Source: an uncultured Oscillospiraceae bacterium (lineage in GTDB: Bacteria; Bacillota; Clostridia; Oscillospirales; Oscillospiraceae). Taken from it: DNA of 37,554 nt. A program made the position numbers and the translations under genes. The stretch's first letter is position 1, and each line of letters starts with the position of its first letter. Location of the stretch: assembly GCA_947628315.1 (NCBI GenBank), contig CANQZJ010000018.1, forward strand, positions 1 through 37,554. The letters are read 5' to 3'. The notes below the pieces were generated by a model. The model did no database searches. It saw only the letters and a program-made list of their open reading frames with translations, and was not told the origin of the DNA. Positions 1-37,554 of the stretch are shown in pieces.

Positions 1-560
1 GCGGCGATGGCCAGGATGCCGGAGCCGCAGCCCAGATCCAGCACCGCGTCGCCGGGCCGGACGGCCTCCTCCAGCAGTTCCAGGCAGAGCTGGGTGGTGG
101 CGTGAGCGCCGGTGCCGAAGGTGAGGCCGGGGTTCAGGTACAGCGGCGTCCGCCCGTCTGGGATGTCCTGCCCCCGCATCCACTCGGGCACGATGTAGAC
201 CCGCCTGCCCACTGGGATGGGCTGATAGTACTTCTGCCAGGAGGTGGCCCAGTCCTCCTCCCGGAGGGAGACGGTCTGGGGCTCATATTGCTCCAGGCCC
301 CGGAGATAGCCCCGCAGTTGGGTCTGCCCCTCGTCGTTGTCGGGCACGTAGAACTTCACCCGGCTGACCCCCTTCATCCGGGCGGCCAGATCTTCGTCCA
401 CATAGTCCCAGTACTGGCGGTTCTGCTCCAGAAAGCGGAGGAAATCGCCCTCTTCCTCCACCACCAGGCCGGTCATGCCGTTGGCGGTGAGGACGTCGCA
501 CACCCGATCCAGGTCGGACGCGGGCACGGGGAGGGTGACCTCCAGCCATTGTTCGCTCAT
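1..560 (-). CDS. prmA: Ribosomal protein L11 methyltransferase PrmA (C-terminus cut by window edge)
   Basis: SAM-dependent enzyme that methylates ribosomal protein L11. The readable part begins MSEQWLEVTLPV at an ATG preceded by GGAGGAA, and runs 186 residues off the left edge. It shows the PrmA N-terminal domain (residues about 1-110) followed by the start of the methyltransferase fold: LNPGLTFGTGAHATT, then the SAM-binding DLGCGSGILAI at about 174-184. The catalytic NPPY-type motif lies outside the window. It follows the histidine phosphatase gene by 15 bases and is the last visible member of the minus-strand operon. In relatives an rsmE gene often follows, which cannot be checked here. Confidence 0.93.
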   Translation of the reverse strand, partial: MSEQWLEVTLPVPASDLDRVCDVLTANGMTGLVVEEEGDFLRFLEQNRQYWDYVDEDLAARMKGVSRVKFYVPDNDEGQTQLRGYLRGLEQYEPQTVSLREEDWATSWQKYYQPIPVGRRVYIVPEWMRGQDIPDGRTPLYLNPGLTFGTGAHATTQLCLELLEEAVRPGDAVLDLGCGSGILAIA

Positions 561-575
561 TGCAGGTTCCTCCAA

Positions 576-1304
576 TCAGTCATGGCGGGTATCGTCGGTG
601 AACCGCTCGCAGAACCGGGCGGAAAAGGCGGGCGGCTCGCCGTGGGCGTACAGGTGGGAGATGTCGCCGTAGCCGCTCAGCCGGAAGGCGGCGATCCCCT
701 CCCGGCGCTCCTCTGTGACGGCTGTGGTCACCGAGGCGGGGGCGGCGCACAGGCCGTGGAGCAGGGGCATGGGGGACACCCCCAGCAGATGGCTCACAAG
801 CACGGTCTCCACGCCGAAATGGCAGAACAGGACGACGGTATCGTCGTTGGGCCGCGCCGCCCGGTAGAGCCGCCCCTCCCGGACATAGCCGTGGCGGGCC
901 AGGAGGGCGTCCAGCCCCCCGGTCACCCGGTCGTACTCCTCTTTGACGCGGGCCTCCTCCAAAACAGGGTGGCGGTACCACCGGTCGGGCGAGTAGAAAT
1001 CGTCCACCGCCGTCCAGTCCCGGGGCAGCCAGTCCCAGAGGATGCGGCGCTCGCCGCCGGCGTCCGGCCGTAAGATCGGGGCGTGGAACTCCCGGAGCCA
1101 GTCCAGCGTCTCCGCCTGGCGGCCCATGCGCTCCAGGGCGGGCCTGGCGGTGTCCTGGGCCCGGCCCAGCGGGGAGACGTAAAAGGCGGCGATGTCCAGT
1201 TTGGACAGCCGCTCCGCCAGGAGCTCCGCCTCCCGAAAGCCCTTTTCCGTCAGCGAGTCGCGCTCATAGTCCGGGTCGCCGTGGCGGATGAACAGCAGCT
1301 TCAC
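576..1304 (-). CDS. Histidine phosphatase family protein (phosphoglycerate-mutase fold)
   Basis: A 242-residue member of the histidine phosphatase superfamily. The RHG catalytic motif (LLFIRHGDPDY, residues about 4-14) carries the phospho-accepting histidine, SPLGRAQDTA (about 44-53) supplies the phosphate-pocket arginine, and FCHFGVE (about 160-166) holds the second histidine. Translation starts at GTG with AGGGGTGA just upstream; the start lies 4 bases after the gatD-like stop, so coupling is likely. It is longer than minimal cofactor-dependent mutases and has a central insert (about 70-125), so the substrate is not predictable. It could be a sugar-phosphate, nucleotide or phosphoprotein phosphatase. 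Confidence 0.85.
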   Translation of the reverse strand: MKLLFIRHGDPDYERDSLTEKGFREAELLAERLSKLDIAAFYVSPLGRAQDTARPALERMGRQAETLDWLREFHAPILRPDAGGERRILWDWLPRDWTAVDDFYSPDRWYRHPVLEEARVKEEYDRVTGGLDALLARHGYVREGRLYRAARPNDDTVVLFCHFGVETVLVSHLLGVSPMPLLHGLCAAPASVTTAVTEERREGIAAFRLSGYGDISHLYAHGEPPAFSARFCERFTDDTRHD

Positions 1305-1308
1305 GGTC

Positions 1309-2040
1309 TCACCCCTTGATCCGGGCGGACAGCTCCCGCAGGGTGACCGCGTAGCCCTCCCGCTGGTGGGGCTGGGCGGGGACGGTCTCCGGCAGTTCCC
1401 AGCCCTTGGCGGCGAACAGCCGGCGGACGATCAAGTCCAGCAGCTCCGGGTTCTTCACCAGCACCGGGCCGGTGAGGTGGGTGGCGAACACATTGCCGTC
1501 CACATAGCCCTCGGCTCCGCCTTTCGCCTCGTTGCCGAAGCCCAGAGTGAGGCGGTCAAACAGCGGGGTCTTCACCCCGTGGGTGACGGAACACTTGTTC
1601 ATGAAGCCCACCGCCGCCTGTTCCAGCAGCGGGCTGTGGGCGATGACGTCCACCGGATCCCGCCTGTCGCTCTCCACGGTGGTATAGTCGGCAAAGCCCA
1701 GGCCGGGCCACTCTTTGCCCGCCGCGTCGGTGACGGACGCGCCCAGCAGCTCCATGGCATTGCCGGTGAACAGCACCGCCGCGCCGCCGTCGACGGCGGC
1801 TTTCAGCTGATCCGCGTATGGGCGCAGCGCCTCCAGGGCCAGCTTCTGCACCCGCTCGGTGCCGGCGCCCATATAGATGAGGTCGACGCCCTCAAAGCTC
1901 AGCTCATCTTCAAAGACCGCGGTTTTCACCGCCACGGTCACGCCCATGGCCTCCAGCTGCCGGCGGAGGATGGAGACATTGGCGTACTCCCCGTACAGGC
2001 TCATCGCGTCGGGGTACAGGTGCAGGATGTTCAGTTCCAT
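1309..2040 (-). CDS. GatD-like type 1 glutamine amidotransferase lacking the catalytic cysteine
   Basis: A 243-residue protein of the GatD/CobQ-like class I amidotransferase fold, paired with the MurT-like ligase gene 13 bases upstream. Canonical GatD hydrolyses glutamine to feed ammonia to MurT for amidating the D-Glu of lipid II. Here the general fold and the histidine motif THLTGPVLVKNP (His188) are kept. The nucleophile segment, expected as ICGGYQ/FQLLG, reads LFTGNAMELLG (residues 90-100), which puts threonine at about position 92 where cysteine belongs. The only cysteine in the protein is Cys150 (FMNKCSVTHG), elsewhere in the fold. A glutaminase reaction by the usual mechanism is therefore unlikely. 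The start is ATG with an AAAGGGGGGA ribosome site. The symbol gatD is withheld because the function may differ. Confidence 0.8.
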   Translation of the reverse strand: MELNILHLYPDAMSLYGEYANVSILRRQLEAMGVTVAVKTAVFEDELSFEGVDLIYMGAGTERVQKLALEALRPYADQLKAAVDGGAAVLFTGNAMELLGASVTDAAGKEWPGLGFADYTTVESDRRDPVDVIAHSPLLEQAAVGFMNKCSVTHGVKTPLFDRLTLGFGNEAKGGAEGYVDGNVFATHLTGPVLVKNPELLDLIVRRLFAAKGWELPETVPAQPHQREGYAVTLRELSARIKG

Positions 2041-2053
2041 GTCCGTCCCCCCT

Positions 2054-3385
2054 TTAATCCCTCTGGACGTGGGCCAACAGCTTGTCCCGGTCGGAGAAGC
2101 AGGTGACCACGTACAGGGGCAGGTCGCCGGAGCTTTTCAGCTCCTCCGCCGCGGCGGAAATGCTCTCCCGGAGCACGACCTTCTCCGGGGGCACCGCGGT
2201 GTAGTCCAGCCGCAGGGCCAGGTCGTTGACGTACCGGCCGCAGAGCCACACCTTTTTCACCTGAGGGGCGGACAGCCGGTCGAAGTCGATATCCCACAGC
2301 CAGCTGGTCTCGCCGGTGAAATACTTGCGGCTGACGGCGTCCACGATGACCATTACCTCGCAGGGCCCCGGCTGGCTCTCGATATAGCCCAGGTTGGTGT
2401 CGTAGGCCACGGAGTTCTCGTGCTTGGAGGTGAGCAGGGTGCCCTTGCGGGCCCCCAGCGTGAAGGTGATCATCCGGCCGTTCTTCAAAATATAGTTGTT
2501 GATGACCCCGGCCATGGCGGTCTCGTCCACCCCGGCCAGGGCGCAGGCAGACCAGGCGGCCAGGATGTTGTATACATTATATATACTGCGGAAGGCCAGC
2601 TGGATGTCGGTCTTGCCGTCGATGGTGAGCCTGCCGGCCTTCAGATCCACGGCGGTGGCGGTGAAGTCGGTGGCGTGGCGGGCATAGCCGCACCCGGGGC
2701 AGCGGTAGTGGCCGATGTGGGCATAGTGATAGCAGCCGTACTCCATGGGCGCGCCGCACACCGGGCAGCGGGCGCCGTCGTGATACACGCCGTGGTGCTC
2801 TTTCGTGCTGATGGAGCACTCGTCCAGGCCGAACCACCTGACCGTCTCCGGGGCGCGGCCCTGGGCGAACCGGGACACCAGGGGGTCGTCGGCGTTGAGC
2901 ACCAGCGTCGTGTCCGCGTGGAGGGCGGGGAGGATGGCCTGATAGACCCACTCGGGGTGGCCGTTGCGGGTGAGCTGATCCCGGTACAGGTTGGTGATGA
3001 CGAAGTGGGTGGGGTGGAACCACTTGAAGGTGTGCTTCGCCCACCGCTCGTCGCTCTCCAGCAGGAGCACGTCGCCCTTGACCCTGCCGCCTGCGGTGGC
3101 GTTGGTCAGCAGCAGGGTGGCGACCCCCTCGATCTGGTTGGAGCCCTCCTTGTTGTAGACCACCGACCTCCCGGCGGCGGTGAGGATGGAGGCGATCATC
3201 TCCACCGTGGAGGTCTTGCCGTTGGAGCCGGTGACGGCGATGACGTAGGGGGGCAGCTCCAGCCGGCCCAGGATGTCCGGGCACAGGCGCAGAGCGATCT
3301 GCCCCGGCAGGGAGCTGCCCCTGCCGATGAGCTTGCCCACGAACCGCAGGACTTTGCAGGCCGCAATGGCCAGCCGCTTTCTCAT
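2054..3385 (-). CDS. MurT-like Mur ligase family protein (DUF1727-type C-terminus)
   Basis: A 443-residue Mur-ligase relative. It has a short hydrophobic N-terminus, the ATP loop TGSNGKTST (residues 52-60), NLYRDQLTRNG (132-142), LNADDP (163-168) and the MurT-specific zinc ribbon formed by Cys207, Cys210, Cys229 and Cys232. The C-terminal domain has SWLWDIDF (361-368) and LCGRYVNDLALRL, matching MurT. However, the KNPxGxNxxL segment I expect in canonical MurT reads KHENSVAYDTN (321-331), and the loop before SWLWD also differs (VDAVSRKYFTGET). Together with the cysteine-less GatD-like partner this suggests a diverged ligase/amidotransferase pair. The simplest role is still lipid II isoglutamine formation, but a different amidation or ligation is possible. 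Confidence 0.82.
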   Translation of the reverse strand: MRKRLAIAACKVLRFVGKLIGRGSSLPGQIALRLCPDILGRLELPPYVIAVTGSNGKTSTVEMIASILTAAGRSVVYNKEGSNQIEGVATLLLTNATAGGRVKGDVLLLESDERWAKHTFKWFHPTHFVITNLYRDQLTRNGHPEWVYQAILPALHADTTLVLNADDPLVSRFAQGRAPETVRWFGLDECSISTKEHHGVYHDGARCPVCGAPMEYGCYHYAHIGHYRCPGCGYARHATDFTATAVDLKAGRLTIDGKTDIQLAFRSIYNVYNILAAWSACALAGVDETAMAGVINNYILKNGRMITFTLGARKGTLLTSKHENSVAYDTNLGYIESQPGPCEVMVIVDAVSRKYFTGETSWLWDIDFDRLSAPQVKKVWLCGRYVNDLALRLDYTAVPPEKVVLRESISAAAEELKSSGDLPLYVVTCFSDRDKLLAHVQRD

Positions 3386-3410
3386 GGTAACACTTCCTCT
3401 GTTCTCTCTC

Positions 3411-5273
3411 TTATTTCTCCAAAAAGATCATCAGCGCGGCCACGTCCGCCGGGGACACCCCGGAGATGCGGCTGGCCTGGCCGATGTTCAGCGGCCGGAT
3501 CCTGTCCAGCTTCTGCCGGGCCTCCAGCCGCAGGCCCTGGATGGACAGGTAGTCCAGATCGGGGGGCAGGGGCCGATCCTCCAGCCGGCGGAGCTCCTCC
3601 ACCTGGCGGGTCTGCCGCTGGATGTAACCCGCATACTTCACGGAGATCTCCACCTGCTCCGTGATCTCCCGGGAAAGCTGCGGCCGTTCCGGGTCGAAGG
3701 GCGCCAGGTCGGCATAGGCCAGCCGGGGGCGGCGGAGCAGATCGGCCAGGCGCGCGCCGTTGGGGCAGGGCGGCTCGCCCTTTTCCTCCAACAGCCTGTC
3801 CAGCTCCGGGGAGGGGGCCGCCCCGGTGTGCTCCAAGCGATGGATCTCCCCCTCCACAGCGGCGTATTTCGCCTCGACCCGGGCCAGCCGCTCAGCGGAT
3901 ACCAGCCCCACCCGGCGGCCGATGGCGGTGAGCCGCCGGTCGGCGTTGTCGTGCCGGTGGAGGAGGCGGTACTCCGTCCGGGAGGTCATCACCCGGTAGG
4001 GCTCGTTGGTGCCTTTGGTCACCAGGTCGTCGATGAGCACCCCAATGTACCCGTCCATCCGGGTCAGGATCAGGGGCGGCTGGCCTTTGATCTTGAGGGC
4101 GGCGTTCACCCCGGCCACCAGACCCTGGGCGGCGGCCTCCTCGTAGCCGGAGGAGCCGTTGAACTGCCCCGCCCCGTAGAGACCGGGGACTTTTTTGCTC
4201 TCCAGCGTGGGCAGCAGCTCGGTGGGATCCACGCAGTCGTACTCGATGGCGTAGGCGGGGCGGGTCATCTCGGCGTGCTCCAGGCCGGGGATGGTGTGGA
4301 GCATCTGGAGCTGCACGTCCTCCGGCAGAGACGACGAGAAGCCCTGCAGATAGAGCTCCTCGGTGTTCAGCCCCATGGGCTCCAGAAAGAGCTGGTGCCG
4401 GGGCTTGTCGGCAAACCGCACCACCTTGTCCTCGATGGAGGGGCAGTAGCGGGGGCCGACGCCCTCGATCACCCCGGAGAACAGGGGCGAGCGGTGGAGG
4501 TTGTCCCGGATGACCCGGTGGGTGCGCTCGTTGGTGTAGGTGAGCCAGCACGCCGCCCGATTTTCCGGGGAAATGTCGGTGGAATAGGAGAAGGGGGCGG
4601 GGTCGACGTCCCCCTCCTGCTTCTCCATTTTGGAGAAGTCCACGCTCCGCCGGTGGATCCTCGGCGGCGTGCCCGTCTTGAACCGGCGCATGGACAGGCC
4701 CAGATCCCTGAGACAGTCTGTCAGCGCCAGGGCGGCGGCCATGCCGTCGGGGCCGGAGGCGCGGGTGACCTCCCCCACGATGGTGCGGCCCCCCAGATAG
4801 GTGCCGCTGGCCACCACCACGGCCTTGACCTGATAGGTAGCCCCTGTAGCGGTGCGGACGGCGGAGACGTGCCCGTCCTCCGTCAGGATCTCCGTCACCT
4901 CCGCCTGCTTCACCCACAGGTTTTCCTGCAGTTCCAGGGTGTGCTTCATGACCTCCTGGTACCGGCGGCGGTCGGCCTGGGCCCGGAGGGACCACACGGC
5001 GGGGCCCTTGCCCCGGTTCAGCATCCGGTACTGGATGCAGGCTTTGTCGGCGGCCCGGCCCATCTCGCCGCCCAGCGCGTCTACCTCCCGCACCAGCTGG
5101 CCCTTGCCGGTGCCGCCGATGGCGGGGTTGCAGGGCATATTGCCCACCGCGTCCAGGTTGACGGTGAAGCACACCGTTTTCAGGCCCAGGCGGGCGGCGG
5201 CCAGGGCGGCCTCGATGCCCGCGTGGCCCGCGCCGATGACGGCGATATCAAATTGTCCCGCGTCAAAAACCAT
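3411..5273 (-). CDS. mnmG: tRNA uridine-5-carboxymethylaminomethyl(34) synthesis enzyme MnmG
   Basis: FAD-dependent subunit that, with MnmE, builds the carboxymethylaminomethyl group on wobble U34 of several tRNAs. At 620 residues it is full length. The Rossmann FAD motif is [13 protein letters not shown] (9-21); [15 protein letters not shown] and [15 protein letters not shown] are family signatures; the C-terminal helical domain ends with a YAGYIQRQ and [11 protein letters not shown] region that contacts tRNA and MnmE. The gene starts 15 bases after the metallophosphoesterase stop and ends 25 bases before murT. Many Firmicutes keep mnmG beside mnmE and rsmG near the origin; here neither is a neighbour. 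Confidence 0.97.
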
Positions 5274-5288
5274 AAGGAACCTTCTTTG

Positions 5289-6176
5289 TTATCCTGCCCG
5301 GAGGGTGAGACTCACCACCTCCGGCCGGTTGAACAGCCGGAAGCCGTGGATGGGCGTGGTGTTGTTCCCCAGGCCCCGGGAGACGTAGAGGGCGCTGTCC
5401 CCCTCGGTATACAGCCCCGCCATCCGGGTGGGGAAGAATTTCCGGTTGGCGCCGATGAGCCCGTCGGTAAAGGGCAGGCGGACGATGCCGCCGTGGCCGT
5501 GGCCGGAGAGCACCAGGTCGTACCCGGCGGCGGCGTAGCGGTCAAACTCGGTGTTGCGGTGGGCCAGCAGGACGGTGAACAGCCCCGGCTGCTCTTCTGC
5601 AATTTCCTCCGCCAGCGCCTCCGGGGTCTTCTGGTCGCCGAAGCCGTTGGGGTCGTCCACCCCGGCCAGCACCAGCCTGTCCCCGTTCCGCTCCAGGATC
5701 TCGTATCGGTTGGTGAGCACCGTCACGCCGCAGTCGGCCAGCAGGGGTTTCAGCTCCCGGACGGTGTTGGTGCCGGTGGCCCACTCGTGGTTGCCGGTGA
5801 CGTAGTAGGTGGGCGCGATGGCGGCCAGCCCCTCCGCCAGAGCGGGGATCATCTCCAGCTGGGACGCCTGGTCGATCATGTCCCCCACCATGAAGATGGC
5901 CTCCGGCCCCTCCGACGCGACGCGTTCCAGCAGATCGGAACTGCCCTCGCCGTACTCGTGGCCGTGGAGGTCGGACAGGAGGACGACGCGGCAGCCGTCG
6001 AAGCCCTCCGGCAGGCGGTCGAGGGTGACCTCCGCCCTGGTGGTCATGAGCCCCCAGCACTGCCAGTAAAACCACGCCGCGCCCAGCGCGGCGATGACGG
6101 CCAGGACGGCCAGCGCCCGCAGGAACCGGAGCGCCGGGTGGAGGCGGGCCCGCCCCCCTCTGTTACTTGCGGTCAT
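5289..6176 (-). CDS. Membrane-anchored metallophosphoesterase (YkuE/YaeI type)
   Basis: A 295-residue calcineurin-like phosphoesterase with one N-terminal membrane segment (about 18-38, ALRFLRALAVLAVIAALGAA) that should place the catalytic domain outside the cytoplasm. Metal-binding motifs are in the usual order: LSDLHGHE (68-74, Asp69 and His71), GDMID (98-102), TGNHEW (127-132), a histidine in LLAHRNT, and SGHGHGG near the C-terminal third. Relatives act on phosphodiester or phosphomonoester bonds, in some cases in envelope lipids; the substrate here is unknown. Its ATG lies inside the 3' end of the helicase gene (14-base overlap in another frame), which implies translational coupling. Confidence 0.88.
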   Translation of the reverse strand: MTASNRGGRARLHPALRFLRALAVLAVIAALGAAWFYWQCWGLMTTRAEVTLDRLPEGFDGCRVVLLSDLHGHEYGEGSSDLLERVASEGPEAIFMVGDMIDQASQLEMIPALAEGLAAIAPTYYVTGNHEWATGTNTVRELKPLLADCGVTVLTNRYEILERNGDRLVLAGVDDPNGFGDQKTPEALAEEIAEEQPGLFTVLLAHRNTEFDRYAAAGYDLVLSGHGHGGIVRLPFTDGLIGANRKFFPTRMAGLYTEGDSALYVSRGLGNNTTPIHGFRLFNRPEVVSLTLRAG

Positions 6177-7953
6177 CGCTCAGATAATAGGGCCGCATGA
6201 GGCTCTGCTGCCGGGCGGAGTCCTTTTGCGCGGCGGCGGGGCGGGCCTCTCCGCCGGGCTTGCGGCCGCGGCGGCGGCGCTTTTTCCCGGTCTGGGCGGC
6301 CTGCCGCTTCTCCTCCCGCTGCTTGTCCCGGTCGGACTGCCGCCGCTCCTCCCGGGCGCTCTTGGGATTGGCCCGCTCTCCGCGCTCCCGCTGGGACCGC
6401 TGGGATGCGGACTGGCTGGGCATGGGCTTCCGGGGCGCCAGCAGCCGTGCCGTGGCGTCCATGATGACGTCGGAGTCCAGGGGATTGGGCTTATAGAAGT
6501 CGGCGGCGGGCATGGAGGGCTCCGCCGGGAGGGTGTCCTCCAGCCTCCCCTGGCGCACACCGGCGGACAGGGGCCGATCCAGGCGGAGTTTGGGCGTCCA
6601 GGGCTCATCTTCCGGCTCTTTGGCGGGGGCGGGGGTGAGTTTGGGCGCGGCCTTGGGGGCGGAGGCGGGTTTGGCGGCGGGCTGGGCAGCCTGCTTCCGC
6701 TCCTCCGCCCGGGCCTTGTTTTCGGCGTCCCGCTCCCGGCGGCGCTCCTTGGCGGCGGCCCGGGCCTCGGCGTCCTCGGCGTTGATGGGTTTGCCGTGCT
6801 TGTCCTTCTGGGGCGGGTCGAAGTTCTCCATGGGATAGGGGTGCCCCTCCACCACGGGGATGGGCTTGCCCAGCAGCTTTTCGATGCCCTTCAACTCGTC
6901 CTTCTCGTCGAACTGGCAGAAGGAGATGGCGGCGCCCCCCTTCCCCGCCCGGCCGGTGCGGCCGATGCGGTGGACGTAAGTCTCCGGCACGTCGGGCAGG
7001 TTGTAGTTGAACACGCAGGGCAGATCCTCGATGTCGATGCCCCGGGCGGCGATGTCGGTGGCCACCAGCACCCGGACGCGGCCCGCCTTGAAGTCGGACA
7101 GGGCCTGGACCCGGGCGGTCTGGCTCTTGTTGCCGTGGATGGCGGCGGCGGAGATGCCCCGCTTGACCAGATCCCCCGCGATGCGGTTGGCGCCGTGCTT
7201 CGTCCGGGAGAACACCAGCGCCGCGGGGATGTTCTGCTCGTTCATCAGGTGGGCCAACAGTTTGGTCTTGTTGGCCTTGTCCACGTAGTAGAGGGACTGC
7301 TGGATGGCCTCCACCGGGGAGGACACCGGGTCCACCGCCACCCGCACATAGTCGTGGAGCAGGCCGTTCACCAGACCCATGACCTCCGGGGGCATGGTGG
7401 CGGAGAACAGCATGGTCTGCTTTTTCTCCGGCAGCAGCTTCAACACCCGGCGCACATCGTGGATGAAGCCCATGTCCAGCATCCGGTCAGCCTCGTCCAG
7501 CACGAAGATCTCAATGTGGGACAGATCCAGCAGGTTCTGCCCGTGGAGATCCAGCAGACGCCCCGGCGTGGCCACCAGGATGTCCAGCCCGGCCTTGATG
7601 GCGTCCACCTGGGGCTGCTGGCCCACCCCGCCGAAGATCACGGCGGACTTGAGGGACAGGTTGCGCCCGTAGGCCAGGAAGGAGTCCTGGATCTGGATTG
7701 CCAGCTCCCGGGTCGGGGTCAAAATCAGGGCCCGGATGACCCTGGGCTTGGGATGGGCCCCGTCCAGCCGCTGGAGGATGGGGGCGGCGAAAGCGCAGGT
7801 CTTGCCGGTGCCGGTCTGGGCGCAGCCCAGCACGTCCCGGCCCGCCAGGGCCGGAGGGATGGCCTTCCGCTGGATGGGGGTGGGCTCGGTGTAGCCCGCC
7901 TGGGTGAGGGCGCGGAGGATGGGGGCGCAGAGCCCCAGCTCACGGAAATTCAT
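6163..7953 (-). CDS. DEAD-box ATP-dependent RNA helicase with long basic C-terminal tail
   Basis: A 596-residue RNA helicase. The core (about 1-370) has the Q motif (GYTEPTPIQRKAIP), Walker A AQTGTGKT near 45-52, PTRELA, LDEADRMLDMG near 150, SAT, and the motif VI-type HRIGRTGRAGKGG. The remaining ~220 residues are a charged low-complexity tail with KRRRRGRKPGG, likely for RNA binding and comparable in style to CshA/CsdA/RhlE tails. I start at ATG 7953 because AGAAAGGAAG lies just upstream and MNFRELGL opens the conserved domain; the frame stays open 30 more codons upstream, but that stretch is a GC-rich structured leader. It is the first gene of the long minus-strand run. Confidence 0.93.
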   Translation of the reverse strand: MNFRELGLCAPILRALTQAGYTEPTPIQRKAIPPALAGRDVLGCAQTGTGKTCAFAAPILQRLDGAHPKPRVIRALILTPTRELAIQIQDSFLAYGRNLSLKSAVIFGGVGQQPQVDAIKAGLDILVATPGRLLDLHGQNLLDLSHIEIFVLDEADRMLDMGFIHDVRRVLKLLPEKKQTMLFSATMPPEVMGLVNGLLHDYVRVAVDPVSSPVEAIQQSLYYVDKANKTKLLAHLMNEQNIPAALVFSRTKHGANRIAGDLVKRGISAAAIHGNKSQTARVQALSDFKAGRVRVLVATDIAARGIDIEDLPCVFNYNLPDVPETYVHRIGRTGRAGKGGAAISFCQFDEKDELKGIEKLLGKPIPVVEGHPYPMENFDPPQKDKHGKPINAEDAEARAAAKERRRERDAENKARAEERKQAAQPAAKPASAPKAAPKLTPAPAKEPEDEPWTPKLRLDRPLSAGVRQGRLEDTLPAEPSMPAADFYKPNPLDSDVIMDATARLLAPRKPMPSQSASQRSQRERGERANPKSAREERRQSDRDKQREEKRQAAQTGKKRRRRGRKPGGEARPAAAQKDSARQQSLMRPYYLSDDRK

Positions 7954-8050
7954 AAAAACGGTGATCTTCCTTTCTGACCGCCCGGGGCGCGGGCGGCGGG
8001 GCCCTTTCGCCGGCCTCGGGGCGGCGGCCCGTCGCCGGGCCACATAAAGT
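7954..8050 (-). promoter_or_regulatory. Structured 5' leader of the helicase mRNA
   Basis: About 97 transcribed bases lie between the predicted start site and the helicase ATG. Two perfect hairpins are visible on the minus strand: GGCCCG-GCGA-CGGGCC (8026-8041, with a GNRA-type tetraloop) and CCGCCCG-CGCCC-CGGGCGG (7978-7996). The second ends 2 bases before the ribosome site AGAAAGGAAG (7966-7975). Long structured leaders are common on cold-responsive RNA helicase genes, so folding-dependent control is plausible, but this is inference. Confidence 0.5.
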
Positions 8051-8056
8051 CACGAT

Positions 8057-8085
8057 ATTATATCAGATCAAGCGGCGGGACGCAA
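8057..8085 (-). promoter_or_regulatory. SigA-type promoter for the helicase-mnmG-murT-prmA run
   Basis: On the minus strand TTGCGT (8080-8085), a 17-base spacer and a perfect TATAAT (8057-8062) with an upstream TGA extended -10. It faces away from the miaA promoter. Confidence 0.8.
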
Positions 8086-8131
8086 GTGCGGCGGCGGGGA
8101 TTCGTCCCCCCTTTTTCGTGGGATTTTGCCG

Positions 8132-8160
8132 TTGAATTGTGGAACAAGTTGTGATATTAT
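8132..8160 (+). promoter_or_regulatory. SigA-type promoter for miaA-hfq operon
   Basis: TTGAAT (8132-8137), 17-base spacer, TATTAT (8155-8160) with TGA extended -10. It sits 36 bases before the miaA GTG and is divergent from the helicase promoter. Confidence 0.78.
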
Positions 8161-8196
8161 GTAACCTAAACCAGCAAGCGCGCAGGAGGTGAGGCC

Positions 8197-9141
8197 GTGA
8201 AGCCCGATGTACTTGTGATCTGCGGCCCCACCGCCTCCGGCAAAACGGCTCTGGCCGTGGCGCTGGCCCAGGCCCTCGACGGCGAGGTGGTGTCCGCCGA
8301 CTCCATGCAGGTCTACCGCCGGATGGACGTGGGCACCGCCAAGCCCACCGCCGAGGAGATGCAGGGCGTCCCCCACCACATGATCGACGTGGCCGACCCG
8401 GAGGAGAACTGGTCCGTAGCCCGGTATGTGGCCGAGGCCGTCCCCATCGTGGACGGCATCATTGCCCGGGGAAAGGTGCCCATCATCGCCGGGGGCACCG
8501 GGCTGTATATCGACCACCTCATCGCCGGGCGGCGGTTCGCCCCCTTTGAGGCGGACAGCGGCCTCCGGGAGGAACTACAGGATCGAGTAAAGACGGAGGG
8601 GCTCCCCGCCCTCCGGGCGCAGCTGGAATCCATCGACCCGGACGCCGCCGCCCGCATCCACCCCAACGACGAGAAGCGCACCGTCCGGGCGCTGGAGGTC
8701 TACCTCGCCACCGGCAAGACCATCTCCCAGCACGACCGGGAGAGCCGGCAGCGCCCCAACCGCTACACGCCGCTGACCGTCGCGCTGAACTTTGCCGACC
8801 GGGCCGATCTCTGGGCGCGCATCGACCGGCGGGTGGACGACATGATGGCCCGGGGGCTGGAGGCGGAAGTCCGTCAACTGTTGGCGGACGGCGTCCCCGC
8901 CGGCTGTACCGCCATGCAGGCCATCGGCTACAAGGAGCTGGCCGCCGCCATTCTGGAGGGCCGCCCGGTGTCCGAGGGCGCGGAGGAGGTCAAGCTCCGC
9001 TCGCGCCAGTACGCCAAGCGGCAGCTCACCTGGTTCCGGCGGAACCCGGACGCCCACTGGTATCTGTGGGATAAAATTCCAAATCTTTCGTCCGCCCTCG
9101 CTTTTTCGACCAAACTCGCCGTCGACAGCGGTTTACAATAG
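8197..9141 (+). CDS. miaA: tRNA dimethylallyltransferase MiaA
   Basis: Transfers a dimethylallyl group to N6 of A37 in tRNAs reading UNN codons. The protein has 314 residues, normal for the family. Visible features are the P-loop GPTASGKTALAVALA (10-24), SADSMQVYR with the catalytic Asp, the GGTGLYIDHL segment, and the C-terminal QAIGYKEL and RSRQYAKRQLTWFR motifs. The start is GTG with a strong AGGAGGTGAG site just upstream. It heads a plus-strand operon, with hfq following after 51 bases, an arrangement conserved from proteobacteria to clostridia. Confidence 0.97.
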   Translation: MKPDVLVICGPTASGKTALAVALAQALDGEVVSADSMQVYRRMDVGTAKPTAEEMQGVPHHMIDVADPEENWSVARYVAEAVPIVDGIIARGKVPIIAGGTGLYIDHLIAGRRFAPFEADSGLREELQDRVKTEGLPALRAQLESIDPDAAARIHPNDEKRTVRALEVYLATGKTISQHDRESRQRPNRYTPLTVALNFADRADLWARIDRRVDDMMARGLEAEVRQLLADGVPAGCTAMQAIGYKELAAAILEGRPVSEGAEEVKLRSRQYAKRQLTWFRRNPDAHWYLWDKIPNLSSALAFSTKLAVDSGLQ

Positions 9142-9192
9142 ACGCACTCAGGCCGGGGCGACCCCGGCGAGAAAGAAAAGGAGTGTGTCACA

Positions 9193-9438
9193 ATGAGTAT
9201 TTCCACCGTAGCCATCAACAAACAGCCCAACCTCCAGGACGCCTTTTTGTCCTCCGCCCGCCGCATGGCCGCCCGCGTCACCGTGTTTTTGATGAACGGG
9301 TACCAGCTCCGGGGCGTCATCACCGGGTTCGACCCCTATGTGGTGGTGGTCGTGTCCGACGGTAAGCAGCAGATCATCTACAAGCACGCCATCTCCACCA
9401 TCACCCCGGAGCACCCCCTGACCATCGACGAGGGCTGA
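9193..9438 (+). CDS. hfq: RNA chaperone Hfq
   Basis: An 81-residue Sm-like hexameric RNA-binding protein that pairs small RNAs with mRNAs. Sm1 (NLQDAFLSSARR...VTVFLMNGYQLRG) and Sm2 (IIYKHAISTITP) are clear, with the proximal-site YKH intact. Compared with E. coli, the rim patch RRER reads RRMA, so two rim arginines remain and one is lost; distal-face Tyr25 is Phe and Lys31 is Gln. The C-terminal tail is only about ten residues. The ribosome site is AAGGAGTG. A candidate hairpin over the next gene's start (9464-9483) lies directly downstream. Confidence 0.96.
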   Translation: MSISTVAINKQPNLQDAFLSSARRMAARVTVFLMNGYQLRGVITGFDPYVVVVVSDGKQQIIYKHAISTITPEHPLTIDEG

Positions 9439-9463
9439 CCGCCCACCCTTAGACAGAGAACCC

Positions 9464-9483
9464 GTGGAAAGGTCTGATTCCAC
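9464..9483 (+). promoter_or_regulatory. Small hairpin over the ribosome site of the HlyD-like gene
   Basis: A perfect inverted repeat GTGGAA-N8-TTCCAC ends on the base before the TTG start at 9484. The purine-rich GGAAAGG that should recruit the ribosome is split between stem and loop. It could lower initiation, but a six-pair stem may also be chance. Confidence 0.35.
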
Positions 9484-10758
9484 TTGAAAGAGAGCAAACT
9501 GACCCAAAAAGTGCTGGTCGCCCTGCTGTGCGCCGGCGTCATCCTCTATTTGGCCGTGTACATCTTCCAGGCCCTGCGGAGCGACCTGGTCACCACCGTC
9601 GCCTACGCCTATACCCAGAGCGTGGGCGTGCAGGGCCGCGGGCTGGTGGTGCGGGAGGAGTCCGTGCTGCCCGGCGCCAACGGCTATCTGGATCTGATCC
9701 TGAGCGAGGGGGAGCGGGCCGCCGCCGGCGACGCGGTGGCGCTGTTCTACAGCGACCCCTCCGCCCTGTCCATCCGGCAGGAGATCCGCTCTCTGCAGTC
9801 GGAGATCGAGCAGCTTCAATACGCCCTGAACGCCAGCGCCGCCGGCACGGCGGACGCCGCCGCCCTGGACGACCAGATCGTGGACGCCATCGTGGAGCTC
9901 CGCTCCCAGTCCGCCGCCGGCGACCTGTCCGGCCTGGACGCCGCCGCCCTGTCCCTGCGCACCACCGTGTTCCGCCGGGCCTACATCTTTGAGGACGCCG
10001 CCGCCGGACAGCTGAGCCGGCTCATCGCGGACAAGCAGTCCCGGCTGGCGTCGCTGAACCAGTCCATGGGCCAGGTGTCCCAGACGGTCTACGCCCCCTG
10101 TGCCGGCGTGTTCTCCGGCGAGACCGACGGCTGGGAGGATGCGGCGTCCCCCGCCATGCTGGACGGCCTCACCGCGGAACAGCTGGCCGGTCTGCTGGAC
10201 GAGAAGCGCTCCGGGGACGGCACCGCCGCCGGCAAACTCATCACCGGCTCCACCTGGTACTTTGCCGCCCTGCTGCCCGCGGGCAACCCCGGTCTGGCGG
10301 AGGGCAGCACCTACCGCCTCTCCTTCACCGACGGCTGGTATCAGGAGATCGCCATGCGGCTGGAGCGGCTGGAGGTGGGGAACGACCAGACCCTGGCCAT
10401 CTTCTCCGCCCGCAGCGCCCTGTCGGAAACCACCCTCCTGCGGGTGCAGACGGTGGACATCATTCTGGACGAGATCGAGGGCATCCGCGTCCCCCGGCGG
10501 TCGCTGGAGGTGCGCACCGTGGCGGAGGAGCAGAAGGACGAGAACGGCAATGTCACCGGCACCAAGGACGTCAACCACTACTATGTATACACGGTGGTCA
10601 GCTCCCAGGCGGAGGAGCAGGAGGTCAGGGTGGCGTACACCGCCGACACCTATTACCTGGTGCGCCCGGTGGACGAAAACGCCCGGGATCGCCTCCGCCC
10701 CGGCGACGAGCTGATCCTGAACACCGCCGGCCTGTTCGACGGAAAGGTGGTGCGCTGA
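9484..10758 (+). CDS. HlyD-like single-pass membrane protein (ylmE/sepF-linked)
   Basis: A 424-residue protein starting at TTG with GGAAAGG upstream. One membrane segment (about 9-30, VLVALLCAGVILYLAVYIFQAL) anchors an extracytoplasmic region laid out like HlyD/membrane-fusion proteins: a lipoyl-like half (GRGLVVREESVLPGANGYLDLILSEGERAAAGD), a coiled-coil hairpin (about 100-195) and a second beta-barrel half (YAPCAGVFSG and onward). Such proteins are often found before ylmE-sepF in clostridia. There is no adjacent ABC exporter or outer membrane, so a plain efflux-adaptor role is doubtful; a scaffold at the division site is one guess. Its stop overlaps the next ATG by one base (TGATG). Confidence 0.75.
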   Translation: MKESKLTQKVLVALLCAGVILYLAVYIFQALRSDLVTTVAYAYTQSVGVQGRGLVVREESVLPGANGYLDLILSEGERAAAGDAVALFYSDPSALSIRQEIRSLQSEIEQLQYALNASAAGTADAAALDDQIVDAIVELRSQSAAGDLSGLDAAALSLRTTVFRRAYIFEDAAAGQLSRLIADKQSRLASLNQSMGQVSQTVYAPCAGVFSGETDGWEDAASPAMLDGLTAEQLAGLLDEKRSGDGTAAGKLITGSTWYFAALLPAGNPGLAEGSTYRLSFTDGWYQEIAMRLERLEVGNDQTLAIFSARSALSETTLLRVQTVDIILDEIEGIRVPRRSLEVRTVAEEQKDENGNVTGTKDVNHYYVYTVVSSQAEEQEVRVAYTADTYYLVRPVDENARDRLRPGDELILNTAGLFDGKVVR

Positions 10759-11468
10759 TGTCTCTCGGGGAAAACATCGCGAAGGTAAAGGCCAACATCG
10801 AGGCCGCCGCCCGGGCCGCCGGCCGGGATCCCGGGTCGATCACCCTGGTGGCCGCCACCAAGACCCAGACCAGCGATACCATCCGGGCGGCCATCGCCGC
10901 CGGGATCACCGCCTGCGGGGAGAACCGGGTGCAGGAGCTCACCGCCCACCTGGACGACGACGCCTATGAGGGCGCGTCCCTCCACTTCATCGGCCATCTG
11001 CAGACCAACAAGGTGAAGTACGTGGTGGGCCGGGTGGATCTGATCCACTCCGTCTCGTCGGAAAAACTGCTGCGGGCCATCGACGCCCAGGCGGAAAAGA
11101 TCGGCGTGGTGCAGGATATCCTACTGGAGGTCAACCTGGCGGGCGAGGAGAGCAAGTCGGGTTTTTCGCCAAATCAGGTGCCCGAAATGGCGTCTTTGGC
11201 GGCAAATATGACACATGTAAACCTCCGAGGACTCATGTGTATCCCCCCTCGAGCACAATATTTAGGGGAAAATTTCAGATTTTTTGAAAATTTACACCAA
11301 TTAGCTGTTGACATAAGAACAAAAATAGTGGATAATAAGACAGATAACGGGATTCTATCCATGGGCATGAGCGACGACTACCCCGACGCCATCCGTGCCG
11401 GGGCCACCCATATCCGGGTGGGAACCGCCCTGTTCGGACCCCGTCCGCCCCTGCCTGGTTCGACATAA
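10758..11468 (+). CDS. ylmE: YggS/YlmE family PLP-binding protein
   Basis: A 236-residue PLP homeostasis protein (alanine-racemase N-terminal fold, no racemase activity expected). The PLP lysine lies in LVAATKTQ (about 30-37); GENRVQEL, HFIGHLQTNKVKY, LMCIPP and LSMGMSDDYPDAIRAGATHIRVGTALFG are family blocks. The ATG overlaps the previous stop. The stretch from about 11161 to 11350 keeps family motifs but is AT-rich (15 G+C in the 60 bases 11281-11340), unlike everything around it. That patch includes a near-consensus promoter facing sepF. The protein reads intact across it. Confidence 0.94.
   Translation: MSLGENIAKVKANIEAAARAAGRDPGSITLVAATKTQTSDTIRAAIAAGITACGENRVQELTAHLDDDAYEGASLHFIGHLQTNKVKYVVGRVDLIHSVSSEKLLRAIDAQAEKIGVVQDILLEVNLAGEESKSGFSPNQVPEMASLAANMTHVNLRGLMCIPPRAQYLGENFRFFENLHQLAVDIRTKIVDNKTDNGILSMGMSDDYPDAIRAGATHIRVGTALFGPRPPLPGST
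11308..11336 (+). promoter_or_regulatory. Internal promoter inside ylmE, driving sepF-divIVA
   Basis: Perfect TTGACA (11308-11313), 17-base spacer, GATAAT (11331-11336; one mismatch to TATAAT), in the most AT-rich part of the ylmE reading frame. The predicted start near 11343 is about 150 bases before the sepF ATG. Confidence 0.7.
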
Positions 11469-11491
11469 TATTTTGAAGGGAGATCTGTCTT

Positions 11492-11926
11492 ATGAGTTTC
11501 ATTGACGAGTTGAAGCGGCTGGCCCGCCCCTACGAGGATGAACCCGCGGACGTTTACGAGGAGGACTTCGCCCCCGTGGCCAGCGTCCCCAAGGAGACCA
11601 ACCGCGAGAGCGAGCGCCGCAGCAATAAGGTGGTCAACATCCACACCACCACCCAGCTGCAGGTGGTGCTGGTCAAGCCGGAGCGGTTCGAGAACGCCTC
11701 CGAGATCGCCGACCACCTCCGCGACAAGCGCACCGTGGTGCTCAACCTGGAGCACACCGACAAGAACATCGCCCGTCGCCTCATCGACTTCCTGTCCGGC
11801 GTGGCCTACGCCAATGAGGGCACCATCAAAAAGGTCGCTCTTTCTACATACATCATCACTCCGTACAATGTGGAGATCCTGGGGGATCTCATCGACGAGC
11901 TGGAAAACAACGGCTTGTACTTCTAA
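11492..11926 (+). CDS. sepF: Cell division protein SepF
   Basis: A 144-residue membrane-binding FtsZ partner. The N-terminus MSFIDELKRLARPY is the amphipathic membrane helix, followed by an acidic linker (about 15-50). The C-terminal core (about 55-144) has LVKPERFENASEIADHLRDKRTVVLNLE, RRLIDFLSGVAYA and the terminal ITPYNVEILGDLIDELE, the usual dimerisation and FtsZ-binding fold. The ribosome site is AGGGAG. It is served both by the operon promoter and by the candidate promoter inside ylmE, and is followed after 19 bases by divIVA. Confidence 0.95.
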   Translation: MSFIDELKRLARPYEDEPADVYEEDFAPVASVPKETNRESERRSNKVVNIHTTTQLQVVLVKPERFENASEIADHLRDKRTVVLNLEHTDKNIARRLIDFLSGVAYANEGTIKKVALSTYIITPYNVEILGDLIDELENNGLYF

Positions 11927-11945
11927 CCGAGGGGGAAACTGACCA

Positions 11946-12656
11946 ATGTTGACACCACAGGAGGTGGCCAGCCACTCTTTCGCGCGCGCGAGCTTCGGCG
12001 GCTACAATATGTCCATGGTGGACGAATTTCTGGATACCCTGACCGAGGACTACACCACCCTGTATAATGACAACGCCATCCTGAAGAACAAGCTGAAGGT
12101 GCTGTCCGACACCATCGAGGAGTACCGCGCCACCGACGACGCCATGCGCAAGACCCTGCTGGCCGCCCAGAAGATGGCGGACAACATGGTGGCCGAGGCC
12201 CAGGAGAAGCGGGATCGCCTCGTGGCCGACGCCGAGCAGTCCGCTGCCCAGCGGGTGGAGGAGCTGAAGCAGCAGGTGGCCGCCGAGGAGTACCGCGTGG
12301 AGCAGGCCAAGCAGGCCACCGCCGAGTATGTGCGGCAGCTCAACGAGATGCACCAGAAGGAGGGCGAGTTCCTGGCCGGTCTGGACAAGATGATGCCCCC
12401 GGCGCCGGAGTTCCCCAAGGACGACCCCAGCGCCGACATCAAGGCGTCCGTCTCCGCCCTCTATGAGGATGACGCCGCCGGCGGGCCGGCGGATCCCGCC
12501 CGCGCCTCCGAGGAGGACTATGTCCCCACTCGGCTGACCCCGCCCAAAGTGACGGAGATCCCGGACTACGACGACAGCGACGCCCCCGTCCTGGACGACG
12601 AGGCCACCCGGCGCTTCGAGGATCTGAAGTTCGGCAAGGACTACAGCATCGAGTGA
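11946..12656 (+). CDS. divIVA: DivIVA-domain protein
   Basis: A 236-residue coiled-coil protein. The DivIVA N-terminal domain is recognisable (LTPQEVASHSFARASFGGYNMSMVDEFLD, about 2-30), where the Phe/Arg turn binds curved membrane. A long coiled coil follows (about 30-140; DNAILKNKLKVL, ATDDAMRKTLLAAQKMADNMVAEA), then a Pro/Asp-rich tail. Relatives mark poles and septa and recruit division or cell-wall factors. In bacilli and many clostridia ylmG and ylmH lie between sepF and divIVA; both are absent here. A strong terminator follows at 12671. Confidence 0.92.
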   Translation: MLTPQEVASHSFARASFGGYNMSMVDEFLDTLTEDYTTLYNDNAILKNKLKVLSDTIEEYRATDDAMRKTLLAAQKMADNMVAEAQEKRDRLVADAEQSAAQRVEELKQQVAAEEYRVEQAKQATAEYVRQLNEMHQKEGEFLAGLDKMMPPAPEFPKDDPSADIKASVSALYEDDAAGGPADPARASEEDYVPTRLTPPKVTEIPDYDDSDAPVLDDEATRRFEDLKFGKDYSIE

Positions 12657-12670
12657 TTTCAGAGCAACGC

Positions 12671-12704
12671 AAAAGGTCTCCCGGAAACCGGGAGACCTTT
12701 TTTT
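12671..12704 (+). terminator. Rho-independent terminator after divIVA
   Basis: Stem AAAAGGTCTCCCGG / CCGGGAGACCTTTT with loop AAA, followed by a T run. It closes the miaA-divIVA operon. Confidence 0.92.
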
Positions 12705-12763
12705 GCGCTATGGCGGCCCGCCGCTCCGCGCCGAAATATTTACAAACCGGTCAAAAAACGGAC

Positions 12764-12793
12764 TTGATTTGGTCACAGGCGGTCAAATATACT
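12764..12793 (+). promoter_or_regulatory. Promoter for the beta-helix lipoprotein
   Basis: TTGATT (12764-12769), 18-base spacer, TATACT (12788-12793), about 28 bases before the ATG at 12821, with GAGGTG as ribosome site. Confidence 0.7.
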
Positions 12794-12820
12794 GCGAACA
12801 TCCGAAATGAGGTGTTCTGT

Positions 12821-14359
12821 ATGAAAAAATCCATCGCGCTCCTGCTCTCCGCCGCCCTGGCCCTGTCGCTGACAGCCTGCGGCAATGAAGCCCAAACTCC
12901 CTCCGCCCCCGCCGGAACCGACAGCCCCACATCCGCCCCCATCGGGACGGACGCCCCCGCATCTGCTCCCGCCGCCGGCACCGAGGCCCCGGCGGCCGCC
13001 GTCCCCCAGGGCACGGCCATCGCCCTGTCGGACGAGGGGATCACTGTGGACGGCCAGCCCGCCGGCGAGGACAGCACCGCGGCGGTGTACACCGCCCACG
13101 ACATCGTCTACTATGAGGCCGGCCACGACTTCACCTACGGCGAGGGCACCGAGGCCGACGAGCACAGTGAGGACGAAGCGGCCGCCCACACGGTGATCCA
13201 CATCACGAAGCCGGGAACCTATGTGGTCTCCGGCACCCTCAGCGCCGGCCAGATCGCGGTGGATCTGGGGGAGGACGCGGAGGACGACCCCGAGGCCGTG
13301 GTGAACTTAGTCCTGAACGGGGTGGACATCACCTGCACCGTGGCCCCGGCCATCATCTTCTATAATGTCTACGAGTGCGGCGACAAGGACGATCCCAAAT
13401 CCGAGGTGGATACCTCCGCCGCCGGGGCCAACGTCCACCTGGCCGACGGCTCTGAGAACACAGTGAACGGCTCCTATGTGGCCCGCATCTACAAGTCCGT
13501 TGAACTGAACGAGGCGGGCACCGAAGTGGTCGACAGCAAAAAGCTCCACAAGTACGACGGGGCCCTCTACTCCAAAATGTCCATGAACATGGGCGGGAAT
13601 GACGGCATCCTTCACATCAACGCCGAGAACGAGGGGCTGGACAGCGAGCTGCACCTGACCATCAACGGCGGCGTCATCGACATCGTCTCCGGCAACGACG
13701 GCATCAACACCAACGAGGACGGGGTGTCCGTCACCACCATCAACGGCGGCACGCTCACCGTCACCGTCAACGGCTCCACCGGCGAGGGGGACGGCATTGA
13801 CTCCAACGGCTGGCTGGTCATCAACGGCGGCACGGTCCGGGCCTACGCCTGCTCCACCTCCGGGGACGCGGGCATCGACTCGGACATGGGCATCATCATC
13901 AACGGCGGCACGGTCATCGCCACCGGCAATATGCTGGACGCCATCGACGGGGCCAGCACCCAGGACTACGTGATCTTCAACCTGCGGGACGGCGGAAACG
14001 GGACGGAATACGCCCTGAAGGACGCCGACGGGAACGAGCTGATGGCCGTCCCCACCGCCAACGGCTTCTCCATCCTGCTGGTGTCCTGCCCCCAGCTCCC
14101 GGAGGGCCTCTGCGCCCTCTATGACGGCGGCACGCTGGTGGCCTCCGCCCAGCCCGGCGCGGGTGATATGGGCGGCATGGGCGGCCACGGCGGCTTCCCC
14201 GGCGGTCAGCGGCCCGACGGCGAGCGCCCCCAGTGGCCGGACGGCGAGACCCCGCCGGAGATGCCCGACGGGCAGACGCCCCCTGAGGGCGGCTTCGGCC
14301 CCGGCGGCCAGCAGCCCCCCGACGGGGAGGGAACTCCCGCCGAGCCCAACGCTCTCTGA
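12821..14359 (+). CDS. Secreted lipoprotein with Cthe_2159-type carbohydrate-binding beta-helix
   Basis: A 512-residue lipoprotein. Signal peptide and lipobox are MKKSIALLLSAALALSLTAC, so Cys20 should be lipidated. A Ser/Ala/Pro/Thr linker (about 25-65) holds the domain off the membrane. The main domain (about 85-440) resembles the Cthe_2159 family (formerly DUF4353), a calcium-binding right-handed beta-helix known to bind polygalacturonic acid; it shows repeated rungs built on INGG followed by acidic GNDGI, EGDGIDSN and AGIDSD turns. The last ~60 residues are Gly/Pro-rich with degenerate PDGE/PDGQ units. It is a single-gene unit with its own promoter and terminator. The 56 upstream in-frame codons run through the divIVA terminator and are not translated. 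Ligand unknown. Confidence 0.85.
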   Translation: MKKSIALLLSAALALSLTACGNEAQTPSAPAGTDSPTSAPIGTDAPASAPAAGTEAPAAAVPQGTAIALSDEGITVDGQPAGEDSTAAVYTAHDIVYYEAGHDFTYGEGTEADEHSEDEAAAHTVIHITKPGTYVVSGTLSAGQIAVDLGEDAEDDPEAVVNLVLNGVDITCTVAPAIIFYNVYECGDKDDPKSEVDTSAAGANVHLADGSENTVNGSYVARIYKSVELNEAGTEVVDSKKLHKYDGALYSKMSMNMGGNDGILHINAENEGLDSELHLTINGGVIDIVSGNDGINTNEDGVSVTTINGGTLTVTVNGSTGEGDGIDSNGWLVINGGTVRAYACSTSGDAGIDSDMGIIINGGTVIATGNMLDAIDGASTQDYVIFNLRDGGNGTEYALKDADGNELMAVPTANGFSILLVSCPQLPEGLCALYDGGTLVASAQPGAGDMGGMGGHGGFPGGQRPDGERPQWPDGETPPEMPDGQTPPEGGFGPGGQQPPDGEGTPAEPNAL

Positions 14360-14386
14360 CAGGTCTCGCCCCAGCTGCCAGACAGA

Positions 14387-14417
14387 CAGGCCCCGCCGGG
14401 TTTCCCGGCGGGGCCTG
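14387..14417 (+). terminator. Hairpin terminator between convergent genes
   Basis: Perfect 14-pair stem CAGGCCCCGCCGGG with TTT loop, followed on the plus strand by CTTTACACTTT. The T tract is weak, but the position between the lipoprotein gene and the convergent acetyltransferase suits a shared terminator. Confidence 0.75.
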
Positions 14418-14419
14418 CT

Positions 14420-14965
14420 TTACACTTTCCAGTCTTTTTTCCACAAAACCGTCTCCATCCCGGTCAGCTCCCCGCCGTCCTCTGTCGGGACGCGGCTCTC
14501 GCACAGGGGTGTAAAGCCCAGCTTTTGGTGGAACGCCCGGGAGGGGAGGTTGAAGTCAAAATATCCGTCGTTGACATAGTCCGCCCCCTCCGCGAACAGC
14601 CGGCCGATAACGGCCCGCACCGCCTCCTCCATCAGCCCCCGGCGGCGGTACTGCCGGGAGATGGAGAAGGACAGCGCCCGCCCCGTTTTCCCCGCGGTCT
14701 CCGGCCGGTTTTTGACCTCCTCCGGGGGCTCCTCGTAAATGGTGAGATCGCCGATCAGCTTCCCGGTCTCTCTGAGGACGATGGCGTAGGCCCATTTCTC
14801 CCCGTGGAGGAACCAGTCCAGCAGCTCCCTGGCCTTCTCCTCGCTGTCCACCGGCCAGTTCCCCATCATCCGGTTCAGCTCGTCGTCCATCACCAGCTCA
14901 CAGAAGTCGGGGAGGTCGCTCTCCTCAAATTTCCGCAGCGTCAGCCGCTCTGTCTCCAAAAACAC
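14420..14965 (-). CDS. GNAT family N-acetyltransferase (RimJ/RimL type)
   Basis: A 181-residue acetyltransferase. It opens with the RimJ/RimL pattern LETERLTLRKFEESDL, has an acceptor-side strand KLIGDLTIYEE (about 67-77), the acetyl-CoA pyrophosphate loop QYRRRGLMEEAVRAV (about 104-118; R/Q-x-x-G/R type) and the FNLPSRAFHQKLGF block near 140. The start is GTG with GGAGGG nine bases ahead. It follows obgE by 54 bases on the same strand. The target (protein N-terminus, small molecule or antibiotic) cannot be told from sequence. Confidence 0.85.
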   Translation of the reverse strand: MFLETERLTLRKFEESDLPDFCELVMDDELNRMMGNWPVDSEEKARELLDWFLHGEKWAYAIVLRETGKLIGDLTIYEEPPEEVKNRPETAGKTGRALSFSISRQYRRRGLMEEAVRAVIGRLFAEGADYVNDGYFDFNLPSRAFHQKLGFTPLCESRVPTEDGGELTGMETVLWKKDWKV

Positions 14966-15019
14966 GGTTTTCCCTCCAAATGCGGGCCGCGGCCCTGAAA
15001 CAGGGGTCGCCGCCGGCGC

Positions 15020-16303
<1,284 letters not shown>

Positions 16304-16335
16304 AGCGTTACCTCCTTATGAGGGGTATCTTTCCC

Positions 16336-16374
16336 AAAAAAGCGTCCCGGACAGGGTCTGTCCGGGACGTTTTT
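16336..16374 (-). terminator. Terminator between rpmA and obgE
   Basis: Stem CGTCCCGGACA / TGTCCGGGACG (16343-16369) with five-base loop. On the minus strand it is followed by TTTTTT; on the plus strand by TTTTT, so it could work both ways. Only minus-strand genes flank it, so its likely job is reducing transcription from rpmA into obgE. Confidence 0.85.
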
Positions 16375-16383
16375 GCGTCGTGC

Positions 16384-16665
16384 TTACTGCGCGATCTCCA
16401 CGATGGAGACCTTCTTGCGATCCTTGCCCATCCGCTCGAACTTCACGTGGCCGTCCTTCAGGGCGAACAGGGTGTCGTCGCTGCCGATGCCCACGTTGGT
16501 GCCGGGGTGGATGTGGCTGCCGCGCTGCCGCACCAGAATGTTGCCGGCCAGCACGAACTGACCGTCGCCCCGCTTGACGCCCAGGCGCTTGGCCTTGGAG
16601 TCGCGGCCGTTCTTGGTGGAGCCGCCGCCCTTTTTGTGGGCGAAGAACTGGATGCTGATCTTCAT
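16384..16665 (-). CDS. rpmA: Ribosomal protein bL27 with Prp-cleavable N-terminus
   Basis: A 93-residue 50S protein whose mature N-terminus reaches the peptidyl transferase centre. I start at MKISIQFFA because the Firmicute pre-sequence ending in QFFA is cut by Prp just before HKKGGGS, and an AGAAAGGA site precedes this ATG. An upstream in-frame ATG at 16704 overlaps the prp stop (ATGA) and would add 13 residues; it is less likely. [22 protein letters not shown] is the conserved core. The gene encoding the protease that trims it lies immediately upstream. Confidence 0.96.
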
Positions 16666-16700
16666 GTCGGTTTCCGTCCTTTCTGTTAAAGGTTTGAGGC

Positions 16701-17048
16701 TCATGCGTCCTCGTCGTCATCGTCCAGCAGGACGATGAGATTTTCGGGATATTCCTCCGCCATGGACTGGAGGTAGACCATCATGCCTGTCAGCAGGTTC
16801 TGGCAGGTGTGCTCGTTGGTCTGGCTCAGCCCGGAGGGGAGTCTCAGCGAGAGCGCGGCGCTTTTCGGTCTGGCCTTCACGGCCGCCTCCAGCCCCAGCA
16901 CCTCGTTGATGGTACACTCCACCAGTCCGGCCGCGGCGGAGACGGCGGCGCACACGATGTCGCTGCCCGCCTCAGCGTAGCCGCTGTGGCCCTTGGCGGT
17001 AAAGCCGTCGATGCGGCGATCCGCCCGGTGGAACGTAACGGTGGTCAT
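16701..17048 (-). CDS. prp: Ribosomal-processing cysteine protease Prp
   Basis: A 115-residue cysteine protease that removes the N-terminal extension of bL27. The catalytic pair is visible as [18 protein letters not shown]: His21 and Cys33. The gene sits between rplU and rpmA as in other Firmicutes, 5 bases after the rplU stop with GAGG inside the rplU end as ribosome site. The acidic C-terminus DDDDEDA is short and unusual but does not affect the call. Confidence 0.95.
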
Positions 17049-17053
17049 AAGCC

Positions 17054-17365
17054 TCAGGCCTTGACCGCGGTGATCTCCACCTTGGTGTAGGGCTGACGAT
17101 GGCCCTGACGCCGGCGGTAGTTCTTCTTGGGCTTGTACTTGAACACCAGGATCTTCTTGCCCTTGCCGTTCTTCACCACGTTGGCGGTCACGGAGGCGCC
17201 GGCCACGGTGGGGGCACCGAAGGTGGCCTTATCCCCGTCGATGACGGCCAGGACCTTGTCGAAGGTGACGGACTCGCCGGCCTCGGCGTTCAGCTTCTCG
17301 ATGTAGAGGACATCGCCCTCGGTCACCTTGTACTGCTTGCCGCCGGTCTCGATGATTGCGTGCAT
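17054..17365 (-). CDS. rplU: Ribosomal protein bL21
   Basis: A 103-residue 50S protein binding 23S rRNA. It starts [25 protein letters not shown] and ends with the conserved [19 protein letters not shown]. The frame is open 37 codons further upstream, but that region is the leader and promoter. It is first gene of rplU-prp-rpmA, with a near-consensus promoter and a ~95-base leader. Confidence 0.97.
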
Positions 17366-17460
17366 TGCTTGCACCTGCCTTTCCTTTATTACGGGCTCGC
17401 TGTCGGGGGCGGGGATCACTCCCTCTTGCCTGTGGACACACCACACCCATTCAAAGCGGC
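17366..17460 (-). promoter_or_regulatory. rplU 5' leader, possible L21 autoregulatory RNA
   Basis: About 95 transcribed bases precede rplU. Small hairpins are visible on the minus strand, TGTGG-TGTGT-CCACA and GGG-AGTGAT-CCC. Firmicute rplU genes often carry an L21-binding leader at this position. I cannot match the covariance model by eye, so the identity rests mainly on position. Confidence 0.4.
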
Positions 17461-17466
17461 TTTGAT

Positions 17467-17495
17467 AGTATAACAAAGCGGAAATCCCGTGTCAA
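17467..17495 (-). promoter_or_regulatory. SigA-type promoter for rplU-prp-rpmA
   Basis: Minus strand TTGACA (17490-17495, perfect), 17-base spacer, TATACT (17467-17472, one mismatch). It begins 20 bases after the hemZ stop, with no terminator seen between. Confidence 0.9.
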
Positions 17496-17514
17496 GGGGT
17501 TTTCCTTGCGTTTT

Positions 17515-19005
17515 TCAAAGTTTTTTCGCCAGCTCCGCCTGGAACTCCGCCGCCTCACGCTTGGCGGCAACCAGCTTATCCCAGGCGTGCAGATATTCGT
17601 GGGGGTATTTTGGGTTGGTGATGCGCCTGATGTACCCCGTCGCCGGATCCACCAGCTTGGTGACGCCCCCCGCCCCCAGGGACAGCACCGATTGCAGTTC
17701 CTCCATCATGATGACGTTGTAGGCGCACTCGGTTCCCGGCAAACACCAGCCCACGTTCTCGAAGGAGCCGGACATATACTTCTGCCGGTAGAGGTAATAG
17801 GGCCGGTACCCCGCCCCCCGGAGACGCCCCTCCGCCAGCTCCAGCATGGCGGCCACATCCTCCGGGGCGCAGAGAGCGCCCCCCTGCTCGGTGAGGCGGG
17901 AGCCCTTTTTCAGCGCCAGGGTGTGGACGGTGATGTTGGCGGGAGCCATCGCCAGCACCTTGTCCAGCGTCCGGGCGAAGCCCGCCACCGTGTCGGTGGG
18001 CAGGCCGGCGATGAGATCCATGTTCACCAGCCCGCCGAAGTGTTCGCCCGCCAGGGACATGGCCTCCTCGATCTGGGCGGCGGTGTGGGCCCGGCCCATG
18101 GCGGCCAAAACGCTGTCCTCCATAGACTGCGGGTTGATTGAAATGCGATTTATACCGTGGGTTTTCAAAACCGTCAGCTTTCCCCCCGTAATGGTGTCCG
18201 GCCGGCCCGCCTCCACGGTGAACTCGCCGCATTTCTCCATGGGGAGGTGTTCCTCGACGGCGGACAGCACCCGATCCATCTGCTCCGCGGTCAGGGTAGT
18301 GGGGGTGCCGCCCCCCATGTACGCGGTGGACACGTGGAGGCCGTGGGCTTTCATCTGCTTTCCGGCCTCTTCGATCTCCCGGCAGAGCAGATCCACATAG
18401 GGCTCCACCATGCCCAGCGCCCCCTTCACGTCGGCGGAGATGAAAGAACAGTAGGCGCACCGGCTGGGGCAGAAGGGGATGCCCACATACAGGGACAGGC
18501 CGTCCTTGGGGAGTTTATTTCGGATGGACAGCGCCGTCTCGGCGCACTCCATAGCCAGCTCGGCGCGGCTCTCCCCCACCCGGTACAGCCCGGTGAGAAC
18601 GGCTTTGGCCTCCTCCCGGCTTGCCCCGGCGGCCATCCGGCGGGTGGGGAGCTTCACGGGCCGCACCCCGGTGAGGGCCCCCCAGGGGGGCTCCGAGCCC
18701 CGGGCCTTCACCCCGGCGTCGTAGAACGCCATCCGCAGGATGCGCTGTTTCACCCGGTCGTCGGCAAGGCCGCCGGTGAGCTCATCCACAGACGCCCGCC
18801 GCTCCCCGGTGCAGGTCTTGCCCTCCCACCGGAGGACGGCGGAGGCGATCAGCTCCCCCTCCCGCTCGTCCAGGGACAGCACAAGAGAGGGCGAACCGAC
18901 CTCCGGCCCGCCCTCGGGATACTCCGCCTTCTGTCCGGGAAAGAGGGTGAACAGCATCTCCTGGACGGCGTAGGCGTACGAATGTCCCCGCAGATACAGC
19001 TTCAT
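17515..19005 (-). CDS. hemZ: HemZ-type radical SAM coproporphyrinogen dehydrogenase
   Basis: A 496-residue radical SAM protein. The N-terminal ~165 residues match the extra domain of HemZ. The radical SAM cluster motif is GIPFCPSRCAYCSF with Cys179, Cys183 and Cys186; MGGGTPTTL and the NPQSMEDSVLAAMGR region follow, then the HemN-like C-terminal part (VGWCLPGTECAYN). Family members convert coproporphyrinogen III to protoporphyrinogen IX without oxygen, or act as related heme-handling proteins; no other heme gene is nearby, so the catalytic role is inferred. Its ATG overlaps the MBL stop (ATGA). Confidence 0.9.
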   Translation of the reverse strand: MKLYLRGHSYAYAVQEMLFTLFPGQKAEYPEGGPEVGSPSLVLSLDEREGELIASAVLRWEGKTCTGERRASVDELTGGLADDRVKQRILRMAFYDAGVKARGSEPPWGALTGVRPVKLPTRRMAAGASREEAKAVLTGLYRVGESRAELAMECAETALSIRNKLPKDGLSLYVGIPFCPSRCAYCSFISADVKGALGMVEPYVDLLCREIEEAGKQMKAHGLHVSTAYMGGGTPTTLTAEQMDRVLSAVEEHLPMEKCGEFTVEAGRPDTITGGKLTVLKTHGINRISINPQSMEDSVLAAMGRAHTAAQIEEAMSLAGEHFGGLVNMDLIAGLPTDTVAGFARTLDKVLAMAPANITVHTLALKKGSRLTEQGGALCAPEDVAAMLELAEGRLRGAGYRPYYLYRQKYMSGSFENVGWCLPGTECAYNVIMMEELQSVLSLGAGGVTKLVDPATGYIRRITNPKYPHEYLHAWDKLVAAKREAAEFQAELAKKL

Positions 19006-19634
19006 ACGCCCTTCATCGCCGCCCGGAGGAACGGGTTGTAATTCCGCTCGTGCTCCAGGGTGGACTGTCCCTCATGGCCGGGGCACACGGTGTAGTCGTC
19101 CGCCAGCTCCCCCAGCCGCTTCAGGGAGGCCATCAGCTGGCCGCCGTCGCCGCCGGGCAGGTCGGTGCGGCCGGCGGACTCGTTGAACAGCGTGTCGCCG
19201 GTGAACAGCACGTCCCCCGCCTCCAGGGTCACCGAGCCGGGGGTGTGGCCGGGGGTCTCCAGCACTTTGATGTCCACCCCCGCCACGGTGAGGGTACCCC
19301 CCTCTTTGTAGGTGCGGATGTTCCCGAAGGAGGCCACCGAGGGGAAGGTCTCGCCGAACACGGCGACGGTGTCCCCCTCCCCCAGGTCGGCGGGGTGGCA
19401 GTAGACGGGCAGCTCCGGCCAGCTCTCCCGCAGGTCGGGGATACCCAGGATGTGGTCGAAGTGGCCGTGGGTCAGCAGGATGGCCTCCGGCTCCAGGCCC
19501 CGCTCCTTCAGCCACGCGGCCACCTTTTCCCCGCTGTCGCCGGGATCCACGATGCCGCAGGTCTTGTTCCCGTCCGCCCGGAAGATATAGCAGTTGGTGC
19601 CGATGGCGCCCAGCCGCATCACGTTGATCTCCAT
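19002..19634 (-). CDS. MBL-fold metallo-hydrolase (glyoxalase II-like)
   Basis: A 210-residue metallo-beta-lactamase-fold hydrolase. The metal motif THGHFDH lies in LLTHGHFDHILG (about 55-66); ETPGHTPGSV supplies the next histidine, FTGDTLF the bridging aspartate and CPGHEGQSTLEHERNYNPF the C-terminal histidine. This is the YqgX/GloB-like pattern seen beside hemZ in clostridia. The substrate is probably a thioester or similar small molecule. GGGGGGAG precedes the ATG, and the gene is coupled to hemZ by a four-base overlap. Confidence 0.88.
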   Translation of the reverse strand: MEINVMRLGAIGTNCYIFRADGNKTCGIVDPGDSGEKVAAWLKERGLEPEAILLTHGHFDHILGIPDLRESWPELPVYCHPADLGEGDTVAVFGETFPSVASFGNIRTYKEGGTLTVAGVDIKVLETPGHTPGSVTLEAGDVLFTGDTLFNESAGRTDLPGGDGGQLMASLKRLGELADDYTVCPGHEGQSTLEHERNYNPFLRAAMKGV

Positions 19635-19647
19635 AGATGCTCCCCCC

Positions 19648-20238
19648 TCAGCTCCCCTGCTTTTCCAGGAAATAGGACGCCTCCATGTCCGCCGTCGCCA
19701 GGGCGAAGGCCAGCGGGTACTGCTGGAGGGCCTGACCCACCATTTTGTTGTCCTCCGGGCCGGAGAACCCCATGTGCCAGCGGATGGCCATGGCCTCCTC
19801 CCGGGACAGCCGCATGAACCCGGACACGATGTACACCGACTTCTCCCCGTGGCCGTAGGGCAGCTTGTCCTCGTAGAAGAAGGTGGGTACCTTCTCCCAC
19901 TTGCCGGTAGCGTCGTCCTTCACGTTGCGGGTGCCGGCCTTGTAGCAGCCGATCTTGCACAGGTCGTGGAGCAGGCCCACGATGGCCACCGACTCCATAT
20001 CGTAGTCCAGGCCGTAGACCTCCTTCACCCGCTGCCGCTCCAGGTACGCCTCCAGGCACCGGAACACGTTGACGCTGTGGTCGCACAGGCCGCCGGCGTA
20101 GGCCCCGTGGTACTTGGCGGAGGCCGGCGCGGTGAAAAAGTCGCTCCTGTCGGTCAGGTACTCCAGCAGCTCCGCCGCGCCCTCCCGGTGGATATACTGA
20201 TTGTAAATTTCAACGAATTCTTCACGTCCTGGCATCAT
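19648..20238 (-). CDS. HD-domain hydrolase
   Basis: A 196-residue HD-superfamily protein. Candidate metal ligands are in GGLCDHSVNV, LLHDLCKIG (the HD pair), a YGHGEKS histidine and IRWHMGFSG. The layout resembles HD phosphohydrolases acting on nucleotides. I use the ATG at 20238, with AAAGGGGA five bases upstream, rather than the TTG at 20253; the second ATG at 20235 is equally possible. It heads HD > MBL > hemZ, with 13 bases to the MBL gene. Confidence 0.85.
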   Translation of the reverse strand: MMPGREEFVEIYNQYIHREGAAELLEYLTDRSDFFTAPASAKYHGAYAGGLCDHSVNVFRCLEAYLERQRVKEVYGLDYDMESVAIVGLLHDLCKIGCYKAGTRNVKDDATGKWEKVPTFFYEDKLPYGHGEKSVYIVSGFMRLSREEAMAIRWHMGFSGPEDNKMVGQALQQYPLAFALATADMEASYFLEKQGS

Positions 20239-20267
20239 ATTTTCCCCTTTCAAACCGCTTTTGCATC

Positions 20268-20296
20268 AGTATACCAGAAAAATCCGCCGTTGGAAA
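20268..20296 (-). promoter_or_regulatory. Extended -10 promoter for HD-MBL-hemZ
   Basis: Minus strand TGG-TATACT (-10 at 20268-20273, extended TGn), with TTTCCA at 20291-20296 after a 17-base spacer as a weak -35. Confidence 0.65.
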
Positions 20297-20310
20297 GGGG
20301 CTGATCCACG

Positions 20311-20340
20311 AAAAGAGCCGGACGGTCTCCCGTCCGGCTC
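20311..20340 (-). terminator. Terminator of the GntR-ABC-VanY-VanZ operon
   Basis: Stem GAGCCGGACGG / CCGTCCGGCTC with TCTC loop (plus-strand letters, 20315-20340), followed on the minus strand by TTTT. It begins 15 bases after the VanZ stop. Confidence 0.85.
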
Positions 20341-20354
20341 ATGTATTTTCTCTG

Positions 20355-21788
20355 CTATCTCAGCGCCGGCACGAACACCGAGTCGAACCCCAGGTCTTCG
20401 ATCCCGAAGGCGTACACCGGCTGATAGAACCCCTTGGTGTCCGCCCGGTACTCCAGGGCGCAGGCGGTCACCCGGATCTTGTTGCGGGCGTACTCCCTCG
20501 CCCAGTATTCCAGATACTCGCTGTCGGAGCACCGGCCCTTTTGGAGCCGCCGGTACGCCTCCTCCGGGGTGAGGACGGCCTCTTGTTTTGCCAGGCCGCA
20601 CACCGCCAAACTGTTTTCGATCTCCACGATCTCCCCCGCCCCGTTCACCCGGCAGCGGAGGATCCCGGTGGTCAAGGTGTCCCCCTTCACATCACCCGCC
20701 GCCTCGAATTTATGCCAGCCGTCCCCCTCATACCCGAAGGTCACGTGATCCGGCACGTCGATGTCAAAGGCGGTCAGCTTCTCCCGCAGCTCCGCCTCGG
20801 ACAGCTCGCCGTAGACGGCCCCCGTCCCGTCGGAAAGCTGGTGGGCGCCGTAGTAGCTGTCGTACTCATAGGATCGGTCGGCCAGTTCCACCTTCAGGAA
20901 GAAATCCGCGTGGTTGGAATACATCGAAGTCCCGTCGTAATAGTCGGCGTCAAAGTAATATTCAGGCGGGCGGCTCTCGGTGTCCACCCCCAGCCGTTGG
21001 GCGAACCCGTAGGCAAAGGCGTCGCAGGCGGCCCGGTCGTAGGCCCCCAGGCAATAATACACCCCGGCGGTCTCCCCCGCCTGGGGCAGCTCACAGTCCA
21101 GGATCCAGGCCGCGCCGGAGAGGTTCGCGTCAAAAACGGGGGCGTCGGCCAGATTGCCGTAGGGCTGGAGGTAATAGGCCGCGAAGGTGCCGCCCAAAAC
21201 CGCCGCCGCCAGCACCGGCAGCGCCGCGCAGGCCCCGGCCAGGGCGGGCTTTTTGTCCACGAGGTACAGCGCCGTCATGCACAGGCACCAGCCCACCATG
21301 GTTCCCAGGGTGTTGCAGAACAGGTCGTCCACGTCGGCCATGCCCAGGGCCCCCACGTACTGGACGGCCTCCACCGCCAGCGACAGGCCCAGCCCCGCCG
21401 CCAGAGCGGCGTACCACCGGCGGAAGGGCCTCCACACCAGGGGCAGCAGCACCCCCAGGGGCATGAACATGGCGGTGTTCAGCAAGGGGTTCAGCCAGAT
21501 TTGCAGGGAAAACTTGTTCCACGCCTCCCGGAAGGCCCGGAACAGGTGGAAATTGTATCCCCCGCCTCCGATCCCACCGATTCCCACCATGCGCCGCAGG
21601 GTGAGGGAGAGCATGGCGGCCAGCCAAGCGCACAGCAGGGCAAAGGCGATCACCTTTCCCCAGGAAATGGGCCGCTTTCTGAGCTTGCAGCACAGCACAG
21701 CCGCCGCGCCGCCCAGAACGGCGGCCACAACCGCCGGGCCCACTACGCCCTTCAGCAGATAGAAGATCAGGTGGATAAAGTCATGCAT
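20355..21788 (-). CDS. VanZ-family membrane protein with large extracytoplasmic C-terminal domain
   Basis: A 477-residue protein. Residues 1-200 are a VanZ domain with about five membrane segments and the hallmark stretches NPLLNTAMFMPLGVLLPL and EAVQYVGALGMADVDDLFCNTLGTMVGW. The remaining ~270 residues, after a last membrane segment near 190-210, are soluble and Tyr/Asp-rich (EYYFDADYYDGTSMYSNHAD), unlike stand-alone VanZ proteins of about 160-200 residues. VanZ of Tn1546 raises teicoplanin resistance by an unclear mechanism. This gene lies 47 bases after a VanY-like gene and ends the operon. AGGAGAGG precedes the ATG. I do not recognise the C-terminal domain. Confidence 0.82.
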   Translation of the reverse strand: MHDFIHLIFYLLKGVVGPAVVAAVLGGAAAVLCCKLRKRPISWGKVIAFALLCAWLAAMLSLTLRRMVGIGGIGGGGYNFHLFRAFREAWNKFSLQIWLNPLLNTAMFMPLGVLLPLVWRPFRRWYAALAAGLGLSLAVEAVQYVGALGMADVDDLFCNTLGTMVGWCLCMTALYLVDKKPALAGACAALPVLAAAVLGGTFAAYYLQPYGNLADAPVFDANLSGAAWILDCELPQAGETAGVYYCLGAYDRAACDAFAYGFAQRLGVDTESRPPEYYFDADYYDGTSMYSNHADFFLKVELADRSYEYDSYYGAHQLSDGTGAVYGELSEAELREKLTAFDIDVPDHVTFGYEGDGWHKFEAAGDVKGDTLTTGILRCRVNGAGEIVEIENSLAVCGLAKQEAVLTPEEAYRRLQKGRCSDSEYLEYWAREYARNKIRVTACALEYRADTKGFYQPVYAFGIEDLGFDSVFVPALR

Positions 21789-21835
21789 ACGCCTCTCCTG
21801 TTTGTAATAATCCGCTTATCCATTGCAGATCGTAT

Positions 21836-22537
21836 TCACGCCGCCCGGTCTCCGTCCAGATACTCGATATACTCCTCCAGGCAGAGGCCCAGCTCCTCCA
21901 TCTCCTCCGCGGCCTCTGTCCCCACGTAGCGGTAGTGCCACGGCTCGTTGGAGATGCCGGTGATCTCCGTCTTATCCGGGGGATAGCGGCGCACAAAGCC
22001 GTACTCACAGGCGTGCTCCGCCAGCCATGTGTACACCTGGTCTCCGGTGGACAAAGCCGTGTCCGGGTTGATGTCCACCGCCAGCCCCAGCTGGTGCTCG
22101 CTGGTGCCGGGGATGGCCACCCACTGTTCGGCCAGTTCTCTTGACTCGCTCCGGGAATACCCCTGGTCACGGTACTGGGCCACGCGGTCGTCCATCAACT
22201 CCTGCTGCTCCTCCTGGGAGCGCCAGCCGTCCCGCACCACGGGGTACACGCCCTGATCCCGCATATCGTCGAACATCTCCTGCAAAGCGGGATAGATGCG
22301 CTCGTCCACCTGGATCCCGTTGGTCAGGGTGACCAGCTCCGGGTCCCAGCCCTCGGGCAGGGAGTGGTCCCGGTTCACCAGCACCAGCTCCCAGCCGTGG
22401 TCCATGGAGGCCGCCGGGGGCCGGGGCGGGCTCCCCCCGATGAGGAACGCGCCCAGCGCCAGCACCACTGCCAGCGCCCCGATCCAGAGGGGGGCCCTGC
22501 TCCGGCGGCTGTGCCGCCTCGTCCGTCTCTCGTTCAT
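21836..22537 (-). CDS. VanY-like D-alanyl-D-alanine carboxypeptidase (M15B)
   Basis: A 233-residue peptidase with a basic N-terminus and one membrane anchor (about 17-34), so the catalytic domain is outside. The zinc motif SxHxxGxAxD is SEHQLGLAVD (146-155; His148, Asp155), and the second histidine is in EPWHYRYVG (His201). VRDGWRSQEEQQELMDD is the substrate-side loop. The enzyme should trim terminal D-Ala from peptidoglycan stems, which lowers targets for glycopeptides or tailors cross-linking. It follows the ABC permease by 22 bases, in a GntR-controlled operon. No vanH, vanA or vanX gene is present. Confidence 0.92.
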   Translation of the reverse strand: MNERRTRRHSRRSRAPLWIGALAVVLALGAFLIGGSPPRPPAASMDHGWELVLVNRDHSLPEGWDPELVTLTNGIQVDERIYPALQEMFDDMRDQGVYPVVRDGWRSQEEQQELMDDRVAQYRDQGYSRSESRELAEQWVAIPGTSEHQLGLAVDINPDTALSTGDQVYTWLAEHACEYGFVRRYPPDKTEITGISNEPWHYRYVGTEAAEEMEELGLCLEEYIEYLDGDRAA

Positions 22538-22559
22538 GGGGTCAGGTCACTCCTTTGCA

Positions 22560-24425
22560 TTATCCCAACACCTGCTCCGTCCCCGTAAACCCCTCGTGCT
22601 CCAGGTAAGCGGGGATGAGCCGCTCCAGCACGGCCAGGGTCTCCGTGGCCGTGTCGGCCACCGGGATCTCCACATTTCCGGCGCGGAGCCCGGTGTCGCC
22701 CTCATAGACGAAGTTGAGGGTGCGGAGGGTCTCCGGGTACTGCCCCACGTGGAACTGCCCCAGCCGGCCGGCGGCGAAGTCGGCCTTGGCCGCCGTCAGC
22801 AGGGCGCGGGCGTCCACGCCGTCAAAGGTCATCTGGCCGTAGATCCGGCCGTATTCATATTCGGGGGTGGGCTCGGCGTCCCCGTCCTCCTCTTCGCTGT
22901 TCCACCAGTCCCGGTTGGTATAATCCACATAGATCAGTTGATCCTCCGGCTCATGGAACCCGTAACGCTCCTCCATCAGCGCCGGGTCGCTGTAGACGCG
23001 CTCCAGCGCCCAGGCGGGGGAGCCCTCCTGCCCTGTCAGGGCGGAGTCGATGGAGAAATAGTAGCTCCGGCTCAGGGTTCCGCCGGACTTCAGGTGGTAG
23101 ACCAGCGTCAGTTTCGTGGAGCCGCTGGTATCGTTGGGCGCGGTGGGCGCGCTTCCACTGTCCCGCTGATCCACCGCCGCCCGGTGGAGGATGATGAGGT
23201 CCGCGATCCGCTCCGGGTCGTCGGTCTCGAATCCGGTATAGTTGCCCTTGTCCCAGCTGCTGTACAGATCGGGCACAGTGACGCTCGCCACGTTGGAGGC
23301 GTCCGGGACGCGGGTCTCGTACCCGGTGAGGTCGAAGCACACCACGGCGAACAGGGCGCAGAACACCAGCCCCATCACCGCCGGGCCCTTCCACTTTTTG
23401 AACACCCTAAAGCTCTTGTCCAGGATCATCTGAGCGATGAAGCAGCCCGCCACCGCCCAGACCACCGAGGCGGCGATCCACACCTCGGTGGTCTCCCCAA
23501 GGATCAGGGCGGTGACCCAGCCGAAGAACAGCCCCGCGCAGAAGGACACGCTGTACTTGAACACCGGCTTCATGGGGGCCACGGCCACCACGTCCCCGGC
23601 GGTCTCCAGCCGGCGTTTGCGGTACAGCAGGAAGGCCGCCGCCGTCAGCACCAGGGCCGCCCCGGCGTAGACCGCCAGCGTCCCGCCGCCCTGGAGGGCG
23701 ACCTCCGAGACTTTGCTGGGGGGAATGGTGATCTCGATGTCCACGTTGTAGGCGATCCGGTAGGTGGGGGTGAGCCACTCCGCCGCCAGGGGCAGGATGC
23801 CCCCGAACCGGTAATACCCGTAATAGAACTGGGAGCAGATGAACTCGAACATCATGATAAGGGCGGCGGCCAGGGCGTTGAAGATGGCGTAGAACGCGGG
23901 CAAAGCCAGGATGTGCCCGGCGAACATGCCGCAGAACACCGCGAAGGAGTAGAAGAAGAACCCCTCGCCGAAGGCGATCAGCAGCCAGTACAGCGCCACC
24001 GTGAGGCAGTTGGCCCCGAAGGCCGCCCCCACCAGCAGGGTCAGCACCCCCACGATCAGGTCGGGCACCAGCAGGAAGGCCAGCCCCGCCAGGTAGTGGG
24101 TGAGGAACAGCCCCTCCCGCCGGACGGGCAGGGCGCCGAAGAAGTTGGCGGAGCGGCTGTTATAGAGGTGGCTGAACACCGCCATGGCCGCCAGGGGGGC
24201 AAAGACCACCGCCGCCGGCAGCAGCGCCTCGGCGGAGGAGGCCAGGATGTTCTCCGCCGTGTAGGCGTAATGGGCGAACTGGGGATCCAGCTCCTGGAGC
24301 TGCATCAGCATATTCAGGGGCAGGCACACCAGCCAGACCACCAGATAGGCCGCCCACACCGGCCAGTACCGGGCGACGGTCTTTTTGAATACCGTGCCGT
24401 TAAAGAACGATGTCCCGGACCGCAT
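22560..24425 (-). CDS. ABC transporter permease with extracytoplasmic C-terminal domain
   Basis: A 621-residue ABC-2-type permease. About nine hydrophobic segments occupy residues 20-360 (for example WPVWAAYLVVWLVCLPLNML and LLPAAVVFAPLAAMAVFSHL). The last ~255 residues are soluble and likely outside, containing YSSWDKGNYTGFETDDPERIADLIILH. The size and domain order fit permeases of GntR/YtrA-controlled exporters. Its ATG overlaps the ATPase gene by 26 bases, with GGGAGGGGAGGA as ribosome site, so the pair is translationally coupled. No substrate can be assigned; lipid-linked or peptide antibiotics are possible given VanY/VanZ downstream. Confidence 0.87.
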   Translation of the reverse strand: MRSGTSFFNGTVFKKTVARYWPVWAAYLVVWLVCLPLNMLMQLQELDPQFAHYAYTAENILASSAEALLPAAVVFAPLAAMAVFSHLYNSRSANFFGALPVRREGLFLTHYLAGLAFLLVPDLIVGVLTLLVGAAFGANCLTVALYWLLIAFGEGFFFYSFAVFCGMFAGHILALPAFYAIFNALAAALIMMFEFICSQFYYGYYRFGGILPLAAEWLTPTYRIAYNVDIEITIPPSKVSEVALQGGGTLAVYAGAALVLTAAAFLLYRKRRLETAGDVVAVAPMKPVFKYSVSFCAGLFFGWVTALILGETTEVWIAASVVWAVAGCFIAQMILDKSFRVFKKWKGPAVMGLVFCALFAVVCFDLTGYETRVPDASNVASVTVPDLYSSWDKGNYTGFETDDPERIADLIILHRAAVDQRDSGSAPTAPNDTSGSTKLTLVYHLKSGGTLSRSYYFSIDSALTGQEGSPAWALERVYSDPALMEERYGFHEPEDQLIYVDYTNRDWWNSEEEDGDAEPTPEYEYGRIYGQMTFDGVDARALLTAAKADFAAGRLGQFHVGQYPETLRTLNFVYEGDTGLRAGNVEIPVADTATETLAVLERLIPAYLEHEGFTGTEQVLG

Positions 24426-25302
24426 AGTCCTCCCCTCCCATCTCGTAAATGAAGATCTCCTCCAGCGTCAGGGGCAGGGCCTCCTGGAACAGGGGGTCAA
24501 GCTCCCGGAACCGCTCCTGCACCACCTCCGGGGTGCCCCGGACGATGTAGGTGTAGATGCGGCCCAGATTGGAGGTGTGCAAAATGCGCAGCCCCGCCGG
24601 CAGCTCCGGCGGCTCGCTGGTCTTAAAGGCGATCTGGAGCTTGACGATGCCCCCCTGCAATTCGCTGAGAGAGCGCTCCAGAGCCACTTTGCCGTGGGAC
24701 AGCAGCCCCACGTGGTCGCACACGTCCTCCAGCTCCCGCAGATTGTGGGAGGACACCAGCACCGTGGTGCCCCGCTCGGCCACGTCCCCCATGAGCAGAG
24801 ACCACACCTGCCGCCGCATCACCGGGTCAAGGCCGTCCACCGGCTCGTCCAGCAGCAGGTAGTCCGCCTTGCAGCTCAGCGCCAGCCAGAAGGCCGACTG
24901 CTTCTGCATCCCCTTGGACAGCCGGCGGATGGGCCGCCGCTCGTCCACCTCGGGGAAGGCCTCCCGGAGCTTTTGGTACCGCTCCATGTCAAAGGAGGGA
25001 TACAGCCCCTTGTAAAAGCGCATCATGTCCCTTGTGGAGGCGGAGCCGAACCAGTACACCTCGTCGGGGATGACGGCGATCCGCCGCTTGGCCGCCGGGT
25101 TCTCGTAGATAGGCGCCCCCTCCAGGGCGATGGTGCCCGAATCCTGCCGGTAGGCCCCGGACAGGTGGCGCAGGATGGTGGACTTGCCCGCCCCGTTGGG
25201 CCCCACCAGCCCGTAGATGGCCCCCTTGGGCACCGTCATGGTCAGCCCGTCCAGAGCGTGGAACCCGTCAAAGGTCTTGACCACGTTTTTCACTTCGATC
25301 AT
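24400..25302 (-). CDS. ABC transporter ATP-binding protein
   Basis: A 300-residue ATPase subunit. It has Walker A GPNGAGKST (about 34-42), signature RLSKGMQKQS (about 133-142; LSKGM in place of LSGGQ), Walker B YLLLDEPVDGLD and the H-loop LVSSHNL. The C-terminal 90 residues form a regulatory tail typical of drug/lantibiotic-type exporters. It begins by ATGA overlap with the GntR gene and overlaps the permease, so regulator, ATPase and permease form one translational unit. Confidence 0.93.
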   Translation of the reverse strand: MIEVKNVVKTFDGFHALDGLTMTVPKGAIYGLVGPNGAGKSTILRHLSGAYRQDSGTIALEGAPIYENPAAKRRIAVIPDEVYWFGSASTRDMMRFYKGLYPSFDMERYQKLREAFPEVDERRPIRRLSKGMQKQSAFWLALSCKADYLLLDEPVDGLDPVMRRQVWSLLMGDVAERGTTVLVSSHNLRELEDVCDHVGLLSHGKVALERSLSELQGGIVKLQIAFKTSEPPELPAGLRILHTSNLGRIYTYIVRGTPEVVQERFRELDPLFQEALPLTLEEIFIYEMGGEDYAVRDIVL

Positions 25303-25670
25303 TTCTCGTCACCCTCCTTTTTGCCCGTCATCCGGGCGGCCAGCTCGTCCCCGCCGACCCCCAGATACCTCAACTCCTGGACGATCACGTCCAGCTTGCC
25401 CAGCAGTTCCTCCCGCCTGCCCGCGTTCACGTCCATGGGCAGGGCGGCGAAGCTGCCCTTCCCCGGCACCGAGTAGGCGTAGCCCTCCTGCTCCAGGGCC
25501 TCGTAGGCCCGCTGGATGGTGTTGGGGTTGATGGCCAGGGACGCCGCCAGCTGCCGCACCGAGGGCAGCTTGTCCCCCGCGGGGATGCCCCCGGTGATGA
25601 TGAGCTTCCTGAGCCCGTCCCGCACCTGTTCATAGATGGGGCGGTTGTCCCGGTAGTTCAACTGGAGCAT
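25299..25670 (-). CDS. YtrA-type GntR transcriptional regulator
   Basis: A 123-residue repressor of the small YtrA subclass. The winged helix (about 10-75) has PIYEQVRDGLRKLIITGGIPAGDKLPSVR and the recognition segment LAINPNTIQRAYEALEQEGY, followed by the wing YSVPGKGSF; a short helical tail (about 80-123) should dimerise. YtrA of B. subtilis represses an ABC operon induced by lipid II-binding antibiotics. It is the first gene of the operon, and a perfect palindrome sits 39 bases upstream of its ATG. GGAGATGG is the ribosome site. Confidence 0.92.
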   Translation of the reverse strand: MLQLNYRDNRPIYEQVRDGLRKLIITGGIPAGDKLPSVRQLAASLAINPNTIQRAYEALEQEGYAYSVPGKGSFAALPMDVNAGRREELLGKLDVIVQELRYLGVGGDELAARMTGKKEGDEK

Positions 25671-25708
25671 TTACCCATCTCCTTCCCGATATGAGCGTTC
25701 CCGCCCAC

Positions 25709-25733
25709 ACTGTATTATCTGTACTAATACAGT
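25709..25733. promoter_or_regulatory. Operator palindrome for the YtrA-type regulator
   Basis: Perfect inverted repeat ACTGTATTA-N7-TAATACAGT, 25 bases, directly upstream of the GntR gene. Size and TA-rich half-sites fit known YtrA-family operators. It overlaps the expected -10 region and start site on the minus strand, consistent with autorepression. Confidence 0.82.
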
Positions 25734-25758
25734 TACCATACTTTTCCGCCGCTGTCAA
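25730..25758 (-). promoter_or_regulatory. Promoter of the GntR-ABC-VanY-VanZ operon
   Basis: Perfect minus-strand TTGACA at 25753-25758. At 17-base spacing the -10 would be TAACTG (25730-25735) preceded by TGG, a poor hexamer helped by an extended -10. It overlaps the operator's edge. The exact -10 is uncertain. Confidence 0.5.
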
Positions 25759-25794
25759 GAAGTTTTTTCGCTCTGTTCCCGGATTGTTTACAAA

Positions 25795-25823
25795 TTGTCT
25801 TTATCTCCGCCGAATGTTATGAT
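25795..25823 (+). promoter_or_regulatory. Promoter for the HD-domain gene at 25871
   Basis: TTGTCT (25795-25800), 17-base spacer, TATGAT (25818-25823) with TGT extended -10. It is divergent from the GntR operon. Confidence 0.7.
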
Positions 25824-25870
25824 AGAGTAGAAAATGGAACAAATCTCCCGGGAGGAGTGTCTTTATTTCG

Positions 25871-26410
25871 ATGAATCGTGTGAATCTGAGCGTTTTTATC
25901 CGCCCCCTGTCCAAAAAGGCGGGAGCGGCGCTGGCCGCGGAGTGGCTGGAGTACATTGGTCACCTGCTCGTCACCCCGGAGGTGATGTCCATGGGCCAGT
26001 ACGACCACCACTTCGCCATCTCCTGCTACCAGCACTCGGTGTTCGTGTCCTTCGTGGCCTTCCGCATCGCCAAACGCATGGGGTGGGACTCCGCCTCCGC
26101 CGCCCGGGCCGGCCTGCTCCACGACCTGTACCTCTACCAACCCTATGACCAGAGCTGCCACCCCGGCAGCCAGTGCATCGACCACCCCCTGTTCGCCCTG
26201 ATGAACGCCCGCACCCTCTGCCCCGACCTGACGGACGAGGAACAGAACGCCATCGCCACCCACATGTGGCCCCTGGCCCTGCACATGCCCCGCAACCCGG
26301 TGGCGGTGGCGGTGACCATGGCGGACAAGGTGTGCGCCTCCGTCGAGCTGTTGAGCCGCTGCCGCGTCTCCGTCCTCCGCAGGCTGCTCCCCTCCGCTGT
26401 ACCGGTGTAA
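25871..26410 (+). CDS. HD-domain phosphohydrolase
   Basis: A 179-residue HD-superfamily protein. Motifs in order: CYQHSVFVSFVAFRIAKRMG (first His, about 55-74), AGLLHDLYLYQ (the HD pair, about 81-91), HPLFALMNARTL, IATHMWPLALHMP (third His region) and VAVTMADKVCASVELL (the terminal Asp). This arrangement is common in small clostridial HD proteins of unknown substrate. It is a single-gene unit with its own promoter and terminator. The AGGAG site is 13 bases from the chosen ATG, rather far, but no better start exists. Confidence 0.85.
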   Translation: MNRVNLSVFIRPLSKKAGAALAAEWLEYIGHLLVTPEVMSMGQYDHHFAISCYQHSVFVSFVAFRIAKRMGWDSASAARAGLLHDLYLYQPYDQSCHPGSQCIDHPLFALMNARTLCPDLTDEEQNAIATHMWPLALHMPRNPVAVAVTMADKVCASVELLSRCRVSVLRRLLPSAVPV

Positions 26411-26415
26411 AGCGC

Positions 26416-26449
26416 AACGGCGAGAAAACCCGGTTTTCTCGCCGTTTTT
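26416..26449 (+). terminator. Terminator after the HD-domain gene
   Basis: Stem CGGCGAGAAAA / TTTTCTCGCCG with CCCGG loop (26418-26444), followed by TTTTT. A second smaller GGGG/CCCC hairpin with a T run lies just beyond, near 26460-26485. Confidence 0.9.
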
Positions 26450-26546
26450 ACCGTCTTTTGGGGGATATTTTCCCCTCTTTTTCGTCAAAGCAAAATAATT
26501 TTCAAAATATCGAAAAAAACCCTTCCAAAATCATGCCGTTTATGTG

Positions 26547-26552
26547 TATAAT
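26547..26552 (+). promoter_or_regulatory. -10 element for prs
   Basis: A perfect TATAAT 70 bases before the prs ATG, in an AT-rich 200-base spacer. The -35 is weak (TCCAAA at 17-base spacing). Confidence 0.5.
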
Positions 26553-26621
26553 GGATTTGTCTGTGATACCGTTCCGTGCCGACAACATTCGACATATATA
26601 AGAGAGGAAGGAATCTGGTTT

Positions 26622-27587
<966 letters not shown>

Positions 27588-27610
27588 TCGTCCCCTGAAC
27601 CGACCTGCGC

Positions 27611-27645
27611 ACCGGGTCCGCCGCCCCGCGGCGGACCCGGTCTTG
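27611..27645 (+). terminator. Hairpin between prs and pth
   Basis: Perfect 14-pair stem ACCGGGTCCGCCGC / GCGGCGGACCCGGT with CCC loop, but only TCTTG after it. It may be a weak terminator or attenuator, or a stabiliser of the prs message end. Confidence 0.55.
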
Positions 27646-27679
27646 ATGTCCGAACCCACGTCGAAAGGAGGCGCCTTCC

Positions 27680-28267
27680 GTGCTGTTCCAGAAAAAGCTG
27701 CCCGTGACCTGGCTCGTCGTGGGCCTGGGCAACCCCGGCGACAAATATGAGGGCACCCGCCACAACGTGGGCTTTCTGGTGGCCGACGAGCTGGGCGAGC
27801 GGGGCAATTTCCCCATCCAGAAGCTGAAATACCACGCCCTTACCAATACCGCCGTCATCGGCGGCCAGGGGGCGCTGGTGATGAAGCCCGTCACCTATAT
27901 GAACCTGTCCGGCGAAGCCGTCGGGGAGGCCGCCCGGTTCTACAAGCTGGCCCCGGATCACGTGCTGGTCATCTCCGACGACGCGGATCTGCCCCTGGGC
28001 AAGCTCCGCATCCGCAAGAGCGGCTCCGCCGGCGGCCACAACGGGCTGAAGAACATCATCCAGCACCTGGGCTCCGACCAGTTCCCCCGGCTCCGGGTGG
28101 GGGTGGGCGGCAAGCCCCACCCCGACTACGACATGGCCGACTGGGTGCTGTCCAGGCTCACCGGGGAGGACAGGAAGGTCATGGATGAGGCGGTCAAACG
28201 GGCCGCCGAGGCGGTGGAGGCCATCCTGCGGGACGGCCCCGACCGGGCCATGAACAAATATAACTGA
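27680..28267 (+). CDS. pth: Peptidyl-tRNA hydrolase
   Basis: Releases peptides from prematurely dropped peptidyl-tRNA. The protein has 195 residues. It shows VVGLGNPGDKYEGTRHNVGF (the catalytic His is in TRHN, with Asn nearby), MKPVTYMNLSG, ISDDADLPLGKLRIRKSGSAGGHNGLKNI and RLRVGVG. The start is GTG with AAAGGAGG eight bases upstream. prs-pth-mfd order matches the classic Firmicute arrangement, without the ctc/bL25 gene seen in bacilli. Confidence 0.96.
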   Translation: MLFQKKLPVTWLVVGLGNPGDKYEGTRHNVGFLVADELGERGNFPIQKLKYHALTNTAVIGGQGALVMKPVTYMNLSGEAVGEAARFYKLAPDHVLVISDDADLPLGKLRIRKSGSAGGHNGLKNIIQHLGSDQFPRLRVGVGGKPHPDYDMADWVLSRLTGEDRKVMDEAVKRAAEAVEAILRDGPDRAMNKYN

Positions 28268-28339
28268 CCGGGCCGCAAGGGGTTTTTGCGCCTCTTTGCG
28301 CCCACGGCTTCCAAATTTTAGTAATCCCGAGGTGTCCCC

Positions 28340-31300
28340 ATGAAGCAGCTCCTCAACATTCTGGATAAGGTACCGGAGTTCAACGGCCTGCTGGCCGCCA
28401 TCGAGGGGGGGCGTTCCCCCATCGAGGTGTCCGGCCTGTCCCCCGTCCACCGGGCCCACTTCGCCGCGGGGCTGATGGCCCGTCTGGACTGCCCGGTGGT
28501 GCTGGTCTGCGCCGACGAGTCCGAGGCCGCCCGGCTGGGGCAGGACGTCACCGCCCTCACCGGCGTGCCCGCCACCATGATCGCCGCCAGGGAGTTTTTG
28601 TTCCACGAGGGAGCGGTGGCCTCCCGCCAGTGGGAGCACCGCCGGCTGGCCGCCTTCCACGCCATGGCGGAGGGCAGGGCCCCCCTCATCGTGGCCACCA
28701 TCGAGGGCCTGCTCCAGCGCACCCTGCCCCCCGAGGAGCTGGCGGAGCACACCATTTCCCTGGAAATCACCGGCCGGTACGACTTAAGCGAGCTTGCCGA
28801 CCGGCTCTCCGCCATGGGCTATACCCGCTGCCAGCAGGTGGAGGGCGTGGGCCAGTTCGCCCTGCGGGGCGGCATCCTGGACGTGTACTCCCCCGGCGGG
28901 GACGACCCGGTTCGGGTGGAGTTCTGGGACGAGGACGTGGACTCCATGGGCCTGTTCGACGTGTCCTCCCAGCGGCGGATCGGCCGGCTGGAGCGGGCGG
29001 TGTTCCTGCCCGCCTGGGAGGCGCTGCCCCTCCGGGAGGGCGGCCAATGGCTCCGCACCCCCGATCAGCGTCTCCCCGCCCGGTATCAGACCCTCGCCAC
29101 CGCCGCCGACCACCTCCCCATCGACGCGGTCATCTGCCTGTCCGACTCCGGCCGGGTGGCGGAGCGGGCCAAAAACTGGCTTTGGCAGCTGAACGAGGAT
29201 GTGAAGACCCTCATCGAAAACGGCGTGGTGGACGGCAAACACGCCGTCTTCGCCGCCGATCTGGGCCAGGTGATGGCCCGCCTGGCCGACCACGCCCTGT
29301 GCTTCCTGGACTCCTTCACCACCTCGGCGGCCCCCCTGCCCCCCAGGGTGATGCTGTCCGCCCAGGGCCGGCAGCTGTCCTCCTTCGGCGCCAGCCTGGA
29401 CACCGCCGTGGCCGATCTGTCCCAGTTCCAGCGATCCGGCGCGGGGACGGTGGTGCTGGTGGGCAGCGAGCAGCGGGCCCTGAACCTCCAATCCCTGCTC
29501 CGGGACAACAAGATCCGCTCCGCCGTGGACTTCCAGCTCCACGACCTGCCCCAGCCGGGGGGCGTCACCATCGCCGTGGGGGGGCTCTCCGCCGGGTTCG
29601 ACTATATCGGCTGCCCCTACGCCGTCCTTACCGAGGGCGGGAACGAGCCCCGGAAAAAGGGCAAGCGCCTGAAGCACGCCGCCGACCGCCGGAAGGTGGA
29701 CTCCTTCACCGACCTGTCCCCCGGCGACCTGGTGGTGCACGAGTACCACGGCATCGGCCGGTTCGTGGGCATGGTGAAGATGCAGGTGGACGGCGTGGAC
29801 AAGGACTACGTCAAGCTGGCCTACGCCGGGACGGACACCCTCTACCTCCCCGCCACCCAGCTGGACGCCATCTCCAAATATATCGGCGGCGGGGACGACC
29901 CGGAGACCAAAAAGCTGTCCAAGCTGGGCGGTACCGACTGGGAGCGGGCCAAGAGCCGCACCCGGGCCGCCGTCAAAGACCTGGCCAAGGGCCTTATCCA
30001 GCTCTACGCCCAGCGCCAGCGCCAGCCGGGGTACGCCTTCTCCCCCGACTCCCCCTGGCAGAAGGAGTTTGAAGACGAGTTCCCCTATGAGGAGACGGAG
30101 GATCAGCTCCGCTCCGTCCGGGAGATCAAGCGGGACATGGAGACCGCCCGGCCCATGGATCGCCTGCTCTGCGGCGACGTGGGCTACGGCAAAACGGAGG
30201 TGGCCCTCCGGGCGGTGATGAAGTGCGTGCTGGACGGCAAACAGGCCGCCATCCTGGTGCCCACCACCGTCCTGGCCCGGCAGCACTATCTGACCGCCAG
30301 GAGCCGCTTCGCCAATTACCCGGTGGAGATCGACGTGGTGAGCCGTTTCCGCACCGCCCCCCAGATCAAGAAAACACTGGCCGCCCTGGAGAAAGGGGAC
30401 GTGGACGTGCTCATCGGCACCCACCGGCTGCTCCAAAAGGACGTGAAGTTCAAGGACTTAGGGCTTCTGGTGGTGGACGAGGAACAGCGCTTCGGCGTCA
30501 CCCACAAGGAGCGGCTGAAGGAGCTGTCCAAACAGGTGGACGTGCTCACCCTGTCCGCCACCCCCATCCCCAGGACGCTGAACATGGCGCTGTCCGGCAT
30601 CCGGGACATGTCCGCCATCGAGGAGCCCCCCGCCTCCCGCCAGCCGGTGCAGACCTATGTGCTGGAGCACGACTGGTCGGTGCTTGCCGACGCCATGCGC
30701 CGGGAGCTGGAGCGGGGCGGCCAGGTGTACTACCTCCACAACCGGGTGGACACCATCGAGCGCACCGCCGCCCGCATCCGGGATATGCTGGGGGAGGACG
30801 TGACGGTGGCGGTGGGCCACGGCAAGATGGCCCAGGAGGAGCTGAACGACGTGATGACCCGGGTGTCCGACGGGGAGGTGGACGTGCTGGTGTGCACCAC
30901 CATCATCGAGACGGGCATCGACATCGCCAACGTGAACACCCTCATCATCGAGGACGCGGACAAGATGGGCCTGGCCCAGCTCCACCAGATCCGGGGCCGG
31001 GTGGGCCGCTCCCCCCGGCGGGCCTACGCCTACATGACCTACCGCCAGGGCAAGGTGCTCACCGAGGTGGCCGCCAAGCGGCTGTCCGCCATCCGGGAGT
31101 ACGCCGAATTCGGCTCCGGCTTCAAGATCGCCATGCGGGATCTTGAAATTCGCGGCGCCGGCAATCTGCTGGGCCCGGAGCAGTCCGGCTTCATGATGAG
31201 CGTGGGATACGACCTGTACCTCAAGCTGCTGGAGGAGGCCGTGCTGGAGGAAAAGGGCGAGCTGCCCGCCCGGCAGGCGGAGTGCACCGTGGATCTGTCC

Positions 31301-31732
31301 GTGGCCGCCTCCATCCCGGACAAATACGTGCCCATGCCGGAGCAGCGGATGGATCTGTACCGCCGCATCGCCCGCATCCGCACCTCCGGCGACGCCGACG
31401 ACATGACCGACGAGCTCATCGACCGCTTCGGCGACCCGCCGAGGCCGGTGAACAACCTGATCTCCGTCGCCCTGCTGCGGGGTCAGGGGGCGGCCTGCGG
31501 CGTCACCGACGTGAGCCAGAAAAACGGCGCCATCACCTTTACCATCGCCGCCTTTGACTTAAAGCAGATCTCCGAGCTGGCGGGGAGTTATCCCGGCCGC
31601 CTGCTGTTCTCCCCCGGGGACACCCCCGCCTTCACCGTGCGCCTCCGCAAGGGGGAGGATCCCCTCCGGCTGGCCTCCGGGCTGATGGATCGCTACCAGG
31701 CCATCCTCGGCCAAAATGGAAAAGAATTGTGA
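28340..31732 (+). CDS. mfd: Transcription-repair coupling factor Mfd
   Basis: A DNA translocase that removes RNA polymerase stalled at lesions and recruits UvrA. At 1130 residues it is full length. The UvrB-like N-terminal module is followed by the RNA-polymerase-binding Tudor/CarD-type domain near 455-517 (LSPGDLVVHEYHGIGRFVGM). The translocase has Walker A CGDVGYGKTEVALRA near 612 and VDEEQRFG near 712, then the TRG motif region with IETGIDIANVNTLII, QIRGRVGRSPRRAYAY, and the C-terminal UvrA-occluding domain. GAGGTG precedes the ATG. It is the largest gene in the window. Confidence 0.98.
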   Translation: MKQLLNILDKVPEFNGLLAAIEGGRSPIEVSGLSPVHRAHFAAGLMARLDCPVVLVCADESEAARLGQDVTALTGVPATMIAAREFLFHEGAVASRQWEHRRLAAFHAMAEGRAPLIVATIEGLLQRTLPPEELAEHTISLEITGRYDLSELADRLSAMGYTRCQQVEGVGQFALRGGILDVYSPGGDDPVRVEFWDEDVDSMGLFDVSSQRRIGRLERAVFLPAWEALPLREGGQWLRTPDQRLPARYQTLATAADHLPIDAVICLSDSGRVAERAKNWLWQLNEDVKTLIENGVVDGKHAVFAADLGQVMARLADHALCFLDSFTTSAAPLPPRVMLSAQGRQLSSFGASLDTAVADLSQFQRSGAGTVVLVGSEQRALNLQSLLRDNKIRSAVDFQLHDLPQPGGVTIAVGGLSAGFDYIGCPYAVLTEGGNEPRKKGKRLKHAADRRKVDSFTDLSPGDLVVHEYHGIGRFVGMVKMQVDGVDKDYVKLAYAGTDTLYLPATQLDAISKYIGGGDDPETKKLSKLGGTDWERAKSRTRAAVKDLAKGLIQLYAQRQRQPGYAFSPDSPWQKEFEDEFPYEETEDQLRSVREIKRDMETARPMDRLLCGDVGYGKTEVALRAVMKCVLDGKQAAILVPTTVLARQHYLTARSRFANYPVEIDVVSRFRTAPQIKKTLAALEKGDVDVLIGTHRLLQKDVKFKDLGLLVVDEEQRFGVTHKERLKELSKQVDVLTLSATPIPRTLNMALSGIRDMSAIEEPPASRQPVQTYVLEHDWSVLADAMRRELERGGQVYYLHNRVDTIERTAARIRDMLGEDVTVAVGHGKMAQEELNDVMTRVSDGEVDVLVCTTIIETGIDIANVNTLIIEDADKMGLAQLHQIRGRVGRSPRRAYAYMTYRQGKVLTEVAAKRLSAIREYAEFGSGFKIAMRDLEIRGAGNLLGPEQSGFMMSVGYDLYLKLLEEAVLEEKGELPARQAECTVDLSVAASIPDKYVPMPEQRMDLYRRIARIRTSGDADDMTDELIDRFGDPPRPVNNLISVALLRGQGAACGVTDVSQKNGAITFTIAAFDLKQISELAGSYPGRLLFSPGDTPAFTVRLRKGEDPLRLASGLMDRYQAILGQNGKEL

Positions 31733-31749
31733 ACGATTCCCCCAGGGGC

Positions 31750-31778
31750 TTGCCTTTCCCCGGCCGGGATGATACAAT
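31750..31778 (+). promoter_or_regulatory. Promoter for the PrsA-like lipoprotein
   Basis: TTGCCT (31750-31755), 17-base spacer, TACAAT (31773-31778) with TGA extended -10, 40 bases before the ATG. No terminator separates it from mfd. Confidence 0.75.
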
Positions 31779-31818
31779 GGCCGCACTTTTCCCCCACTGT
31801 TTGAATGGAGTGATCTGA

Positions 31819-32997
31819 ATGAAAAAGCGTATCCTCGCCATGCTGTTGGCCCTGGTGCTGGCCCTGGGCCTCGCCGCCTGCGGCGCCGCGCGGCCGCAGG
31901 ACAGCGCCGCCCCCTCCGCCGCCCCTGACGCCACGGCGGATCCCGGCGCCTCCGCCGATCCCTCTGCCGCCCCCTCTGCCGGGGTCACCGACATCCCGGT
32001 GGATCTGACCCGGAACGTGGTGGAGTTCTCCGCCGGCCTGAGCCCCGACGACGTGGTGCTCACCGTCAACGGGGAGGATATCACCGCCGACCTGTACTGC
32101 TATCTGCTGTTCTCCGCCTGTGCCAACCTGGAGAGTCAGTATTACTACTACACCGGCAGCACACTGCCGGATCTGTCCTTGTATTCAGACCTTCTCAGGG
32201 ACGACGTGGAGGATATGGCCGTCAACTACACCGTTCTCCGGCAGAAAGCCGATGAGCTGGGCGTGCCCCTCACCGACGGGCAGCTGGCCGACGCCCAGGC
32301 CACCCTCGCCGACGGCGGCACCTCCGAGGTATACAAAAACGCGTTCGGCTTCACCGACGCGTCCCTGGATTTTGTCTCCACCATCGACTTTTATTACGAT
32401 AACGTGCTGTCCACCATCCCCACCCCCACCGACGAGGAGCTGAACAACTACGTCTATCAGGTAAAGCACATCCTGCTGGCCACCATCGACACCTCCACCC
32501 AGGAGCCGCTGGACGACGCCGTCATCGCCGAGAAAAAGGCCCTGGCGGAGGACATCCTGTCCCAGCTCCGGGCCCTGGAGGGCGAGGAACAGCTGGCCAG
32601 GTTCGACGAACTGATGAACGAGTACAGTGAAGATCCCGGCCTGGCCTCTGAACCCGACGGCTATGAGTACACCATAGACGACCCCCTGGTGGACGGCTTC
32701 ACCGAGACCGCCCTGGCCCTCAAGCCCGGCGAGATCTCTGACATCTTGGAGACCTCCTTCGGCTATCACATCCTCCTCCGGCAGGAGCTCCAGTTCCGCG
32801 ACGAGACCAAAGAGAACTATCAGGACGACCTCCGGGCCCGGCAGCTGCAGGGCATGATGGACGGCTGGGCGGCCGAGGCAGAGACCACCCGCGCGGACGC
32901 TTTAGCCTCCATGGATCTGGCGGATTTTTACGATAAGTACAACGCCCATTACAACGCCTACTTCGAGGACAGGAACGGCGTGGAGGCCGTGGGCTGA
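31819..32997 (+). CDS. PrsA-like peptidylprolyl isomerase lipoprotein
   Basis: A 392-residue secreted foldase. Signal peptide and lipobox are MKKRILAMLLALVLALGLAAC (Cys21 lipidated), followed by an Ala/Ser/Pro/Asp linker to about residue 55. A SurA-like N-terminal helical part (about 75-210; VLTVNGEDITADLYCYLL) leads to a parvulin domain (about 215-320) with VKHILLAT, FDELMNEYSEDPG, LKPGEISDILETSFGYHILL, then a helical tail. Such proteins fold exported proteins outside the membrane. It is placed after mfd, as parvulin genes often are in clostridia, with its own promoter and a strong terminator. Confidence 0.9.
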   Translation: MKKRILAMLLALVLALGLAACGAARPQDSAAPSAAPDATADPGASADPSAAPSAGVTDIPVDLTRNVVEFSAGLSPDDVVLTVNGEDITADLYCYLLFSACANLESQYYYYTGSTLPDLSLYSDLLRDDVEDMAVNYTVLRQKADELGVPLTDGQLADAQATLADGGTSEVYKNAFGFTDASLDFVSTIDFYYDNVLSTIPTPTDEELNNYVYQVKHILLATIDTSTQEPLDDAVIAEKKALAEDILSQLRALEGEEQLARFDELMNEYSEDPGLASEPDGYEYTIDDPLVDGFTETALALKPGEISDILETSFGYHILLRQELQFRDETKENYQDDLRARQLQGMMDGWAAEAETTRADALASMDLADFYDKYNAHYNAYFEDRNGVEAVG

Positions 32998-33014
32998 CCC
33001 CTCGACCGCTTTTT

Positions 33015-33046
33015 GACCCATCCGCGTACGCGGATGGGTCTTTTTT
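33015..33046 (+). terminator. Terminator after the PrsA-like gene
   Basis: A 26-base full palindrome GACCCATCCGCG-TA-CGCGGATGGGTC followed by TTTTTT. Confidence 0.95.
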
Positions 33047-33089
33047 GTTCTGCCTGTCCCTTCCCGTCTTTTCGACGCTCCGCCCCCGC

Positions 33090-33095
33090 TATAAT
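33090..33095 (+). promoter_or_regulatory. -10 element for the P-type ATPase
   Basis: A perfect TATAAT 25 bases before the ATG. No convincing -35 at 16-18 bases; the nearest candidate TTCGAC is too close. Confidence 0.4.
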
Positions 33096-33119
33096 GGGAT
33101 GGATAAAGGAGTGTTTGCC

Positions 33120-35744
<2,625 letters not shown>

Positions 35745-35765
35745 TCCGCCCGTTTTGCGAGATCC

Positions 35766-35793
35766 GGCGCCTTTCCCCGGGAAAACGCCTTTT
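35766..35793 (+). terminator. Weak terminator after the P-type ATPase
   Basis: Imperfect stem GGCG..TTTCC / GGAAA.CGCC with CCG loop and a small bulge, followed by TTTT. It sits just before the thiolase promoter. Confidence 0.55.
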
Positions 35794-35798
35794 CCCTG

Positions 35799-35827
35799 TT
35801 GATTTTTTACCCGTTCCATTATATAAT
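35799..35827 (+). promoter_or_regulatory. Promoter for the thiolase gene
   Basis: TTGATT (35799-35804), 17-base spacer, perfect TATAAT (35822-35827). TTGGAGG (35861-35867) is the ribosome site for the ATG at 35875. Confidence 0.88.
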
Positions 35828-35874
35828 TGAAATGTTGAGCACCCCCTCATGAAAAAAATATTGGAGGTCAAACC

Positions 35875-37128
35875 ATGAAAGACATCTACGTAGTGAATTG
35901 CTGCCGTACCGCCGTGGGCTCCTTTGGCGGCTCTCTGAAGGACGCCCCCGCCGCCGATCTGGGCGCCGTGGTCGTCAAGGAAGTGCTGAACCGCGCCGGC
36001 GTGAAGCCCGAGCAGGTGGACGAGCTGATGTTCGGCTCCATCCTCACCGCCGCCCAGGGCCAGAACGTGGCCCGGCAGGTGAGCATCAAGGCCGGCCTGC
36101 CCTACTCCGTCCCCGCCTACACCGTGGGCATGGTCTGCGGCTCCGGCATGAAGTCCGTCATCGAGGGCGCCCGCGCCATCCTGGCCGGCGACGCCGACAT
36201 CGTGGTGGCCGGCGGCACCGAGAACATGAGCGCCGCCCCCTACGCCCTCCCCACCGGACGTTACGGCGCCCGGATGGGCCACACCCAGATGATCGACACC
36301 ATGATCAAGGACGGCCTCTGGGACGCCTATAACAACTACCACATGGGCACCACCGCCGAGAACATCTGCGACATCTGGGGCATCACCCGCCAGGAGCTGG
36401 ACGAGTTCGCCGCCGCCTCCCAGCAGAAGACCGAGGCCGCCCAGGCCGCCGGCCGGTTCGACGACGAGATCGTCCCCGTCACCGTCAAGGTGAAGAAGCA
36501 GGAAGTGGAGTTCAAGAAGGACGAGTTCCCCCGGGCCGGCGTCACGGTAGAGAGCATCTCCAAGCTCCGCGGCGCCTTCCCCGTTCTGCCCGAGACTCCC
36601 GAAGTGGTGCACACCTTTGAGCCCACCGAGATCCACCCGGAGGACACCAACAAGAACGTGCAGCGGGTCACCGCCGCCAACGCCTCCGGCATCAACGACG
36701 GCGCCGCCGCCATCCTGCTGGCCTCCGGCGACGCGGTGGAGAAGTACGGCCTGAAGCCCATGGCCAAACTGGTCAGCTGGGGCCAGGGCGGCGTGGATCC
36801 CAAGATCATGGGCGTGGGCCCCGTGCCCGCCTCCCGCGCGGCCATGAAGAAGGCCGGCCTCACCATCGAGGACATCGACCTGGTGGAGGCCAACGAGGCC
36901 TTTGCCGCCCAGTCCGTGGCCGTGGCCCGCGAGCTGCACTTTGACATGAGCAAGGTCAACGTCAACGGCGGCGCCATCTCCCTGGGCCACCCCGTGGGCG
37001 CCTCCGGCGCGCGGATCATCGTCACCCTGCTCCACGAGATGCAGAAGCGGCCCGAGGCCAAGAAGGGCCTGGCCACCCTGTGCATCGGCGGCGGCATGGG
37101 CGTCGCCACCATCTTCGAAAAGGTGTAA
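35875..37128 (+). CDS. Acetyl-CoA C-acetyltransferase (thiolase)
   Basis: Condenses two acetyl-CoA to acetoacetyl-CoA, the entry step of butyrate or beta-oxidation-type pathways in these anaerobes. The protein has 417 residues against about 393 for typical members. The nucleophile is Cys88 in MVCGSGMKSV; the second and third active residues are His372 (SLGHPVGASG) and Cys403 (LCIGGGMGVA). The extra length comes from a 24-residue insert between KLRGAF and VTAANASGINDG (about 246-272). Codon choice is very biased to G/C-ending codons and the promoter is strong, both consistent with high expression. No other butyrate gene is in the window, so the pathway is inference. Confidence 0.95.
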   Translation: MKDIYVVNCCRTAVGSFGGSLKDAPAADLGAVVVKEVLNRAGVKPEQVDELMFGSILTAAQGQNVARQVSIKAGLPYSVPAYTVGMVCGSGMKSVIEGARAILAGDADIVVAGGTENMSAAPYALPTGRYGARMGHTQMIDTMIKDGLWDAYNNYHMGTTAENICDIWGITRQELDEFAAASQQKTEAAQAAGRFDDEIVPVTVKVKKQEVEFKKDEFPRAGVTVESISKLRGAFPVLPETPEVVHTFEPTEIHPEDTNKNVQRVTAANASGINDGAAAILLASGDAVEKYGLKPMAKLVSWGQGGVDPKIMGVGPVPASRAAMKKAGLTIEDIDLVEANEAFAAQSVAVARELHFDMSKVNVNGGAISLGHPVGASGARIIVTLLHEMQKRPEAKKGLATLCIGGGMGVATIFEKV

Positions 37129-37156
37129 TTCCGCAAAACTTCCCGGAAATGACAAG

Positions 37157-37190
37157 AGGCCCCCGGACGATATGTCCGGGGGCCTGTTTG
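37157..37190 (+). terminator. Terminator between thiolase and the convergent right-edge gene
   Basis: 12-pair stem AGGCCCCCGGAC / GTCCGGGGGCCT with GATAT loop, followed by GTTTGTTG. It lies between two converging genes and may serve both. Confidence 0.85.
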
Positions 37191-37193
37191 TTG

Positions 37194-37554
37194 TTATAGT
37201 CCCAGCTTTGCCCGGACGATTTGCAAATTCTCCGGGGCGCTCAGATCCACGGTGGACGACACCCGCGCGGCCAGCTTCCCCGCCCGGATCACCAACACCC
37301 GGATGGCCTTTCCGCCGCCGTCGTTCGCCTGTCCCAGCCAGGCCCCGTCCGCCCAGTCCAATTCCACGGGCTCCAGCTCCGCGCCGCCGTAGATCTGCAC
37401 CAGCCGCCTCTCCCCGGTGGAGTAGTCCCGGTCGGTCAGGGGGATGGCGGTCTCCCGGATCAGCCCCGCCGCCGTCTGCTCCGCCAGCCACCGGCTCCGG
37501 CAGTCGTACCGCTCGCAGGACAGCCGGTCTCCCAGGGCGCCGGCGCTGATCCCG
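37194..37554 (-). CDS. Unrecognised protein, C-terminal 119 residues (start beyond window)
   Basis: An open frame enters from the right edge and stops at TAA 37194-37196. The visible 119 residues begin GISAGALGDRLSCERYDCRS and end LQIVRAKLGL. It has mixed charge, no membrane segment, two cysteines near the visible start (CERYDC) and strands such as AIRVLVIRAGKLAARVSSTVDL. Codon use matches its neighbours and the frame extends through the ATG-less edge, so it is probably real. I do not recognise the family and make no functional claim. A shorter GTG start at 37400 is internal. Confidence 0.65.
   Translation of the reverse strand, partial: GISAGALGDRLSCERYDCRSRWLAEQTAAGLIRETAIPLTDRDYSTGERRLVQIYGGAELEPVELDWADGAWLGQANDGGGKAIRVLVIRAGKLAARVSSTVDLSAPENLQIVRAKLGL

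Follow-up and report, generated by a model that had tools for sequence, protein, structure and literature searches.

A wall-modifying gene pair of gut bacteria, common to many related bacteria, still has its precursor-activating half, while the other half has lost key residues for making ammonia from glutamine. This MurT/GatD pair lies within the window (the whole analysed stretch of 37,554 nucleotides from an uncultured Oscillospiraceae bacterium) and is real, intact and conserved. The original prediction had rightly singled out the pair but treated it as a single odd case, while it is a member of a large clan, here called class II: class I combines a Cys/His GatD with a KNP loop in MurT, and class II combines a GatD that has neither the Cys nor the His with a loop that has an insertion of one to two residues. 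The window pair belongs to class II, subtype IIa (KHENS). Its GatD looks like a pseudo-glutaminase retained as a partner, because, as far as the sequences tell, the activating residues of MurT are kept and the two genes have remained neighbours that evolve under purifying selection: murT and gatD are adjacent and on one strand in 184 of the 186 loci that have both (some genomes are counted more than once), and the dN/dS of gatD is about 0.12-0.43 in 10/10 pairs compared.

The gatD-like gene (1309..2040, minus strand, like all features described below) encodes a putative pseudo-glutaminase subunit of 243 amino acids with a GATase_3 domain (Pfam), and the murT-like gene (2054..3385) a Mur ligase subunit of 443 amino acids, predicted to be active, with Mur_ligase_M and MurT_C domains. 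The first protein has the fold of GatD and sequence similarity to the GatD of the solved complexes, and the fold of the second is that of MurT. Both stay below the NCBIfam equivalog cut-offs (GatD 81.3 versus 400 bits and 95.2 versus 450 bits; MurT 203.4 and 181.6 versus 800 bits), which may also reflect taxon scope. Automatic annotation likely labels such genes as glutamine-hydrolysing lipid II isoglutaminyl synthase. If class II uses no glutamine or makes no D-isoglutamine, stem-peptide inferences for these gut Clostridia would be wrong; MurNAc-L-Ala-D-isoglutamine is the minimal NOD2 motif (PMC11382707).

Loss of the glutaminase residues in GatD

Compared with the solved MurT/GatD lipid II isoglutaminyl synthases of S. 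aureus, S. pneumoniae and S. pyogenes (PDB 6gs2/6h5e, 6fqb and 9sq9/9sqj), the window GatD has no equivalent of Cys94, His189 and the oxyanion glycine Gly60. The motifs LFTGNAMELLG, THLTGP and, in MurT, KHENSVAYDTN are present as first described, and the loss of the nucleophile holds, but threonine does not take the place of the cysteine: in the former nucleophile elbow LFTGNAMELLG (1741..1773), Gly93 (1762-1764) is at the position of the catalytic cysteine and Thr92 (1765-1767) is the residue before. A gapless HMMER alignment and two MAFFT alignments all place S. aureus Cys94 at Gly93 and Ile93 at Thr92, and in the AlphaFold model of GatD strand 88-92 ends at Thr92 and helix 93-99 starts at Gly93; Thr92 was thus rejected as a nucleophile. 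The histidine block, originally read as kept, is not: in THLTGP (1465..1482), His188 aligns with S. aureus Tyr187, and Thr190 (1471-1473) occupies the position of the catalytic His189. With Gly93 for Cys94 and Thr190 for His189, both residues of the catalytic dyad are gone. The only cysteine of the protein named in the prediction, Cys150, is indeed away from the nucleophile position in the alignment with S. aureus GatD, and was rejected as a nucleophile: it is a cysteine in 47/68 IIa, 2/35 IIb and 0/17 IIc proteins.

Of the 68 proteins of subtype IIa, 67 have Gly and one has Ser in the Cys column, and none has His in the His column (0/68). Among the 97 Cys-bearing rows of class I, two reference proteins included, 95 have the His and the other two have a gap. 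Ala59 (1864..1866) of the window protein replaces Gly60, the oxyanion-hole glycine of S. aureus GatD (PMC5871853). In S. aureus, glutaminase or glutamine-dependent activity is lost or falls sharply with each of the replacements C94G, C94S, C94A and H189A in GatD and D349N in MurT (PMC5871853, PMC6113224, PMC3266927). Since Cys, His and oxyanion Gly of GatD and the triad residue Asp349 of MurT are all replaced, hydrolysis of glutamine by the known mechanism is very unlikely, judged from these alignments. GatD may still bind a ligand, because IIa keeps Arg128 (67/68) and Tyr17 (68/68), which in class I serve to capture or gate glutamine; the counterpart of the glutamine-capturing Arg128 in the window protein is Arg127 (1660..1662). 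Added acidic residues are Glu97, in place of Gln98, and Asp131, which is Asn in most class I proteins.

Conserved and remodelled regions of MurT

The ATP loop and the zinc ribbon of MurT are kept, as had been proposed: the P-loop reads GSNGKT (3212..3229), with Lys in the column of S. pneumoniae Lys59 in 67/68 IIa proteins (one gap), and all four cysteines of the Cys4 zinc ribbon (2690..2767) are found in 68/68. The Mur ligase residues that were checked are present, namely the P-loop Lys, the acceptor Asn, the Mg-binding acidic residues and the hinge Arg: in S. pneumoniae numbering, Lys59, Asn85, Glu110, Asp112 and Glu113 are found in 67/68 IIa proteins (one gap) and Arg304 in 68/68. In S. pneumoniae MurT, replacing Lys59, Asn85 or Asp112/Glu113 left 1-3% activity (PMC6085368). 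By alignment, the window MurT thus keeps the tested ATP- and acceptor-activating residues.

Other regions are remodelled. Relative to the solved complexes, the window MurT replaces Asp349/Asp355 by Glu, has a KNP loop lengthened by two residues and reads SRKYFT where they have the ADG stretch. The change of the KNP loop is real: the loop KHENSVAYDTN (2393..2425) reads K-HE-NS, with the two inserted residues His322 and Glu323. The second loop noted as changed, SRKYFTGE (2309..2332), turned out to include the triad residue, which is an aspartate in S. aureus (Asp349) and S. pneumoniae (Asp355) and Glu359 here; this column is Glu in 64/68 and Asp in 4/68 IIa proteins, so that its acidic character is kept, versus Asp in 97/97 class I rows with Cys. 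In the putative ammonia-channel loop NLYRDQLTRNGH (2957..2992), a role that is a proposal in PMC6085368, Asp136 and Arg140 are kept and S. pneumoniae Asp139/Phe141/Glu143 are replaced by Thr/Asn/His. The AlphaFold model of MurT has pLDDT values under 50 in loops 137-141 and 353-360. Strictly conserved in IIa, and new, are His322, Glu323, Ser352, Arg353, Tyr355 and Thr357; the TCFSD motif (2090..2104) is nearly invariant in IIa and differs in class I.

Two classes of MurT/GatD pairs

MurT proteins of the sampled genomes split into class I and class II on one well-supported branch: in trees built with the loop columns removed (and without near-identical and short rows), a branch with SH-aLRT 99 parts the rows scored as carrying a loop insertion from the rest, and the GatDs of all insertion-side rows have no Cys. 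The suggestion that both halves diverged together is supported by this branch. Among 80 named relatives fetched, both genes were readable in 78, and all 78 combine the KHEN loop with a Cys-less GatD, as had been asked of relatives, with Gly rather than the expected Thr in the elbow column; they include records titled Flavonifractor sp. An82 and Oscillibacter valericigenes strain An890.

Within the class I clan, five rows have lost the Cys separately; four loci of this clan (L143, L144, L307, L310) have lost the Cys and have a loop with no insertion. In the f116 proteins (L301-L303), Gly replaces the Cys, the His is kept and MurT is damaged, with catalytic residues lost; their loop is hard to align and was scored as having no insertion, though K-EA-NS is readable as one. 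The class labels rest partly on rules: Asn in the triad column helped to define IIc, and Cys helped to define class I. The f116 group was separated manually, and IIb collects what was left over and is not a clade.

The search of the order gave MurT matches at E 1.8e-26 or better in 77 of 295 genomes, of which 71 were read (all but G065, G125, G177, G205, G207 and G320); the search of the phylum contributed 30 loci and 20 stretches from 137 genomes with matches. All-locus totals are not prevalences, because the class search picked low-scoring genomes on purpose. Neither MurT nor GatD was obtained from L040, L175 and L309, and MurT but no GatD from L067, L180, L239, L269, L295, L305, L306, L311 and L312; G340 and G462, with two MurT_C matches each, were left out of the reading.

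Among the loci read, class I shares no genome with IIa or IIb, as expected if both do alternative jobs on the same carboxyl. IIb and IIc occur together in two genomes (G571, G645), and IIc occurs together with class I in one (G615). A second, canonical murT-gatD pair, which had been proposed as a check, was not found in the window genome: it has one MurT_C match and no second MurT (the assembly is 76.8% complete, hence this is no proof for the window strain), and its only other GATase_3 match is partial, with 26.7 bits. A genome of the same genus listed as 100% complete (G010) and a single-contig genome (G138) have their own GatD plus weak partial matches only. A literature search, with most subscription journals outside its reach, found no published description of class II or of a Cys-less GatD.

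Possible reactions of class II pairs

The explanation that we favour, though it falls somewhat short of an even chance, is an intact MurT/GatD complex with a glutaminase-dead GatD, in which MurT amidates the stem peptide with free ammonia in an ATP-dependent reaction. The two subunits would form a complex in which GatD, having lost glutamine hydrolysis, would be a structural component that MurT cannot do without. MurT would spend ATP on activating a carboxylate. The most likely one is the D-glutamate alpha-carboxyl of the lipid-linked stem peptide, and ammonia from solution, not made by GatD, would most likely amidate it. There is a precedent: S. aureus MurT with GatD C94G lost the glutamine-dependent activity and kept NH3-dependent lipid II amidation at pH 8.5, and MurT with no GatD was inactive (PMC3266927). 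At pH 7.5, however, neither NH3 nor NH4Cl was effective (PMC3266927), and this need for pH 8.5 counts against free ammonia, as does the possibility that GatD still binds a ligand. Ammonia as donor would also leave the new strictly conserved residues of IIa with no obvious need. For the peptidoglycan chemistry of the named genera nothing was found in the literature; the table of one review, in its accessible part, has no entry for Oscillibacter or Ruminococcus (PMC11382707).

Both free ammonia and a different amine, two of the donors first proposed, are kept here; a threonine nucleophile is not, as Thr92 is not at the elbow. Transfer of another amine or of an amino acid competes seriously with this view, given the new invariant polar residues of IIa in the C-terminal loops of MurT, and we consider it possible, if doubtful: class II would attach to the alpha-carboxyl of D-Glu not ammonia but a different amine or an amino acid, such as glycine or a D-amino acid, with the remodelled C-terminal loops of MurT binding the donor and the pseudo-glutaminase closing the site or binding part of the nucleophile. 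The invariant two-residue insertion and the new polar residues of IIa lie in loops of the C-terminal domain, and in MurE this domain touches the lysine of the ligand (PMC6085368). The DNADD motif, connected through the backbone to Asp349, is discussed as a proposed lysine-engaging element (PMC6113224), and it is this stretch that, in our alignment and identification, became SRKYFT in IIa. The acidic gains in GatD (Glu97, Asp131), with Arg128/Tyr17 kept, point the same way, and the D-Glu alpha-carboxylate occasionally bears glycine or D-serine (PMC11555704). The invariant loops of IIa are not those of IIc, a hint that the two bind different ligands, and these distinct invariants and the coexistence of IIb and IIc fit different nucleophiles. 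However, the loops of class I are equally invariant and yet class I uses ammonia, hence invariance alone is not diagnostic.

The best-known D-Glu adduct is cadaverine/putrescine in Negativicutes, but the analogy lends no support to class II as a diamine ligase. Of 398 phylum genomes, 89 have LpxC, used here as a marker of an outer membrane, and 13 of these 89 have a MurT_C match; all nine that were read (G830, G837, G909 and G1041 were left out) carry a Cys GatD (the His column of L286 is a gap).

A broader reading, which we regard as rather unlikely, makes class II a clan of two-subunit ligases of the stem peptide that has so far escaped recognition. Its ammonia-making subunit would have turned into a pseudoenzyme, and its Mur subunit would have gained a new pocket for the nucleophile; Oscillospirales and other Clostridia would then carry undescribed, subtype-specific substituents on the D-Glu alpha-carboxyl.

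Less probable again is a pair that acts on something other than the D-Glu of lipid II, such as an unrelated carboxylate, or that is regulatory and senses an amino acid. The presence of IIc beside class I in one genome suggests that this subtype may do a non-redundant job, and the three f116 proteins have also lost catalytic residues of MurT, but IIa has kept those that were checked, its fold is that of MurT and it was never found with class I in one genome among the loci read. We see very little chance that an unusual nucleophile (Thr92, Thr190, Cys150 or water) lets GatD go on hydrolysing glutamine: the glutamine-capture residues Arg128 and Tyr17 are retained, but the elbow residue is Gly, the His and the oxyanion Gly are gone, Cys150 is poorly kept and Thr190 varies to Ile/Ser/Ala/Leu in 26/68 IIa proteins. 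A decaying pseudogene pair or an assembly artefact, for which the incomplete window genome could speak, is already refuted by conservation, with the same motifs in 78/78 readable named relatives, dN/dS well under 1 and a confident AlphaFold fold.

Comparison with known systems

Free-ammonia amidation by class II would resemble the engineered S. aureus complex of MurT and GatD C94G (PMC3266927), which also has Gly at the nucleophile position and requires its dead GatD, as the window pair probably does. Unlike the engineered complex, the window pair is natural, has also lost the His and the oxyanion Gly and has a remodelled MurT. Class II is a natural counterpart of this complex, with the dead glutaminase kept across the whole clan, and allows asking what GatD does besides making ammonia. 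Pseudomurein archaea likewise have a MurT relative with no active glutaminase partner (PMC11915815); according to the accessible text of that study no GatD homologue was found there, while the window GatD is retained and conserved. From the amino-acid-adding Mur ligases MurC-MurF and pMurC, the window MurT differs in having a partner of the GATase fold and in lacking the N-terminal domain that such ligases usually have, an absence described for MurT (PMC6113224).

Genomic neighbourhood

Directly downstream of gatD lies a gene of the histidine phosphatase family (576..1304) and directly upstream of murT lies mnmG (gidA, 3411..5273), both labelled by Pfam and given as genomic context only. Three neighbours were sought in the 80 named loci. 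A metallophosphatase is present in 52, on the same strand within 1.5 kb in none, and the histidine phosphatase is beside the pair in only two (blastp match, E 1e-15). mnmG is present in 61, although some loci do not extend far enough to include it, and lies on the same strand and within 1.5 kb of murT in 58.

A MurT/GatD-like pair lacking the glutaminase residues

On the minus strand of the window (contig C18, from a genome of 2.69 Mb that is 76.8% complete), Pfam identifies four genes separated by short gaps: mnmG (3411-5273), a MurT-like gene (2054-3385, 443 amino acids), a GatD-like gene (1309-2040, 243 amino acids) and a gene of the histidine phosphatase family (576-1304). The MurT-like protein matches the MurT of a solved complex (6fqb_A) at 4.4e-54 in phmmer and the GatD-like protein matches GatD 5n9m_A at 4.5e-22; by fold and homology, the pair belongs to the MurT/GatD clan. 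Three further long minus-strand reading frames (9148-10578, 32958-35126 and 35638-37491; 476, 722 and 617 amino acids) are without a Pfam match at E 0.001; each overlaps long reading frames on the opposite strand and may not be a gene.

The elbow of S. aureus GatD is T92-I93-C94-G95-G96, and the C94A, H189A and R128A variants are reported to be inactive (PMC5871853). In a gapless alignment, repeated in MAFFT alignments, catalytic Cys94 corresponds to Gly93 of the window protein, Ile93 to Thr92 and catalytic His189 to Thr190. The original prediction had taken Thr92 for the nucleophile position and His188 for the catalytic histidine; both are neighbours of the true positions. The AlphaFold model (mean pLDDT 95.6, pTM 0.93) has a strand at 88-92 followed by a helix at 93-99, and their junction is the predicted elbow site. 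Ala59 and Asn94 stand in place of the oxyanion glycines Gly60 and Gly95, and the triad Asp, which is supplied by MurT (Asp349 in S. aureus, Asp355 in S. pneumoniae; PMC6113224, PMC6085368), is Glu359 in the window MurT. With Cys, His, oxyanion glycines and triad Asp all replaced, the catalytic loss is fuller than first described. The pair should not be filed as a glutamine-hydrolysing enzyme, because Cys, His and triad Asp were each looked for and are all absent.

Two classes of MurT/GatD

MurT was matched at E 1.8e-26 or better in 77 of 295 genomes drawn from the order, and 71 of these were read. Class I, with Cys, His and a KNP loop, accounts for 18 of the 71, and class II, with KHENS or a different inserted loop, for the other 53; the 52 GatDs that were read beside class II MurTs all lack Cys and His, the remaining inserted-loop MurT (L067) having no readable GatD. 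Loci from a class-level sample (392 genomes, 207 with MurT) and a phylum-level sample (398 genomes, 137 with MurT), picked partly for low scores, were added. The 224 scored rows, including two reference proteins, comprise 97 with Cys and no insertion, four with neither, 68 of subtype IIa (the window subtype), 35 of IIb, 17 of IIc and three of family f116, set apart by hand; Cys is absent in all 120 rows scored as insertion-bearing.

MurT trees (unrooted, from a quick search and with long branches flagged) were built without the loop columns. In the first (112 rows), one branch with an SH-aLRT of 99 parts 74 class II rows from 36 Cys and two Cys-less rows; in the second, which included phylum-level rows and also omitted the triad column (111 rows), a branch with the same support parts 56 class II rows from 50 Cys and five Cys-less rows. 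Thus, judged from these phylogenies, loss of the GatD Cys and insertion into the MurT loop go with one deep split, and we infer that class I is the ancestral state.

Subtypes of class II

Subtype IIa has the KHENS loop, invariant Ser352, Arg353, Tyr355 and Thr357, a nearly invariant TCFSD motif and Glu (64/68) or Asp (4/68) at the triad position. IIb is the remainder under the scoring rule and not a clade; its loops are KGQNP, KDRNA and similar, with Asn (20/35) or Asp (11/35) at the triad position. IIc has a KQENP[ED]T-type loop and Asn at the triad position in all 12 representatives of 16 loci, Asn in this column being part of the IIc rule in the 224-row scoring; its GatDs have replaced both Arg128 and Tyr17 (17/17 each).

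Among the loci read, no genome combines class I with IIa or IIb; outside these loci, G340 and G462 each show two MurT_C matches. IIc stands beside class I in G615 (L141, L181) and beside IIb in G571 (L161, L182) and G645 (L160, L184), and these two-pair genomes suggest a separate role for IIc. Within the genus of the window, three genomes (G018/L036, G004/L038 and G029/L039) carry IIb instead of IIa, no better GatD match being reported in any of them, a pattern suggesting that either subtype can take the other's place.

When named bacterial and archaeal genomes were scanned with 22 KHENS-type MurTs, there were at least 595 pattern matches; 534 of those listed encode relatives and 80 were kept, among them Pseudoflavonifractor sp. 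An85, Candidatus Enterenecus MAGs, Flavonifractor sp. An82, An112 and AGMB03687, and Oscillibacter valericigenes An890. All 78 readable pairs of the 80 kept among the matches listed combine Gly at the Cys position with a KHEN loop.

Much of the IIa complex is retained. Lys59, Asn85, Glu110, Asp112, Glu113, Arg135, Asp136 and Arg140 of MurT (S. pneumoniae numbering) are kept in 67 of 68 sequences, the last having a gap; all 68 have Arg304, Lys321, Asn322, Asp361 and the four cysteines of the ribbon. Position 360 is Trp in 64 and Tyr or Phe in four; replacing Trp360 in S. pneumoniae MurT is reported to abolish the interaction with GatD (PMC6085368). IIa GatDs keep Tyr17 (68/68) and Arg128 (67/68). 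Among the 186 loci that have both genes (some genomes being repeated), murT and gatD lie side by side in the same orientation in 184, and dN/dS (NG86, 10 pairs each) runs from about 0.12 to 0.43 in gatD and from 0.14 to 0.38 in murT. The pair is therefore expected to form a functional complex; a decaying gene copy is not expected with such residue retention, adjacency and dN/dS.

Possible mechanism and donor

S. aureus MurT alone is reported to be inactive, and the GatD C94G complex to lose glutamine-dependent amidation with NH3-dependent lipid II amidation at pH 8.5 unaffected (Muench et al., PMC3266927). Class II comes close to a natural version of this complex, with a conserved dead GatD. 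By this analogy, the most economical reading is that class II would use ammonia for amidation and need GatD as an obligate partner. The pH requirement of the S. aureus reaction and the new invariant residues of IIa both weigh against ammonia; going by the roles given in PMC6085368, the loops that hold these residues lie close to ATP and to the opening that faces GatD. IIa also retains acidic residues at positions 355 and 361 of the negative gate (Glu201, Asp355 and Asp361; PMC6085368). An amine or amino acid must therefore be taken seriously as a rival donor; a chemical precedent is the addition of glycine or D-serine to the D-Glu alpha-carboxylate (PMC11555704).

A diamine precedent exists in the Negativicutes; it was tested indirectly and was not supported. 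In the literature searched, mostly surveyed superficially and with subscription journals thinly covered, we recognised no description of a Cys-less GatD class. There is a real chance that the class II pair performs new cell-wall chemistry.

Cys losses within the class I clan

The five Cys-less rows that fall within the class I clan lost Cys separately; in four the KNP loop is unchanged in length, and in one (L301, f116) this region is difficult to align. The four (L143, L144, L307 and L310) are apparently independent of each other and are natural counterparts of the C94 mutants. A MurT-like gene in G642 (L180) has a KNTAG loop and Ala at the negative-gate Asp361 position; no GatD was found in the 6.4 kb fetched. 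In the three f116 loci L301-L303 (G713, G792 and G848), GatD has Gly for Cys with His kept, while several catalytic residues of MurT are gone, with Asn85 changed to Asp/Glu, Asp112 to Lys/Ser and Asp136 to Glu, and Arg304 lost; from these replacements, both halves look inactive by known chemistry. G755 (L300), of the same family, has a canonical pair.
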